From the NCBI GenBank assembly GCA_025352565.1, contig JANXTF010000065.1, forward strand, positions 1 through 64,000: 64,000 bases of DNA. The letters run 5' to 3'. Shown one piece after another: positions 1 through 64,000 of this stretch. Made by a program: the position numbers and the translations under genes. The notes beneath the pieces are model-generated. The model was not told the origin of the DNA and made no database searches. It was given only the letters and a program-made list of their open reading frames with translations. The stretch comes from Rhodospirillales bacterium. GTDB taxonomy: Bacteria > Pseudomonadota > Alphaproteobacteria > Acetobacterales > Acetobacteraceae. Each line of letters opens with the position of its first letter. Within the stretch, counting starts at the first letter, position 1.

Positions 1-192
1 CTGATTAGCGTTGAACAGCCTTGGTATCAGCCTGAACACGCTCACAAGGTTGCTCTTACCTGCACCGTTTTGCCCAACGAGGATATTCAGGTCACGGAAC
101 TCAAGTCCGTCCATCTCTCGGATCGACTTGAAACCGAGAACGAAGAGTGAACGCAGCTTACCGTAGGAGCTGGGCTCAGAAGCTGCCGTCAT
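1..192 (-). CDS. AAA-family ATPase (SMC/RecF-like), 5' part only
   Basis: The gene reads leftward out of the window; 64 codons are visible from an ATG at 192-190. After a short lead it reads LFVLGFKSIREMDGLEFRDL and then NILVGQNGAGKSNLVSVF, a Walker A loop in the N-terminal setting typical of AAA_21/AAA_15 ATPases of the SMC/RecF type. Many such proteins act in DNA repair or phage defence, but the visible part cannot say which. The ATG overlaps the stop of the GST gene (ATGA), suggesting coupled translation. GC of the first 150 bases is about 51%, clearly below its neighbours, which suggests recent transfer. ATPase family sure, role unknown. Confidence 0.7.
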   Translation of the reverse strand, partial: MTAASEPSSYGKLRSLFVLGFKSIREMDGLEFRDLNILVGQNGAGKSNLVSVFRLIPRLFNANQ

Positions 193-812
193 GCCGGCGG
201 CGGCATCAACGCGTTGTCGGTCTCGCTTGCCCGCATGGCCGCCGGGCGGGCGTTCATGCGGGCGGTGTAGGCCGCGAAGGCCGTGCGCTTCGCGACCATG
301 CCGAACATCATGCCCCAATTGAGCAAGAAGCCAAGGTAGAGGTCGGCGGCCGTGAAGCTGTCGCCCACCAAGTATTCGCGACCCAGCTCGCCCTCGATCG
401 TGTCGAGCGTCTGGCCGAGGCTGCCATACCCGGCCATGCGGTCCTTGCCTTCGGGGATCACCACGCCGAGCGCGGTGTTGACGGTGGCGGATTCCAGGGG
501 GCCGGCGGCGAAGGACAGCCAGCGGTAATAGGCGCCGCGCAGCTTGTCGCCCGGTGCCGGCGCCAGCCCGGCAGCGGGAAACGCATCGGCGAGGTAGGCG
601 CAGATGGCGGGGGTCTCGGTCACCACCATGCCGCCGTGGCGGATCGCCGGGACCTTGCCCATCGGGTTGATCGCAAGATACGCCGCCGCCTTCATGGTGG
701 TGCCGTAGTCCAGAAGCTCGGTGCGGTAGGGCGCCCCCGCCTCCTCCAGCATCCAGCGCACCATCCGGCCGCGCGACATGGGGTTGGTGTAGAAGACGAG
801 TTCGTCGGTCAT
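189..812 (-). CDS. Glutathione S-transferase family protein
   Basis: This 207-residue protein has the two-domain GST layout. An N-terminal thioredoxin-like half (about 1-80) carries the GSH-site signatures GKVPAI and a T-E-T-P-A-I version of the usual ESxAI. An all-helical half (about 90-200) has the conserved FTAADLYLG segment. It should bind glutathione in the cytoplasm; the electrophilic substrate cannot be told from sequence. It is divergent from gshB, which makes glutathione, with a 104-base gap that must hold both promoters. Its stop overlaps the start of the low-GC ATPase. Family assignment is firm, substrate unknown. Confidence 0.9.
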
Positions 813-916
813 CTTGCGCCTCCCGCTTCGTTGCGGCGCAGTCTAGCCCGCTCCCGCTTGCCCAGGAACCCGGCCCGTTCTACCTCAAGCGCGCCACTCC
901 ACGGGGAACCCAACGC

Positions 917-1888
917 ATGGCGCTGAACGTCGCGGTCCAGATGGATCCGATCGAGACCATCAACATCGAGGGCGACAGCAGCTTCGCCCTGATGCTGACC
1001 GCCCAGGCGCGCGGCCATGCGCTGTGGCACTACGAGGTGCGACACATGTCGCTCTCAGAAGGTCGCGCGACCGCGGGCGAAAAGCGCACCCACCGTCTGC
1101 GCGCCATGGCCCGCCCGGTGAAGGTGCAGCGCGTGGCCGGCGCCCATTACAGCTTCGGCGAGCCAGGCCTGGTCGATCTGGGCGGCATGGACGTGATCCT
1201 GATGCGGCAGGACCCCCCATTCGACATGGCGTACATCACCGCCACCCACATGCTGGAGCACATCCACCCGCACACGCTGGTGGTGAACGATCCGGCCTCC
1301 GTGCGCAACGCGCCCGAGAAGCTGCTGGTGACGCATTTCCCCGACCTGATGCCGCCCACGCTCATCACCTGGGACCCGGCGGCGATCCGCGATTTCCGGG
1401 CCGAGTTCAAGGACATCATCGTCAAGCCCCTGTTCGGCAATGGCGGCGCGGGCGTGTTCCGCATCAAGCCGGACGATGAGAACCTGGCATCCCTTTTGGA
1501 GATGCATTTCGCCCGCTCGCGCGAGCCGCTGATGATCCAGCGCTACGAGGCGGCGGTGCGCGCGGGCGACAAACGCATTATCCTGGTGGACGGCAAGGCG
1601 GCGGGGGCCGTGAACCGCGTGCCGGCGGCGGGCGAGGCGCGCAGCAACATGCATGTCGGCGGGCGCCCCGAGAAATCGCCGCTGACCCGACGCGACCTGG
1701 AGATCTGCGAGGCGATCGGGCCGACCTTGCGCGACCAGGGCATGATCTTCGTCGGCATCGACGTGATTGGCGACTACCTGACCGAGATCAACGTGACCTC
1801 TCCCACCGGCCTGCAGGAGATCGCCCGCTTCGACGGCACCGACCTCTCGGCGATGATCTGGGATGCGATCGAGGCCAAGCTCGGGTAG
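917..1888 (+). CDS. gshB: Glutathione synthetase
   Basis: GshB joins gamma-glutamylcysteine and glycine with ATP, the second step of glutathione synthesis, in the cytoplasm. The 323-residue product has the usual length and layout: an N-terminal domain starting [15 protein letters not shown] with the typical [14 protein letters not shown] segment, a central stretch [15 protein letters not shown], and an ATP-grasp fold with [13 protein letters not shown] and, near the C-terminus, [13 protein letters not shown] with metal- and substrate-binding residues. It sits head to head with a GST gene, fitting shared glutathione biology. No unusual features. Confidence 0.97.
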
Positions 1889-1948
1889 GCAACAATACGG
1901 AGCCTCACACGTTCGCTCCGGTGAACCCACAGCAGGAGAGTCGAAACC

Positions 1949-2179
1949 ATGGCCGACATGAGCCAGATCAAGGAACATGCGAATGTCATCGGCGCTGACG
2001 GCGTGCATGTCGGCACAGTCGATCACGTCCAGGGCAACCGCATCAAGCTCACCAAGATGGACTCGAGCGACAAGCACCACCATTACATCACGTCCGACCT
2101 GATCGCCGAGATCGAGGACGGCACAGTGCGGCTGTCGGCGAATGCCGACGTGGCGGTGACGATGGAGCAGGCGCGCTAG
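1949..2179 (+). CDS. DUF2171 domain protein
   Basis: A 76-residue soluble protein that is almost entirely one DUF2171 domain. The family signature is visible as VIGADGVHVGTVDHV followed by a charged HHHYITSDLI stretch; the fold resembles a PRC-barrel-like beta domain. Its function is not known; members are often small stress-linked proteins. A GGAG ribosome site precedes the ATG and the gene stands alone, 60 bases after gshB. A 10-base-pair hairpin follows the stop and probably ends transcription. Family assignment good, function unknown. Confidence 0.85.
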   Translation: MADMSQIKEHANVIGADGVHVGTVDHVQGNRIKLTKMDSSDKHHHYITSDLIAEIEDGTVRLSANADVAVTMEQAR

Positions 2180-2193
2180 CCACGCAAAGCAGC

Positions 2194-2218
2194 GGTGGGA
2201 TGCCAAGCGCATCCCACC
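2194..2218. terminator. Perfect 10-bp hairpin between convergent genes
   Basis: Arms GGTGGGATGC (2194-2203) and GCATCCCACC (2209-2218) pair perfectly around a 5-base loop. It lies between the ends of the DUF2171 gene and the facing 5-FCL gene, where a bidirectional terminator is expected, but no T-run follows on either side. The inner arms recur near hisD at 16163-16181, so it may also be a dispersed palindromic repeat. Confidence 0.5.
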
Positions 2219-2278
2219 TCTACAGCCGAACTGACGACGAATCCGAATCGGCAATTTTTAAGCGAAGCCCGAGCCCGC

Positions 2279-2920
2279 TTACTCCCGCTCGGTCACGATC
2301 CGATCGAGCGGGATATCGTGCGGCTGGGGATGGATGGTCGCGATGCGCGACCGTTCGAAACCGACCCCGATCGTGCGCGGCCGCGGCGCCGGCGACGCCA
2401 GAGTGCGATCGTAATAGCCGCCGCCGTAGCCGAGGCGGTAATTGGCGCCGTCGAAGCCGATCGCCGGCACAAGCAGGACATCCGGTGAGACCGGCCCGCC
2501 TCCCGCCGGCACCGGGATGTTCCAGATGCCGGCGCGCATCGGCGCGCCTGGCCACCACGGGCGAAAGATCAGCGGCATGGCCTTTTCCTCCACCACGGGC
2601 AGGGCCAGCCTCACGCCCTTGGCATGCAGCGTCCGCATGAGCGGGCGGGGGTCGTATTCGCCCTTGAACGGCCAATAGACGCCGACCAGGGCACCGGGCT
2701 GTTCCGCGAGCGCCCGCTCCAGCGCCGCCGTGATCGCGTCACTGCTCGCCTCGCGCTCCGCCGGCGTCATCGCAAGCCGCCGCTCGATCAGCACGGCGCG
2801 CTTGACCTTGCGCCAGAGCCGCACCTCCTCCCAGCCCACCGCGAAACCTGGAGGGTCGGGGGCGGCACCGCGTTCGGTGAGCATACAGGGCGGCGAGTTA
2901 CAGGCGATGTCCGGTTCCAT
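2279..2920 (-). CDS. 5-formyltetrahydrofolate cyclo-ligase
   Basis: Converts 5-formyl-THF to 5,10-methenyl-THF with ATP, returning a storage folate to one-carbon metabolism. The 213-residue protein carries the family's C-terminal signature LGYGGGYYDRTL, which binds nucleotide, preceded by DVLLVPAIGFD, and an N-terminal basic KRAVLIERRLAMTP segment that belongs to the substrate and ATP site. The first 30 or so residues look longer than usual, so the true start may be internal. It is the last gene of a leftward operon, 12 bases after the truncated globin. Confidence 0.92.
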   Translation of the reverse strand: MEPDIACNSPPCMLTERGAAPDPPGFAVGWEEVRLWRKVKRAVLIERRLAMTPAEREASSDAITAALERALAEQPGALVGVYWPFKGEYDPRPLMRTLHAKGVRLALPVVEEKAMPLIFRPWWPGAPMRAGIWNIPVPAGGGPVSPDVLLVPAIGFDGANYRLGYGGGYYDRTLASPAPRPRTIGVGFERSRIATIHPQPHDIPLDRIVTERE

Positions 2921-2932
2921 GGCGTCCCTTGC

Positions 2933-3367
2933 TCACGCAGGTGTCGGCGGTCGAACGGGGGGCAGGCGATCGAACAGGCCGATGCGCAGGCTGCGCGCGA
3001 TCCGGTCCGCGCGCTCGCGAAAGGCGCCGGCGAGGCCGGGATCGAACAACTCGTCGCAAGCTGCGTGGAACAATCCCAGCCAGCGGTCGAACATCGCGGG
3101 CTCCAGATCCGGCAGGCGCAGATGGGTCGAGAACGGGTCTCCGTGATAGCGCCCACTCCGCAGCATGACCGACGACCAGAAATCGCCGATCCGCGCCAGA
3201 TGACGCGCCCAGTCCTCGTCCGTGGTGCCGACGGCGCCGGCGAACACGGGGCCCAGAATGCAATCATGCCGGACGCGGCCATAGAACAGCGCGAGCAGAC
3301 GACGGATGTCCGCCTCCGACGGCATCGGTCCGGGCGTCGGCGCTTCAGGCCTTGGCGCTTCAGGCAT
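2933..3367 (-). CDS. Group-3 truncated haemoglobin
   Basis: A haem protein of 144 residues, likely binding O2 or NO in the cytoplasm. Family marks are the short 2/2 globin length, FYGRVRHDCILGPVF at the start of the helical core, and DFWSSVMLRSGRYHGDP with the Trp-Ser pair and YHG typical of trHbIII, followed by HLRLPDLEPAMFDRWL. I start at the ATG at 3367 because it overlaps the sufE stop (ATGCCTGA); a longer frame exists but runs antisense-like through sufE. Its place after sufE may link it to protection of iron-sulfur assembly from oxygen or NO, which is inference. Confidence 0.9.
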   Translation of the reverse strand: MPEAPRPEAPTPGPMPSEADIRRLLALFYGRVRHDCILGPVFAGAVGTTDEDWARHLARIGDFWSSVMLRSGRYHGDPFSTHLRLPDLEPAMFDRWLGLFHAACDELFDPGLAGAFRERADRIARSLRIGLFDRLPPVRPPTPA

Positions 3368-3815
3368 TGGCCGCCACCTCGCGCACCTTGCGCGCCATCG
3401 CCGCGATGCCGTTGCCGCGGTTGGTGGACAGGGCCTCCAGCAGGCCAAGTTCCTTCAGGAACACCGGATCGGTCGCCGCGATCTCGGCCGGCGTGCGTCC
3501 GGAATAGACCCGCAGCAGCAGCGACACCAAGCCGGACACGATCGCCGCATCCGAGGCGCCGGCGAAGAACAGCCGCCCCTCGCGCATGGTGGCTTGCATC
3601 CACACCTGGCTCTGGCACCCCGGCACGCGATGAGAGTCGTTGGCCCACTCCGGCGGAAACGGCGGCAGCTTGCGGCCGAGTTCGATGATGTACTGGTAGC
3701 GATCCATCCAGTCGTCGAACACCTCCAGTTCCTCCGCTACCCCTGCAATGGCATCGGCGGCGGTGGCGTCCTCGGGCTGGACGAAGGCTGACAGCGGAAA
3801 AGCTGCCGCCGTCAC
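3360..3815 (-). CDS. sufE: Cysteine desulfuration protein SufE
   Basis: SufE accepts persulfide sulfur from SufS and passes it to the SufBCD scaffold during iron-sulfur cluster assembly. The catalytic cysteine sits in HRVPGCQSQVW (Cys67 in this numbering), and FDDWMDRYQYIIELGRKLP is the conserved N-terminal helix. I chose the GTG at 3815 because it overlaps the Doc stop as GTGA; an upstream TTG at 3842 would give a 31-base overlap. Length 151 fits the family. No suf partners lie in the window. The gene is downstream of a toxin-antitoxin pair and upstream of a globin. Confidence 0.93.
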   Translation of the reverse strand: MTAAAFPLSAFVQPEDATAADAIAGVAEELEVFDDWMDRYQYIIELGRKLPPFPPEWANDSHRVPGCQSQVWMQATMREGRLFFAGASDAAIVSGLVSLLLRVYSGRTPAEIAATDPVFLKELGLLEALSTNRGNGIAAMARKVREVAANA

Positions 3816-4201
3816 GTCGGCCGCGCTTGATTGCGGAGCCAACCCGCAAGTTCGTCCTGCCCGATCTCGTCGGCGGCGGCCGCAAGCGTCACCGTGGCCG
3901 CGTCCGCTTCGTCGGCATCGATACGCAGGCCATTCATTTCCGCGAACAGCAGCATGGCAAGGAAGGCCGCGCGCTTGTTGCCGTCGTTAAAAGGATGGTT
4001 TCGCGCGATGGCAATACCGTAACAGGCCGCGAGCGCGATCACATCGACGACGCCCTCATCGGCATGCGGGTTGTGCGGCCGGGCCAGGGCACTTTCCAGC
4101 AACCCCGCGTCCCGCAAGCCGCTCAACCCACCATGCTGCGCGAGGCTTTCGGCGTGAAGCAGCTCGATGCTGAGCCGTTCCACCCAGACGACCTCAGTCA
4201 T
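3812..4201 (-). CDS. doc: Doc-type toxin of the Fic fold (death-on-curing)
   Basis: A 129-residue Doc-like protein. The Fic/Doc active loop HPFNDGNKR is intact at residues 69-77, with the catalytic His and the downstream Asn-Lys-Arg. Known Doc toxins phosphorylate EF-Tu and stop translation; whether this one does so is inferred. The start overlaps the end of the antitoxin gene (ATGA), the classic order of a toxin-antitoxin pair, and the stop overlaps the sufE start (GTGA). The toxin is therefore embedded in an operon with metabolic genes. Confidence 0.93.
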   Translation of the reverse strand: MTEVVWVERLSIELLHAESLAQHGGLSGLRDAGLLESALARPHNPHADEGVVDVIALAACYGIAIARNHPFNDGNKRAAFLAMLLFAEMNGLRIDADEADAATVTLAAAADEIGQDELAGWLRNQARPT

Positions 4202-4452
4202 TTCGCGAGCGCCCTCAGCGTGTTCCTGTAGCGCTTCATAATGTCCCGGCCGAGATTGACCTGCCGCGCGACAGCTGGGTCGAGCGGCGTCAAGATCACG
4301 CCGTCTGGCGTGTCGATCACGTGCAGCACGTCGCCCTCGCCCACTTTCATGCGTGCGAGCATGTCCTTGGGCAGAACGACTCCCACCGAATTTCCGATCG
4401 CACGGACTTTGAGTGCGACGCCGTTTGAGGCAAGTGGCTGAATGGCGGACAT
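4198..4452 (-). CDS. AbrB/MazE-type antitoxin
   Basis: An 84-residue protein with an N-terminal SpoVT/AbrB swapped-hairpin DNA-binding domain, visible as LKVRAIGNSVGVVLPKDML followed by KVGEGDVLHVIDTPDGVILTP split by a turn. The C-terminal tail should wrap the Doc toxin. I start at the ATG at 4452, which has GGAGGG six bases upstream; a GTG at 4470 is also open. By analogy with this class it probably represses its own promoter, in the AT-rich gap of 46 bases before hslU. Role as Doc antitoxin is inferred from coupling and order. Confidence 0.88.
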   Translation of the reverse strand: MSAIQPLASNGVALKVRAIGNSVGVVLPKDMLARMKVGEGDVLHVIDTPDGVILTPLDPAVARQVNLGRDIMKRYRNTLRALAK

Positions 4453-4498
4453 CAGACCCTCCGTTACCACGAGTGTAATAACATGCTTCTCGCCTCGC

Positions 4499-5818
4499 TT
4501 ACAAGATGAACCGGCTCAAATCCCCGCGCGCGGCCAGCGGGGCCACCTTGTCGTTGACGTAGGCCGCCGTCACCGTCACCGCCTCGCCGCCCTTGTCGGA
4601 CGCGGTGAACGAGATTTCCTCCAGCAGCTTCTCCATCACGGTCGCCAGCCGGCGCGCGCCGATGTTCTCGATGCGCTCGTTGATGTCGGCGGCGAGTTCC
4701 GCCACGGCGTCGATCGCGCCGTCCTCGAAATCGAGCGTCACGCCCTCGGTGCCCAGCAGGGACACGTATTGCTTGAGCAGCGAATGCTCGGGCTCGACCA
4801 GGATGCGGCGCAGGTCGTCGCGCGTGAGGCCTGCCAGTTCCACCCGGATCGGCAGGCGGCCCTGCAACTCGGGCAGCAGGTCGGACGGCTTGGCCAGATG
4901 GAACGCGCCCGAGGCGATGAACAGGATGTGGTCGGTCTTCACCGGGCCGTATTTGGTGGTCACCGTGGTGCCCTCGATCAGCGGCAGCAGGTCGCGCTGG
5001 ACGCCCTCGCGCGAGACGTCGCCGCCCCGGAAACCGCCCTCGCCGGTGCGGGCGCAGACCTTGTCGATCTCGTCGATGAACACGATGCCGTTGCTCTCGG
5101 CGTGCGCCACCGCATCGCGCGCCAGGGCCTCGTTGTCGAGCAACTTGTCCGCCTCGTCGCGCTCCAGCGCGCGGCGGGCGGCATCCACGCGCATCTTGCG
5201 GGCCTGGGCCGGCTTGCCGAACATGCCCTTCATCATCTCGCCGAGATTGATCACCTGGCCCGGCGGCATTCCCGGCATATCCATCTGGCCCATGGCGGGA
5301 TTGCCCTGCTCGATCACGGCGACCTCGACCTCCTTGTCCTCGAAGTCCCCGGCGCGAAGCATGCGGCGAAATTTCGAACGGGTATCAGCGGCAGCCCCCT
5401 CGCCGACCAGTGCCGTGACCAGCCGCTCCTCGGCGGCAAACTCGGCCTTGGCGCGCACGTCGCGGCGGCTGGTGTCGCGCAGCATGGCAATGCTGATCTC
5501 CACCAGGTCGCGCACGATGCTCTCCACGTCGCGGCCGACATAGCCGACCTCGGTAAACTTGGTCGCCTCCACCTTCAGGAACGGCGCCTGGGCGAGCTTG
5601 GCGAGCCGACGCGCGATCTCGGTCTTGCCGCAGCCGGTCGGGCCGATCATCAGGATGTTTTTCGGCACCACTTCCTCGCGGATGCCCTCGGGCAATTGCT
5701 GGCGGCGCCAGCGGTTGCGCATGGCGATGGCCACCGCGCGCTTGGCGTCGTTCTGGCCCACGATGAAGCGGTCGAGTTCGCTCACGATCTCGCGCGGCGA
5801 GTAGGTCGGGACGTCCAT
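4499..5818 (-). CDS. hslU: HslU, ATPase of the HslUV protease
   Basis: AAA+ unfoldase that feeds proteins into the HslV peptidase. The 439-residue product begins [19 protein letters not shown], has Walker A GPTGCGKT at 59-66, the pore loop region [15 protein letters not shown] with the GYVG motif, Walker [11 protein letters not shown], and ends DLSRFIL, the tail that inserts into HslV. A GTG at 5839 could add seven residues; I prefer the ATG at 5818, preceded by GAGGA. It follows hslV by 88 bases in the same direction, as in other proteobacteria. Confidence 0.97.
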
Positions 5819-5906
5819 CTTGCTGTTGTCCTCAGCCACGATTGAAAGGAGGCGTCATTGTGAGCCGCCCCTTGGCGGCGCTCTTCGTGATGACGGCATT
5901 GGGGGC

Positions 5907-6479
5907 TTAGCCAATCGTTTCGACGATCACGCTGTGGTTGGTGTAGACGCAGATATCGGCCGCGATCTTCATGGCGCGACGGGCGACGGCTTCGGCGTCG
6001 AGGTCCGCCACCTCCATGAGCGCGCGCGCCGCGGCCAGCGCGTAATTGCCGCCGGAGCCGATGGCGATGACGCCGTCTTCCGGCTCCAGCACATCGCCCT
6101 GGCCGGTGAGCGTGAACGAGCGGTCGGCATCGGCCACCGCCATCATCGCCTCAAGCCGGCGCAGATAGCGGTCGGTGCGCCAGTCCTTGGCCAGTTCCAC
6201 GCAGGCGCGTTCGAGTTGGCCGGGAAACCGCTCCAGCTTGGCCTCCAGCCGCTCCAGCAGCGTGAACGCGTCCGCCGTGGCGCCAGCGAAGCCGGCGATC
6301 ACCCTGCCGTCGAGACCGATGCGACGCACCTTGCGGGCGTTGCCTTTGATGACGGTCTGCCCCAGCGTCACTTGGCCGTCGCCGGCCATGGCGACACGGC
6401 CGTCGCGCCGGACGCACAGGATGGTGGTGCCGTGCCAGCCGACGAGATCGGGGCTGGCGTGAGGGGTGATGATTTGCAT
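5907..6479 (-). CDS. hslV: HslV, peptidase subunit of HslUV
   Basis: Threonine peptidase of the bacterial proteasome-like HslUV complex. The 190-residue precursor starts [20 protein letters not shown]; removal of the lead at Gly-Thr would expose the catalytic Thr of [16 protein letters not shown] and [15 protein letters not shown] are the family's conserved segments, and the C-terminus is HSVIVETIG. The frame is open far upstream, but the ATG at 6479 gives the family N-terminus. The lead before the active Thr is longer than in enteric HslV, as usual in alphaproteobacteria. It is divergent from pgl. Confidence 0.97.
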
Positions 6480-6540
6480 GATGGGCCGAAGATGTGGTCC
6501 AGCGGGCTTGCGGACAAGACCGCCGGAATGACGGGGTGCC

Positions 6541-7263
6541 ATGCCAGCCGAAACCAGGATTTCTGCCGATGCCGACGCGCTTGCCCGCGAGACCGCCGCC
6601 TGGATCGTGGAGCGCGCGCTGGCCGGCACCGGCCGCTTCGCGCTGAACCTCTCCGGCGGTTCGACCCCCAAGGCTTTGTACGCCCTGCTCGCCCAGCCGC
6701 CCTTGCGCGACCGGATGCCCTGGGCGCGGGTGCATCTGTTCTGGGGCGACGAGCGGTTCGTGCCGCCGGAGCACCCGGACAGCAATTTTCGCATGGCCAA
6801 CGAGGCCATGATCGCCCATGTGCCGATCCCGCCCGACAACGTGCATCGCTTCCCGACCGACAGCACGCCGGAGGATTGCGCCGCCCGCTACCAGCACACG
6901 TTGCAGGCCTTCTACGGCGCAGCCTCGCTAGACCCCGCGCGCCCGCTGTTCGACATCGCGCTGCTGGGTTTGGGGGAGGACGGCCACACCGCCTCGCTGT
7001 TCCCGGGCACGGCGGTTCTGCGTGAGAGAGCGGCGTGGACCGCCGCCGTGATCGGCACCAGGCCCGAACCGCGATTGACGCTGACCTATCCAGTGCTCGA
7101 CAGCAGCCGCACCGTCGCCTTCCTGGTGGCGGGCGCCGGCAAGCACGCGATGCTGACCCGGCTTCAGGCCGGGGACCGCGCGCTGCCGGCGGCCGGCATT
7201 GCGCCGGTGGGCGAAGTGCTGCTGCTGGTGGACCGCGCGGCGGCCGAAGGCGCGCCCGCGTGA
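6541..7263 (+). CDS. pgl: 6-phosphogluconolactonase
   Basis: Hydrolyses 6-phosphogluconolactone to 6-phosphogluconate in the pentose phosphate / Entner-Doudoroff route. The 240-residue protein shows the family motifs [34 protein letters not shown] and [16 protein letters not shown] in the expected order. Its stop overlaps the GTG start of gntK (GTGA), so lactonase and gluconokinase are translationally coupled and both feed 6-phosphogluconate. Upstream is divergent hslV. Confidence 0.96.
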
Positions 7264-7874
7264 TCGAGAACCAGGTGCTGGTGGTGATGGGCGTCTCCGG
7301 CAGCGGCAAGACCACCATCGCGAAAGCCGTGGCCGAGCGGCTCGGCTGGCCGTTCCAGGAAGGCGACGACCTGCACCCGCCGGAAAACGTTGCGAAAATG
7401 CACGCCGGCACTCCGCTGACCGACGCAGACCGCGCCCCCTGGCTCGCCGCCATCGCCGCCTGGATCGACGCAAGGCTGGCGGCCGGCGAGCCCGGCGTGG
7501 TGACGTGTTCGGCGCTGAAACACGCCTATCGCGAGGTGCTGGTGGGCAAGCGGGCGCATGTGCGCGTGGTGTACCTGCATGCCGACAAGGCGGTGATCGC
7601 GAAACGCCTGGCCGACCGCAAGGGCCACTTCATGCCGCCCAGCCTGCTCGACAGCCAGTTCGCGACGCTACAGGAGCCGACGCCGGACGAGCATGCGCTG
7701 ACGGTGGAGGTGGCGGGCGAGGTGAGTGAGACGGTTGACGCGGTGATGAAGGCGCTGGACGATCGAAAGGGCCCCGTTACACCAACCCCAACGCCCCCAG
7801 CAACGCTCCCCCGCCCAGCATCCACAGCGGATGCAGCTTCGTTGTCATCGACAGCACCACCACCATGGCGGTGA
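7260..7874 (+). CDS. gntK: Gluconokinase
   Basis: Phosphorylates gluconate to 6-phosphogluconate with ATP. Walker A GVSGSGKT lies at residues 11-18, followed by EGDDLHPPENVAKMHAGTPL, the substrate loop of GntK, TCSALKHAYREVL, and FMPPSLLDSQFATLQEP. Start is a GTG overlapping the pgl stop. The enzyme core ends near residue 170, as in E. coli GntK, but the frame runs on for about 30 Pro/Thr/Ser/Ala-rich residues through the 3' end of the facing chromate transporter gene, overlapping it by 98 bases. That tail looks like loss of the original stop. Confidence 0.93.
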   Translation: MIENQVLVVMGVSGSGKTTIAKAVAERLGWPFQEGDDLHPPENVAKMHAGTPLTDADRAPWLAAIAAWIDARLAAGEPGVVTCSALKHAYREVLVGKRAHVRVVYLHADKAVIAKRLADRKGHFMPPSLLDSQFATLQEPTPDEHALTVEVAGEVSETVDAVMKALDDRKGPVTPTPTPPATLPRPASTADAASLSSTAPPPWR

Positions 7875-8298
7875 TCGCGGCCAGCGCCCAATCCGTGTCC
7901 GCCCCCGCCACGATCAGGCTGGCACTGGCACCCACCAGCCCCACCGTCACCGGCACTATTCCGGACTGCACGGCCCGCCGCCAGGGTGCGGCGCGGAAAC
8001 GGTCCCACACGCTCACGGTGATGGCGGTCAGCAGCGAGGCGGGGGCGACGATGCCGGCCATCGACACCAGCGCGCCCGGCAGGCCGGCCACCTGCCAGCC
8101 GATCAGGGCGCAGATCATGAGGTTGGGGCCGGGGGCCGCCTGAGCCAGCGCGAACAGGGAGGTGAACGCCGCCGTCCCCATCCAGCCATGCACCTCCACC
8201 ACCTGGCGCTGCATCTCCGGGATCACCACGTTGCCGCCGCCGAAGGCGAGCAGGGAGAGCTGGCTGAAGATCGCCAGCAGGCTGGTCAGCACGCTCAT
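7777..8298 (-). CDS. Chromate transporter, C-terminal-type CHR half
   Basis: A 173-residue membrane protein of the short-chain CHR family, with about five or six hydrophobic segments. The family signature LLAFGGGNVVIPEMQRQVV is near the N-terminus, followed by FALAQAAPGPNL. Short CHR proteins work as pairs, each supplying half of a ChrA-like transporter that exports chromate with sulfate-like specificity; the physiological substrate here is not proven. It starts at an ATG overlapping the stop of the other half (ATGA). Its 3' end overlaps the tail of the facing gntK. Confidence 0.88.
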   Translation of the reverse strand: MSVLTSLLAIFSQLSLLAFGGGNVVIPEMQRQVVEVHGWMGTAAFTSLFALAQAAPGPNLMICALIGWQVAGLPGALVSMAGIVAPASLLTAITVSVWDRFRAAPWRRAVQSGIVPVTVGLVGASASLIVAGADTDWALAAITAMVVVLSMTTKLHPLWMLGGGALLGALGLV

Positions 8299-8858
8299 CG
8301 CCGCGTCCGCCACGACAGCGCGACGCCCACCGGCGCCAGCACCAGCATGGTCGGCAGCAGCGGCAGCCGCAGAATGGCGATGGCGGCGAAGCTCAGCACC
8401 GCCAGTCCCGCCAGAACCGGCGTCGCGAGCAGCGGCCGGGCGAGTCTCAGCGCCAGCGTGAGAATGAGCCCCGCCGCCGCGGCGCCCAGGCCCATGAACA
8501 GGGTGCGGATCGCCGGCACGTTCTGATATCTGCCATAAATCGAGACCAGCGCGATCGACACCGCCATGGGCGCCGCCAGCAAGCCGAGCAGGCACGCGAG
8601 CGCTCCCGGCACACCGCGGAAGCGCAGCCCGATCGCGGTGGCGAGGTTGATGACGTTGCCGCCGGGCAGGAACTGGCACAGCGCCAGCAGGTCGGTGAAG
8701 GCGGCGCTTTCCATCCAGCGGCGCTCCTCCACCACCATGCGCCGTGCCAGCGGCAGTACGCCGCCGAAGCCGATGATGCCGACGCCGAGGAAGCCGGCGA
8801 ACAGTGCGGCGATGCCAGGGCGAGGCGGAGGGAGCGGAGGAGGGTTCGCAACTTGCAT
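8295..8858 (-). CDS. Chromate transporter, N-terminal-type CHR half
   Basis: A 187-residue membrane protein, first of the CHR pair. After a proline-rich start it reads FLGVGIIGFGGVLPLARRMV, the family's FGG motif, and then LLALCQFLPGGNVINLATAIG, matching the second half's APGPN region. Several hydrophobic segments follow. It should form a heterodimeric transporter with the gene that overlaps its 3' end. It is divergent from the amidohydrolase gene with only 47 bases between starts, so the promoters must overlap. Chromate export is the family's usual role; other oxyanions are possible. Confidence 0.88.
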   Translation of the reverse strand: MQVANPPPLPPPRPGIAALFAGFLGVGIIGFGGVLPLARRMVVEERRWMESAAFTDLLALCQFLPGGNVINLATAIGLRFRGVPGALACLLGLLAAPMAVSIALVSIYGRYQNVPAIRTLFMGLGAAAAGLILTLALRLARPLLATPVLAGLAVLSFAAIAILRLPLLPTMLVLAPVGVALSWRTRR

Positions 8859-8905
8859 GTGTTGGGGCAGTCTGCCGCGTTGAACCCATTCGCGCGAGGC
8901 CCGCC

Positions 8906-10132
8906 ATGCAGTTGCTGCTGACCAACGCCCATATCGTCGATGCCACCATGGCCGAGCCCAGGGCCGGAAACGTGCTGATCGAGAACGGGGTGATCCGCGA
9001 TCTCGAAGCCCGCCCGGTCGCCGCCGCCGACCGCATGGTGCTAGACCTCAAGGGCCGCACGCTGATGCCGGGGCTGATCGACGCGCATGTCCATGTCGTC
9101 GCCAGCATGATGAACCTTGGGCTGAACGCGCAATTGCCCGACGCGATGGCGGTGCTGCGCAGCCTGCCGATCATGAAGGGAATGCTGGATCGCGGCTTCA
9201 CCACCGTGCGCGACGTGGGGGGCGCCCCGTTCTCGCTGGCCGAGGCGGTCGAGCAGGGGCTGGCGGTCGGCCCGCGATTGATCGTCTGCGGCAAATCGCT
9301 GGCCAAGACCGGCGGCCATGCCGATCTGCGCCCGCGCCATGACTGGCACGAGGCGAACCGCTGGCGGCGCAATTTCGGGGCGCTGGGCCGGGTGGCCGAC
9401 GGCATCGACGAGGTGCGCCGCGCCGCCCGCGAGGAGCTGCGCGAGGGCGCCATGTTCATCAAGATCATGGCCAACGGCGGCGTGGCCAGCCCGACCGACC
9501 CGGTGGCGTGGCAGGGCTATTCCGAGGGCGAGATGCGCGCCGTCGTCGAGGAGGCGACCGACGCGCAAACCTATGTCTCGGCGCATCTGTATGTCAGCGA
9601 CGCGATCGCCCGCGCCGTGCGCGCCGGGGTGCATTCGCTGGAACACTGCAACCGCATCGACGCCGCCACCGCCAGGCTCGCCGCCGCGGCCGGGTGCGTC
9701 GCCGTGCCGACGCTGGTGACCTATGAGGCGCTGGCCTCGGACGGCGCGCGGCTCGGCCTGCCGCCCGCCTCCATCGCCAAGATCGAGGACGTGCGCGGCG
9801 CCGGGCTGGAGAGCCTGTCCATCATGCGCGACGCGGGGCTGGCCATGGCGTTCGGCACCGACCTGTTGGGCGAGACCCACGTGCGCCAGAGCGAGGAGTT
9901 CGCCATCCGCGCCCGGGTGCTGGCCAGCCGCGACATCCTCGCCTCGGCCACCACGATCGCGGCGAAGCTGATCGGCATGGCGGGCAGGCTCGGCGTGGTG
10001 GCGCCCGGCGCGCTCGCCGACCTGCTGGCGGTCGATGGCAATCCGCTGGAGAACGTGGCGCTTCTGGCCCAGCCGGACCGCAACGTCCGGCTGATCGTCA
10101 AAGGCGGCGCGGTACACCGGGCGACGCTATAG
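8906..10132 (+). CDS. Metal-dependent amidohydrolase
   Basis: A 408-residue enzyme of the amidohydrolase superfamily, of the imidazolonepropionase / Xaa-Pro dipeptidase-like branch. Metal-site marks are GLIDAHVHVV (HxH near residue 60), KIMANGG (Lys), SAHLYVSD and SLEHCN (His), and FGTDLLG (Asp); the ends form the small beta-sandwich domain (NAHIVD, GALADLLAVDGNPLEN). Substrates may be N-acyl amino acids, dipeptides or cyclic amides. I use the ATG at 8906, which gives the normal MQLLLTNAHIVD start. It ends six bases into the end of the facing M81 peptidase gene. Confidence 0.88.
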   Translation: MQLLLTNAHIVDATMAEPRAGNVLIENGVIRDLEARPVAAADRMVLDLKGRTLMPGLIDAHVHVVASMMNLGLNAQLPDAMAVLRSLPIMKGMLDRGFTTVRDVGGAPFSLAEAVEQGLAVGPRLIVCGKSLAKTGGHADLRPRHDWHEANRWRRNFGALGRVADGIDEVRRAAREELREGAMFIKIMANGGVASPTDPVAWQGYSEGEMRAVVEEATDAQTYVSAHLYVSDAIARAVRAGVHSLEHCNRIDAATARLAAAAGCVAVPTLVTYEALASDGARLGLPPASIAKIEDVRGAGLESLSIMRDAGLAMAFGTDLLGETHVRQSEEFAIRARVLASRDILASATTIAAKLIGMAGRLGVVAPGALADLLAVDGNPLENVALLAQPDRNVRLIVKGGAVHRATL

Positions 10133-11617
10133 GTTCGTCGCGTACGGGTCCGCCACGCGCGGCCAGAAGGGGCGGGTGCGTTTGGTGAAGGCGATGTGGG
10201 CGTAATCGGGCGGGATCGCGCCGCTGGCGGCACTCACGTAGCGGATTTCGGCGGCGATGGGCGCGAAACCGGCATGGAAATGCTGGGTGGATTTGACCAC
10301 CACCATCGCCTTGTCCGCCAGCGTGATGCCGAGGCCGGTGAAGGCGTCGGGCGAGAAGGTCTGCTGCCGCACGCTTACCAGCGCCACGTCGATGCCGCCG
10401 CCTGGGCCGCCCACGCGCACCCAGGCGCTCGGCCCGGCATTCAACCGCCCGCCGCTGAGGCCGGCCTGGCTGTGGGCGGCGAGCACCCGCATCACCGTCA
10501 CCTTCAGGTCCAGCGGATCGCCGGAGGCCACGCCGCATTTGCCGCCGATGCGCAAGGTGAAGGTGGCCCCCTCGCCGGCTTCCGCGCAGAAGCCGACCGC
10601 GACGGGGTCCCAGAAGCAGCCGATCACGGCGGATTTCACGCCGCGTGCCACCAGCCGCGCCAGGATTTCGGTGTTGTCGGAGGGCGCCCCTCCGCCCGCG
10701 TTGTCGGCCACATCCGCCAGCACGATCGGACCGCCATGGCCGCCGGCTTGCGCCACATGGTCGATCGCCTCGTCGATGCTGTCATGGTGGCCCAGCGTTC
10801 GCTCGCGGAGGTCCCAGATCTCCTGGCCGAGCCGGGCCGCCAATGCCTCTGCCGCGCCCATGTCGGCATCGGCGACCACCATCATCTTGGCGCCCACCTC
10901 TTCCACGTCGCCCCACGGGAAGCCATGGCCGAACGACACTGAGAGGATGCCATCCTTGCCCTCCAGCGACGTCATGCGATCGACGAAGCTCCGCATCGGC
11001 TCCAGCGGCGTGCGCCACATCGCGACCATGCGGCAGTCGTGATAGGCGATCACCGGGCGTATCTCTTGCCGCACAGTGCGGGTGACCAGCGCGTAAACAT
11101 CGTGCGCCCGCTCCGCCATGTCGATGTGGGGGTATTCCTTGTAGGTGATCATCACGTCGGCGGCTGCGCGCATCTGTTCGGTGAGATGGCAGTGCAGGTC
11201 GAGCTCGATGCCGATGGTCACGGCCGGCCCGACGATCTCGCGGACCCGCGCGAGCGTGTCGCCCTCGCAGTCGTCGGTGCCTTCGGCCACCATCGCGCCG
11301 TGCATGAACAGCAGCACGCCATCGACCGGCAGGGCCGCGCGCAGGTCGTCGAGCAGGGTGTCGCGCAGGCCCTCATAGACCGAGCGCAAGGTGGTGCCGG
11401 CCGGCTGGGCGAAGGTGCAGATGCTCTCGGCGATCTCGTGCCCGTCCGCCTCGCCCCGCTCGCGCCACACGATCAGCGGGATGTTGCCCATGGCGGCCGG
11501 ATGGCGGCTGCCATCGTTGCGAAACCAGTCCCGCCCGCCCTTGAACCCGGCTTCCCCGGTGGGCATGGGCGAGAAGGTGTTGGTTTCCGTCGCCAGCGTG
11601 GCCATGAACAGCTTCAT
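10127..11617 (-). CDS. M81 family metallopeptidase (MlrC-like)
   Basis: A 496-residue protein related to MlrC, the zinc enzyme that cleaves linearised microcystin products; most homologues have unknown peptide or amide substrates. The N-terminus MKLFMATLATETNTFSPMPT is diagnostic. Probable metal ligands lie in IELDLHCHLT and KEYPHIDMAERA. The C-terminal domain has LADVADNAGGGAPSDNTEIL and GKCGVASGDPL. No signal peptide is visible, so it is probably cytoplasmic. It faces the amidohydrolase gene tail to tail; the two hydrolases may act on related compounds, which is speculation. Confidence 0.9.
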   Translation of the reverse strand: MKLFMATLATETNTFSPMPTGEAGFKGGRDWFRNDGSRHPAAMGNIPLIVWRERGEADGHEIAESICTFAQPAGTTLRSVYEGLRDTLLDDLRAALPVDGVLLFMHGAMVAEGTDDCEGDTLARVREIVGPAVTIGIELDLHCHLTEQMRAAADVMITYKEYPHIDMAERAHDVYALVTRTVRQEIRPVIAYHDCRMVAMWRTPLEPMRSFVDRMTSLEGKDGILSVSFGHGFPWGDVEEVGAKMMVVADADMGAAEALAARLGQEIWDLRERTLGHHDSIDEAIDHVAQAGGHGGPIVLADVADNAGGGAPSDNTEILARLVARGVKSAVIGCFWDPVAVGFCAEAGEGATFTLRIGGKCGVASGDPLDLKVTVMRVLAAHSQAGLSGGRLNAGPSAWVRVGGPGGGIDVALVSVRQQTFSPDAFTGLGITLADKAMVVVKSTQHFHAGFAPIAAEIRYVSAASGAIPPDYAHIAFTKRTRPFWPRVADPYATNL

Positions 11618-11673
11618 GTGCTGCTTGATCTCCTGTTACCGGGTCACAGTAGCGGCGCGCGCGCGCCGCACAA

Positions 11674-12203
11674 TCACGCGGCCAGCGTCACCGCCGGTTG
11701 GGCGACGAAAATCACTTCGATCGCGAGAGTGCGGGGCTTCGCGCCCGCTTCGACCAGCAGGATGCCCGCGCCATTGGTCCAGCGCCACGCCCCGGCGTCG
11801 CCGGACTCGATCGCGTGGAAGCCGGACTCCAGGGCCTCGGAGCCGAGCGGGATCGCCTCGCCCTCAATTGCCAGGCCGCCGATCGCCCCCCCAGGCGGCG
11901 GCTTTCCCCGGCCGGCATACGGTGGGCGGAGACGAGCCGGAGGCGGGTGGCGCCCGCCCGGATCGGCGCCTCGATACGGCCGCAAGACGGGATCTCGATG
12001 TCGAAGCTCTCTGGCACGGGCGTGCCAAGGCACGCCGCCTGTTGGCGGAGGCGGGCGCGCACGGCCGCGAGATCGGGGCCGTCCTCAACCAGCGGCGCAC
12101 AGGCGCCCACGTCCCAGGCCGCGCGGTAGCCGGTGTCGAGGTAGCTCTCCGCGGGCAGGCCTTCGGCCAGGATCACGTCGTGCTGGCCCAACTCGACGTG
12201 CAC
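11674..12203 (-). pseudogene. Remnant of a Hint-domain protein, frameshifted
   Basis: In the first frame the gene reads HVELGQHDVILAEGLPAESY, then LDTGYRAAW, the conserved tail of Hint_2 (Hedgehog/intein-like) domains common in acetic acid bacteria. Everything upstream is missing: a stop and AT-rich DNA follow at once, so the N-terminal Hint core is lost. At a run of seven C at 11886-11892 (G on the coding strand) the homology jumps to another frame, continuing IGGLAIEGEAIPLGSEAL to a stop at 11674. One more G would restore one frame of 176 codons. Truncation is real; the frameshift could be decay or a sequencing error in the homopolymer. Confidence 0.75.
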
Positions 12204-12455
12204 GCCGCCTGAGAGAAATTAACCTTCGTAAATTGCTGTATAGGTAAAGTTATTGCTCTAATTGAAGGAAACGGTGGACCTAACCGCAGTTGAACTGCCG
12301 GCGAACGTGATGGACGCTGTCGTGACATTGACCAGAGACTGTTCGACGAACGTGGTGCCGTCGAAGCGGTTATTTCGGGCGAAGCCGGCAAACGTGGGAG
12401 ATGTTGCCATCTACTCGGTCCAGCCAATCGAGAACCCGATCGCGCCTATGGCGAA
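12204..12455. other. Low-GC patch between Hint remnant and tRNA-Thr
   Basis: This 252-base stretch has no gene I can name. Its left half is strikingly AT-rich (around 12215-12270) against about 70% GC nearby. A 50-codon frame runs on the minus strand at 12258-12410 (ATG start, ends STVSFN), with a Thr/Ser/Val-rich, strand-like composition; it resembles the end of a larger surface or phage-type protein, but I cannot identify it. The patch directly abuts the 3' end of tRNA-Thr, a common integration point, so it may be the scar of a lost element. Confidence 0.4.
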
Positions 12456-12530
<75 letters not shown>

Positions 12531-12600
12531 GCCGGAAGCGGGATCGCGGGTTACCTAGCTTGTGGGGGGAGGCGGTGCAACCCTGATCGTCCGGAGGGAA

Positions 12601-13350
12601 TCAAGGCATGTAGCCGCCGCCGTTCACCCACAGCACCTGGCCGGTCATGTAGGCGCTGTCGGGGCCGAGCAGGAACAGCAGCGGGCCGACCACGTCGTCG
12701 GCCACGCCGAACCGCTTGAGCGGCAGCATCCGCGCATAGGCCTCGTTGTCGATGTTCGAGCGGCGTGCCTCGTCCGAACGGCCGGTGCCGCCGTGGAGGA
12801 AGGCGGTTTCCAGCGCGCCGGGTCCGACCGCGTTCACCCGCAGATCGGGGCCGCATTCATGCGCCAGCGTGCGCGTCATGGCGATCAGTCCGGCCTTGGC
12901 CGCAGCATAGGGGCCGTAGCCGGGGCGGATGAATTGGGCGAGCCCCGACGATATATGCACCAGCGAACCGCCGGGGTTGCGGCGCAGCAGCGGCACCACG
13001 GCGCGGGCCCAGCGCAGAGCGCCGGTGAGGTTGCCGAGCACCACCATGTCGAAGCTCTCGTCGGTTTCCTCCAGCAGCGGACCCATGCCGATCATGAAGC
13101 CCGCGCAGTTGACGCAGCCGCGCAACGCGGGCGCGATGGTGGCCAGCGCGGCCGCCGCGCGCGTGACCGAGGCGGCGTCGGTGAGATCGATCTCGATGCT
13201 GATCGCCCCTGGTGGTGGCTTGTGGCGGTCGAGCGAGGCGGGCAGGTCGATCACCGCGACCTCCGCCCCCTCGCGCAGCAGCCGTGCCACCAGCGCGCGA
13301 CCGATGCCGCCCGCGCCGCCCACGACCGCGATCTGTCCCCATGCCGGCAT
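12601..13350 (-). CDS. SDR-family oxidoreductase
   Basis: A 249-residue classical short-chain dehydrogenase/reductase. It has the nucleotide-binding GGAGGIGRALV, acidic VIDLP after the second strand (suggesting NAD over NADP), NCAGF in place of NNAG, a catalytic Ser in VHISSG, YGPYAAAKAGL for the Tyr-Lys pair, and C-terminal TGQVLWVNGGGYMP. Substrate cannot be read from sequence. I use the ATG at 13350, giving the usual short N-terminus; the frame is open further upstream but antisense to the next gene. It sits divergent from the dcd-murA-his cluster and 70 bases from tRNA-Thr. Confidence 0.88.
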   Translation of the reverse strand: MPAWGQIAVVGGAGGIGRALVARLLREGAEVAVIDLPASLDRHKPPPGAISIEIDLTDAASVTRAAAALATIAPALRGCVNCAGFMIGMGPLLEETDESFDMVVLGNLTGALRWARAVVPLLRRNPGGSLVHISSGLAQFIRPGYGPYAAAKAGLIAMTRTLAHECGPDLRVNAVGPGALETAFLHGGTGRSDEARRSNIDNEAYARMLPLKRFGVADDVVGPLLFLLGPDSAYMTGQVLWVNGGGYMP

Positions 13351-13385
13351 TTCGGCCTCCTGCCGCGCTGCGCTAAGTAGAGCAC

Positions 13386-13574
13386 ATGCCCGTCCCATCA
13401 GAACCCCCCGCATTTCGCCCGCATCTGACCGACCGCGCCGCCGCCGACCAGGCGGCACGCCGCGAACGCGAGGCTGCCGCGCTGCGGGCGAACCTGCGGC
13501 GGCGCAAGGAGCAGGCCCGTGCCAGGGAGCAGACTCCCATTGCGGGAAAGCCTCCGCTAGACCCCTCCCCATGA
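13386..13574 (+). CDS. Small conserved basic protein upstream of dcd
   Basis: A 62-residue, highly charged protein. Its core [18 protein letters not shown] is a strongly basic, probably helical segment that I recognise as recurring in short uncharacterised alphaproteobacterial proteins; the ends are proline-rich. There are no cysteines, membrane segments or catalytic motifs. It could bind nucleic acid, which is only a guess from charge. It lies 16 bases before dcd in the same direction, so they probably share a transcript. Coding judged likely from composition and placement. Confidence 0.6.
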
Positions 13575-13590
13575 GGGAGACCGACGCGCC

Positions 13591-14148
13591 ATGCCCGTGA
13601 TGTCCGACCTATGGATCCGCCGCATGGCGGCCGAGCACGGCATGATCGAGCCGTTCGTGGAGACGCAGAAGCGCGAGGGCGTCATCAGCTACGGCCTGTC
13701 GAGCTACGGCTACGACGCGCGGGTCTCCGACGAGTTCAAGGTGTTCACCAACGTGGACAGCGCCATCGTGGACCCGAAGGACTTCAACCCGGCCAGCTTC
13801 GTGGACCGCAAGGTGCCGGTGTGCATCGTGCCGCCGAACAGCTTCGTGCTGGCGCACACGATGGAGGTTTTCCGCATCCCGCGCGACGTGCTGGTGGTGT
13901 GCCTCGGCAAATCCACCTACGCGCGCTGCGGCATCATCGTGAACGTGACGCCGCTGGAGCCGGAATGGGAGGGCCAGGTCACCATCGAGATCAGCAACAC
14001 CACGCCGCTGCCCGCGAAGATCTACGCGTTCGAGGGCATCTGCCAGTTCCTGTTTTTGCAAGGCAACGAGCCGTGCGAAACCAGCTATGCCGACAAGCGG
14101 GGCAAATACATGGGCCAGCGCGGCACGGCCCTTCCCCGGGTGGGTTAG
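13591..14148 (+). CDS. dcd: dCTP deaminase
   Basis: Deaminates dCTP to dUTP, the source of dUMP for thymidylate synthesis. The 185-residue length and motifs match the bacterial trimer: [17 protein letters not shown] near residues 30-46, [20 protein letters not shown] with the catalytic Glu region, and [19 protein letters not shown]. The C-terminus [14 protein letters not shown] closes the active site in homologues. An alternative ATG lies at 13600. It precedes murA by 17 bases and is likely cotranscribed with it. Confidence 0.97.
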
Positions 14149-14165
14149 GCCGGTTAGGAACCCCT

Positions 14166-15443
<1,278 letters not shown>

Positions 15444-15444
15444 G

Positions 15445-16134
15445 ATGACCGCGTTCTTCGCGACCGAGGCGCTGGAGGCGGAAGTCTTGCAGCCGCTGGT
15501 GCTGGCATTGCCCAAGGGGCGCATCCTGAAGGAATGCGGGAAGCTGCTGGCCCGTGCCGGCATCGTGCCCGCCGCCGCCCTGCACGACGAGGACAGCCGG
15601 CTGCTGCGCTTCCCGACCGACGACCCGATGCTGGACGTCGTGCGGGTGCGGCCATTCGATGTGGCGACCTTCGTGGCGTTCGGCGCGGCCCAGATCGGCA
15701 TTTGCGGCGGCGACGTGCTGATGGAGTTCGACTACCCGGAGATCTACGCGCCTTTGGATCTGGGCATCGGCGGCTGCCGGGTGTCGGTCGCCGAGCCGCG
15801 CGGGACGGTGGGGATCGACGACCCGTCCCGCTGGTCGCGCGTGCGGGTGGCGACCAAGTATCCCAACATCGCGCGCCGGCATTACGCGGCGCGCGGCATC
15901 CATGCCGACGTGGTGCATCTGAACGGGGCGATGGAACTGGCGCCGGGACTGGGCATCGCGCAGGTCATCGTGGACCTGGTGGCGACAGGCTCGACCTTGG
16001 CCGCGAATGGGCTGGTCGAGAGCGAGGTGATCGCCCCGGTCACCAGCCGGCTGATCGTGAACCGCACGGCGCTGAAGACCCAGCCCGAGGCGATGGGGGC
16101 GTGGATCGCGCGGTTCCGGAAGGCTTTGGCATGA
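15445..16134 (+). CDS. hisG: ATP phosphoribosyltransferase, short form
   Basis: First enzyme of histidine synthesis, joining PRPP and ATP. At 229 residues it is the short HisG form without the C-terminal regulatory domain, a form that normally needs HisZ; no hisZ is in the window. Motifs include LALPKGRILKECGKLL, RVRPFDVATFVAFGAAQIGI with the PRPP-site region, YPEIYAPLDLGIGGCR, and VDLVATGSTLAANGL, the phosphate loop. It sits between murA and hisD in the same direction. Confidence 0.97.
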   Translation: MTAFFATEALEAEVLQPLVLALPKGRILKECGKLLARAGIVPAAALHDEDSRLLRFPTDDPMLDVVRVRPFDVATFVAFGAAQIGICGGDVLMEFDYPEIYAPLDLGIGGCRVSVAEPRGTVGIDDPSRWSRVRVATKYPNIARRHYAARGIHADVVHLNGAMELAPGLGIAQVIVDLVATGSTLAANGLVESEVIAPVTSRLIVNRTALKTQPEAMGAWIARFRKALA

Positions 16135-16162
16135 GGCGTTCGTCCCGCACCTGTCGGAGGGT

Positions 16163-16181
16163 GGGATGCCCCCCGCATCCC
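16163..16181. repeat. Palindrome GGGATGC-N5-GCATCCC before hisD
   Basis: Seven-base arms pair around a loop of five C. The left arm with its flanking GT matches the arm of the hairpin at 2194-2218, with the same loop length, so this may be a copy of one short dispersed repeat. It covers an ATG at 16166 that is in frame with hisD and would tie up that start in RNA. Confidence 0.5.
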
Positions 16182-16195
16182 TCCTGCCAAATGCG

Positions 16196-17500
16196 ATGAA
16201 ACGCCTCTCGACCGCCTCGCCCGGTTTCGAGGCCGAATTCACCGCTCTGCTGCACCAGTCCCGCGACACCACCGACAAGGTGGACGCTGCGGTCGCGGCC
16301 ATCATCGCGGACGTGCGGGCGCGGGGCGACGCGGCGCTGCTGGACTACACCGAACGCTTCGACCGCACCCGCCCCGCGCACCTGCGCGTCACCACCTCCG
16401 AGATCGACGCGGCGGTGGCCGAGGTGCCGCCGGCATTGCATGCGGCGCTCGACCTCGCGGCAACGCGGATCGAGGCGTTCCACCGCGCCCAGATGCCCGC
16501 CGACATCACCGTGCCAGACCCGGCGGGACTGCGGCTGGGGATGCGCTGGACCGCGCTCGATGCCGTGGGCATCTACGTGCCGGGCGGCAAGGCCGCCTAC
16601 CCGTCCTCGGTGCTGATGAATGCGCTGCCCGCGCGCGTCGCCGGGGTGGGGCGCGTGGCGATGTGCGTGCCCACGCCGGACGGCGTGCTGAACCCGCTGG
16701 TGCTGGCGGCGGCGCGGCGGGCCGGGGTCACCGAGGTCTACCGCGTGGGCGGCGCCCAGGCGGTGGCGGCCCTGGCCTATGGCACGGCGAGCATCGCCCC
16801 CGTGGACCGCATTGTCGGCCCCGGCAACGCCTATGTGGCCGAGGCCAAACGCCAGGTGTTCGGCCGCGTCGGCATCGACAGCATCGCCGGCCCCTCCGAG
16901 GTGGTGGTGATCGCGGACGCCGCGAACGACCCGCGCCACGTGGCGGTCGACCTTCTGGCTCAGGCCGAGCACGACGAGTCCGCGCAATCCATTCTCATCA
17001 CCGACGATGCCGCCTTCGCCGACGCGGTGGCCGCGGCCGTGCTGGCGGAACTTCCCACCCTGCCCCGTCACGCCATCGCCGGGGCGAGCTGGCAGGCGCA
17101 TGGCGCGATATTGCTGGTGCGCGACATGGCGGAAGCCGCCGCGCTGAGCGACCGGCTGGCGCCCGAGCACCTGCAATTGATGGTGCGCGACCCCGAGGCG
17201 CTGTTCGCCCGCATCCGCCATGCCGGGGCCGTGTTCCTGGGCGCCTGTTGCCCGGAGGCGCTGGGCGACTACGTGGCCGGACCCAACCACGTGCTCCCCA
17301 CCGGCCGCACCGCGCGCTTCGCCTCCGGGCTTTCGGTGTTCGACTTCCTCAAACGCACCACCTGGGTCTCGGCCGACGCTGCCGCGTTGGCCCGCGTGGG
17401 ACCGGCCGCCGTGGCGCTGGCGGAGGCGGAGGGGCTGCAGGCGCATGGGCGCAGCGTGGCGCTGCGCCTCACAACCCAGCCGCCCTCACCATCGGCTTGA
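16196..17500 (+). CDS. hisD: Histidinol dehydrogenase
   Basis: Zinc enzyme performing the last two oxidations of histidine synthesis. Family marks in order: [64 protein letters not shown], and [15 protein letters not shown] with zinc ligands, then [20 protein letters not shown]. With the ATG at 16196 it has 434 residues, the family length. An in-frame ATG at 16166 with GGAGG before it would add ten residues, but it lies inside a palindrome. It is 61 bases after hisG. Confidence 0.97.
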
Positions 17501-17576
17501 CCTGACCGCCCCGCTTCATCATGTTCCGCCCCGTGATCGCCCGGCGGATAATGACATCCGGGGCGAACGAGGTGAG

Positions 17577-17795
17577 ATGCCCAAGGAAGACATGATCGAG
17601 TTCAGCGGCACCGTCATGGAGCTGCTGCCGAACGCGATGTTCCGCGTGAAGTTGGACAATGAACACTCCATCCTGGCCCATACCAGCGGCAAGATGCGCA
17701 AGAACCGCATCCGTGTGCTCGCCGGCGACCGGGTGAATGTCGAGATGACGCCGTACGATCTGAGCAAGGGCCGCATCACGTTCCGCTTCAAGTAA
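17577..17795 (+). CDS. infA: Translation initiation factor IF-1
   Basis: Single S1-like OB-fold protein of 72 residues that binds the 30S A site during initiation. The sequence is close to textbook IF-1: [38 protein letters not shown] and [12 protein letters not shown]. It opens an infA-maf-rng-yacG cluster that is conserved in alphaproteobacteria. Upstream 76 bases separate it from hisD and should hold its promoter, though I see no convincing -10. Confidence 0.98.
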
Positions 17796-17808
17796 GCGGC
17801 CGGTCCGC

Positions 17809-18381
17809 GTGACCGCGCGCCTGATCCTTGCCTCCGCCAGCCCGCGCCGGCGCGAACTTCTGGCGCAAATCGGCGTGATCCCCGACCAAGTGGTGGCCAC
17901 CGACATCGACGAGTCGCCGCTGCGCAACGAGACGCCGCGGCTCGCCGTCCTGCGCCTCGCGCGCGCCAAGGCCGCCGCCGCCGCCGATCCGGCGGCCTTC
18001 GTGCTGGCCGCCGACACCATCGTGGCGGTGGGCCGCCGCATCCTGCCCAAGGCCGAGACGGTGGAACAGGCGCGCGCCTGCCTCGACCTGCTGAGCGGGC
18101 GGCGGCATCATGTGCTGACAGCGGTGGTTCTGACCGCACCGGATGGCAGGCGTGCCGAGCGGGTGCGCGACACCGAGGTCGCGTTCCTGCGGCTCACCGA
18201 ACAGCAGAAGCAATCCTACATCGACGGGGGCGAATGGCGCGGCAAGGCCGGCGGTTATGCCATCCAGGGCTTCGCCGCCGCGTTCGCGCGCGCGATCTCG
18301 GGCAGCCATTCCGGCGTGGTCGGGCTGCCCTTGTTCGAGACCGCGCAATTGCTGCGCGGCCTGGGCTATCTGCGGCCGTGA
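17809..18381 (+). CDS. maf: Maf-family nucleoside triphosphate pyrophosphatase
   Basis: Maf proteins hydrolyse dTTP, UTP and modified pyrimidine nucleotides to monophosphates. The 190-residue product starts LILASASPRRRELLAQIG, the family P-loop-like signature, with VLAADTIVAVG carrying the catalytic Asp and KAGGYAIQGFAAAFARAI near the C-terminus; the YAIQG form is typical of the YhdE (dTTP/UTP) branch. Start is GTG, 13 bases after infA. Its stop shares one base with the rng start. A second maf lies at 58.0-58.6 kb. Confidence 0.95.
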   Translation: MTARLILASASPRRRELLAQIGVIPDQVVATDIDESPLRNETPRLAVLRLARAKAAAAADPAAFVLAADTIVAVGRRILPKAETVEQARACLDLLSGRRHHVLTAVVLTAPDGRRAERVRDTEVAFLRLTEQQKQSYIDGGEWRGKAGGYAIQGFAAAFARAISGSHSGVVGLPLFETAQLLRGLGYLRP

Positions 18382-19481
18382 TGATCCGGGCGGCCGCCTC
18401 CCCCGGCGAGGTCCGGGTGGCGGCGATCGACGATCTGGGCTTGCTGGACTACGCCATCTGGCGCCCGGCCGCGCCGGACGGCGTGGGCGATCTGCATCGC
18501 GGTCGGGTCATCGCGCGCGCACCCGCCATGGCAGGCGCGTTCGTCGCGATCGCGGGAGCGGATTGCTTCCTGCCCGACAGTGCGGTGGATGGCACGCCCG
18601 GCGCCGGCCAGATGCTCGGCGTGCGCGTGACCCGCGCGGCCCAGGGCGGCAAGGGACCGCGCCTGACCGCGCGGCTCGACCCGGAGGAGCGGGCGCTGAC
18701 CGGGGCGGGCGACATGGCGCTGATCCGGCGCGGCCCCGACGCAATGCGGCGGATGGCGTCGCTTCACCCGGATGCCGCGGTGGCGGTCGACGATGCCGCG
18801 CTGTTCGCCAGCCTGCGCCCCAGCCTCGGCGACCGGCTCGTTCTGGTGTCTGCCGCTTTCGACGACGCGATCGAGGCGGCGGTGGAAGCCCTGGCCGAAA
18901 TCCGCGTGGCGTTGCCCGGCGGGGCCAGCATGAGCGTGCATCTGACGCCGGCCCTCACCGCGATCGACGTCGATCTCGGCGCCGCCACCGCCGCGCGCGC
19001 GGGCAAAGAGCGGGCGCAGATGGCAGGCAACCGGGCATTGCTGCCCGCGCTCGCCCGACAGATCAGGCTGCGCAACCTGTCCGGGGCCATTCTGCTGGAC
19101 CTCGCCGGCCTCTCGGCCAGGAAGCGGAAAGCCCTCGGCCCGGACCTCGCCGCCGCCCTGGCACCCGACCCGCTGCAGCCGCGCTTCCTCGGCTTCACGG
19201 CACTCGGCCTGGCCGAAATCGTCCGGTCGCGCGGTCACCCGCCACTGGCCGAATGCCTCGGCACGCCGCACGCCGCATCCCTGGCCGCGCTGCGCCATTT
19301 GGCGCGCGAGATCGCCGCGCGACCTGGCCTGGCTCCCGTGCTCAGCGTCGCCCCCGCCCTCGCCGCCGCGCTGGACGAAGACACGATCGCACGCGCGGAC
19401 CTTGCACGCCGCGCCGGCCGTCCCCTGATGCTGCGGACCGACCGCGGCCTTGCGCCGCTTGGCTGGAGGATCGAGGAATGA
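18381..19481 (+). CDS. rng: Ribonuclease E/G family protein, short form
   Basis: A 366-residue member of the RNase E/G family, shorter than typical RNase G and lacking the long C-terminal scaffold. An S1-like N-terminal region (GRVIARAPAMAGAFVAIAG) is followed by a nuclease core where the two metal-binding aspartates appear in LTAIDVDLGAA and GAILLDLAGLS, with QIRLRNLSG between them. It probably trims RNA, perhaps rRNA or tRNA-Phe just downstream; this is inference. It starts one base into the maf stop and its stop overlaps yacG (ATGA). Confidence 0.85.
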   Translation: MIRAAASPGEVRVAAIDDLGLLDYAIWRPAAPDGVGDLHRGRVIARAPAMAGAFVAIAGADCFLPDSAVDGTPGAGQMLGVRVTRAAQGGKGPRLTARLDPEERALTGAGDMALIRRGPDAMRRMASLHPDAAVAVDDAALFASLRPSLGDRLVLVSAAFDDAIEAAVEALAEIRVALPGGASMSVHLTPALTAIDVDLGAATAARAGKERAQMAGNRALLPALARQIRLRNLSGAILLDLAGLSARKRKALGPDLAAALAPDPLQPRFLGFTALGLAEIVRSRGHPPLAECLGTPHAASLAALRHLAREIAARPGLAPVLSVAPALAAALDEDTIARADLARRAGRPLMLRTDRGLAPLGWRIEE

Positions 19482-19687
19482 CCGACCGGCAAGCCCCCGA
19501 ATGCCCGATCTGCGGCCGCCCGGCGCAGCTGGCGGCCCGCCCCTTCTGTAGCAGGCGCTGTGCTGACGCCGACCTCGTGCGCTGGGTGAATGGCGCCTAT
19601 CGTATTCCGGTGGCCGATGACGAGGCCGAGCAGGCGCCGGGTTCCGACGGCACCGAGTCGCACGGGTTGATTCCGCGCATCCCGTAG
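19478..19687 (+). CDS. yacG: DNA gyrase inhibitor YacG
   Basis: A 69-residue zinc-ribbon protein. Four cysteines form the site in CPICGRPA and FCSRRCADADL, followed by VRWVNGAYRIP, the segment that in E. coli YacG contacts GyrB. Known YacG binds gyrase and blocks its DNA binding. The ATG overlaps the stop of the RNase gene, and the position behind maf-rng is conserved in alphaproteobacteria. The C-terminal acidic tail is variable in the family. Confidence 0.93.
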   Translation: MTDRQAPECPICGRPAQLAARPFCSRRCADADLVRWVNGAYRIPVADDEAEQAPGSDGTESHGLIPRIP

Positions 19688-19719
19688 GCTATCCCGCTGC
19701 CACCGACGCTCGCGCCGGC

Positions 19720-19795
19720 GCCCAGGTAGCTCAGTTGGTAGAGCATGCGACTGAAAATTGCAGTGTCGCTGGTTCGATTCCAGCCCTGGGCACCA
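19720..19795 (+). tRNA. tRNA-Phe (GAA)
   Basis: A complete 76-base cloverleaf with encoded CCA. GCCCAGG pairs with CCTGGGC, D arm GCTC-AGTTGGTA-GAGC, anticodon loop CTGAAAA with anticodon GAA at 19753-19755, T loop TTCGATT. It follows yacG by 32 bases, as in related genomes. Just beyond its 3' end begins a region with a duplicated uvrC fragment. Confidence 0.98.
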
Positions 19796-19850
19796 TCTTT
19801 AAAGTCCGGGTCAAGTGGCCCATGTGCGCCGGGCAGCTCAGGGGGGTCGC

Positions 19851-19943
19851 ATCCGCCACCCCGGACGGACATGCCCGTAAACCCGCCGCGCGGTTTCCCG
19901 CGAGATGCCCGGCGCGTTCTCGAGATCCTGAAAACCGGCCTGC
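19851..19943 (-). pseudogene. Stray copy of the uvrC 3' end
   Basis: These 93 bases match 21599-21691 inside uvrC with 87 identities, no gaps and the same orientation. Translated, they give [20 protein letters not shown], the helix-hairpin-helix end of UvrC. Homology stops sharply on both sides and no other uvrC sequence accompanies it. The two copies form direct repeats 1748 bases apart, bracketing a small ORF, a broken SRAP gene and little else. Confidence 0.85.
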
Positions 19944-20081
19944 GCAATCGGAATTTGGCATGTGACAGGGGTGCCGTCCCGGCTCTTGTGCCGAACGGCC
20001 CGCGCGTCTTCGTGATGTAATTCGCCAGTAACTCCGGCTGAGGTGGCGCGCTTTCTCGCCAGCCTAACGAGGAGTTTCCCA

Positions 20082-20264
20082 ATGAGCGACAATACCAACT
20101 ACAACAACATGAGCGACAACACCGACTACCACAACAGGAGTGTCGAGCGCGCCGATCGTGCCACCGAGCGCGCCGATCGTGCCACCGAGAAGAACATTTT
20201 GCTCGGGCTCGGCCTGATTGCGCTGGCCATGACTACCGTCGTGGTTGGCCTGGTGATCCTGTAG
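20082..20264 (+). CDS. Small tail-anchored-like protein with heptad repeat
   Basis: A 60-residue protein with a GAGGAG ribosome site ten bases before the ATG. The N-terminus is rich in Asn, Asp, Ser and Tyr with a near-repeat (NYNNMSDNT/DYHN), then two identical heptads ERADRAT, then a single hydrophobic segment of about 20 residues reaching the C-terminus. It would sit in the inner membrane with a charged cytoplasmic, possibly coiled-coil, head. I do not recognise a family. A hairpin follows the stop. It lies inside the segment bracketed by the uvrC repeats. Confidence 0.65.
   Translation: MSDNTNYNNMSDNTDYHNRSVERADRATERADRATEKNILLGLGLIALAMTTVVVGLVIL
20145..20186 (+). repeat. Two exact 21-bp tandem repeats in coding DNA
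   Basis: Two adjacent identical 21-base units (20145-20165 and 20166-20186) encode the heptads ERADRAT-ERADRAT of the small membrane protein. Being exact and in frame, the number of heptads could change by slippage without breaking the gene. Confidence 0.85.
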
Positions 20265-20284
20265 AGCCTCGGCACTTTTTACAG

Positions 20285-20316
20285 CCGCCTCGCCCTCGCG
20301 GGCGGGCGGTTTGCGT
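20285..20316. terminator. Hairpin terminator between convergent genes
   Basis: CCGCC-T-CGCCC pairs with GGGCGGGCGG around a TCGC loop and is followed by TTTGCGTTT. It lies between the end of the 60-residue membrane protein gene and the end of the SRAP gene facing it, where a shared terminator is expected. The stem is strong and the T-run short. Confidence 0.65.
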
Positions 20317-20321
20317 TTCGG

Positions 20322-21036
20322 CTAAGCGGGATTGTCGCCGGCCGGCGCGTCACTCGGCGGCGGCGCCATCGGGTCATCGATCCGGTCCAGCAGTTCCGCC
20401 CCGGTATTCCGTACGCTGTTGACCGCCCGCGACACCGGCCAAACGTGCAGCACGTTGTCGGGCGCCGGGAGCATCAACGCGGATGCGCTCCCATCCGCTT
20501 CCAGCCACGCCTCCCAATCGTCGGGCTCCAGGATCACCGGCATGCGCTCATGCAGCCGGCTCATGGTGCTGTTCGCGGCCGTGGTCAGGATTGCGAAGGT
20601 CCGCACTGCCTCGCCATCCGGCGTGCGCCAGCCCTCCCATATCCCGGCCATGGCCATCGGCTTACCATCGGCCCTGGCGATCGCGTAGGGCTGCTTTCCG
20701 CCCGGCACGACCCGCCACTCATAGAACGCATCGACCGGCACCAGGCAGCGTCGTGACGCCAGCGCGCCCCGGAACATGCCGGATCTGGCCGCGGTCTCCG
20801 AGCGGGCGTTTATCGGCTTGCGGGCGGCCTTCACATCCTTGGTGAAGTGCGGCACGAGACCCCAGCGCAGCAGGTCAAGATGGCGCTCGCCTGTCTCAGG
20901 ATGCCGCCGTATCGCCATCGCAATCTGGGTGGGGGCCACGTTCCAGTTTGGCGGGTGATTGACCAGGGCATTGAGCGTGCGGAACGCCGCGCGGGCCGCT
21001 TCCGGGGGGCAGGAAACTCGCGTATCGGCCGCACAT
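20322..21036 (-). pseudogene. SRAP (YedK/HMCES-like) gene with N-terminal frameshift
   Basis: SRAP proteins crosslink to abasic sites in single-stranded DNA through Cys2 to shield them. The start ATG-TGC (21036) gives MCGRYASFLPP, the family N-terminus with Cys2. At a run of six G (21004-21009; C on the coding strand) the homology shifts frame and continues EAARAAFRTLNALV to the end; deleting one base yields 237 residues in one frame. Other active-site parts are intact: KPINARSE, DAFYEW and LHERMPVIL. So only the homopolymer breaks the gene. It may be decayed, phase-variable or a sequencing error. Confidence 0.85.
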
Positions 21037-21133
21037 GCCCGCCACCGTATCTGATGAAGGGGCAACTGGCCAACGCCTCTCTGTTCCTCATCTGCTCCAC
21101 GGGGAATGCTTGAGACGTAAACATGGGGCGCTG

Positions 21134-21382
21134 TCAGATAGGCGCCCGGCAGCTCGAAACCACGGCACCGCTCGCCAAGATGACCGTCGTGGCCGCGGTT
21201 AAGAATATTCGTTGCCCATCGCCGCCGCCAACCCTGTAGACAACATAGCCTGCGGCCACGGTGGCAGGGATCAAGATGCCCGCTACGACCACGCATAATA
21301 GTCGGCCCAAGGGTACCGGTGTGTCGGTACCCATGACGAGCCATAGGAGTCGGCGCAGGAGTGCCGGCATGTCGATATCCAT
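21134..21382 (-). CDS. Possible small membrane protein
   Basis: An open frame of 82 residues from the ATG at 21382. It is hydrophobic, with two likely membrane segments (around LCVVVAGILIPATVAAGYVV and IFLTAATTVILASGAVV). No family is recognised, no clear ribosome site precedes it and nearby frames are GC-rich noise, so it may not be real. The rest of 21037-21483 holds nothing I can support. Confidence 0.35.
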   Translation of the reverse strand: MDIDMPALLRRLLWLVMGTDTPVPLGRLLCVVVAGILIPATVAAGYVVYRVGGGDGQRIFLTAATTVILASGAVVSSCRAPI

Positions 21383-21483
21383 GGCGAGCTGCGCCAGCCA
21401 GCCTAACGGCCGAGGAGAGCGGGCAGCCAAGCCGTTTCGCCCACCGCCGGTTCACATTTTCGCCAGGGCGACGTGGCAAACCG

Positions 21484-23484
21484 TCACTCTGGCGTTTCGA
21501 AGCCGCGACATACTTCGGCGGCGGTTACTGCCGACGGGTTGCCGGCGCGAGGCGCTACGGGGCCGGGGGTCGCGGTCGTCCGCGAAGTCGCATCCTCCAT
21601 CCGCCACCCCGGATGGAAATGCCCGTAAACCCGCCGCGCGGTTTCCCGCGAGATGCCGGGCGCGTTCTCGAGATCCTGCAGCCCGGCCTGCTTCACGCCG
21701 CGCGCCGAGCCGAAATGGTTCAGCAGCGACCGCTTGCGGCCCGGCCCGATGCCGGAAATCTCGTCCAGTTCGCTGGTCACCAGCGCCTTGCTTCGCCCGG
21801 CCCGGTGCGTGGTGATCGCGAAGCGGTGGGCCTCGTCGCGCAGGCGCTGCAGGAAATACAGCACCGGGTCGCGCGGCGGCAACTGGAACGCCGGCTTGCC
21901 CTCGCTGTGGAACCACTCGCGCCCGGCATCGCGGTCCGGCCCCTTGGCGATCGCCACCAGCTTCACGTCGTGCGCGCCGATATCGGCCAGCGCCGCGCGC
22001 GCCGCCGATAGCTGGCCGGCCCCGCCATCGATCAGCACCAGGTCCGGCCAGTTGGGCGGCGGCGCGTCGGGGTCCGGGTTCTCCTTCAGCGCGCAGCCGA
22101 AGCGGCGCTCCAGCATTTCGCGCATCATCGCGAAATCGTCGCCCGGCGCCATCGGCCCACGGATCGAGAACTTGCGGTACTGCGATTTGTCGAACCCCTC
22201 ATGGCCCGAGACGATCATCACGCCATAGGCATGGGCGCCCATGATATGGCTGTTGTCGTACACCTCGATCCTTCCCGGCGCGGCGGGCAGCCCGAACAGC
22301 TCCGCCGTCGCCTCCAGCAATTTGGCGTTGCCCGCCGTCTCGGCCAGCTTGCGCTCCAGCGCCTCGCGCGCGTTGGTCGCCGCGTGCTGCACCACGGCGG
22401 CCTTCTCGCCGCGCTTCGGCACCGCGATCTCGATCTTCGCCCGCCTGCCGAAGCTTTGCGCCTTGATCGTCAGCGCCTCCGCCACCAGCGCCTGCTCCGG
22501 CAGCGCATGGCTCAACAGCAGCAGCGCGGGCGGCGGCTTGTCGTCGTAGAATTGCGCCACGAAGGCCGCCAGCACCTCGCCCGCCTCCTCGCCGCGCGCG
22601 TGCGACGGAAAGAACGCGCGGTTGCCGTTGTTGCGGCTGCCGCGAATGAAGAACACCTGCACGCAGGTCTGACCGGCCACCTGCCACGCCGCGATCACGT
22701 CGGCATCGGTCACCGAGTTGGGGTTGATGACCCCGGTGCCCTGCACATGGGTGAGCGCGCGGATGCGGTCGCGCACGGCGGCCGCCCGCTCGAATTCCAG
22801 CTTCCCGGCGGCCGCCTCCATCTCGGTGGCCAGCTCCTGCTGCACGGCGGCCTCCTTGCCGGCCAGGAACGCCTTGGCCTGCGTCACCAGCGCCGCATAA
22901 TCCGCCGGCTCGATCCGTCCCACGCACGGCGCCGAGCAGCGGCGGATCTGGTACAACAGGCACGGCCGGCTGCGGTTGTTGAACACCGTGTCGGCACAGC
23001 TGCGCAGCAGGAACACGCGCTGCATCGCGGTGACCGTCTGGTTCACCGCCCACGCCGAGGCGAACGGCCCCCAGTAGCTGCGCCGGGGGTTCTGCGAGCC
23101 GCGAAACTTGGCGATCTGCGGGAACGCGTGGTCCTCGGTCAGCATCAGCCACGGATAGGATTTGTCGTCGCGCAGCACGATGTTGAAGCGCGGCTTCAGC
23201 CGCTTGATGAGGTTGGCCTCCAGCAGCAGGGCTTCCGCCTCGGTGTGCGTGGTCACGATCTCCATCGAGACCGTGTCGCTCACCATCCGCCACAGCCGCT
23301 CGGGCAGCCGCGCGATCTGCGTGTACGATGCCACGCGCTTCTTCAGCGACCGCGCCTTGCCCACGTAAAGCGCATCGCCCTTGGCATCGAGCATGCGGTA
23401 CACGCCGGGCGAAAGCGGCATCGTGACCAGCGCCGCCTCGATCACGGCGACCCCGCGCGGCACCTGAACCAGATCGCTCACCAT
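21484..23484 (-). CDS. uvrC: UvrABC system protein C
   Basis: Dual-incision nuclease of nucleotide excision repair. Domains: GIY-YIG nuclease near the N-terminus ([20 protein letters not shown]), the UVR helix pair that binds UvrB (around residues 200-235), the RNase H-like C nuclease ([19 protein letters not shown]), and a C-terminal helix-hairpin-helix pair ([31 protein letters not shown]). I start at the ATG at 23484, which gives [19 protein letters not shown] as in relatives; an ATG at 23568 is also in frame. A tail of about 38 residues after the last HhH is extra. A DnaA box lies just upstream. Confidence 0.95.
21599..21691 (-). repeat. Direct repeat: uvrC copy of the 93-base duplication
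   Basis: The functional copy of the sequence found again at 19851-19943. It encodes the last helix-hairpin-helix of UvrC. Identity is 87 of 93. Confidence 0.85.
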
Positions 23485-23508
23485 CGCGTGAGAATCATCC
23501 ACCGAAGC

Positions 23509-23517
23509 TGTGGATAA
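23509..23517 (-). promoter_or_regulatory. Perfect DnaA box upstream of uvrC
   Basis: TGTGGATAA, the exact complement of TTATCCACA, lies 25 bases before the chosen uvrC start, in an otherwise AT-richer stretch (23570-23680 also low GC, with TTTGCC/GGCAAA arms at 23577-23597). It could let DnaA regulate uvrC, or be chance; a 9-mer match on its own is weak evidence. Confidence 0.45.
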
Positions 23518-23686
23518 GTTTGTGGGAAACTCCCGGATACGACCCGCCGAAGCCCGGCTTTCCGCCATTTCCCGTGTTTGCCCAAGTTTTTGGCAAAAGA
23601 GCCAACTTACTGATTTCGCTCATTTCCCACATTAACCTTCGGTCATACACTGAAGTAAATCTGTTATGTGCCTGTAATCCAAGGGG

Positions 23687-24097
23687 TCACGTCCGGGGAG
23701 TGGACAAAGCGGCGGGGCGCTCCCGCACGATCTCGACTCCGGCCCCCTCCGCATCGGCGTAAATGTCAAGTTTTTCTACCCGCACGCGGCTGCGTAAAAC
23801 CCGGGTGTCGCGCAGGCAAGCCTCGGCGATCCGCTCCGCCAACGTCTCCACCAGCCTGACATGCCCGGCCGCCACGATCTCGCGCACGGCGATCGCGACC
23901 TGGTTGTAATCCACCACGCATTTGAGGTCGTCGCCGCCGCCCGAAAAGTCCTCCTCCACCGCCAGGTCGATATTCACGCAGATACGCTGGGTGCCGCGCT
24001 GCTCATGCGCGAACACGCCGATGCGGGCGGCGAGCACCATGTCGCGCAGGAAAACGCGGCGCTGGCCGGGGCGGGCGTCGAACAGAGGGTGGGACAT
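23687..24097 (-). CDS. folB: Dihydroneopterin aldolase
   Basis: Cleaves dihydroneopterin to the folate precursor 6-hydroxymethyl-dihydropterin and glycolaldehyde. The 136-residue product has MVLAARIGVFAHEQRGTQRI with the conserved Gly and Glu region, DDLKCVVDYNQVAIAVREIV, and LVETLAERIAEACL with the active-site Glu-Thr-Leu. It follows an SDR gene whose relatives reduce pterins; the tandem 30-base repeats lie between them. uvrC follows after about 200 bases and probably has its own promoter. Confidence 0.95.
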   Translation of the reverse strand: MSHPLFDARPGQRRVFLRDMVLAARIGVFAHEQRGTQRICVNIDLAVEEDFSGGGDDLKCVVDYNQVAIAVREIVAAGHVRLVETLAERIAEACLRDTRVLRSRVRVEKLDIYADAEGAGVEIVRERPAALSTPRT

Positions 24098-24120
24098 GGC
24101 CCCGTCTACTCCCGCCGGCC

Positions 24121-24210
24121 CCTATTCTTCCAGTGCGGCGCCGCCGCGCGCCTATTCTTCCAGTGCGGCGCCGGAGCGCGCCTATTCATCCAGTCCGGCG
24201 CCGGAGCGCG
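24121..24210 (-). repeat. Three 30-bp tandem repeats at the end of the SDR gene
   Basis: Three adjacent 30-base units: 24121-24150, 24151-24180 and 24181-24210. The last one encodes RSGAGLDE plus the stop of the SDR gene; the other two, downstream, would read RSGAALEE-stop and RAAAALEE-stop. Units 1 and 2 differ by about three bases, 2 and 3 by two. The gene end with its stop codon has been copied twice into the gap before folB. Confidence 0.9.
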
Positions 24211-24952
24211 CCGACCATTGCAGATGCTGCCCGCCATCCAGCGCCAGCATCTGCCCGGTCACCGAAGGCAGCGCCAGCAGCGCCAGCACGGCGCGCCCCA
24301 CCTCGTCCGGGCCGGTGCCATGCCCCAGCGGCACCGAGGCCGCCTGGCGGTCGAACTGCGCCTGGCTCTGGCGGGGCGACGGCACCGCCGGCCCTGGCCC
24401 GATCGCGTTGACCCGGATGCGCGGCGCCAATGCCAGCGCCATGCTCTGGGTCAGCGCCCACAGCCCGGCCTTGCTGACCGTGTATGACACGAAATGCGGC
24501 GTCAGCGACCATACGCGCTGATCGATCATGTTGATCACCAAGCCGCGCGCGCCGTGCGGCAGCGCCTGGGCGAAATGCTGGATCAGCACGAAAGGTGCGC
24601 GCAGGTTCGGCTCGACATGCGCGTCCCAGCTTTCGCGGGTCGCGTCGTCCCACTCATCGCGCTCGAAATTGCTGGCGTTGTTCACCAGCACGCCCACCGG
24701 GCCGAGCGCCGCTTCGGCCAATGCCACCAGCCCCACGACCTCCGCCTCGCGCGCCAGATCCGCTCGCACCACTGCCGCCCGTCCTCCGGTGGCCTGGATC
24801 TCGCCCGCCAAGCCCTCCGCCTCGGCCACGCTGTCGCGGCAATGGATGGCGATGGCGAAGCCCTGGCTGGCCAGGGCGAGCCCGATCGCCCGGCCAAGCC
24901 GCTTGGCGCCGCCAGTCACCAGGGCGACTTTGGGAATGGGTTGCAAGCTCAT
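24182..24952 (-). CDS. SDR-family oxidoreductase, possible pteridine reductase
   Basis: A 256-residue SDR with TGGAKRLGRAIGLALASQG as the dinucleotide site, NNASNFERDEWDD, YTVSKAGLWALTQ for the Tyr-x3-Lys pair and a C-terminal TGQMLALDGGQHLQW. The KRLGR loop and the Ala-Ser-Asn after NN resemble the PTR1/FolM group, which reduces dihydropterins or dihydrofolate with NADPH. Its place directly before folB supports a pterin role, but that is inference; a general SDR remains possible. Its last codons are tandemly repeated downstream. Confidence 0.85.
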   Translation of the reverse strand: MSLQPIPKVALVTGGAKRLGRAIGLALASQGFAIAIHCRDSVAEAEGLAGEIQATGGRAAVVRADLAREAEVVGLVALAEAALGPVGVLVNNASNFERDEWDDATRESWDAHVEPNLRAPFVLIQHFAQALPHGARGLVINMIDQRVWSLTPHFVSYTVSKAGLWALTQSMALALAPRIRVNAIGPGPAVPSPRQSQAQFDRQAASVPLGHGTGPDEVGRAVLALLALPSVTGQMLALDGGQHLQWSARSGAGLDE

Positions 24953-25015
24953 GCCCTCAACATGCCTCCTCCGCGGCGTTTGGAAACCCCGCGCCGGTGC
25001 CCTGTCGGGCCTGCG

Positions 25016-28000
25016 TCAATACTCGAACTGATAGGTCAGCCCCACGCTCGTCCCGTTCGACGACGAACTGCTCGACCCCGTGGCGCTCCCGCCGCCGCTG
25101 CCCACGTCGGTCTCCAGTTTCAGCCCCTTGTAGAGATCCACCTGCACGGTCGCCTGCGTGCCGCCGCCGGTGGCCTGCCTGGCACCGACATACACCCCGT
25201 TCGCGACATACTTGCCCGCCTCGATCGTGGCCGAATTGCCGGTGCCCCCGCCCACACTGAGCCGGTCGAGCCCCAGGCGCGAGCGTACCGAACCCAGCGG
25301 ATCGAACCCGTCCGCGCCGCCCACGCCGCTGATCTGCGCCAGGCCGACCGCGATCGAGGCCAGTTGGAACGGCCCCAGACTCGCGGCACTCTGGTGGAAC
25401 AGCAGCCGCGCCAGCACCTCGTCCTGCGGCACCTCCGGCACCGAGCTCAGCGTGATCTTCGGCGCGCTCGCATAGCCGGTGACGGTCAGCGTCGCCGTCA
25501 CGTTGCCGCTGACCGAACTCGCCACGAAGTTCAGCGACGGGTCGATCTTGCCGCTGCCGTCGAATCCCACCTCGCCCGAGGTGAATGTCAACGACTGCCC
25601 GGCCAGGCTGAATGTACCTCGCCGCAGCTTGAAGCTGCCGGTCGGCTGCGGTGCCGCCGCATTGCCCCGGATGCGCAGATTGCCCGCCAGTTCCGCCTCC
25701 AGCCCCCGCCCGCGCACGAAGACCTGCCCCGGCGCGTCGATCGAAAGGTCGAGCCCGATATCTGGCCCGGGAGCCGCCGGCGCCGGCGGCTTGTCGCCCG
25801 GCCGCCGCACGTTCAGCACGGCCACCGTCGTGGGCAAACGCTCCGGCACACGGATTTCGGCGCTCACGATATGGATGGCCCCCGCGGCCGCCAGCGCGCC
25901 CTGCACGGCCCCGCGCAACGTCAGGTCGCTGTTCAGCACCACGTGGAGCTTGTCGCCCGAGAACGGGCTGGCGTTGCGCATGGCCAGCGACAAATCCACC
26001 GGCATCGGGGCCGCGAGCCCGATGGTGCCGCTGGCCGTGACCGTGCCGGCGCCGGCACGCCCGACGAAACGCGACACCCGAACGCTGTCCCCGGTCGCCT
26101 CGATCAGCGCCTCGATGTTGTCGATACGAATTCCTTGCGCGAAATCCTGTACGTCGCCGCCCGCCAGACGCAGCGTGCCACTCGCGCGCGGTGCCGCGAT
26201 GGTTCCGGCAATGCCACCGTCGAGGCTCAATTGCCCCCGGACCCGCCGCCCCTGCGCGGCCAATACAGGGTCCAGCAGCGCGAGGTCGATGGCCCCCTGG
26301 GCGCGCAGGTTGAGCGCCCCTGCGCGCCCCAGCGGTGCCGTGCCCGCCACGTTCAGCGTGTTCGTTCCCGCCACCACCCGCGCGTCGATCCGGGCCGAGC
26401 CGCCGCCCAGCGTGGCGTTCGCGGTGATCGCGGCCGGCGGCAATGCCCGCCCCGGCCCGGTCCGCATGCGCAGGCCGACCGCGCCGATCCGCACCGTCCC
26501 GGTCGGCGCCACCGGCGTGCCGGTGATCCGCGCATCGGCCTGGATCGTGCCGTCCGCCTGAATATCCAATGCGAACGCCCGCGCCAGATCGGGCGTGACG
26601 CCGCGCAGCGACGCCGTCAGATCCAGCGTGGGCGAGATGCGGCCCGCCAGTTCCAGCACCGCCTGCCGCATCTGCAGCCGCAGCCGATCGACCGTGATGC
26701 CGTCCTTCAGCGTAATCCGCGCGGGTGCCAGCAGGCGCATGCTCTGGCCTTTCCAATCCGCCTGCAGGCTGGCGAGCGCCAGCCGCATGGCCGGGACATC
26801 CATCGTCCCCGCCGCGGTGCCGCGCAGATCGCCGCCGTTGAAGTTCTGCAAGGTCGTCGCCAGCCGCAGCCCGAGCGCACTTTCCGGTCCATCCAGATCC
26901 AGCCGGACGGAGCCGGAAATCCCCCCCGCCCGAAGCCCGTCGATCGCCAGATTGGCGCGCACCGCCGGCCGGCCCAGCGGGTCGGTCACGGTCGCATCGA
27001 GCTTCGCCCGAGCCGCCCCGCTGCCCGGCACGCCGGCGTTGCGTGCATCGAGCACCAGGTGCGCGATGCCGCCCGCGATGCCAAGCGTCGCGTCCACCGA
27101 CCCGTCGAGACGCTGCCCCGCCAGCGCATCGAAATCCGCCAGCCGCGCCACCCGCAGCGTCACCTTGCCGTCTGGCAGGGTCGCCCCGCTCGGCAGCGTC
27201 ACGACTCCCTCCGCCTGCGCGCTCTTCCACGCGGCCCGCGAGATATCCACCCGCAACGCCCCATCCACCGCCCGGCTCGCCTTTGCGTCGAGGCTGAGCG
27301 GCGCGCCCTCGAACACCCCGGTCGCCGTCACGGTCCCGCTCGGCCTGCCGGGCAGCCCAGCGGCGCGCAATGCCAGCTTCACCGGCCCGCGCGGGAACCC
27401 CCTGGTCGCGAGATCGCCCGTGACATCGGCGCTCGCCGCGAAATTGTCGGTCGGCCCCGCCACATGGCCGCTGGCCTGCAGCGCCCCCTCGACCGTCGCC
27501 GCCAACGCACGCAAATCGCTCAGGGCCAGTTTCCAGTCGAGCGTCACCTGTCCCGCCGCGAGCCCGCCAGTGGCGCTCACATCCGCCTTGGCGCCCTTCA
27601 CATCGAACCGGCTGACCGAGACATCGTCGCCGCGCACCGAAGCCGTGATCCCCACCGTGGCATCCGGACCCAGCAGCGCCACCGCCAGCGCCATGCCGCC
27701 GGTCAGCCGCAGCGTCCCGTCGATCGCCGCCGTGGTGGTGCCGTCCCGCAGGGCGGCCTTCACGCCCAACCGTGCCCGTCCCGCCAGATCGACACCGCCC
27801 AGGGCCACCAGCGGCGCAAGATCCGGCAACGCCAGCACCGCGTCCACCGCCACGTCCCCATCCGTGCGGGCGGTGCCGTCGGCGGCGAGCAGCGGATGCG
27901 CCACATGGAACGCCACCGGCCGGCCGGCCGTGTCCAGCCTTGCATCGGCGGTCAGCAGCACCGGCGCCGCCTCGAACAGATCCGGCTTCGGCCCCGGCAC

Positions 28001-29008
28001 GCGCAGCCCCTCGATGCTGGCCTTCAGCGACACGCGCCCGCTGTCGCCGCCGAGATCGGCCGCCACATGCCGGATCGCCGCCCCGCCGGCCGCGAGCCCA
28101 TCGAGAAGCAGCGTGCCGGTCGCATTTGGCCTGGTGAACGGCCCCTTCACGTGCGCGTCCAACGAGACAGCCCGCCACGAGACCCAGGGTGCGGGGGCCA
28201 TGGCGGGCGCAGCCGCGGTCACGTCGAGTGCGGCCGCCTTGCCGTCGAGGTCGAGCGTTCCCTTTGCCGCCGCGCGCAGCGCCCCGGCCGTGACCGTCAC
28301 ATCGGTCCCCACCGCGTTCCACCGCCCGTTCAGCGCGGCATGGACATCGAGCGCACCCACATCCGGCAGTCCCGCGATCCCGGCGATCAGGCCATACGCC
28401 GGCTCCCGCGCCGAAATATCGGCCGCCAGCACCCGCGCATCGGCGCGGCCCTTCACCACATAACTCCCCTCGCCATCCAACCGCAGCAGGGTCACTTCCA
28501 CCTGGCCGTCGGTCAGCGCCGCCAGATGCGCCGACCCCTCCGCCGACAGGCTGGCCGCGAAACCCGCCACCGGCGCCGCCACCGCGATCCGCGCCACATA
28601 CAGCCGGTCCACATCCACCCGTATCGGCAGCGAGAACGACGAGGACGACGAGCCGGCCGCGGACACCGGCAGCCGCGCCACCGCCGCAAGCCCGATCTCC
28701 AGCCGCTCGACCCGCGCGTCCCTGCTCAACAGTTGCGTGGGCGACCAGTCCAGCGCCACATCGTCCAGCGTCAGCCACACGCCCCGCGCATCCCGCACCT
28801 CGATGCGGCGCACCCGTGGCGCCTGCGGAAAGGCGCCCGAAACGCCTTGCAGCGAAACCATCCCGCCACTGAATCGCGCGGTCAGCGCCTCGATTTGCCG
28901 CGCGCCAAAACCCGTGTTCAAGCCGAGCCAGACCACGCCCACGAGCACCACCGGCAGCAGCAGGAGCACCGCCACCACGCCGCCCAGCCATTTCAGGACG
29001 CGCCTCAA
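25016..29008 (-). CDS. tamB: Translocation and assembly module protein TamB
   Basis: A 1330-residue envelope protein. An N-terminal membrane anchor (about 6-30, VVAVLLLLPVVLVGVVWLGL) is followed by a very long, repetitive beta-rich region and the conserved C-terminal TamB (DUF490) domain ending GTSVGLTYQFEY. TamB spans the periplasm and works with TamA in outer-membrane protein assembly and, in recent work on AsmA-like proteins, lipid transport. Its start overlaps the tamA stop (ATGA). The antisense strand has a 1512-codon open frame, an artefact of high GC. Confidence 0.93.
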   Translation of the reverse strand: MRRVLKWLGGVVAVLLLLPVVLVGVVWLGLNTGFGARQIEALTARFSGGMVSLQGVSGAFPQAPRVRRIEVRDARGVWLTLDDVALDWSPTQLLSRDARVERLEIGLAAVARLPVSAAGSSSSSFSLPIRVDVDRLYVARIAVAAPVAGFAASLSAEGSAHLAALTDGQVEVTLLRLDGEGSYVVKGRADARVLAADISAREPAYGLIAGIAGLPDVGALDVHAALNGRWNAVGTDVTVTAGALRAAAKGTLDLDGKAAALDVTAAAPAMAPAPWVSWRAVSLDAHVKGPFTRPNATGTLLLDGLAAGGAAIRHVAADLGGDSGRVSLKASIEGLRVPGPKPDLFEAAPVLLTADARLDTAGRPVAFHVAHPLLAADGTARTDGDVAVDAVLALPDLAPLVALGGVDLAGRARLGVKAALRDGTTTAAIDGTLRLTGGMALAVALLGPDATVGITASVRGDDVSVSRFDVKGAKADVSATGGLAAGQVTLDWKLALSDLRALAATVEGALQASGHVAGPTDNFAASADVTGDLATRGFPRGPVKLALRAAGLPGRPSGTVTATGVFEGAPLSLDAKASRAVDGALRVDISRAAWKSAQAEGVVTLPSGATLPDGKVTLRVARLADFDALAGQRLDGSVDATLGIAGGIAHLVLDARNAGVPGSGAARAKLDATVTDPLGRPAVRANLAIDGLRAGGISGSVRLDLDGPESALGLRLATTLQNFNGGDLRGTAAGTMDVPAMRLALASLQADWKGQSMRLLAPARITLKDGITVDRLRLQMRQAVLELAGRISPTLDLTASLRGVTPDLARAFALDIQADGTIQADARITGTPVAPTGTVRIGAVGLRMRTGPGRALPPAAITANATLGGGSARIDARVVAGTNTLNVAGTAPLGRAGALNLRAQGAIDLALLDPVLAAQGRRVRGQLSLDGGIAGTIAAPRASGTLRLAGGDVQDFAQGIRIDNIEALIEATGDSVRVSRFVGRAGAGTVTASGTIGLAAPMPVDLSLAMRNASPFSGDKLHVVLNSDLTLRGAVQGALAAAGAIHIVSAEIRVPERLPTTVAVLNVRRPGDKPPAPAAPGPDIGLDLSIDAPGQVFVRGRGLEAELAGNLRIRGNAAAPQPTGSFKLRRGTFSLAGQSLTFTSGEVGFDGSGKIDPSLNFVASSVSGNVTATLTVTGYASAPKITLSSVPEVPQDEVLARLLFHQSAASLGPFQLASIAVGLAQISGVGGADGFDPLGSVRSRLGLDRLSVGGGTGNSATIEAGKYVANGVYVGARQATGGGTQATVQVDLYKGLKLETDVGSGGGSATGSSSSSSNGTSVGLTYQFEY

Positions 29009-30837
29009 AACGCCTGGCCGATCCCGATATAGGCTTCGAGCGAATCCCCCTTCGGCTGGCGCACCAGGGGGACCGCCACATCCAGCCGGATCGGCCCGAT
29101 CGCCGTGTAGTATCGCGCGCCCACGCCGGCCCCGGCCCGCAGCTTGCCGCTAAACGGCTTGCCGTCGCTGCCCACCTGGCCCGCATCGACGAACACCACC
29201 GCACCGTAGCTCTCGCCGAAGCGCTGGCGGAACTCCACCGTTCCCACGTCGATCGACGTGCCGCCCACCGGCTTGCGATCGCGAAATTGCGGCCCGACCG
29301 ACTGGAACCGGTAGCCCCGGATGGTCCCGCCGCCACCGCCGAAGAACCGCTGATCCGGCGGCACCTGGAACGTCGTCGCCCCCGCGATCGTCCCCACCAG
29401 CGCCCGCACCGCCAGCACGCTCCGCCCCGGCGCGCCCAGATTGAAGTAGGCCGAGCCCGAGGCCTGCGCGATCACGAACGTGGTCTGCGGACTCCGCAGG
29501 CTCTCGGTCGGGGTGACGCTCACGGCGGCACGATAGCCATGCGTCGGGTCGAACAGGTCGTGCGTGCTGTCGAACCGCACGCTCAGCGGCACCTGTGCCA
29601 GCGTGTAGTTCCGCGTCACCCGCTCCTGCGTGATCTTCGCCAACTCGCCGGTCAGCCCGGCGCTCACCGTCCACTCGTCGGTCAGCTTGCGCGACAGCGT
29701 GGTCCCGACTGTGAAGGCGCTGCGGTTGTAGGCGTCGAGATACTCCTTGATCGCGGCCACGCTGAACCCGAGCGTCTGCTCGCGATGCAGCCAATCGGGC
29801 AGCGTCAAGGCCGCCGCCACATTATAGCCCGGCTGCTTGCTGGCCGAGCCGCCCAGCTGCGTCGCCGCCGCGCTCAAGGTCAGCGCCTCGGCGTTGCCGA
29901 ACAGGTTGCGGTGAGTCCAGCTCGCGTTCAGGCTGCCGCCCTGGTCGGTCGAGAATGCGGCGCCGAGATTGACCGCGTGCAGCGGCCGCTCCGTCACCAT
30001 GATCCGCACCGGCAACGACCCGTCGGGCGCCAGCGCCTTGTCCGGCGTGATGCTGACGGAGGCGAACACGCCTTCGCTCGCGAGGTCCTGCCGCGCCTTC
30101 TCGATCTTGTCGGGATTATACTGCTCGCCCGGAACGAGCAGGAGCCGGCGGCGCAGGAAGCTCTCGTTCACGTCCTGCAACCCGCTGACGAAGATCTGCC
30201 CGATATCCACCCGCGGCCCCGCCGCCACGTGGAAAATCACGTCGAGCGCCTGCGCGTCGGGCGCCAATGTCGCCACCGGCGCATCCACCTTCGCCAGCGC
30301 GTGGCCGCTGTCCAGGAGCGCCTTCAGAATTCGCGCCTGTGCCGCCAGGACCGACGCCGCCAGCGCCGGCTGCCCCGCCCGCAGCTGCAACGCCGCCCGC
30401 GCCTCGGGGGCCACATCGCCCTCCAGCCCGACCGCCCGAAGCTTGAACAGCGGCCCCGGCGTGAGCGTCACCTCCACCGGAACCGTCACCGAGGCCGGCG
30501 TCGCGTCCAGCAGATCGGCCAATCCCGGATCATCCAGCGCCCGCCCCGCGACGGTCACGTCCACCCGGCCGTTGTAGTACCCGAAGCTACCCAGCGCCGC
30601 CGTGAAGCGCGCCACATCCCCCTGCGCCCGCGCCACCAGCGCGAATGGCCCCACTGGCGCCTTCTCGCGCAGGCTCACCAAGCTGGAACTGTCCGAGGCA
30701 GCCTTATCCAGCCCAGCCTCGCCGGTCGGCTTGATGGTCACCGCATAGGGCTGCGGATCGGCGGCATGGCCGCCCTGCGAACGTCCGGTGACGGCCACGA
30801 GGCACACGATCAGGGCGACACGGAACCGTTGGGTCAT
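29005..30837 (-). CDS. tamA: Outer-membrane assembly protein TamA (Omp85 family)
   Basis: A 610-residue precursor with a signal peptide (about 1-25), POTRA-type repeats in the periplasm (about 30-260; the last includes GPRVDIGQIFVSGLQDVNES and LLLVPGEQYNPDKI) and a C-terminal 16-strand Omp85 barrel. The barrel carries the family FGGGGTIRGYRFQSVGP motif, the loop-6 R-G-Y that inserts into the pore, and ends in Phe (GIGQAF). It should act with TamB, whose gene overlaps it. The gap of 117 bases to leuS holds a strong inverted repeat. Confidence 0.93.
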   Translation of the reverse strand: MTQRFRVALIVCLVAVTGRSQGGHAADPQPYAVTIKPTGEAGLDKAASDSSSLVSLREKAPVGPFALVARAQGDVARFTAALGSFGYYNGRVDVTVAGRALDDPGLADLLDATPASVTVPVEVTLTPGPLFKLRAVGLEGDVAPEARAALQLRAGQPALAASVLAAQARILKALLDSGHALAKVDAPVATLAPDAQALDVIFHVAAGPRVDIGQIFVSGLQDVNESFLRRRLLLVPGEQYNPDKIEKARQDLASEGVFASVSITPDKALAPDGSLPVRIMVTERPLHAVNLGAAFSTDQGGSLNASWTHRNLFGNAEALTLSAAATQLGGSASKQPGYNVAAALTLPDWLHREQTLGFSVAAIKEYLDAYNRSAFTVGTTLSRKLTDEWTVSAGLTGELAKITQERVTRNYTLAQVPLSVRFDSTHDLFDPTHGYRAAVSVTPTESLRSPQTTFVIAQASGSAYFNLGAPGRSVLAVRALVGTIAGATTFQVPPDQRFFGGGGGTIRGYRFQSVGPQFRDRKPVGGTSIDVGTVEFRQRFGESYGAVVFVDAGQVGSDGKPFSGKLRAGAGVGARYYTAIGPIRLDVAVPLVRQPKGDSLEAYIGIGQAF

Positions 30838-30897
30838 CGCATGCTATACGCGCCAGCAGGGCCGTTGGTTGGTGGCTTTCTTGCCGAGGGGGTCGCT

Positions 30898-30942
30898 CCC
30901 CTGCCGCGACCCCCTCCTTCGCGGCAGGGGTCGCGGCAGGGG
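30898..30942. terminator. Perfect 16-bp inverted repeat after leuS
   Basis: CCCCTGCCGCGACCCC (30898-30913) pairs perfectly with 30927-30942 around a 13-base loop, between the leuS stop and the tamA start. Fold energy should be very high. There is no T-run in the leuS direction, so it may slow or protect the leuS transcript rather than act as a classic terminator. A further partial copy of the arm lies in the loop. Confidence 0.55.
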
Positions 30943-30954
30943 AAAGGAAAGCGC

Positions 30955-33477
30955 CTACCGCAGCACGAAATTCACCAGCCGGCCCGGAATGGCCACGGCC
31001 TTCAGCTCCGTCTTGCCCTCCAGCAAAGCCGTCACCGCCGCCTCCGCCCGCGCCGCCGCCAGCAGCGCCGCCGCGTCCAGCCCAGGGTGGGCCGAGAAGC
31101 GGTGCCGCAGCTTGCCGTTCACCTGCACGACGTATTCCTGGCTTTCCTCGCGCGCCAGGTCCGCGTCGAAATCCGGCCACGCCACGAACGCCAGCGTGCC
31201 CTCATGGCCCAGCTTGCCCCATAGTTCCTCCGCCAGATGCGGCGCGAACGGGGCCAGCAGCTTCACGAAGGTTTCCACCACCTCGCGCGGACGCACCGAT
31301 GCCGCCGTCAGGCCGTTGGCCATCTCCATCAGCCGCGCGATGGCGGTGTTGAACCGCAGCGCCTCGATATCCTCGGTCACCGCGATCGCGGTGCGGTGCC
31401 GCAGCCGCAGCAGATCGGCCGGCGGCGCGGTGTCCGTTACCAGCGGATGCAGCGCGTCGTCCTCGTCGCACACGATCCGCCAGGCACGGTCCAGAAACCG
31501 CCGCACCCCGTTCACGCCGCTCATCTGCCAGGGCTTGGCCACGTCCAGCGGCCCCATGAACATCTCGTAGAGCCGCATCGAATCGGCGCCGAAGGCGTCC
31601 ACCACTTCGTCGGGGTTCACCACGTTGAACCGCGACTTGGACATCTTCTCCACCTGCCGCGTCATCTCGTGTTCGCCCGCGAACCATTTCCCGTCGCGCT
31701 CGACCACCTCGCCCGGCTCATAGAACCGCCCCGCCGCGTCGCGGTAGGAATAGGCCAGGATCATGCCCTGGTTGAACAATTTGCCGAACGGCTCCTTGGT
31801 CGAGACGGCGCCGATGTCGAACAGAACCTTGTGCCAGAACCGCGCATACAACAGATGCAGCACCGCGTGCTCGGCCCCACCGACATAGATGTCGACCGGC
31901 ATCCAATACTTCTCGGCCGCCTCGTCGACGAAGACCCTGTCATTTTTCGGGTCGAGGAAACGCAGGTAATACCAGCAGCTCCCCGCCCATTGCGGCATGG
32001 TATTGGTCTCGCGCATCGCCGGAATGTCGGTGCCGGGAACCACGGTGTTCACCCACGCGGTCGCCTTGGCGAGCGGCGGCTCGCCATTGGCCGCAGGCGT
32101 GTAGTCCTCCAACTCGGGCGGCAGCAGCGGCAGGCACTCCTCGGGCAGACCGATCACCGAGCCGTCGGCCAGATGCAGCACCGGGATCGGCTCGCCCCAG
32201 TACCGCTGGCGCGAGAACAGCCAGTCGCGCAGTCGGTAGGTGATCTTGGATTTGCCGGCGCCCCGCGCCTCCAGCCACGCGATCATCGCGGACTTGGCGG
32301 CATCGACCTCCATGCCGTCGAGGAAGCCGGAGTTCACCAGCCGGCCGCCGCCGTCATACGCCGCCTCGGCAACCCCGATGCCCTTGCCGTCATCGACCAC
32401 CTGGACGATCGGCAGGCCGAAGGTGTGGGCGAACGCATGGTCGCGCTCGTCATGCCCCGGCACCGCCATGATGGCGCCGGTGCCGTAGCCGCCCAGCACG
32501 TAATCGGCCACCCAGATCGGCACGGGCGCCCCGTTGGCCGGGTTGACCGCGTGGGCGCCGGTGAACACGCCGGTCTTCTCCCGCCCCGGATCGCCCCGCA
32601 TCGCCTCGCCCAGCGCGCCCGCCTGCGCCACGTACGCATCCACCGCCGCGCGGGCCCGCGGCGTGACGATGCCAGCGAGCAATTTGTGTTCCGGCGCCAC
32701 CACGCAATACGTCGCCCCGAACAGCGTGTCGGGCCGGGTGGTGAACACCGCCAGCGTCTCGGCATGGCCGTCGATGGCGAACGTCACCTCCGCGCCCTCG
32801 GAACGGCCGATCCAGTTGCGCTGCATCGCCTTGACGCTCTCGGGCCAGTCCAGCCCGTCGAGATCGTCCACCAACCGGTCGGCATAGGCGGTGATCCGCA
32901 GCATCCATTGCCGCATCAGCCGCCGCACCACGGGGTCGCCGGTCTCGACGTATTTCCCGTCCTTGACCTCCTCGTTGGCCAGCACGGTGTTCTGCGCGGG
33001 GCACCAGTTCACCGGGATTTCCGCCTGGTAGGCGAGGCCACGCTCGAACAGCTTGAGGAATATCCACTGCGTCCAGCGCACATAGGCGGGGTCGGTCGTG
33101 GCCAGCTCGCGGCTCCAGTCGTAGGAGAAGCCGAGGCGGCGGATCTGGCCCTTGAAGGTCGCGATGTTGCGGGCCGTGGTGATGGCGGGATGGATGCCGG
33201 TCCGCATGGCGTAGCGTTCGGCGGGCAGGCCGAAGCTGTCCCACCCCATCGGGTGCAGCACGTTGAAGCCCTGCATCCGCTTGGCGCGGCACAGAATGTC
33301 GGTGGCGGTATAGCCCTCCGGGTGGCCGACATGCAGCCCGGCGCCGGACGGGTAGGGGAACATGTCGAGCGCGTAGAATTTTGGTTTCGCGTGGTCGATC
33401 TCGGCGCGGAAGGTCTGGTTGGCCTCCCAATACTCCTGCCATTTGGGCTCGATCGCTTTGGGGTCGTAAGCCATCAC
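30955..33477 (-). CDS. leuS: Leucyl-tRNA synthetase
   Basis: Class I synthetase of 840 residues charging tRNA-Leu. Marks: [20 protein letters not shown] with the HIGH-type signature ([10 protein letters not shown]), the CP1 editing insert with [12 protein letters not shown] and [17 protein letters not shown], the KMSKS loop [15 protein letters not shown] and the anticodon-binding end with LVNFVLR. Start has two ATGs in a row (33477, 33474) with AGGAGCAGAG before them. A perfect inverted repeat follows the stop. No unusual features otherwise. Confidence 0.98.
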
Positions 33478-33639
33478 TCTGCTCCTGCGCGCGTCGCGGG
33501 GGATTAGCGCGCATTCTCCGCCATTGCGAGGCGGCAGAGCCTTAACGTCTCCCTTCCGCTTGTGAAGTGGCGACCTCTTGTCTCCGACATGTCACGCCGC
33601 TGCAACCGCGCACGATTGTTCCGCGTGCCGCCGGGATGT

Positions 33640-34608
33640 ATGCCCACAGCCAGGATGCAAACCTCCCCCCGCCCGCCGAACAAGCGTGACTCCCCTCTCC
33701 GCCGCCTCGAAAAGGGCGATGTGGAGCCGGCCTGGAGCGGCCTGCCATCGCGCACCGGCATCTTCCGCCGCGCCCGCGCGATCCGGCGCGGCGTGGGCGT
33801 CCTGGTCTGGACGGTGCTGTCCCTGATGGTCCAGTCCGTGCTGGTTCTGCTGCCCGGCCGCGCCAAGGTGCTGTTCGCCCGCCTCTACTGGCGCGTGATG
33901 TGCAACCTTATCGGCCTCAAGGTCCGCGTCATCGGCGCCCAAACCACCAGCGCGCGGCCGGTGGTGTATGTGTCCAACCACTCGTCCTGGCTCGACATCC
34001 TGGTCCTCGGCGGCCAGCTCGACGCCTGCTTCATCTCCAAGGACGACGTCGAGGGTTGGCCCATCGTCAACCTCGTGGCCCGGCTCGGCCGCACCGTGTA
34101 TGTCCGCCGCCGCCGCGCCAGTACCGGCCGCGAGCGCGACGACATGCGCGCCCGGCTCGCCGCCCGCGACAACCTGATCCTGTTTCCCGAGGGCACCACG
34201 TCCGACGGCTCGCGCGTCATGCCGTTCCGCTCGGCCTTCCTGTCCGTGGTCGAGGCGCCGTTGACGCCCGATGGCGAGCACGCTTTGGTGCAACCCGTGT
34301 CCATCGTCTACGACCGCCTCGGCGGCCTGCCCACCGGCCGCGCCAGCCGCCCGGTGTTCGCCTGGTACGGCGACATGGACCTCGGCAGCCATTTCTGGCG
34401 CCTCGCCCAAAATCGCGGCCTGCGCGCCACCGTGCTGCTGCACGCCCCGCTCGATCCCGCACATTTCGCCAGCCGCAAGGACTTGTCCCAGGCCGCCTGG
34501 AATGCCGCCGCCCAGGGTGCCGCCGCCCTGCGGCAGAACCGTCCCGCCCAGCCCACCCCCGCGCCGGATTATGCGCCGATCGCCGCCACCGGCCCTGCAT
34601 TCGCTTGA
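33640..34608 (+). CDS. Lysophospholipid acyltransferase, PlsC-like
   Basis: A membrane acyltransferase of about 322 residues. One or two hydrophobic segments (VLVWTVLSLMVQSVLVLLPG) are followed by the HX4D motif NHSSWLD and the LPLAT block FPEGTTSDGSRVMPFRSAF. It probably acylates the sn-2 position of lysophosphatidic acid (PlsC) or an ornithine-lipid precursor (OlsA-type); the sequence does not decide. The start is uncertain: in-frame ATGs occur at 33562, 33640 and 33655, and the N-terminal 60 residues are low in conservation. It is divergent from leuS. Confidence 0.88.
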   Translation: MPTARMQTSPRPPNKRDSPLRRLEKGDVEPAWSGLPSRTGIFRRARAIRRGVGVLVWTVLSLMVQSVLVLLPGRAKVLFARLYWRVMCNLIGLKVRVIGAQTTSARPVVYVSNHSSWLDILVLGGQLDACFISKDDVEGWPIVNLVARLGRTVYVRRRRASTGRERDDMRARLAARDNLILFPEGTTSDGSRVMPFRSAFLSVVEAPLTPDGEHALVQPVSIVYDRLGGLPTGRASRPVFAWYGDMDLGSHFWRLAQNRGLRATVLLHAPLDPAHFASRKDLSQAAWNAAAQGAAALRQNRPAQPTPAPDYAPIAATGPAFA

Positions 34609-34749
34609 CACGCATACCGGGTTTGCGGCGACACTCGCGCATCAACCCGGAGGCCGAACAGCGCCATTGCGCTTGACCCGCCCCTTGCCGAGGACGATCT
34701 CTCCGCCCGCGCTCCGGACTTGCCGGTGACGCGCCCCGGAGCCTTGAGA

Positions 34750-36123
34750 ATGACTGCCTCGCCGACGTCCACCCCCGCGCGCCGCCTGCACGTCATCACC
34801 CATGGCTGCCAGATGAACGTGTACGACAGTGGCCGCATGGCCGACGTGCTGGCCCCACTCGGGTACGCGCCCACCGCCATCCCCGAGGAGGCCGACATGG
34901 TCATCCTCAACACCTGCCACATCCGCGACCGCGCCGCCGAGAAGGTGTTCTCCGAACTCGGCAAATTGCGCGTGATGAAGCAGGCCCGCGAGGCGCGCGG
35001 CGAGCGCATGATCCTGGCGGTCGCCGGCTGCGTGGCCCAGGCCGAGGGGGCGGAGATCGTCGCCCGCGCGCCGTTCGTCGATATCGTGCTCGGCCCGCAG
35101 ACCTATCACCGCCTGCCCGAGATGGTCGCCCGCGCCGCCCGCGCCGGGGGCGCCGTGATCGAGACCGATTTCCCCGCCGAACAGAAATTCGACTTTCTTC
35201 CCGAAGCCGCCGCCCCCCAGGGCGTCACCGCGTTCCTGACCGTGCAGGAAGGCTGCGACAAGTTCTGCAGCTTCTGCGTGGTCCCCTACACGCGCGGCGC
35301 CGAGGCCAGCCGCCCCGAGGCCGCCATCGTCGCCGAGGCACGCCGCCTCGCCGCCCAGGGCACCCGCGAGATCACCCTGCTGGGCCAGAACGTCAACGCT
35401 TGGCACGGCGCGGGCGCCGACGGACGCCCCGCCACGCTGGGCCGCCTGATCCGCGCCATCGCCACGATCCCCGGCATCATCCGCATCCGCTACACCACCA
35501 GCCACCCCCGCGACATGGACGACGCGCTCATCGCCGCCCACGCCGAAATCCCGGCGCTGATGCCCTTCCTGCATCTGCCCGTGCAATCCGGCTCCGACCG
35601 GATGCTGGCCACGATGAACCGCCGCCACACCGCCGCAGAGTATCTGGCCACCATCGCCCGCCTGCGCGAAGCCCGCCCCGACGTCGCGCTGTCGTCGGAT
35701 TTCATCGTCGGCCACCCCGGCGAGACCGAGGCCGACTTCGAGGCCACGCTGGACCTCGTCCGCGCGGTCGGCTTCGCCCAGGCCTTCAGCTTCAAATACT
35801 CGGCCCGGCCGGGCACGCCGGCGGCAGGCGCCGGCCAGCAGGTTCCCGAGGAGGTTAAGGACCGCCGCCTGCATGAACTGCAGGCGCTGCTCCGCGCCCA
35901 GACCGCGCGCTTCAACGCCGGCTGCGTCGGGCTCGACATCCCCGTCCTCGTCACCCATCGCGGCCGCCACCCCGGCCAGATCGTCGGTCGCGCGCCGTGG
36001 CTGCAACCCGTTCACCTGCTGGGCGCTACTGATCTTATCGGCAGCGAAATCAGGGTGCGCATACTCGAGGCCCACACCAACTCATTGGCTGCAACCCAAA
36101 TAGAGGAGCGAGCCTGCGCTTGA
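34750..36123 (+). CDS. miaB: tRNA-2-methylthio-N6-isopentenyladenosine synthase
   Basis: Radical-SAM methylthiotransferase that modifies A37 of tRNAs reading UNN codons. Three N-terminal cysteines for the auxiliary cluster are in [15 protein letters not shown] and [10 protein letters not shown]; the SAM cluster is in [15 protein letters not shown]; the C-terminal TRAM domain ends the protein. With the ATG at 34750 it has 457 residues; a TTG at 34720 is possible. Its stop overlaps a TTG start of phoH (TTGA), opening the conserved miaB-phoH-ybeY-corC group. Confidence 0.96.
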
Positions 36124-37148
36124 CACACATCGCCGCATCTTCGGCTGCCCGCGTCCCCCCCCTCCCGGCCGCCAAGGCCATCACCCTGCAGTTCGGCGAC
36201 AACGCCCTGCTTCCGTTGCTGCTGGGCGATCACGACCGTCATCTGGTCAAGATCGAGCAGGGTCTCGGCGTCCGGCTGGCGTGTCGCGGCAACCGCGTGG
36301 CGATCTCAGGCGATCCGCTGCGGGTGGACGCGGCGCAAGCGGCGCTCAACGGCCTGTGGCAGCGCCTGGAACGCGGCGAGCCGGTCAGCCCCGGCGACGT
36401 GGACACCGCCATCCGCATGTCCGAGACCGACGATCCCCGCCTGCCCCTGTCCGACCTCCCCGCCATCCGCACAAGGCGGGGCGCGGTCGGCCCGCGCAGC
36501 CCCGGCCAGGCGACTTACATGGAGATGCTCGCGAAGCACGAGATGACCTTCGGCATCGGCCCCGCCGGCACCGGCAAGACCTACCTCGCGGTGGCGCAGG
36601 CGGTGGGGATGCTGCTGGCCGGCAAGGTCGACCGCATCGTGCTCTCCCGCCCCGCCGTCGAAGCCGGCGAGCGCCTCGGGTTCCTGCCCGGCGACCTGAA
36701 GGAGAAGGTCGATCCCTATCTGCGGCCCCTGTACGACGCGCTGAACGACATGATGCCCGGCGAGCAGGTGATCCGCCGCCTCGGCACCGGCGAGATCGAG
36801 GTGGCGCCCTTGGCGTTCATGCGCGGCCGCACGCTGGCGCACGCCTTCGTCATCCTGGACGAGGCGCAAAACACCACGCCGGTGCAGATGAAGATGTTCC
36901 TCACCCGCATGGGCGAAGGCACCCGCATGGTCATCACCGGCGACCTCACCCAGGTCGATCTCCCCGCCGGCACCCGCTCGGGCCTGCGCGATGCGCTCGA
37001 CACGCTGGAAGGCGTCGCCGGCATCGCCGTGTGCCGCTTCGATAAGCGCGACGTGGTCCGCCACCCGCTGGTCGCCCGCATCGTGGACGCCTACGACCAG
37101 CGTGCCACGGCGGAGAAAGAGACCCGCGCCCGAGGCAAAGCCGCATGA
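36120..37148 (+). CDS. PhoH-family ATPase
   Basis: A 342-residue protein with an N-terminal KH-like region and a C-terminal PhoH P-loop ATPase domain: Walker [18 protein letters not shown] (core 147-154), [20 protein letters not shown], and Walker [21 protein letters not shown]. PhoH-like proteins have ATP-dependent RNA roles that are still poorly defined. It starts with TTG overlapping miaB, and its stop overlaps ybeY (ATGA), matching their functional link in rRNA maturation. Confidence 0.95.
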
Positions 37149-37603
37149 CGCCGGGCGGACCTAGTCGCCCCGCCTCGGCGGGGCATCTCTCCAGCGTGCT
37201 GGTCGACGACAAATCCTGGCGCGGGCTGCGTGGCGCGCAAGCCGTGGCCCTTCGCGCCGCCCGGGCCGCCGGCGGCGCCGCCGTGGTGCTGTCCTCGGAT
37301 GCCTGCGTCAAACGCCTGAACCACCGCCATCGCGGCCAGAACAAGCCCACCAACGTGCTCACCTTCGACACCGAGATCATCCTCGCCCTCGGCACCATCC
37401 GCCGCGAGGCTGAAGCCGCCGGACGCCGCGTGTCCCATCACCTCGCCCACCTTGTCGTCCACGGCGCGCTGCATCTGCGCGGCCACGACCACCATCATCC
37501 CGGCGAGGCCCGCCGCATGGAAATGGCCGAAGCCCGCATCCTGCACCGGCTGGGCGTGCCGAACCCTTGGCGGAACCATCGCCCTTCCCGGCCCACATCA
37601 TGA
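37145..37603 (+). CDS. ybeY: Endoribonuclease YbeY, rRNA maturation factor
   Basis: Metal-dependent RNase used in 16S rRNA 3' processing and ribosome quality control. The metal site [20 protein letters not shown] holds the HGxLHLxGxDH motif, with NVLTFDTE upstream as in the family. The 152-residue length is normal. It overlaps phoH and its stop overlaps the corC start (ATGA at 37600). Confidence 0.95.
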
Positions 37604-38490
37604 GCGCCCTCTCCCGCGCCGGCCTGCTGCACCGCCTCAGCGGCGGCCGCTGGAAGCGCGCCCCCGAGCACAGCGTCCGCGACAGCATCGCCGAACTGGT
37701 GCAGGAGGCTGCCGACGCCGCCCACCTCCCCGGCGAACAGCCGGAGTTGGACCGCCAGGAACGCGCTCTGATCGCCAACGTGCTCCGCCTGCGCGATACC
37801 ACGGCCGACGACGTGATGATCCCGCGCGCCGATATCATCGCCATGCGGATGGATGTCTCGCTCGACGAAGCCGTCTCGCAAATCCGCCGCGAGGGCCATT
37901 CCCGCCTGCCCGTGTACCGCGAGCAGTTGGATGACATCGTCGGCATGGTGCACATCAAGGACGTGTTCGGCTACGTGGGCCGGCCGGACGAATTCCAGCT
38001 CGAAGCCGTCCTTCGCCGCCCGCTGCTGGTGGCGCCGCAAATCCCGGTGCTCGATCTGCTGCTCCAGATGCGCCAGGCGCGCATGCACCTCGCCCTCGTG
38101 GTGGACGAGTACGGCGGCATCGACGGCCTGCTGACCATCGAGGACCTGGTCGAGACCATCACCGGCGACATCTCCGACGAGCACGACGAGGTCGAAGGCC
38201 CCATGGTCACCGAACGCCCCGACGGCGCGCTCGACCTCGACGCGCGCCTCCCCGTCGCAGCCTTCGAGCAGCGCCTCGGCCAAGTGCTCACCGACGACGA
38301 GCGCCAGGCCGACATCGACACCGTTGGCGGCCTGGTGTTCACACTCGCCGGCCGCGTCCCGGCGCGCGGCGAGGTCATCGGCCACCCCTCCGGATTCGAG
38401 TTCCGCGTGCTCGACAGCGACCCCCGCCGCATCCGCCGCCTGCGCGTCCGCCGCACCCCGGCGACACCGCATGGCGAGGCGGCGGATTAA
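37600..38490 (+). CDS. CorC/HlyC-like CBS-domain protein
   Basis: A soluble 296-residue protein with two CBS domains (about 70-185; [15 protein letters not shown] and [22 protein letters not shown]) and a C-terminal CorC_HlyC / transporter-associated domain. This family is named after CorC, linked to magnesium/cobalt efflux; in bacteria without the CNNM membrane part its role is unclear. The ATG at 37600 overlaps the ybeY stop; an ATG at 37567 is also in frame. lnt, which often follows in related clusters, is absent here. Confidence 0.93.
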
Positions 38491-38544
38491 AGCGAAAGCA
38501 AGGACCGGCTTTCGCCGCCGCCGCGCCGCGCCACAACCACGCCC

Positions 38545-39450
38545 ATGACCCGAACGCCCCACACCCCGCGCATGGCCGTCAACGACTGGCTCATGCTCGT
38601 CATCCTCTCCGTGCTCTGGGCGGGTTCGTTCCTGTTCTACAAGGTGCTCGCCACCGAATTGCCTCCGCTCACCACCGCGTTCGGCCGCGTCGGCATCGGG
38701 GCGCTAGCCCTGCTGATGGTCCTCCGCGCGCGCAACATTCCGCGCGCGGTGCCACGCCACATGATCCCGCGTTTCTTCCTCCTGGCCGCGCTTAACAATG
38801 TCATCCCTTTCACGTTGTTCGCGTGGGCCGAAACCCGCGTCACCAGCGGCACCGCGTCCATCCTGAACGCGATGACGCCCATCTTCACCGTGTTGGTGGC
38901 GGGCCTCGTGCTCCGCACCGAGACCCTGACCGCCGCCCGTCTGGCCGGAGTGGTTTTCGGCTTCGCGGGCGTCGCCGTACTGATCGGCCCGCGCGTCCTG
39001 CTGGGCCAGGACATAGAGGGTCAGGCTGCCTGTCTGCTCGCCGCCTTCGCCTACAGCTTCGGCGTGCCCTACGGGCGCCGCCTCGCGGGCCTGCCCCCCG
39101 CGATCATCGCCACCGGCCAACTGATCGCCAGCACCATCCTGCTGCTGCCCCTCGTACTGATATTCGACGCGCCCGCCGGCCCGCCCAGCCTCAACCCAGC
39201 CGGGTGGGCCGCGCTGCTCGGCCTCGCCCTGCTCAGCACGGCGCTCGCCTACCTCATCTTCTTCCGTATCCTCGCGCGCGCCGGTGCCACCAACCTCACC
39301 TTGGTAACCTTCCTGATCCCGGTGAGCGCGCTGGCGATGGGCAGCGTGCTCCTCGGTGAGCCGGTCACCCTGGCGGCCCTCGGCGGCGTGGCATTGATCG
39401 GCGCCGGTCTCGCCGCGATCGATGGGCGGCTATTGGCGCGAAAAGGCTGA
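38545..39450 (+). CDS. EamA/DMT-family transporter
   Basis: Ten-helix drug/metabolite transporter of 301 residues built from two EamA repeats (about 12-145 and 155-295). The sequence is hydrophobic throughout, with the repeat signatures WAGSFLFYKVLA and LAYLIFFRILARAGATN. Members export amino acids, amines or metabolites; the substrate cannot be read here. It starts 54 bases after the CBS-domain gene, and may be cotranscribed; it ends 23 bases before the facing phosphatase gene. An alternative ATG is at 38572. Confidence 0.92.
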   Translation: MTRTPHTPRMAVNDWLMLVILSVLWAGSFLFYKVLATELPPLTTAFGRVGIGALALLMVLRARNIPRAVPRHMIPRFFLLAALNNVIPFTLFAWAETRVTSGTASILNAMTPIFTVLVAGLVLRTETLTAARLAGVVFGFAGVAVLIGPRVLLGQDIEGQAACLLAAFAYSFGVPYGRRLAGLPPAIIATGQLIASTILLLPLVLIFDAPAGPPSLNPAGWAALLGLALLSTALAYLIFFRILARAGATNLTLVTFLIPVSALAMGSVLLGEPVTLAALGGVALIGAGLAAIDGRLLARKG

Positions 39451-39473
39451 CGAACAGCGCGCGCAGTCGTTGC

Positions 39474-40286
39474 CTATGGGATCAAGTCCGGCAAAGACAC
39501 GGTATTGCCGTCGTCCCTCCACACCCGCCGCAAAGCCTCCGCGATCCCCGGCGCGCTTGCCAGGATCGGCGCCCCCTTCGTCGGCCCCTCCCCGCCCAGG
39601 AAATCCGAGACGAACGCCCCGGCCTCCGCCAAAATCGCGAGCCCCGCCGCCACGTCCCACAGGTTGATGTGCAGCTCGACATAGGCGTCGATCCGACCCG
39701 CCGCCACGTCGGCCAACCCCATCGCGCCGGAGCCGCCCGCGCGCATCGTGGCGCCCAGATCCATCACCGAGCCCACGAGATCGAGAAAGTCGATGTTGTC
39801 GCGCCGCGGCGACCAGCCGCATTCGATTGTCGCGCGCGACATTTCCGTGGTCTCGGCGGCACGGATCGCCACGCCGTTGAGCGTGGCCCCGGCCCCCTGC
39901 CGCGCGGCGAACACCTCGCCCAGGGCCGGCGCCACGATCACCCCCAGCAGCGGCGCGCGCTCCTCGATCAGGCCGAGCGACACGCAGAACCGCGACGCCC
40001 CGCGCGCGAAGTTCGCGGTGCCGTCGATCGGATCGACGACCCAGCGCAGCACGCCGCCTCGCGCCGCCCCCAGTTCCTCGCCCTGGAAGCCATCCTCGGG
40101 AAATGCCGCCAGGATGCGCTCCGACACGAACCGCTCCACCGCCGCATCCGCTTCGGTCAGCCAGTCCTGCACGCCCTTCAGCGTGGCCACCGGCGCACCG
40201 GGAGGCGGGCGCAGGCGCAGCGCCATCGCACCTGCCTCCCGCGTCACGGCCAACGCCACCTCCAGCCGTCGTTCCAGTGCCGTCAT
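39474..40286 (-). CDS. Inositol monophosphatase family protein
   Basis: A 270-residue Mg2+-dependent phosphatase of the IMPase/SuhB/CysQ/HisN family. Metal-site motifs: GEELGA, VDPIDGTANFARG and, near the C-terminus, WDVAAGLAILAEAGA. Substrates could be inositol phosphate, histidinol phosphate or PAP. The start ATG at 40286 overlaps the stop of the upstream ABC permease (ATGA), so it is the last gene of the ABC operon, suggesting that it acts on the imported compound. HisN activity cannot be excluded. Confidence 0.92.
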   Translation of the reverse strand: MTALERRLEVALAVTREAGAMALRLRPPPGAPVATLKGVQDWLTEADAAVERFVSERILAAFPEDGFQGEELGAARGGVLRWVVDPIDGTANFARGASRFCVSLGLIEERAPLLGVIVAPALGEVFAARQGAGATLNGVAIRAAETTEMSRATIECGWSPRRDNIDFLDLVGSVMDLGATMRAGGSGAMGLADVAAGRIDAYVELHINLWDVAAGLAILAEAGAFVSDFLGGEGPTKGAPILASAPGIAEALRRVWRDDGNTVSLPDLIP

Positions 40287-41086
40287 CGTATCCCCGCGCG
40301 CATGAAGCTGGCCACGAACTGCCGCTGAAACAGCAGGAATGCAACCAGCAGCGGGCCCGACGTCAGCAACGTCGCCGCCGTGATGATCGACCAGTCGATG
40401 CCCTGCTCGGTCGAGGCAAACACCGACAGCCCCACCGTGATCGGCCGCACCGTCACCGAATTGGTGATCACCAGAGGCCACAGGAAGTTGTTCCAGTGGT
40501 AGCTCACGGAAACGAGTCCGTAGGCGATGTAGGTCGGTTTCGCGAGCGGCACATACACCCGCCAGATGCGCGCCAGCAGCGAGCTTCCCTCGACTCGCGC
40601 CGCGTCGTCCAACTCCTGAGGCACGGTCAGAAAGGTTTGCCGCAGCAGGAAAATGCCGAACGCCGAGCCGAGATACGGCAGCGCGATGCCTATGATGCTG
40701 TCCACCAGCCCGAGCCGCGCCATGCTGCGATAATTCGCCACGAGAAGAATATCCGGCATCACCATCAGCTGCAGCAGCACGATGGCGAAGATCAGGTCAC
40801 GCCCGGGGAAACGCATCCGCGCGAACGCGAACGCGGCCGGCGTGCAGATCACGAACTGCGCCACCAGGATGATCGAGCAGAGCAGCGTGGTATTGAGGAA
40901 ATACCGCGCGAACGGCGCCGCCTGCCAGGCAAGCGCGAAGTTGTCGAGCGTGAGCGGGGCCATGATGTCGAAATGCGCCGCGTACTCGCCCGGATGGAAC
41001 GCCGTCCACACCGCATAGGCCAGCGGCAATATCCACAGCACGCCCAGCATCCACGCGCCGATGGTCTCGAGCGCCCGCGTGCTCAT
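40283..41086 (-). CDS. ABC sugar-type transporter permease (UgpE/MalG-like)
   Basis: A 267-residue inner-membrane permease with six expected helices. The cytoplasmic EAA loop is visible as QELDDAARVEGSSLLARIWR followed by VYVPLAKP. The N-terminus (MSTRALETIGAWMLGVLWIL) is the usual first helix of CUT1-type permeases. It pairs with the permease encoded just before it, whose stop overlaps its start (ATGA). Substrate unknown; the family takes sugars, polyols and glycerol-3-phosphate. Confidence 0.93.
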   Translation of the reverse strand: MSTRALETIGAWMLGVLWILPLAYAVWTAFHPGEYAAHFDIMAPLTLDNFALAWQAAPFARYFLNTTLLCSIILVAQFVICTPAAFAFARMRFPGRDLIFAIVLLQLMVMPDILLVANYRSMARLGLVDSIIGIALPYLGSAFGIFLLRQTFLTVPQELDDAARVEGSSLLARIWRVYVPLAKPTYIAYGLVSVSYHWNNFLWPLVITNSVTVRPITVGLSVFASTEQGIDWSIITAATLLTSGPLLVAFLLFQRQFVASFMRAGIR

Positions 41087-41973
41087 CGGTAATGCACCCA
41101 TCGGCCGATGATGCCGAACTGGATGACGGCGAGCACGCCCATGATCGCCAGCAGCACCACGGTCAACGTGGCGGCCATCGACGTGTCCCAGAAGCGGAAG
41201 CCCACCTCGTAGATGTAATACAATAAAAGGGTCGTCGCGTTGTCGGGGCCGCCGCGCGTCATCACCACCACATGGTCCACCAGCCGGAATCCGTTGATGA
41301 CGGCGTTCACCAGCACGAACAACGTCGTCGGCATCAGCAGCGGCCACGTCACGCGGCGGAAGAAGTTCCAGCGCGACGCACCCTCGACCGAGGCCGCCGC
41401 GCGCAGATCGGGCGGCATCGCCTGCAAAGCGGCGAGGTAGAAGATCATGAAGAACCCGGCCTCCTTCCACACCGCCACCACGATCATCGCCGGCAGCGCG
41501 GTTGCCGGGTCGCCCAGCCAGTTATGCCGGCCAAGCCCGATGAGGCGCGCGAAATCGTCGAACAGCCCGTAATCGGGCGTGAAGAAGAACAGCCAGATAT
41601 TCGCCACCGCGATCATCGGCAGCATGGTCGGCGTGAAATACGCCATGCGCAGCAAAGGCCGCCCTGGCAGCGCGCCATTCACCGCGAGCGCCATCAGCAA
41701 GGCGAGCACCACCGACACGGGAATGGTGATCGCCGCATAGACGATGTTGTTGTGCAGCGCCCGCCAGAAAACCGGGTCGTCGATCAGCGACGCATAGTTG
41801 TCGATGCCCACGAACACCGCCGGGCGGCTGCCCCTCGGCGTGGTGTACAGGCTGTCGATAATGGTGGCGATCGCGGGCCAGTGGGTAAAGCCGACCAGCA
41901 GGATGAGGGCGGGGAGGATCAGGGCCCAGGCCTGCATGGTTTCGGATCGGGCAAGGCGGGCGGATTCACCCAT
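41083..41973 (-). CDS. ABC sugar-type transporter permease (UgpA/MalF-like)
   Basis: A 296-residue inner-membrane permease. It shows the family segment MAYFTPTMLPMIAVANIWLF and the EAA loop MPPDLRAAASVEGASRWNFF, then RRVTWPLLMP. It should form a heterodimer with the second permease. 63 bases separate it from the upstream binding-protein gene, the only sizeable gap in the operon. The substrate is unknown, but similar permeases accompany UgpB-like binding proteins. Confidence 0.93.
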   Translation of the reverse strand: MGESARLARSETMQAWALILPALILLVGFTHWPAIATIIDSLYTTPRGSRPAVFVGIDNYASLIDDPVFWRALHNNIVYAAITIPVSVVLALLMALAVNGALPGRPLLRMAYFTPTMLPMIAVANIWLFFFTPDYGLFDDFARLIGLGRHNWLGDPATALPAMIVVAVWKEAGFFMIFYLAALQAMPPDLRAAASVEGASRWNFFRRVTWPLLMPTTLFVLVNAVINGFRLVDHVVVMTRGGPDNATTLLLYYIYEVGFRFWDTSMAATLTVVLLAIMGVLAVIQFGIIGRWVHYR

Positions 41974-42036
41974 CGCTTGCTGCGACCAGAATTGCGAATG
42001 CCGTAACCATGGGAGAGAGGGACCGACGAACCGGAC

Positions 42037-43323
42037 CTAACCCCGCTTGAATGGCTTCAGGATCCGCTCGGCCTCCGCCTGCGCGTCCCGCATCGCCTGA
42101 AGCGGCGCCTTGTCGCCGTTCAGGCAGGCCTGGATCTGATCGGTCAGCGCCTTCTGGATACGCTGGTTCTCGAACGTCGACAGCTCCCCGGTCGCCACCG
42201 GCAGGAACCCGCGCGCCACGCCCGCCGGCGGGAACTTTTCGACATAGGCCTTCAGCGCGGGCGTCTCCCACGCCTCCGGCCGGGTCGCGATGTAGCCCGT
42301 GCGCATGCACCAATCCGCCGCCCGCTCGGGCGTCGAGATGAAGCGGGCGAATTGCAGCGCGGCGGCACGCTGTTCGGCGTTCGCCTGCTTGAAGAAATAC
42401 AGGTTGCCGCCGCCCACCGCCGTGTGGGGCGATGCCTTGCCCGGCAGGCCCGCCACCCCGAACGGGAATTTCGCCCGATCGCGCACGTTCGTGAGATTGC
42501 CGGTCGTGTGCTGGATGATCGCGGCGTTGCCCTCGAGAAAGTCCGGCGAGAGCTGCGGCCACGCGGAGATTCCGGGCGGGGTGGCGCCGCTATCGGGCAA
42601 CGAACGCCAGAAGCTCATCGCCTCGATTGCCTCGGGCCGGGTGAAGTAGGTTTCCGTTCCCGCCTCGTTCATCAGCACGCCGCCCGCCTGGAACGTCAGC
42701 GCGCCGAACGTCCATTGCGCGTTGCCCAGATCGCTCGCCAGCTTGAAGCCCCAGCGCGAAACGCGGCCCGACGCATCCCGCCTGGTCAGTTTTCGCGCGG
42801 CGTCGGCCAGCCCTGCCCAGGTAGTCGGATAAGCCTCGGGGTCCAGCCCAGCCTCCGTGAAAGCCGCCTTGTTATAATACTGGATCGCGGTCGAACGCTG
42901 GAACGGTACCGACCATGTGCGCCCCTCCACGCGGCTATTCGCCATGAAGGCCGGGAAGAACCCCTCGATCCATTTGCGCGCCTCCGCGTCGAGCCCGATC
43001 TCCTCGAGCGAGACCAGCACATCGAGGTCCTGCAGGCTGTGCATCTCGGCCGCGAGCAGCACCGCCATCTGCGGACCCTGTCCCGCGCGGATCGCGGTCA
43101 CCGACTTGGTCAACGCGTCGCCATAGGTGCCGGCATAGACCGGCGTGACCTCGATGCCACTTTGCGTGGCGAACTCGCGGCAATAGCCGTCGATGATGTC
43201 GGGGATCGGACCGCCGACCGCGATCGGGTAGTACAGGCTCAGCTTCGGCCGGCCCTGCGCCCGTATGACCGACGGCGTTGCCAGCGCAACGCTCGCGGCC
43301 AGGAATGTACGACGATGGATCAT
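42037..43323 (-). CDS. ABC transporter substrate-binding protein 2 (UgpB-like)
   Basis: A 428-residue periplasmic binding protein. It has a Tat-like leader MIHRRTFLAASVALATPSVI and the class-1 extracellular solute-binding fold. PIAVGGPIPDIIDGY, then YNKAAFTEAGLDPEAYPTTW match UgpB-type proteins. I start at the ATG at 43323 because AGGAGAG lies seven bases before it; an ATG at 43341 overlaps the preceding stop (ATGA). It is a paralogue of the neighbour upstream: both share GGP..IIDGY, DALTK/DTLTK, QRST and FPFGVA segments. Confidence 0.93.
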   Translation of the reverse strand: MIHRRTFLAASVALATPSVIRAQGRPKLSLYYPIAVGGPIPDIIDGYCREFATQSGIEVTPVYAGTYGDALTKSVTAIRAGQGPQMAVLLAAEMHSLQDLDVLVSLEEIGLDAEARKWIEGFFPAFMANSRVEGRTWSVPFQRSTAIQYYNKAAFTEAGLDPEAYPTTWAGLADAARKLTRRDASGRVSRWGFKLASDLGNAQWTFGALTFQAGGVLMNEAGTETYFTRPEAIEAMSFWRSLPDSGATPPGISAWPQLSPDFLEGNAAIIQHTTGNLTNVRDRAKFPFGVAGLPGKASPHTAVGGGNLYFFKQANAEQRAAALQFARFISTPERAADWCMRTGYIATRPEAWETPALKAYVEKFPPAGVARGFLPVATGELSTFENQRIQKALTDQIQACLNGDKAPLQAMRDAQAEAERILKPFKRG

Positions 43324-43337
43324 GGATTCTCTCCTGT

Positions 43338-44626
43338 TCATTTCGCGTAAGGGCGCAGCAGGCGCGTCGCGGTGGCCTGTGCATCGGCCAGTGCCACCGC
43401 CGGCGTCTTGCGGCCGAGGATCGCTGCCTGCAACTCGTCGTTCAGCGCCTGCGTCACGCGCTGGTTGTCGTGCGTGGAAAACTCCGGCACCGCGTATTTC
43501 AGCTGGTCTCGCGCCACGGCGGCCTGCGGGAACGATGCGACGTAGGCCTGCATCGCCGGCGTCTCCCACGCGTCGGGGCGCACGGCGACATAGCCGGTGT
43601 CGATGCTCCATTGCGCCGCGCGCTCGGGCGTGGTCAGCCATTGCAGGAACCGCACCGATGCCACCTGCTGTGCCGGACTGGCGTCTTTGAACATGTGGAA
43701 ATTGCCGCCGCCGGTCGGGCTGCCTCGACGCTTCTGTTCCGGCAGCATCGCCACGCCGAACGGGAATTTCGCGTTGGCCTTGATGTTGGTGAGGTTGCCA
43801 GTGGTGGTCCAGATCATCGCGACCTTGCCCTCGAGGAAATCGCGCGGCGTGGTGCCCCATTCGGCGATGCCCGGCGGGTGGGCGTGCTGCACCCGGTCGA
43901 GGTCGATCCAGTACTGCAGCGCCTCCACCGCCGCCGGACTGGTGAAATCGACCTTGGTGCCGTTGGCGTTGGCAAGCTCGCCGGCCGCCTCGGCCACCAG
44001 CCCCTGGTAAAGCCAATAGGTGAAGCCGGTGCCCGGTATCTGCACGCCCCATCGCGTCACCCGCTCGCCCTCGCGCCTGGTCAGCTTGCGGGCGAACTCG
44101 GCGTGCTCCGCCCAGGTCGCCGGCGCCCGCTCGGGGTCGAGCCCGGCCTCGCGGAACGCGTCCTTGTTCCAGTACAGCACGATCGTCGAACGCTGGAACG
44201 GGATGCCCCAAATGCGCCCGTCGATCTGCCCGTTGCGCATGAACGCCGGATAGAAGCTGTCGAGCCACGCCTGGTTGTCGCGCGTCTTCGTGTCGAACGG
44301 CACGATCAATTCGTCGTCCACCAGCGAATAGGCGTCCACCGCCAGCAGCAACGCCATCTGCGGGCCGTTGCCGGCCTTGGTCGCGGTCACCGCCTTGGTC
44401 AGCGTATCGACATAGCCGCCGGCATAGACGGGCTTGATGGCGATGTCCGGGCTGGCGCGCATGAAATCGGCCGCGTAGCCGTCGATGATCCTGGTCACCG
44501 GGCCGCCCACCGCCACGGGGAAGTAGAATTCCACGCTGGTGGGGGCCTGCGCCCGCGCGATGGCCGGCATCGCGAGCCCGGCCGCGGTGGCACCAAGCAG
44601 ATGGCGGCGGGTCGGCTGCGATGTCG

Positions 44627-44630
<4 letters not shown>
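43338..44630 (-). CDS. ABC transporter substrate-binding protein 1 (UgpB-like)
   Basis: A 430-residue periplasmic binding protein with the leader RRHLLGATAAGLAMPAIARA, of Tat or Sec type. The mature part begins with FYFPVAVGGPVTRIIDGYAA and contains GIPFQRSTIVLYWNKDAF and WTTTGNLTNIKANAKFPFG, typical of UgpB-like proteins. It is a tandem paralogue of the next gene downstream. Its start overlaps the stop of the ATPase gene (ATGA). The ligand is not predictable; glycerol-3-phosphate-like or sugar compounds are plausible. Confidence 0.93.
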
Positions 44631-45700
<1,070 letters not shown>

Positions 45701-45784
45701 CATGTCCAACATCGCTGCCGCATTTCTAGTCTCGCACGAAGCCGATGGCATGTGTCAGTTCCATAACGGTTTCGGAGCCTCGGC

Positions 45785-46378
45785 ATGATGATAATCGGTC
45801 TGACGGGCGGCATCGGCATGGGCAAGTCCACCACGGCCGCCATCTTCCGTCGCGCCGGCTTCGCGGTTTTCGACGCGGACCGCGCCGTCCATGCGCTTCA
45901 GGCGCCGGGCGGCGCGGCACTGGCCGGCATCGCCGCCGTCTTTCCCGGCACCGTGCGCGGCACCCCCGCCACGCTCGACCGCGCGGCCCTGCGCGCGGCG
46001 GTGTTGGCCGACCCAGGCGCGCTCAGGCAGCTGGAAGCGATCGTCCATCCGCTGGTCCGCGCGGATGAGCGCCGGTTTCTCGCCACCGCGCGCCGGGCCC
46101 GCCGGCGCGGCGTCGTGCTCGATATTCCCCTGCTCCTGGAATCGCACGGGGAGCTCCGGGTCGATCGCGTCGTGGTCGTCTCCGCCCCGCGCCCGATCCA
46201 GATCGCCCGCGTGCTGCGGCGCGGCCAGATGAGCCTGGCGCAGATCGTGGCCGTCATCGCCCGCCAGATGCCGGACCGCGAAAAGCGTCGCCGCGCCGAT
46301 TTCGTGATACCAACGGGCCTCTCCCGTAACGAGGCGTGGCGCGCTGTCCAGCGCCTGATCGAGACATTGCCCGCATGA
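45785..46378 (+). CDS. coaE: Dephospho-CoA kinase
   Basis: Last step of coenzyme A synthesis. The 197-residue P-loop kinase has IIGLTGGIGMGKSTTAAIFR (Walker A about 8-15), FDADRAVHALQ and IVHPLVRADERRFL, plus DIPLLLESHGELRVD, all at the expected spacing. Stop overlaps the dnaQ start (ATGA). In many alphaproteobacteria coaE and dnaQ sit next to each other near the origin, as here. Confidence 0.96.
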   Translation: MMIIGLTGGIGMGKSTTAAIFRRAGFAVFDADRAVHALQAPGGAALAGIAAVFPGTVRGTPATLDRAALRAAVLADPGALRQLEAIVHPLVRADERRFLATARRARRRGVVLDIPLLLESHGELRVDRVVVVSAPRPIQIARVLRRGQMSLAQIVAVIARQMPDREKRRRADFVIPTGLSRNEAWRAVQRLIETLPA

Positions 46379-47055
46379 GCCGTTCCGTGTTGTTCGACAC
46401 CGAGACCACGGGGCTCGACCCCATGACGGGCGACCGCGTGATCGAGATCGCGGCCCTCGAACTGGTGCGCGAGCTGCCGACCGGGCGGCATTTCCACGCG
46501 CTGATCCACCCCGACCGCGACATCCCCGAAGAGACCACCCGCATCCACGGCATCACCATCGAGCATCTGCTCGGCAAGCCGCGGTTCCACGAGATCGTGG
46601 ACGAGTTGCTGGAATTCATGGGCGAGGACCGCCTGATCGCCCATAATGCGCCGTTCGATTTCGGCTTCGTCGATGCCGAACTCTCGCGTCTCGACCGGCC
46701 GCCGCTCGCGCGGACGCGCATGATCGACACGCTGGCACTGGCCAAGGCGCGCTTCCCAGGCATGCCGAACAGCCTGGATGCGCTGTGCCGCCGCTTCGGG
46801 ATCGACCTTTCGGAGCGCACCAGCCACAACGCGCTGCTCGATTGCCGGCTTCTGGCCGAGGTCTATGTCGAACTCACCGGCGGCCGCCAACGCGGGCTGG
46901 TGCTGGCAAGCAACGGGCGCGGCGGCGGTCCGCGGGTGGAATACCGCGTGGACCCCGCCCGTCGGCCACGCCCGGTGGTGCCGAGCGCCGCCGAGCTTGC
47001 GGCCCACGCCGCCTTCGTCGAACGTCTGAAAGATCCGGTCTGGATCGCCGCATGA
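46375..47055 (+). CDS. dnaQ: DNA polymerase III epsilon subunit (3'-5' exonuclease)
   Basis: Proofreading subunit of the replicase, 226 residues. Exo I FDTETTGLDP, Exo II HNAPFDFGFVDAEL and Exo III HNALLDCRLLAEVY are all intact with their Asp, Glu and His residues. The C-terminal part is rich in Arg, Pro and Gly and holds the region that would bind the alpha subunit. The ATG at 46375 overlaps coaE; its stop overlaps the sensor-kinase gene (ATGA). Confidence 0.96.
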   Translation: MSRSVLFDTETTGLDPMTGDRVIEIAALELVRELPTGRHFHALIHPDRDIPEETTRIHGITIEHLLGKPRFHEIVDELLEFMGEDRLIAHNAPFDFGFVDAELSRLDRPPLARTRMIDTLALAKARFPGMPNSLDALCRRFGIDLSERTSHNALLDCRLLAEVYVELTGGRQRGLVLASNGRGGGPRVEYRVDPARRPRPVVPSAAELAAHAAFVERLKDPVWIAA

Positions 47056-49556
47056 AGCTTCGCGCGCAACTCATCGCGCTCGCGGCGATCGTCCTGGTCG
47101 TCATGAGCCTCGTGGCGCTGTTCACCTGGCAGGTTATGCGTTCGATCGACCAAGCCAGAGGGCTCGCGGTCCGGGCCGATAGCCAGGCCGAGGCGGCCGG
47201 CGTCATGCTGGACGTGCTGCAAGACGCCGAAACCGGCCAGCGCGGCTTCCTGCTGACCCTGCGCCCGGCCTATCTCGAGCCGTATCAGGACGCGCGGTCG
47301 CGGAACGCGGCGGCGCTCGAACAGCTCGACCGCGTCACCGCCGACGACCCGCCCGTGCGGGTGGAGGCCGCCGCCCTGCGCGATCTGGCCACGCGCAAGA
47401 TGGCCGAGCTGGCACGCACCATCGACCTCGCGCGGTCGGGTGACATTGCGGCGGCAATCGCGCTGGTCGAGACCGACGAGGGCGGCCAGATCATGAATGC
47501 GGCGCGCGCAAGCGCCGCCCGTCTCGCGAGCGCGGCCATGCGCAGCCGTGACCAGCGTATCGCCACGGTCCGACTGCGCGAACGCCAGGCCGCTATCGGC
47601 GCGCTGGCGGTGACGGGCCTGGGCGTGCTGCTCCTCGCCGGGGCCATGGCGGACATGATGCTCCGCCGCGAGCGGCTGCGGCTTATTATCGCCGACCGTG
47701 CCCGCGACCGCCGCCGCCTGGCTGGCGCCATTGCCAATCTGCCGGACGGCATGGCGGTGTTCGACGCGGTGGATCAGTTGTTGCTGTGGAACCAGCGCCT
47801 GTTCGAAATAGGCGGCCTGCCTGCCGCCCTTGCGGCGGTCGGCACACCCTGGAGCCAGTTTGCCAGCGCCGCCGCGTCCTGGCCCGGAACACCGCTCGCC
47901 GCTTTTCGTCCAGGCGCGTCCCCGTCGAGCATCGAGGTTCAGGTGGCCGACCGGGTGGTCGAAACATGGCGCGCCGTCATGCCGGATGGCGGCCAGATGT
48001 TGGTGTTGAGCGACACCACGCGCCGCAACCGGGCCGAGGCGATCGCGCGTCAGGCCAACAAGATGGAGGCGCTGGGCCAGCTGACCGGCAGCGTCGCGCA
48101 CGATTTCAACAACCTGCTCCAGGTGGTGTCCGCCAACCTGGAGCTCATCGGCATCCGCCTGGCCACCGACGCCGCCGTTGCCGATCGGGTCGCCGCCGCC
48201 ATGGCCGCCGTCGAGCGCGCGTCGCGCCTCACCCGCTATCTGCTCGCCTTCGCCCGCAAGCAGCCATTGGCGCCCGAGGTGCTCGACACGGATCGGCTGC
48301 TGCGCGGCATGGAGGACATGCTGCATCGCACCGTCGGCCAGGCGATCGAACTCGAATTCGTCATGGGCGGCGGCATCTGGGCGGTGCGTGCCGATCCGGC
48401 GCAGCTCGAGAACGCCGTGCTGAACCTCGCCATCAACGCGCGGGACGCGATGCCGGATGGCGGCAGGCTGACCATCGAGGCCTCGAACGCGTCGCTCGAT
48501 GGCTCCTACGCGGCCGTGCATGACGAGGTCGAGGCCGGGCAGTATGTCATGGTCGCCATTACCGACACCGGAATCGGCATGAACGCGGAACAGATCGTCC
48601 GCGCCATGGAGCCGTTCTACACCACCAAGGCCGAAGGGCGCGGCACCGGCCTTGGCCTGCCGATGGTGTTTGGCTTCGCCAAACAGTCCGGGGGCCATTT
48701 CAAGCTGTACAGCGAGCCCGGCCACGGCACCACGGCGCGGCTGTACCTGCCCCGCAGCGCCGCGGCGCCCCGCGCCGTGCCGACCACGCCGGCCTTTGCC
48801 CCCGACCCGCTCCCCGGCGCCCTAGCCACCGGCGAGTTGGTTCTGTTGGTGGAGGACGATCCCAACGTTCGCGCGGCGGCACAGCTGGCTGTCCAGGGAC
48901 TTGGCTACCGCACCGTCGCCTGCGAGAACACCGCCGCCGCCCTGGCCGAACTTCGCGGCGGGCTGCGGCCGGATTTGCTGTTCAGCGACGTCGTGATGCC
49001 CGGCAGGCCGGGCGCGCGCGAGATGGCCGAGGAGGCCAGGCGCCTGGTGCCGAACCTCGCCGTGGTATTCACATCGGGCTACACCGAGAATTCCATCGTC
49101 CATAACGGGCAGCTCGACCCTGGCGTGATCCTCGTCAGCAAGCCGTGGCGTTCCGTCGATCTGGCCCGCCAGTTCCGCGCGGCGCTGCACCGGGCCTCGC
49201 TTCTGCCGGCCGAGAAGCCGTCGCTGCGTATTCTGCTGGTGGAGGATGACGGGTTGGTGCGGATGATCACGGCGGATTTGCTGATCAGCCTCGGTCACGA
49301 CGTGATGCAGGCCGGCACCGGCGCCGAGGCCCGCCGCCTGTTCGCCAAGGGACCGGACCTCGTCATTACCGATATCGGCCTGCCCGATGTCGATGGCATG
49401 GCGCTCGCGGCCGAATTCCGGTCGCAAGCGCCAGACACGCGCATCCTCGTCGTGTCAGGCCAACCGGCCGAATCGGCCAACGACTATGTGTGGCTGCAAA
49501 AGCCGTACAACAGCGCTGGGCTGAAGCGGGCGATCGCCCGCGCTTTGGCGATTTAA
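47052..49556 (+). CDS. Hybrid sensor kinase: CHASE3-PAS-HK-REC-REC
   Basis: An 834-residue inner-membrane histidine kinase. Two helices (about 6-28 and 183-205) flank a periplasmic helical CHASE3-type sensor with DAETGQRGFLLTL. A PAS-like segment (about 222-320) precedes the phospho-acceptor GSVAHDFNNLLQ (His350), the ATPase lobe (NLAINARDAMP, DTGIGM, GRGTGLGLPMV) and two receiver domains with Asp646 (LLFSDVVMP) and Asp774 (LVITDIGLP) and their Lys residues. No DNA-binding output is fused or adjacent, so signal goes elsewhere. It starts within the dnaQ stop and ends in the facing secB stop. Confidence 0.95.
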   Translation: MKLRAQLIALAAIVLVVMSLVALFTWQVMRSIDQARGLAVRADSQAEAAGVMLDVLQDAETGQRGFLLTLRPAYLEPYQDARSRNAAALEQLDRVTADDPPVRVEAAALRDLATRKMAELARTIDLARSGDIAAAIALVETDEGGQIMNAARASAARLASAAMRSRDQRIATVRLRERQAAIGALAVTGLGVLLLAGAMADMMLRRERLRLIIADRARDRRRLAGAIANLPDGMAVFDAVDQLLLWNQRLFEIGGLPAALAAVGTPWSQFASAAASWPGTPLAAFRPGASPSSIEVQVADRVVETWRAVMPDGGQMLVLSDTTRRNRAEAIARQANKMEALGQLTGSVAHDFNNLLQVVSANLELIGIRLATDAAVADRVAAAMAAVERASRLTRYLLAFARKQPLAPEVLDTDRLLRGMEDMLHRTVGQAIELEFVMGGGIWAVRADPAQLENAVLNLAINARDAMPDGGRLTIEASNASLDGSYAAVHDEVEAGQYVMVAITDTGIGMNAEQIVRAMEPFYTTKAEGRGTGLGLPMVFGFAKQSGGHFKLYSEPGHGTTARLYLPRSAAAPRAVPTTPAFAPDPLPGALATGELVLLVEDDPNVRAAAQLAVQGLGYRTVACENTAAALAELRGGLRPDLLFSDVVMPGRPGAREMAEEARRLVPNLAVVFTSGYTENSIVHNGQLDPGVILVSKPWRSVDLARQFRAALHRASLLPAEKPSLRILLVEDDGLVRMITADLLISLGHDVMQAGTGAEARRLFAKGPDLVITDIGLPDVDGMALAAEFRSQAPDTRILVVSGQPAESANDYVWLQKPYNSAGLKRAIARALAI

Positions 49557-50074
49557 GCCTGCGCCACCACGCCGGCCTCGGTTTGCGCGCGGCGGGCCTG
49601 CCACAGCGCCACGAAGTCGATCGGTTGCAACAGCACCGGCGGGAAGCCGCCCTCGCGGGTGACGTCGGCCAGGATGTTGCGGGCGAACGGGAACAGCAGG
49701 CGCGGACATTCCACCAGCAGCACCGGTTCGACGGCGTTCTCGGGAATGCCAGTCAAGGTGAAGATGCCGCCGTAGGAGAGTTCGGCCAGGAACACGCGGG
49801 CGGCCGCCTCCGGGGCGGCGGCGCCGTTCTGGTTCGGCTCGGCCGCCTCGGCGCGGATCACCAGCACCACCTCGTACACGTCCTGCCCGTCCTGGATGCG
49901 GCGGGCCTGGACGTCGAGATTGATGTCGACGCGCGGGGCGGCGCGGAGCGTGGAGTAGATCGCAGGCGCGTTCGGCACCTCGAAGGAGAGGTCCTTCACA
50001 TACTGCACATTGACCAGCAGCGGGGGCGCGGCCAACGGGGGGGCGACAAGCGCGTCTTCGGACGTCTCGGACAT
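49553..50074 (-). CDS. secB: Protein-export chaperone SecB
   Basis: Cytosolic tetrameric chaperone that keeps exported precursors unfolded and hands them to SecA. The 173-residue product has VQYVKDLSFEVPNAP near the N-terminus, GIFTLTGIPENAVEPVLLVE and CPRLLFPFARNILADVTRE, the core of the family. The ATG at 50074 is preceded by AGGAGAG; a longer frame exists. It converges with the sensor-kinase gene, their stops overlapping by four bases. secB next to dnaQ and a Tim44-like gene is a conserved alphaproteobacterial arrangement. Confidence 0.96.
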   Translation of the reverse strand: MSETSEDALVAPPLAAPPLLVNVQYVKDLSFEVPNAPAIYSTLRAAPRVDINLDVQARRIQDGQDVYEVVLVIRAEAAEPNQNGAAAPEAAARVFLAELSYGGIFTLTGIPENAVEPVLLVECPRLLFPFARNILADVTREGGFPPVLLQPIDFVALWQARRAQTEAGVVAQA

Positions 50075-50119
50075 GGTGTTCTCTCCTGCGGGTAGCGGCG
50101 CGCCGGGTAGCACGGTTGG

Positions 50120-50674
50120 CTATGGTCGCCAAACGATCTCGGCCGGAGCGGGCGCGGTCGGGTCGCAGCGCAGCCACTGGCAGTTCATCATGCTCTGCCC
50201 GGTCATCGACAGGATGAACCCCCAGTGGCACACCACCAGCGTGTCGGACCAGTCTGGCAGCGCCGTCATCTCGGCGCGGAACAGGGCCGCACGGCCGATG
50301 ATCCCATCGGCGGGCTCCTCGATCGAGGGCCACCAGATTTCCTCGATGGCGGTGAAATCGAGATCGGGCCATGCCAGCGACAATTCCATGCGCGGGCTGC
50401 CGATGTCGCAGCTGAAGGCATAGCGCTCGCGTACCACCGGGTTCACGAACACCGGCAGCTTCAGCGCGCGCGCCACTGGGGCCGCGGTCTGCAGAGCGCG
50501 GGTATAGGGCGAGCAGATGATGCGCCTGATGCCGGCACCGGCCAGCGCCACCGACGCCGCCTCGGCCTGCGCGTGGCCGAGCGGGGTCAGTTTCGGGTCG
50601 GCAATCCCCGGGTCCTTCCGCGTGGCGGTGAACAGCAGGTTGAATTCGCTTTGCCCGTGGCGGAGCAGGATCAT
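50120..50674 (-). CDS. Histidine phosphatase family protein
   Basis: A 184-residue member of the phosphoglycerate-mutase-like superfamily. The RHG motif is at the N-terminus (MILLRHGQSEFNLLF) with the catalytic His, the second active-site Arg in SPYTRALQTAAPVA, and a late His in VVCHWGFI. Members are sugar or nucleotide phosphatases, or the GpmB and CobC types; the substrate is not predictable. It lies 45 bases upstream of secB and may share its transcript. Confidence 0.88.
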   Translation of the reverse strand: MILLRHGQSEFNLLFTATRKDPGIADPKLTPLGHAQAEAASVALAGAGIRRIICSPYTRALQTAAPVARALKLPVFVNPVVRERYAFSCDIGSPRMELSLAWPDLDFTAIEEIWWPSIEEPADGIIGRAALFRAEMTALPDWSDTLVVCHWGFILSMTGQSMMNCQWLRCDPTAPAPAEIVWRP

Positions 50675-50747
50675 GCGCGGGGCTTACCCACTGCGCCGTG
50701 CGGGCACAAGCCACGTGCGATCTTCCGTGATCGCGATGCGGTGCCCG

Positions 50748-50815
50748 CGCGAGACCGTTGCGCGCTTCTCGCGCATCCTTTCGCGAGACCGTTGTGCGCT
50801 TCTCCGCGCATCCTT
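50748..50815 (+). repeat. Two 33/34-bp tandem repeats
   Basis: Unit 1 (50748-50780) and unit 2 (50782-50815) both begin CGCGAGACCGTTG and end CGCATCCTT; they differ by one substitution and one inserted C. They lie between the divergent histidine-phosphatase and Tim44-like genes, ending 44 bases before the latter, in the place where promoters are expected. Confidence 0.7.
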
Positions 50816-50858
50816 ATGTGTATCGCTTCGCGTCTCGCGAGTTGGTGGAGAGAGTAAC

Positions 50859-51557
50859 ATGGGTGGCGGCACTGGCGGGTTTCCCGTCGAGCTGATCCTG
50901 TTCGGCATGATCGCGGCCTTCCTGGTGCTCCGCCTGCGCGGCATCCTGGGACGACGCCAGGGCTTCGAGCGTCCGCCCGAGCAACGGCCGGGCAACGTCG
51001 TCGATCTGCGAGCCCCGGGCGCGCCGCGCACCCAGGTGCCCGCGCCCGTGATCGACGGCGTGGCCGAGCCGCTTGCGCCTGCCGCCCGCGCCCTGCCGGA
51101 CGCGGCCTCCGCCGCCGGTCAGTCGCTCGCGGCCATGGCGCGCGCGGACGCCACGTTCTCCGCCGCGCGATTCCTCGACGGCGCCGAGGCCGCGTTCCGC
51201 ATGATCGTCCACGGCTTCGCCGCCGGCGACCGCGCCACGCTGCGCCCGCTGCTGACCGCGGACACCTACGCCGCCTTCGAAGGCGCCATCTCGGGGCGCG
51301 AGACCGCGCACGAGACCCAGCGCACGGAAATCCGGGAGATGGCCAGCATCGGCATCGACGCGGCAGACCTCCATGGCGGCACGGCCTCGATCACGGTGCG
51401 CTTCGTCTCGGACCAGATCAGCGTGACGCTGGGACCGGACGGCAACCCGGTCGCGGGCGCCGACGCGGTCACCGAGATGACCGATCTGTGGACCTTCGAG
51501 CGCACGCTCGGCGCGCCGGACCCCGCGTGGCGCCTGGCCGCCGCCCGCAGCGCCTGA
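50859..51557 (+). CDS. Tim44-like domain protein
   Basis: A 232-residue protein with one N-terminal membrane helix (ELILFGMIAAFLVLRLRGIL) and a C-terminal Tim44-like domain (about 95-230), recognised from FLDGAEAAFRMIVHGFAAGD, LLTADTYAAFEGAI and DLWTFERTL. In mitochondria Tim44 recruits Hsp70 to the import channel; bacterial homologues (TimA) are membrane-bound and of unclear function. RBS GGAG is nine bases before the ATG. It neighbours secB and mltA, a conserved group. Confidence 0.9.
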   Translation: MGGGTGGFPVELILFGMIAAFLVLRLRGILGRRQGFERPPEQRPGNVVDLRAPGAPRTQVPAPVIDGVAEPLAPAARALPDAASAAGQSLAAMARADATFSAARFLDGAEAAFRMIVHGFAAGDRATLRPLLTADTYAAFEGAISGRETAHETQRTEIREMASIGIDAADLHGGTASITVRFVSDQISVTLGPDGNPVAGADAVTEMTDLWTFERTLGAPDPAWRLAAARSA

Positions 51558-51571
51558 AGGAATTGCTCCGC

Positions 51572-52648
51572 GTGAAGCTTCCGTTCGTCGCCCTCGCCGG
51601 GCTGCTCGCCCTTGCCGCCTGCGCGTCGCCGCGGCCGACCCCGTCGGCGGATAACAAAATCCACGACATGGAGTTGCAGCCGGTCGGGTTCGCGCGTCTT
51701 CCGGGCTGGCAGGCCGATAATCTGGCCGAGGCGCTGCCCGCCTTCCGCGCCAGCTGCGGCCGCATCAAGGGGGACGCCGTGGCTTGGCGGCCGGCCTGCG
51801 CCGCCGCCCGCCAGACGCCCGATGGCGACGAGGCGGCCGCCCGCCGTTTCTTCGAGGCCAATTTCCAGCCTTACGCGATGACCGACAACGGCAACACGAC
51901 CGGCCTGTTCACCGGCTATTACGAGCCCGAGGTCGCCGGATCCCGCACCCGCGCGCCGGGCTACGACACGCCGCTTTATGCCAAGCCGCCCGGTGTCGGA
52001 ACCATGCCCGATCGCGCGGCGATCGATCGCGGGGCGCTGGCCGGGCGCCGTCTGGAGCGGTTCTGGCTGGCCGACCCGGTGGATGCCTTTTTTCTCGAAA
52101 TCCAGGGCTCCGGCCGCGTCCGCCTGCCCGACGGCAGCATCGCCCGCGTCACCTATGCCGGCCAGAACGGCCGCGGCTATGTCCCGATTGGTCGCGTGCT
52201 GATCGACCGCGGCGAGCTGACCCGCGAGGAAACCTCGCTGCAGACCATCCGCGCCTGGCTTGTGGCCCACCCCGCCCAGGCGCGCGAGGTGATGGAGAAG
52301 AACCCGTCTTATGTCTTCTTCCGCGAGATGGCGCCGATCTCCAACGATCTCGGGCCGCCCGGCGCGATAGAGGTGGCGCTCACGCCCGGCCGTTCCATCG
52401 CGGTCGATCGCAGCTTCATCACGCTCGGCACCCCTGTCTGGATCGACACCACCAACGCCATCAACGGCCTGGCCATCCAGCGCCTGATGGTGGCGCAGGA
52501 CACCGGCGGCGCGATCAAGGGTCCGGTGCGGGCCGACCTGTTCATCGGCTGGGGACCGGAGGCCGCCGAACTGGCCGGACGGATGAAGCAGCCGGGCACG
52601 CAGTTCCTGCTGCTCCCGCGCGGGGCAAGACCGCCATCCACGAGCTAG
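51572..52648 (+). CDS. mltA: Membrane-bound lytic murein transglycosylase A
   Basis: A lipoprotein that cleaves peptidoglycan glycan strands to 1,6-anhydro products. From the GTG at 51572 the protein starts VKLPFVALAGLLALAACASP with a lipobox LAAC, placing Cys at the mature end. Motifs: LFTGYYEPEVAGSRT, FFLEIQGSGRVRL and QDTGGAIKGPVRADLF with the catalytic Asp, then GWGPEAAELAGRMKQPG. 358 residues is the family length. The next gene's reading frame runs through its 3' end. Confidence 0.93.
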   Translation: MKLPFVALAGLLALAACASPRPTPSADNKIHDMELQPVGFARLPGWQADNLAEALPAFRASCGRIKGDAVAWRPACAAARQTPDGDEAAARRFFEANFQPYAMTDNGNTTGLFTGYYEPEVAGSRTRAPGYDTPLYAKPPGVGTMPDRAAIDRGALAGRRLERFWLADPVDAFFLEIQGSGRVRLPDGSIARVTYAGQNGRGYVPIGRVLIDRGELTREETSLQTIRAWLVAHPAQAREVMEKNPSYVFFREMAPISNDLGPPGAIEVALTPGRSIAVDRSFITLGTPVWIDTTNAINGLAIQRLMVAQDTGGAIKGPVRADLFIGWGPEAAELAGRMKQPGTQFLLLPRGARPPSTS

Positions 52649-52668
52649 AGCACGGCGCGCGGCAGCGC

Positions 52669-53436
52669 CTGCTGACCGGGGATTGCCTCGAACTGATCCC
52701 GACCCTGGGCGCAGGCACCGTCGATGTGGTGGTGACGTCGCCGCCGTACAATCTCGATCTCGGCTACAGCGCCTATCGGGACCGGCTGCCGGAGCAGGCC
52801 TATCTCGACTGGCTGGTCGCGGTGGCCACCGCCCTGCGGCAGGTGCTCAAGCCGGGCGGCTCGGTGTTCCTCAACATCTCCGGCTCCTCCAGCAGGCCCT
52901 GGCTGCCCTTCGAGCTGGTCGTGCGGCTGCGGCCTTTATTCGTGCTGCAGAACCATATCGCCTGGATCAAATCGATCGCGACGCCGGGCGATTCCATCGG
53001 CCATCACAAGCCGGTCGGCGGCGCGCGCTTCCTGAACCACGCGCACGAGCACATGTTCCACCTCACGCTCACCGGCGCGGTGAAGCTGGATCGCCTCGCG
53101 ATCGGCGTGCCGTTCAAGGACAAGTCCAACATCGCCCGGCGCGGCCATGCGCGCGATGCGAGATGCCGGGGCAACACCTGGTTCATCCCGTACGACACCG
53201 TCCAGAGCCGCGCGCAGAAATTCCACCATCCCGGCACGTTTCCGGTCGATCTGCCCCGCTGGTGCATCCGGCTGCATGGCCAGCCGGATGCGCTGGTGCT
53301 GGACCCGTTCGTCGGAACCGGCACCACGCTGGTGGCGGCCCATCACGAGGCCGCCAGGGGTATCGGCATCGACATGGACCCGGCGTATATCGCCATCGCG
53401 CGCGAGCGCCTCGCCGCCGTAGGATGCGCCGCATGA
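52669..53436 (+). CDS. DNA methyltransferase (beta-class) without normal start
   Basis: A SAM-dependent DNA methylase of about 255 residues. The catalytic motif TSPPYNLDLGY comes early (23-28) and the SAM motif VLDPFVGTGTTLVAA late (about 212), the beta-class order of N4-cytosine/N6-adenine enzymes. The frame is open, but I find no in-frame ATG, GTG or TTG between 52381 and 52725; conserved LLTGDCLELIPTL needs a start before 52669, where CTG is the first near-cognate codon. A frameshift at the end of mltA is another explanation. No restriction enzyme gene is near. Its stop overlaps lutA (ATGA). Confidence 0.85.
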   Translation: MLTGDCLELIPTLGAGTVDVVVTSPPYNLDLGYSAYRDRLPEQAYLDWLVAVATALRQVLKPGGSVFLNISGSSSRPWLPFELVVRLRPLFVLQNHIAWIKSIATPGDSIGHHKPVGGARFLNHAHEHMFHLTLTGAVKLDRLAIGVPFKDKSNIARRGHARDARCRGNTWFIPYDTVQSRAQKFHHPGTFPVDLPRWCIRLHGQPDALVLDPFVGTGTTLVAAHHEAARGIGIDMDPAYIAIARERLAAVGCAA

Positions 53437-54203
53437 AACCGTCCAAGCCCCGCGTCGCCCTGTTCGTCACCTGCCTCGTCGATCTGCACCGCCCCAGCGT
53501 TGGCTTCGCCGCGATCAAGCTGCTGGAGCAGGCCGGGTGCGTGGTCGAGGTGCCCGCCGCGCAGACCTGCTGCGGCCAACCGGCCTACAACACCGGCGAC
53601 CGCGCCACCACGCGCGACCTCGCGCGCGGCATCCTCGATGCGTTCGGCGGCTACGACTACGTGGTGGCACCGTCCGGCTCGTGCGCCGGGATGCTGCGCG
53701 ACCACATGCCGCATCTGTTCGACGACGACCCCAACACCCGTGCCCGCGCCGACGCGCTGGGGGCGAAATGCCATGAACTGGTCAGCTTCCTCACCGATGT
53801 GATGGGCGTGACCAGCGTGGCCGCCACCTGCGACGCCCGCGCCACCTACCACGACAGCTGTGCGGGGTTGCGCGAACTCGGCGTCAAGACGCAGCCGCGC
53901 GCGCTGCTCGCGGGGGTCGCCGGCCTCACGCTCGTCGAGATGGCCGAGCCCGAGGTGTGCTGCGGCTTCGGCGGCACGTTCTGCGTCAAATATCCCGACA
54001 TCTCGGTCCGCATGGTCAGCGACAAGACCGCCGATATCACGGCCACCGGCGCCGATCTGCTGCTGGCGGGCGACATGGGCTGCCTGCTGAACATGGCCGG
54101 CCGCCTGTCCCGCGAGGGCAGCTTCATCGCGGTGCGCCATGTGGCCGAGGTGCTTGCCGACATGACGGCCGACCTCCCGCCGATCGGACAAAGGTGGCGC
54201 TGA
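53433..54203 (+). CDS. lutA: LutA-like Fe-S subunit of L-lactate oxidation
   Basis: A 256-residue protein with two CCG domains: AQTCCGQPAYNTGD and VCCGFGGTFCVKYPDISV, each with the cysteine pair that binds an iron-sulfur cluster, as in LutA and heterodisulfide-reductase-like proteins. With LutB and LutC it forms the cytoplasmic L-lactate utilisation complex that oxidises L-lactate to pyruvate. It starts within the stop of the methyltransferase gene (ATGA) and is followed by maoC-like, lutB and lutC genes. Confidence 0.93.
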   Translation: MKPSKPRVALFVTCLVDLHRPSVGFAAIKLLEQAGCVVEVPAAQTCCGQPAYNTGDRATTRDLARGILDAFGGYDYVVAPSGSCAGMLRDHMPHLFDDDPNTRARADALGAKCHELVSFLTDVMGVTSVAATCDARATYHDSCAGLRELGVKTQPRALLAGVAGLTLVEMAEPEVCCGFGGTFCVKYPDISVRMVSDKTADITATGADLLLAGDMGCLLNMAGRLSREGSFIAVRHVAEVLADMTADLPPIGQRWR

Positions 54204-54320
54204 AGCCACGAGCTTCACCCTTTGTTAGCGCAACCAGTCTACGGTCGCGTTTGCCCTTGATCTGGGGATGACAGTTTCGGTAGGAATATTCCGCATCAAC
54301 TAATCGTGAGGAACGGCCGG

Positions 54321-54800
54321 ATGGAGGGGCTTGTCGATGTCACGCTGCCTCGAGGGCTGGAGTCGCGCTGGTTCGAGGATTTCTTCCTCGGTGAACGCTT
54401 CGACCTGCCGGTTCGAACCCTGACCGAAACCGCCTTCCGCTCGTTCGCGGATGCCAGCGGCGAAGCGCATCCGCTGCACAACGATCTCGCCTATTGCCGC
54501 GAGCAGGGCCACCCGGACATCCTGGCCCATGGCTTCCTGGTCGCTATCCAGACCACGGCGGGCGCCGGGCTGCTGCCGTTCATGATCGAGGAATCGCTGA
54601 TCGGACTGCTCGACCAATCCAGCCGCTTCGTGCGCCCGGTCTATGCCGGCGACACGCTGCACCCGGTTCTGCAGGTTAGCGAGCTTGCCCCGAACAATTC
54701 CTCGGGCGTGCTCGGCCTCCGCAGCATGATCCACAACCAACGCCGCGAACTGGTGCTTGAGGGCACCCAGCGCTGGCTACTGCGGATGCGGCCGTCCTAA
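54321..54800 (+). CDS. MaoC-like hot-dog dehydratase
   Basis: A small hot-dog-fold protein of 159 residues. Its signature is FADASGEAHPLHNDLAYCRE followed by GHPDILAHGFLVA, which matches the hydratase-type loop (Asp-x4-His in many MaoC; here His-Pro-Leu-His-Asn-Asp). Members hydrate enoyl-CoA or act on mesaconyl/methylmalyl-type substrates. It lies in the lut operon between lutA and lutB, which is not part of the usual arrangement. Preferred start ATG 54321 has GAGGA 8 bases before; a GTG at 54306 is possible. Confidence 0.85.
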   Translation: MEGLVDVTLPRGLESRWFEDFFLGERFDLPVRTLTETAFRSFADASGEAHPLHNDLAYCREQGHPDILAHGFLVAIQTTAGAGLLPFMIEESLIGLLDQSSRFVRPVYAGDTLHPVLQVSELAPNNSSGVLGLRSMIHNQRRELVLEGTQRWLLRMRPS

Positions 54801-54936
54801 CGACGATCAGCGCCCGTCGCGCGGCGCCGAGGAGCGCCGCCTGCTCCGCCGTATTCTCGCGCCAGCGCCGGCAGGCCCCCTGGCCTCCAGCGCCACACGC
54901 CCTAGACTGCGCCCTCCCGCCGGGAGGCCCCTCGCC

Positions 54937-56364
54937 ATGCTCGCCACCAGTCCAGCCTTCAAGCAGAACGCCACCGAGGCGCTGGGCAACCCCAGCTTGC
55001 AGAAGGCCCTGCACCGCACCCGCCCGCAATCCAGCGGCAAGCGGGCCGCCGCCGTGGCTGCCCTGCCGGAATTCGAGCGGCTGCGCGACATCGGGCGGGA
55101 CATCAAGGACCACACGCTCGCCCACCTCGATTTCTATCTGGAAACCTATGCCGATAACGTCGAGCGGGCCGGGGGACACGTGCATTGGTGCTCCAGCGCC
55201 GACGACGCCCGCGATGCCGTGCTGCAAATCTGCCGCCGCGCGGATGCCCGCACCGTTACCAAGGGCAAATCCATGGTGTCCGAGGAACTCGCCATCAACG
55301 AACACCTCGAGAAGCACGGCATCACGCCGATCGAGACCGATCTCGGCGAGTACATCCTGCAAATCCGCGGCGAGCCGCCCAGCCACATCATCGGCCCGGC
55401 CTTCCACCTCAACCGCGAGGACTGGGAGGAAAGCTTCCGCAAGGTCCATACCGACCTCCCGGCCGACCGGGTGTTCCACGAGCGCCGCGACATCATGACC
55501 GAGGCGCGGGTCCTGCTGCGGGAGAAGTTCCTGGCGGCCGACGTGGGCATCACCGGCGCCAATTTCCTGATTGCCGAGAGCGGCAGTTCGGTGATCGTCA
55601 CCAACGAGGGCAACGGGGATCTGACGCAAACCTTGCCCCGCGTGCATATCGTGCTCGCCAGCATCGAGAAGGTGGTGCCGACGCTGGAGGACGCCACCAG
55701 TCTGCTGCGGCTGCTCGCCCGCTCTGCCACCGGGCAGGATTTCTCGGTCTACACCACGTTCTCCACTGGCGGGCGCCGCCCCGGAGACCTCGACGGACCG
55801 GAGGAGTACCATGTGGTGCTCGTGGATAACGGCCGTTCCGGCATGGTCGGCACCGAGTTCCACGACATGCTGCGCTGCATCCGCTGTGCCGCCTGCATGA
55901 ACCATTGCCCGGTGTATTTCGCGGTCGGCGGCCATTCGTACGGCTGGGTTTATCCCGGCCCGATGGGCAGCGTGCTGACGCCCGCGCTGATCGGCATCGA
56001 CAAGGCCGCAAACCTGCCCAACGCCTCCACCTTCTGCGGCAAGTGCGAAGGCGTCTGCCCGGTGAAGATCCCGCTGCCAAAGCTGATGCGTCATTGGCGC
56101 GAGCGTGAATTCGAACGCCATCTGACGCCCGCCATCGCGCGTGCCAATCTCGGCCTGTGGGCCTGGTTCGCGCGGCGCCCCGCGCTGTACCGTCTGGCCA
56201 CCCGCGCCGCCGCCGTGGGTCTCGGCCTCATGGGCGGCAAGCGCGGCCGGTTCACGAAGCTGCCGTTCGCGGGCAGCTGGACCGACGGGCGGGACCTGCC
56301 GGCCCCGGAAGGCGACACCTTTTTCGCCCGCTATGCCCACGCCCAGCGCAAGGCGAAGCCATGA
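54937..56364 (+). CDS. lutB: LutB-like iron-sulfur protein of L-lactate oxidation
   Basis: A 475-residue subunit. An N-terminal LUD-type domain (about 60-290, with LIAESGSSVIVTNEGNG) is followed by a ferredoxin-like pair of 4Fe-4S sites: CIRCAACMNHCP and CGKCEGVCPVKIP. This matches LutB of the lactate utilisation complex. GGGAGG lies ten bases before the ATG at 54937. Its stop overlaps lutC (ATGA). About 136 bases with no gene separate it from the maoC-like gene. Confidence 0.95.
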   Translation: MLATSPAFKQNATEALGNPSLQKALHRTRPQSSGKRAAAVAALPEFERLRDIGRDIKDHTLAHLDFYLETYADNVERAGGHVHWCSSADDARDAVLQICRRADARTVTKGKSMVSEELAINEHLEKHGITPIETDLGEYILQIRGEPPSHIIGPAFHLNREDWEESFRKVHTDLPADRVFHERRDIMTEARVLLREKFLAADVGITGANFLIAESGSSVIVTNEGNGDLTQTLPRVHIVLASIEKVVPTLEDATSLLRLLARSATGQDFSVYTTFSTGGRRPGDLDGPEEYHVVLVDNGRSGMVGTEFHDMLRCIRCAACMNHCPVYFAVGGHSYGWVYPGPMGSVLTPALIGIDKAANLPNASTFCGKCEGVCPVKIPLPKLMRHWREREFERHLTPAIARANLGLWAWFARRPALYRLATRAAAVGLGLMGGKRGRFTKLPFAGSWTDGRDLPAPEGDTFFARYAHAQRKAKP

Positions 56365-57044
56365 GCCGCCAGGCGATCCTCGGCGCCATCCGGCGCGGCC
56401 TGCGGCGAGGCGAGTTGCCGGAGGACCAGAAACTCGGCCTCCGCGCCCGCCTGACTGCCCATCCGCGCCACCTGATCCCAGCGCGCAGCCAGGTGCCGCG
56501 CCCGGCGCAGATCGCGCTGTTCATCCGCAACGTGGAGAAGGAATTCGGCACCGTCGCGCGGGTGACGGACGCGGCCGGGATTCCCCCGGCGGTCGCCGAA
56601 TACCTCGCCGCCCAGAACCTGCCGACCGCCTTCGCCATGGCGCCCCACCCGGAACTCCGTTCGATCCCATGGGACAGCAGGCCGTTGCTGCACCCAAGGG
56701 AGGGCCGCGCCGAGCCGACCGACCTGGTCAGCGTGCAGCACGGCTATGCCGGCATCGCCGAGACCGGCACGCTCATGCTGCCGTCGTCGCCCGAGCGGCC
56801 GACCACGCTGAACCTGCTGTGCGATACCGCCATCGTGGTGCTGCGGGTCAGCAATGTGTGCGGACCCTATGAGGACGCGTGGGATCGGCTCCGTGCCGAG
56901 CCCGGCTTCATGCCCCGCAACGTCATGCTGGTCACCGGCCCGTCGCGCTCGGCCGATATCGAGAGCACGCTCGAACTCGGCGCCCATGGCCCGCGCCGGG
57001 TTCACGTCATCCTGCTGGACGACGACCCGGCCGCCATTGGCTGA
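56361..57044 (+). CDS. lutC: LutC-like subunit of L-lactate oxidation (LUD domain)
   Basis: A 227-residue LUD-domain protein, the third subunit of the LutABC complex. Family marks are VSVQHGYAGIAETGTLMLPS with the loop near the ligand, SSPERPTTLNLLCDTAIVVL and LVTGPSRSADIE followed by STLELGAHGPRRVHVILL. No lactate permease (LldP) or LutR-type regulator lies next to it. The Smr gene starts two bases after its stop. Confidence 0.94.
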   Translation: MSRQAILGAIRRGLRRGELPEDQKLGLRARLTAHPRHLIPARSQVPRPAQIALFIRNVEKEFGTVARVTDAAGIPPAVAEYLAAQNLPTAFAMAPHPELRSIPWDSRPLLHPREGRAEPTDLVSVQHGYAGIAETGTLMLPSSPERPTTLNLLCDTAIVVLRVSNVCGPYEDAWDRLRAEPGFMPRNVMLVTGPSRSADIESTLELGAHGPRRVHVILLDDDPAAIG

Positions 57045-57045
57045 C

Positions 57046-57603
57046 ATGCGGGCAGCGCGCCGCAAGCAGCTGACCGAGCGGGACCGGGAGGAATGGGCCG
57101 TGTATGTCCAGCACGTCGCCCCGCTGCCCGGCCGCGCGATGCCGGAACCGCCGCCGCCGCCGATCCCGGTACAGCCGGTCTCGGTACAGCCGGGCATGGT
57201 GCAACCGGGCAGCGAGCCGACTGCGTTGGTCACGCCGAAATGCCGACCGCAGCAGCCGAAAACCATCGCCGTGGGCGACGCGCCTTCCGGTCTCGACAAA
57301 TCCAGCTGGAACCGGCTGCGCACCGGCAAGCTCGCGCCACAACGCACGCTCGACCTGCACGGCCGCACCGCCCAGCGCGCCTTTCATGCGCTCAACGCAT
57401 TCCTCGCGAACGCGCAAGCGGATGGATTGCGCTGCGTGGAAGTTATCACCGGGCGCGGCGTGGGAGAGAATGGCGGCGTGATCCGGCGCGAATTTCCGCT
57501 CTGGATCAATCTGCCCGCGCTCCGTCCGCTCGTGCTGGCCGCGAGCCATCCGCACGCCGCCAACCCCGGCTCCGTCCGCTTGCTGCTTCGCCGCCCGCGA
57601 TGA
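57046..57603 (+). CDS. Smr-domain protein
   Basis: A 185-residue protein. A variable proline-rich N-terminus (with VQP repeats near 40-60) is followed by a C-terminal Smr domain: TLDLHGRTAQRAFHALNAF with the DLHG motif and VITGRGVGENGGVIRREF. Smr domains nick or resolve DNA or cleave RNA; bacterial stand-alone members have weak or disputed activity. In relatives it usually follows Tim44-mltA directly; here the lut cassette lies between. Its stop overlaps the XRE regulator start (ATGA). Confidence 0.93.
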   Translation: MRAARRKQLTERDREEWAVYVQHVAPLPGRAMPEPPPPPIPVQPVSVQPGMVQPGSEPTALVTPKCRPQQPKTIAVGDAPSGLDKSSWNRLRTGKLAPQRTLDLHGRTAQRAFHALNAFLANAQADGLRCVEVITGRGVGENGGVIRREFPLWINLPALRPLVLAASHPHAANPGSVRLLLRRPR

Positions 57604-58001
57604 CCCCGTTCGGCGCGCGGTTGCGGGCATTGCGGGTCGAACGCGACATGACGCTGAAGGCAATGGCGGCGCAGTTGCACGTCTCGGCGGCCTATCTCTC
57701 CGCGTTGGAGCACGGCAAGCGCGGAGCGCCTGGCACCGGATTGGTGCATCAGGTGTGCGATTGCCTCGGGCTGATCTGGGACGAAGCCGAGGAATTGGCC
57801 AAGCTCGCCCGCCTGTCCCATCCCCGCGTGGTGGTGGACACCGCCGGCCTCACCCCGGAGCAGACGGCGCTTGCCAACCGTATCGCCCAGACCATCCACC
57901 GATTGACGCCGGAGGCGGTGGCGACGCTCCATGGATTTCTGGATCTAACGGCACCGCAGGCAAAACCGCGTTTGCGAAGGCTGGCGGGGCGCGGCGGTTA
58001 G
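57600..58001 (+). CDS. XRE-family helix-turn-helix regulator
   Basis: A 133-residue regulator. An N-terminal Cro/CI-type HTH (about 3-60) is clear: ALRVERDMTLKAMAAQLHVS, then AAYLSALEHGKRGAPG. The C-terminal half is helical and uncharacterised. It is translationally coupled to the Smr gene (ATGA), a pairing common in alphaproteobacteria. Targets are unknown; it could regulate its own operon. It ends nine bases before the end of the facing maf gene. Confidence 0.92.
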   Translation: MTPFGARLRALRVERDMTLKAMAAQLHVSAAYLSALEHGKRGAPGTGLVHQVCDCLGLIWDEAEELAKLARLSHPRVVVDTAGLTPEQTALANRIAQTIHRLTPEAVATLHGFLDLTAPQAKPRLRRLAGRGG

Positions 58002-58010
58002 CAGAAGTCG

Positions 58011-58604
58011 CTACGCCACGATTGCCCCCGTCTGGCGCAAGAACCCCAGCAGCGGCAGCAGCGGCAGCCCCAACACCGAGCTATGGTCGCCCGCCACCGT
58101 GTCGAACAACTGCACCCCCAGTCCCTCGAGCCGGTAAGCGCCGACGCTCGACAGCAATGCGTGGCCTTCCCGCGCCAAATAATCGTCGAGAAACCCATCC
58201 GAGAACGCCCGCATGGTCAGGCGCGGCCGGGCGATATGGGTCCAGAGACGATCGCCGCCGCGCTGGCACAGCACCGCCGTCACCAGCATGTGCGTCCGCC
58301 CTCGGAGCGCCAGCAGATGCGACCTCGCCTCGGCCATAGTCGCCGGTTTGTCGAACCAACGCTCCTCGCATACCAGCAATTGATCCGCGCCGATCACGAT
58401 GGCGTCCGGCACCGCCCGTGCCACCCGCATCGCCTTCATCTCGGCCAGAAGCACCGCCGTGTCATCGGCCGAGACACCCTCCGCCCGCGCCCCGCGTTTA
58501 ACCGCGCCTTCGTCGATCGCGGCGGGCCGCACCTCGAAATCGAGCCCGGCTGCCGCCAGCAGCGCCCGACGGGTGGCCGAACCGCTCGCCAACACCAGCT
58601 TCAC
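58011..58604 (-). CDS. Maf-like nucleotide pyrophosphatase, second copy
   Basis: A 197-residue Maf-family protein: [40 protein letters not shown] and [21 protein letters not shown]. In the first motif Ser-Ala-Thr replaces the usual Ser-Pro-x, and Y-x-L-E-G replaces YxIQG, features of the YceF (m7GTP) branch and its relatives. It starts with GTG overlapping the ppsR stop (GTGA). A Maf gene next to ppsR beside the origin is the arrangement in Caulobacter. The first copy lies behind infA. Confidence 0.92.
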
Positions 58605-59464
58605 AAGGACGCCGTTGCCTCCTTGCGGCGCCGTTCGTGCCAAGATTCCATCAACTGCAGCACGGTCGCCGCCGTCTCCTCGATCGAACGGCGCGTCACG
58701 TCGATCACCGGCCAGCCACGCCGCGTGCATAGTCGCCGTGCCCATAGCAGTTCGGCCTTCACCGCCTCCTGATCGACATAGTCGCCGGTATCCTGGCGCA
58801 CGGCACCCGTATTGGCGCCCGTGCCGATCATGCGGAGCCGATGACGGCGGATTTCGATGAGGGCGTCCGCATCGAGCGTCAGGCCGACCACCGGACAGAC
58901 GGGATTTTCCAGACCGGGTGCGTCCATCAGGCCGGGCACCAGCGGCACGTTCGCCGCCTTCACGCCGCGGTTGGCCAGATAGAACGAAGTGGGGGTTTTC
59001 GAGCTTCGCGACACGCCCACCAGGCACACATCGGCCTCGGCGATCCCCGCCTGGGCCTGCCCGTCATCATGCGCGAGCACGAAATGCATCGCGTCGATGC
59101 GGCGGAAGTAATCCGCGTCCAGCACGTATTGCCGTCCCGGCCGGGACGCCGCCTGTTCGCCAAGTTGGTCCTGGAACATCGCCATCACCGGATCGAGCAC
59201 GTTCACCAATTGCAGACCCAGCCGCTCGCAGGTGGTTGTCATTTCCGCCCGCAGCCCCTTCTCGATCACGGTGGACAGCACCGGCCCCGGCTCGGCTTCG
59301 ATGCCCTCCAACACGCGGTGCAACTGAAAGCGGGTCCGGATCAGGCTCCAGCGATGATAGACGATGCTTGCGCGCTCGAACTGCGACACCGTCGCGCGGG
59401 TGATCGAATTGAGGGTTTCGCCCGTGGAATCGGACACCAGATGCAGGTTGATGCGATCGGTCAT
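58601..59464 (-). CDS. ppsR: PEP synthase / PPDK regulatory protein (DUF299)
   Basis: A 287-residue bifunctional kinase/phosphorylase that switches pyruvate, water dikinase or pyruvate, phosphate dikinase on and off by phosphorylating a Thr. Signature features: [20 protein letters not shown] at the N-terminus, P-loop [19 protein letters not shown] (core 150-157), and [17 protein letters not shown]. It is divergent from hemE across the candidate origin and precedes maf. Which dikinase is the target cannot be said. Confidence 0.95.
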
Positions 59465-59588
59465 GCGCCTGAGGATAGCGGGGATAAGTCGTGCCGCCAG
59501 TGTTTGTTGAAGTTCGGTGGCGAATCACGGGGATGCTTTGTCACATCCGGCCAGGTCCGCCGCCACGATCATTCACGGAATCGAGAGG

Positions 59589-59597
59589 TGGGGATAA
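59589..59597 (-). promoter_or_regulatory. DnaA-box-like site, 8/9 match
   Basis: TGGGGATAA differs at one position from TGTGGATAA, the complement of the TTATCCACA box. It lies 89 bases from the perfect box, in the opposite orientation. Confidence 0.45.
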
Positions 59598-59685
59598 CCG
59601 GCAAACGCGCGTCCGCTCCGTCACTTGCCGCGATCGGCTAATGTGGACAGATTGCCGTGCGAATCCGAGAGGCCGGGGTACCCCG

Positions 59686-59694
59686 TTATCCACA
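59686..59694 (+). promoter_or_regulatory. Perfect DnaA box beside hemE
   Basis: TTATCCACA, the exact consensus. It is followed at once by an AT-rich stretch with runs of T, a pattern seen at the unwinding side of bacterial origins. Read with the other matches in this gap, it supports oriC. Confidence 0.65.
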
Positions 59695-59764
59695 GGGTTC
59701 CTCTACCCCTCCATAAGTTCTTTTAAGATTCTTTCTTTTGGAAGATGAAGGCGACAGGTCTGGG

Positions 59765-60793
59765 ATGGCGACGACCAAGCGGTTGCTCCGCGTGCTGGCA
59801 GGCGAAGCATCCTGGCCCCCGCCGATCTGGCTGATGCGTCAGGCGGGGCGGTTCCTGCCCGAATACCGTGCCGTTCGGGCCAAGGCCGGGGACTTCATGT
59901 CGCTGGTCACCAACCCGGAGATGGCGGCCGAAGTCACTTTGCAGCCGGTACGCCGGTTCGGCATGGATGCGGCGATCATCTTCAGCGACATTCTCGTGCT
60001 GCCCTGGGCGCTTGGGCAGGGCCTGAAGTTCGAGGCGGGCGAGGGACCGGTGCTGCCGCCGATCCGCGACCGCGCCGGCATCGAGGCGCTCGACCCGACC
60101 CAGCTCGCCGGCCGCGTGGCACCGATCCAGGAGAGTCTGCGCCGGGTAAAGTGCGAGGTGGGGGATGCGGCGCTGATCGGCTTTGCCGGCGCACCGTTCA
60201 CCGTCGCGTGCTACATGGTCGAAGGCGGCGGTTCGAAGGATTTTTCCGCAACGCGGGCGATGGCCCATGGCGACCCGGCGATGTTCGGCGCGCTGCTTCA
60301 CATCATCGAGGCGGCGACCGTGGAGTTCCTGTCCGCCCAGATCGAGGCGGGGGCCGAAGTCGCGATGCTGTTCGACAGCTGGGCCGGCATTCTTTCGCCC
60401 CGGCTGTTCCAGCGCCATGTCACCGAACCCACCGGCCGGATAGCCGCCGCCTTGCGTGCCCGCCATCCGGAAATTCCGGTCATCGGCTTCCCGCGCCTCG
60501 CTGGCACCATGATCGGTGACTACGCCCGGAAGGCCGGAGTGCAGGCTGTCGCGATGGACACCGCTGCCGACCCGCGCGTGGTCCGCACGCTGGTGCCTGA
60601 CCATCTGGCGTTGCAGGGCAATCTCGATCCTCTCGCCGTGGTCGCCGGTGGGCAGACCATGCGCGAGGAGACGGCGGGATTGCTCGACGCCATGCGCGGC
60701 CGCCCGTTCGTGTTTAATCTGGGCCATGGCATCGTGCCCCAGACGCCGCCCGGGCATGTGGCCGAACTGGTGGCCCAGGTCCGCGCGGCATGA
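59765..60793 (+). CDS. hemE: Uroporphyrinogen decarboxylase
   Basis: Removes four carboxyl groups from uroporphyrinogen III in haem synthesis. The 342-residue product has PPIWLMRQAGRFLPEYRAVR, the family N-terminal signature with the active-site Arg, FSDILVLPWALGQGL with the catalytic Asp region, GFAGAPFTVACYMVEGGGSK and MLFDSWAGILSP. ATG 59765 gives the normal start; a TTG at 59738 would add nine residues. Its stop overlaps hemH (ATGA). Confidence 0.97.
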   Translation: MATTKRLLRVLAGEASWPPPIWLMRQAGRFLPEYRAVRAKAGDFMSLVTNPEMAAEVTLQPVRRFGMDAAIIFSDILVLPWALGQGLKFEAGEGPVLPPIRDRAGIEALDPTQLAGRVAPIQESLRRVKCEVGDAALIGFAGAPFTVACYMVEGGGSKDFSATRAMAHGDPAMFGALLHIIEAATVEFLSAQIEAGAEVAMLFDSWAGILSPRLFQRHVTEPTGRIAAALRARHPEIPVIGFPRLAGTMIGDYARKAGVQAVAMDTAADPRVVRTLVPDHLALQGNLDPLAVVAGGQTMREETAGLLDAMRGRPFVFNLGHGIVPQTPPGHVAELVAQVRAA

Positions 60794-61869
60794 CCGAGGC
60801 TTTGCCCCGCGTCGCGGTCGTGCTGTTCAACCTTGGCGGGCCTGACAAGCCGAGCAGTATCCGCCCGTTTCTGGTGAACCTGTTCAGCGATCCGGCGATT
60901 TTGCGGGTGCCGTTCTTTGTGCGACCGATCCTGGCGCGCATCATCGCCTGGGCCCGCGTAAAACCCGCCACCGCCAACTACGCCATCCTGGGCGGAAAAT
61001 CGCCGTTGCTGGAACTCACCCTTGAGCAGGCACGGGCGTTGGAGGCGGCAATGCCGGATTTGGATGTCCGTTGCTTCACGGCGATGCGCTACTGGCATCC
61101 GTTCAGTTTGCAGGTCGCTCGCGAGGTTCAGGACTGGAATCCGGACGAGATCGTGCTCCTGCCTCTCTATCCGCATTTTTCCACCACCACCACCGGCAGT
61201 TCGCTGACGGCCTGGCGCGAGGCGGCGGCGAGAGTGGGGCTGATCAAGCCGGTCAGCACGGTGTGCTGTTACCCGGTCGATCCCGGCTTCGTGGCCGCCA
61301 CCGCCGCCATCGTTCGCCGCGCCTATGCCGAGGCACGGGCGGCGCTCGATCCCACCATTCCCCTGCGGCTGCTGTTCTCCGCCCACGGCTTGCCGGAGAG
61401 CATCGTGAAGCACGGCGATCCCTACCAGTTCCAGATCCAACGCACGGTCGCTGCCGTCTGTGCCGACCTCGCCATTCCCGACCTCGATCACCGCGTCTGC
61501 TACCAATCCCGCGCCACCCCGCAGAAATGGATTTCGCCTTCCACCGAGGCCGAGATCGAGCACGCCGCTGCTGAAAAGGTCGCGATCCTCGTGGTGCCGA
61601 TCGCCTTCGTTTCAGAGCATTCCGAGACGCTGGTGGAGTTGGATGTCGAATACCGCGAGGTTGCGATGCGGCAGGGCGTTCCGGCCTATTTTCGCGCGCC
61701 CGCGCAGAACAGCGACGCTGGGTTTATCGCGGCCCTCGCCGATCTGGTGCGCGCGGCGCGGGCAAGGGGTGTCGGGTTGCACAGCTACGCGGGCGCCGGA
61801 GCCTGCCCGAAGACGCACCGCGACTGCCCCCATATCCGTGCCGGCTCGCGGGACCGCTGCGCCGCGTGA
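60790..61869 (+). CDS. hemH: Ferrochelatase
   Basis: Inserts iron into protoporphyrin IX. The 359-residue protein shows VVLFNLGGPDKPSSIRPFLV, YPHFSTTTTGSSL, FSAHGLPESIVKHGDPYQ with the catalytic His, CYQSRATPQKWISPS and PIAFVSEHSETLVELDVEY. The C-terminus has three cysteines, ACPKTHRDC and RDRC, which may join another Cys to bind a 2Fe-2S cluster, as in Caulobacter ferrochelatase. It overlaps hemE at the start and the HAD gene at the end (GTGA). Confidence 0.97.
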   Translation: MTEALPRVAVVLFNLGGPDKPSSIRPFLVNLFSDPAILRVPFFVRPILARIIAWARVKPATANYAILGGKSPLLELTLEQARALEAAMPDLDVRCFTAMRYWHPFSLQVAREVQDWNPDEIVLLPLYPHFSTTTTGSSLTAWREAAARVGLIKPVSTVCCYPVDPGFVAATAAIVRRAYAEARAALDPTIPLRLLFSAHGLPESIVKHGDPYQFQIQRTVAAVCADLAIPDLDHRVCYQSRATPQKWISPSTEAEIEHAAAEKVAILVVPIAFVSEHSETLVELDVEYREVAMRQGVPAYFRAPAQNSDAGFIAALADLVRAARARGVGLHSYAGAGACPKTHRDCPHIRAGSRDRCAA

Positions 61870-62570
61870 TCCGCATGGCAGAGGAGTTGATGCGCGCTCG
61901 CAAGCACCGTTTGCAATTGGTGATCTTCGATTGCGACGGCGTCATCGTGGACAGCGAGGCCATCGCCAACCGCGTGGTCGCGGCTTCACTCGTGGCCGAA
62001 GGTTGGCCGATGACGGTCAGCGATGCGGAAAGTCTGTTTCTCGGCATGACCTTGCCTGACATGGTTCCGGTGATCGAGGCGCGCCTCGGCCGTCCATTGT
62101 CGTCGCAATGGTATCCCGCTCTGGTGAGCCGGCTGGTTCAGGCACTGGGCCAAGAGGCCATCGCCATCCCGGGCGCGGTCGAGGCGATGCGCGCGGCGAC
62201 CGCGATGGGACTTTCGTGGCGGGTGGCGTCCAATTCCGGGCATGGAGAATTGGCCGCCAAGTTCGCCTGCCTCGGCCTGTCGGATTTTGTCGCCGGCCGG
62301 GTTCATAGTCACACCGACGTCACCCATGGCAAACCGGCTCCAGACCTGTTCCTCGCCGCCGCAGCCGCGGAGGGCGTGCCGCACTCCTCGTGCCTCGTCA
62401 TCGAGGACAGCGTGCCGGGCACCCGCGCCGCCGCCGCCGCCGCTATGGATTGCCTGGGTTACTGCCCCCATGGACGCGCCGCCGGCCTGGTCGCCGAGGG
62501 CGCTGTGCCAATCGGTTCGATGTTCGACCTGCCCGCCTTATTTGCGCTGGGCATTGGGCACCCGGCATGA
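61866..62570 (+). CDS. HAD-family phosphatase (CbbY/phosphoglycolate-like)
   Basis: A 234-residue haloacid-dehalogenase-type hydrolase. Motif I is FDCDGVIVDSE with the nucleophilic Asp, motif II in WRVASNSG (Ser), motif III KPAPDLFLAA (Lys), motif IV VIEDSVPGTRAA (Asp). Helical cap insertion after motif I places it with the CbbY, phosphoglycolate phosphatase and beta-phosphoglucomutase group. Start GTG 61866 overlaps hemH; an ATG at 61875 is an alternative. Its stop overlaps hemJ. Substrate unknown, and its place inside a haem operon gives no clear clue. Confidence 0.9.
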   Translation: MIRMAEELMRARKHRLQLVIFDCDGVIVDSEAIANRVVAASLVAEGWPMTVSDAESLFLGMTLPDMVPVIEARLGRPLSSQWYPALVSRLVQALGQEAIAIPGAVEAMRAATAMGLSWRVASNSGHGELAAKFACLGLSDFVAGRVHSHTDVTHGKPAPDLFLAAAAAEGVPHSSCLVIEDSVPGTRAAAAAAMDCLGYCPHGRAAGLVAEGAVPIGSMFDLPALFALGIGHPA

Positions 62571-63019
62571 CATTCGATTTCCTGGTTCCGTTCTATCTCT
62601 GGACCAAATCCTTCCATCTTATCAGCGTGATCGCCTGGATGGCTGGCATCTTCTATCTGCCGCGCCTGTTCGTGTACCATTGCGGCGTCGAGCGCGGATC
62701 GGCGGAGGGTGAACGTCTCAAGGTCATGGAACGCCGCCTGCTCAAGCAGATCATGAGCCCGGCCATGATGGCCACCTGGACCTTTGGCATCCTGCTGGTA
62801 CTCACGCCGGGCGCAGTCGATTGGCATTCGGGATGGTGGCACATCAAGCTGCTGTCGGTGCTGCTGATGACCGGGTTCCAGGGGGCGATGTCCAAATGGC
62901 GGCGAGACTTCATGGAGGACCGCAATACGCGGCCTCACACTTTCTATCGGCTGGCCAACGAGGTGCCGACGGTGCTGATGGTGATAATCGTTATCATGGC
63001 GATCGTGAAGCCGTTCTGA
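62567..63019 (+). CDS. hemJ: HemJ, protoporphyrinogen IX oxidase
   Basis: A 150-residue inner-membrane protein with about four helices that oxidises protoporphyrinogen IX and binds haem b. Family marks: LWTKSFHLISVIAWMAGIFY with the essential His near residue 16, LPRLFVYHCGVE with a second His, and WWHIKLLSVLLMTG, then FYRLANEVPTVLMVIIVIMA. The ATG at 62567 overlaps the HAD stop. With hemE and hemH it completes late haem steps in one unit. Confidence 0.94.
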   Translation: MTFDFLVPFYLWTKSFHLISVIAWMAGIFYLPRLFVYHCGVERGSAEGERLKVMERRLLKQIMSPAMMATWTFGILLVLTPGAVDWHSGWWHIKLLSVLLMTGFQGAMSKWRRDFMEDRNTRPHTFYRLANEVPTVLMVIIVIMAIVKPF

Positions 63020-63228
63020 GAGACAATTGACGCCTTCGCCGCGCGGTGCCTATGCTGTTCCAAGCTCAATCCGCGCTCCAGGTGGGTGAGCCCGCTTCTC
63101 TCCTCCTCGCGGACATGTCGGCCTTTCGGTCAGGCACTTCCTTCCTGGCACCCAGGCTGGACGAACCCGCTCCCCTGATTCTCCCTCTGCCGCCGGATCG
63201 TCCGGGGCGATACGACAAGGCGACCCAG

Positions 63229-64000
63229 ATGCATCTTGCCCAACTGAAGGCAAAAGCCCCGGCTGACCTGCTCAGCTTCGCGGAATCCCTCAACATCGAG
63301 AACGCGTCGAGCCTGCGCAAGCAGGACATGATGTTCGCGATCCTGAAAAACCTGGCCGAGAACGATCAGGCGATCCATGGCGAGGGGACGCTCGAAATCC
63401 TTCCCGACGGTTTCGGCTTCCTCCGCAGCCCAGAGAGTAACTTTCTGCCGGGACCGGACGACATCTATATCTCGCCCTCCCAGGTCCGCCGCTTCGCGCT
63501 GCGGATGGGGGATTCGGTGGAGGGTCAGATCCGCGCGCCGAAGGACGGCGAGCGTTATTTCGCCATGCTGAAGGTGAATACGATCAATTTCGAGCCGCCC
63601 GAGGCGGTGAAGCACCGGATCAACTTCGACAATCTGACGCCTCTCTACCCCGATGAGCGGCTGAAAATGGAAATCGAGTACAGCGAGCCGCCACCGAAGG
63701 GGCAGACGCGCGACATGATCCCGCGTGTGATCGACCTCGTCTCGCCGATCGGCAAGGGCCAGCGCGCGCTGATCGTGGCGCCGCCCCGCACCGGCAAGAC
63801 CATGATGCTGCAAAGCATCGCCCGCTCCATCAGCGCCAACCACCCGGACGCGTTCCTGATCGTGCTGCTGATCGACGAGCGGCCCGAGGAAGTGACCGAC
63901 ATGGCCCGCACCGTGAAGGGCGAGGTGATCGCGTCCACCTTCGACGAACCGGCGACGCGCCATGTGCAGGTGACGGAGATGGTGCTGGAGAAGGCCAAGC
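63229..64000 (+). CDS. rho: Transcription termination factor Rho (5' part)
   Basis: Hexameric RNA helicase that ends transcription; the right edge cuts it after 257 residues. N-terminal Rho_N helices ([20 protein letters not shown]), the cold-shock-like RNA-binding domain with [20 protein letters not shown] and the P-loop [15 protein letters not shown] (about 184-191) are seen, followed by [14 protein letters not shown] start at the ATG at 63229, the common family start; the frame is open to an ATG at 63052, adding 59 residues. The 209-base gap after hemJ may be an untranslated leader, as rho is usually self-regulated. Confidence 0.95.

Follow-up and report, generated by a model that had tools for sequence, protein, structure and literature searches.

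The closest described counterparts of the locus analysed here are Cori of Caulobacter crescentus and the origin of Rickettsia prowazekii which, in the accounts available, share its flanking genes, hemE and a member of the COG1806/DUF299 family, its DnaA boxes and its AT-rich tract. The host of our sequence appears to be a member of the Acetobacteraceae, and the RAMA domain found in its CcrM-type protein also occurs in the Caulobacter control. The two origins are nonetheless different in several respects. Cori has CtrA sites, whereas the locus presented here has none; Cori is described with weaker G- and W-boxes, whereas a perfect consensus box is found here; and the core of the present locus carries a GTAC that the available descriptions of Cori do not mention.

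Origins can also be marked by methylation, as with Dam and GATC in E. coli or CcrM and GANTC in Caulobacter. The family origins resemble these in the strong enrichment of a short palindrome (GTAC, in 21 GTAC-rich relatives). In the known systems the site is methylated; for GTAC there is a candidate enzyme, for which independent contrasts gave no support. A third point of comparison is the DnaA-box plus DnaA-trio unwinding system, or BUS (PMC8287927, PMC6669920), whose published rule (PMC8287927) asks for at least three 3′-NAN-5′ trios no more than 16 bp from a DnaA box. As in the BUS, the box of the family origins is oriented toward a CTAC-enriched, T-rich tract. A strict search for trios in our sequence, however, gave none within 16 bp of the box, a run of three beginning 22 bp away, and only 8 of 86 family origins have the required arrangement, below the shuffle mean of 22.3. 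Strict BUS membership is accordingly rejected, and we regard the tract as a likely unwinding element that is not classed as a BUS.

Taking together sequence features, conservation, gene context and the GC skew of relatives, we conclude that the intergenic region between ppsR and hemE is very probably (roughly 92%) the chromosomal origin, oriC, of an Acetobacteraceae-type alphaproteobacterium. It would be a known kind of origin in its expected place, familiar from distant relatives, and well supported as such, while the GTAC-DnaA box composite inside it appears to be undescribed in the literature searched. This would locate the origin for a large family from which two Acetobacter genomes have been published with oriC next to dnaA, a gene found on the terminus side in one closed relative.

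Boxes and composition of the ppsR-hemE gap

The window, i.e. the whole stretch of 64,000 bp that was analysed, consists of bases 1-64000 of a 70,616-bp contig (C147) in a draft genome of 4.50 Mb and 164 contigs. The PpsR of the nearest named record found, a Rhodospirillales MAG, is 95% identical to ours, and that of another, named Acetobacteraceae, is 77% identical. The first-pass annotation had proposed an origin in a 300-base divergent gap, and exactly 300 bp indeed separate the ATG of ppsR from the ATG of hemE. The perfect DnaA box, the 8/9 box and the stretch of about 70% AT past the perfect box were all found where that annotation had put them (Table 1). Two 7/9 boxes had also been claimed; such boxes exist, but they are three in number, all on the minus strand. 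Pfam searches confirmed each of the neighbours maf, hemH, hemJ (UPF0093) and rho.

Table 1. Coordinates of the proposed origin, its elements and related features in the window
Feature	Position	Strand	Remark
Proposed oriC, ppsR-hemE intergenic region	59465..59764		boxes beyond chance; layout conserved in relatives
ppsR (Kinase-PPPase; known as DUF299/COG1806 in the Cori literature), left flank	58601..59464	-	PF03618, E 9.3e-83
hemE, right flank	59765..60793	+	PF01208; reading frame checked
Origin core GTACCCCG-TTATCCACA-GG (GTAC plus perfect DnaA box)	59678..59696	+	family pattern search
Perfect DnaA box TTATCCACA	59686..59694	+	
8/9 DnaA box (TGGGGATAA on +)	59589..59597	-	
7/9 DnaA box (TGTGGACAG on +), lying 39 bp ahead of the core's CCCC	59642..59650	-	
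Two 7/9 DnaA boxes near ppsR	59470-59478, 59479-59487	-	
GAGGATAGCGGGGATAA module adjoining ppsR, overlapping two weak 7/9 DnaA-like boxes	59471..59487		block conserved in 26-gap alignment
Probable unwinding element: tract rich in AT (70%) and in T	59709..59748		composition
CTAC, complement of one DnaA-trio-like unit	59703..59706	+	CTAC enriched after core in 86 origins
Four GANTC sites, candidate CcrM targets	59522, 59578, 59661, 59727 (span 59522..59731)		
IHF-like match WATCAN5WTR	59523..59535	+	weak consensus
PF01555 DNA methyltransferase reading frame, start provisional	52600..53436	+	candidate GTAC partner

The gap has three features of a hemE-type oriC: it lies between hemE and the DUF299/COG1806 gene, its AT content exceeds that of its surroundings (57.3% vs. 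68.8% GC, respectively, in the gap and the window), and its DnaA boxes cluster beyond chance. The weighted box score of 7.5 was reached by none of 2000 first-order shuffles of the gap (shuffle mean 0.34), and the 15 best-scoring windows of 300 bp, moved in 10-bp steps over the whole 64 kb, all overlap the gap. Exact TTATCCACA occurs five times in the whole 4.5-Mb draft, twice of these in the window (at 23509 and 59686); the copy at 23509-23517 precedes the start of uvrC by about 25 bp and adjoins AT-rich DNA ahead of folB.

The gap contains no CtrA-like sites, either as TTAA-N7-TTAA or in the loose form TTWW-N7-TTWW. One of the five matches to the weak IHF-like consensus seen on both strands of the whole window lies in the gap, where a stricter IHF form had no match. 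Beyond the window, on the same contig (L036 712-1467), what looks by eye like a transposase lies directly after rho, followed by other genes, so that mnmE, mnmG and parAB were not seen adjoining rho on this contig. This gene may be the trace of a rearrangement in the neighborhood that such origins usually have.

Conservation of the core and its place on the chromosome

A ppsR gene was found in 40 of 60 genomes searched, and hemE was its divergent neighbor in 27 of the 30 loci read (our genome included in both counts); the exceptions were one locus cut by a contig end (L015) and two with another neighbor (L032, L034). The 26 ppsR-hemE gaps that were aligned share a GAGGATAgCGGGGATAA block adjoining ppsR, weak boxes of the GGGGATAA type, a minus-strand TGTGGA box, the core CCCCGTTATCCACAGG and the T-rich tract.

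We extended this comparison to 95 sequences upstream of hemE, including 60 of the 84 new genomes in a 120-genome family sample; the other 24 were left out, some for contig ends or low completeness. A clear core, defined by a matrix score of at least 11 plus judgement by eye, was present in 86 of the 95, with G004, G029, G032, G033, G075, G081, G123, G141 and G142 set aside. The matrix had been built from 24 of these sequences. Among the 60 new ones, none of which had gone into it, 56 scored at least 11 and 37 at least 20, compared to 9 and 0, respectively, of 300 shuffles. On the opposite strand of the 60, 33 reached 11 and 3 reached 20. The cut-off of 11 is therefore lenient, although matches on the opposite strand are partly expected because the region also has minus-strand boxes. 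In 58 of 86 origins a TGTGGA is found no more than 80 bp before the core (16 of 77 in a control stretch), with 47 placements at -38 to -40 from the core (-39 in the window) and a second group at -27/-28. The boxes, for which the first-pass annotation proposed a scan of related genomes, are thus conserved in relatives with the same gene order, and at preferred spacings.

The core also persists in 19 of the 24 family genomes that lack a ppsR match beside hemE, namely 7 of 9 in the earlier set (not in G029 or G032) and 12 of 15 among the new ones (not in G081, G123 or G141), and is therefore not simply a ppsR promoter. No core was found upstream of hemE in G032 and G141, two small genomes of one genus that both have the methyltransferase described below; here either the origin or hemE has probably moved. 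The core upstream of hemE was doubtful in G029, G075, G081 and G123. Among five class-level genomes without ppsR beside hemE, box clusters were seen in G040 and G055, and no box was found upstream of hemE in G039, G045 and G057.

In our own genome, parB and dnaA are on contigs other than that of hemE. Distances were measured in 12 genomes, ours included, most of them chosen for long contigs (those of G029, G044 and G047 being taken as circular for the dnaA distances). In each of the other 11, the best-scoring ParB was on the hemE contig, at a distance of 3.5-103 kb. In the eight genomes with dnaA on the hemE contig, dnaA was at least 546 kb away in six (546 kb in G011 and about 0.9-1.35 Mb in G029, G047, G022, G025 and G013), and 137 kb and 216 kb away, respectively, in G044 and G049. 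In these relatives ParB is thus near hemE, with dnaA usually far off. According to the available part of PMC8116508, parAB is mostly near the origin, with exceptions, and dnaA is not conserved near it in the Rhodospirillales; the separation of dnaA from the origin is therefore already known for the order.

GC skew, sampled in 20-kb stretches, gave a mixed picture. In the closed genome G013, it was negative in sampled stretches up to hemE at 611 kb, positive thereafter to about 1.9 Mb and, on the same contig (C1), negative again from the stretch with dnaA at about 1.96 Mb. In G025, by contrast, the cumulative minimum within 1.70-1.90 Mb was at 1.845 Mb, about 30 kb from the hemE start at 1.875 Mb. 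In G047, where the gap is at 2.209 Mb, a weak change of sign fell between 2.06 and 2.185 Mb, on a noisy background, and the signal in G011 was also weak, neither being decisive. On our own contig, the skew falls to about 60 kb and is then flat. On the skew minimum that the first-pass annotation expected at the gap, the relatives are thus divided: there is a clear switch at hemE in G013, an offset of about 30 kb in G025, and a weak signal in G047 and G011.

DnaA also regulates promoters, and the gap could be just a divergent ppsR/hemE promoter under DnaA control, with the origin elsewhere in the same region. This explanation is in line with the finding of the same composite before ribonucleotide reductase genes (three relatives) and before dnaB (one relative), and with the displaced skew minimum of G025. 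However, genomes that lack ppsR next to hemE still have the core, the spaced boxes and the T-rich tract, and the skew of G013 flips at the ppsR-hemE gap itself, which makes a promoter without an origin improbable. An origin adjoining dnaA has precedent in the two Acetobacter genomes for which PMC3751514 and PMC13209655, in the parts available, place oriC near dnaA, the latter at the skew maximum. Against this, dnaA of G013 is on the terminus side, half a chromosome from hemE and ParB, in the stretch in which the skew, positive until then, has become negative; the best-scoring ParB lies away from dnaA; and the dnaA-bearing contig of our own genome (C81) has no exact TTATCCACA. We consider this location very improbable. 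Least probable of all, to the point of being negligible, is an origin at the other perfect box of the window, upstream of uvrC: the box is exact, with AT-rich stretches at 23567 and 23629, but it is a single one, placed just before a gene start and outside the 15 best-scoring windows. Box statistics, conservation and ParB proximity in relatives, and the skew of G013 all support the ppsR-hemE gap as the origin region, as originally claimed.

The GTAC-DnaA box composite

The core of the window reads GTAC-CCCG-TTATCCACA-GG, with the GTAC directly preceding CCCG and the perfect box. GTAC occupies this place in 60 of the 86 clear origins, and does not in the other 26. The composite has a single match with up to three mismatches in our draft genome. 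With up to two mismatches, it gave 57 matches in 51 of the 120 family genomes (69 without a match), 42 of which are located 61-168 bp upstream of hemE. The remaining 15 equal the total of a reversed-pattern control (15, summed by eye), and are therefore, as a class, at chance level. Six of these 15 were read: three are upstream of ribonucleotide reductase, one is upstream of dnaB (L169, in G104), one belongs to an origin next to ppsR where a contig ends, and one (L170) looks intragenic by eye. The ribonucleotide reductase composites (L163, L165 and L171, respectively in G018, G127 and G033) have NrdR-box-like palindromes by eye.

GTAC is avoided across the window (0.94 vs. 2.87 expected per kb). 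In 21 relatives with at least four GTAC in the 420 bp before hemE, we counted 205 copies vs. 35.8 in shuffles; these relatives were chosen for their GTAC count, so only the size of the enrichment matters. The next palindrome in the same origins, CATG, was enriched 2.4-fold. G025 has 13 GTAC in 450 bp, where 0.3 would be expected from its sampled chromosome background of 0.63 per kb, and G013 has 8, with 0.6 expected from a background of 1.23 per kb. Nineteen of the 21 have 6-14 copies, fall in one clade of the HemE tree and lack a ppsR match beside hemE; the clade is probably that of the acetic acid bacteria. The two outside it, G017 (5 copies) and G124 (6 copies), both have ppsR. Many of the copies recur at set distances from the core: positions -20 and -43 are occupied in 19 of 21 origins, -113 in 17 and further positions in 11-12, frequently with DnaA-box-like letters alongside.

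No earlier description of a GTAC-DnaA box element was found in the open-licence PMC literature. A tentative possibility, which we hold to be rather less than even, is that the composite of the Acetobacteraceae is read by an undescribed factor, a GTAC-binding regulator or a GTAC methylase such as the one encoded in the window, through which DnaA would be gated at oriC as well as at a small number of promoters of replication genes (ribonucleotide reductase, dnaB), and that amplification of the composite to 6-14 copies in one clade makes it a counterpart of GATC/Dam-SeqA. The element makes a new origin-control factor directly testable.

A PF01555 methyltransferase of the N4-cytosine type is encoded within 7 kb of the proposed origin; no restriction gene was noticed next to it. 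In the PDB it matches M.PvuII and other N4-cytosine enzymes best, and CcrM less well. The enzyme is present in 56 of the 120 family genomes, including our own; G107, with a 31% match, is among the 56 but was scored as lacking it. Each of the 21 GTAC-rich origins comes from a genome with the enzyme. In the 95 sequences, 45 had both the enzyme and the core GTAC, 30 had neither, 17 had GTAC only and 3 had the enzyme only. These counts are suggestive of a link. On a HemE tree made by a quick method, with 27 of 92 inner branches well supported, the core GTAC changes 6 times and the methyltransferase 15 times. These changes and the contrasts on the tree refer to 90 rows, without G029, G032, G081, G123 and G141. 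In 8 supported pairs differing in the enzyme, GTAC was the same in 6.3 on average, and the independent contrasts (3 supported independent pairs) were not significant. One of the 17 genomes that keep the core GTAC without the enzyme, G086, has 4 contigs and is listed as 100% complete. Given the tree contrasts and these 17 genomes, we do not claim a link between GTAC and the methylase.

Proposed working of the origin

DnaA would load at the perfect core box and at the weaker boxes to its left, above all the one on the minus strand 39 bp before the core, and the DnaA filament would then grow rightward into the CTAC/T-rich tract before hemE. The T-rich tract would melt and take the helicase. Over the 86 origins, the tract after the core has a mean of 62% AT vs. 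40% in the 200 bp before the core, and CTAC occurs 55 times in the 25 bases after the core vs. 21.7 expected; the tract also shows a weak periodicity of three bases. The conserved GTAC that adjoins the core box would probably serve a separate factor as a second recognition site, at which this factor modulates DnaA.

The GANTC sites would probably give the origin CcrM-dependent timing. Their number in the gap of the window, taken alone, is not significant (161 of 2000 shuffles reach four sites). Over the 86 origins, 213 were counted vs. 124.7 (sd 11.1) in shuffles, with at least one site in 75 of the 86, and proteins with a CcrM-type RAMA domain were found in 19 of 20 genomes checked, our own included (the exception being G033). 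The enrichment and the RAMA proteins together make CcrM timing plausible. The ppsR-hemE gap of one relative (L025, in G004) is 632 bp long and holds 13 GANTC, the other gaps listed having at most 7.
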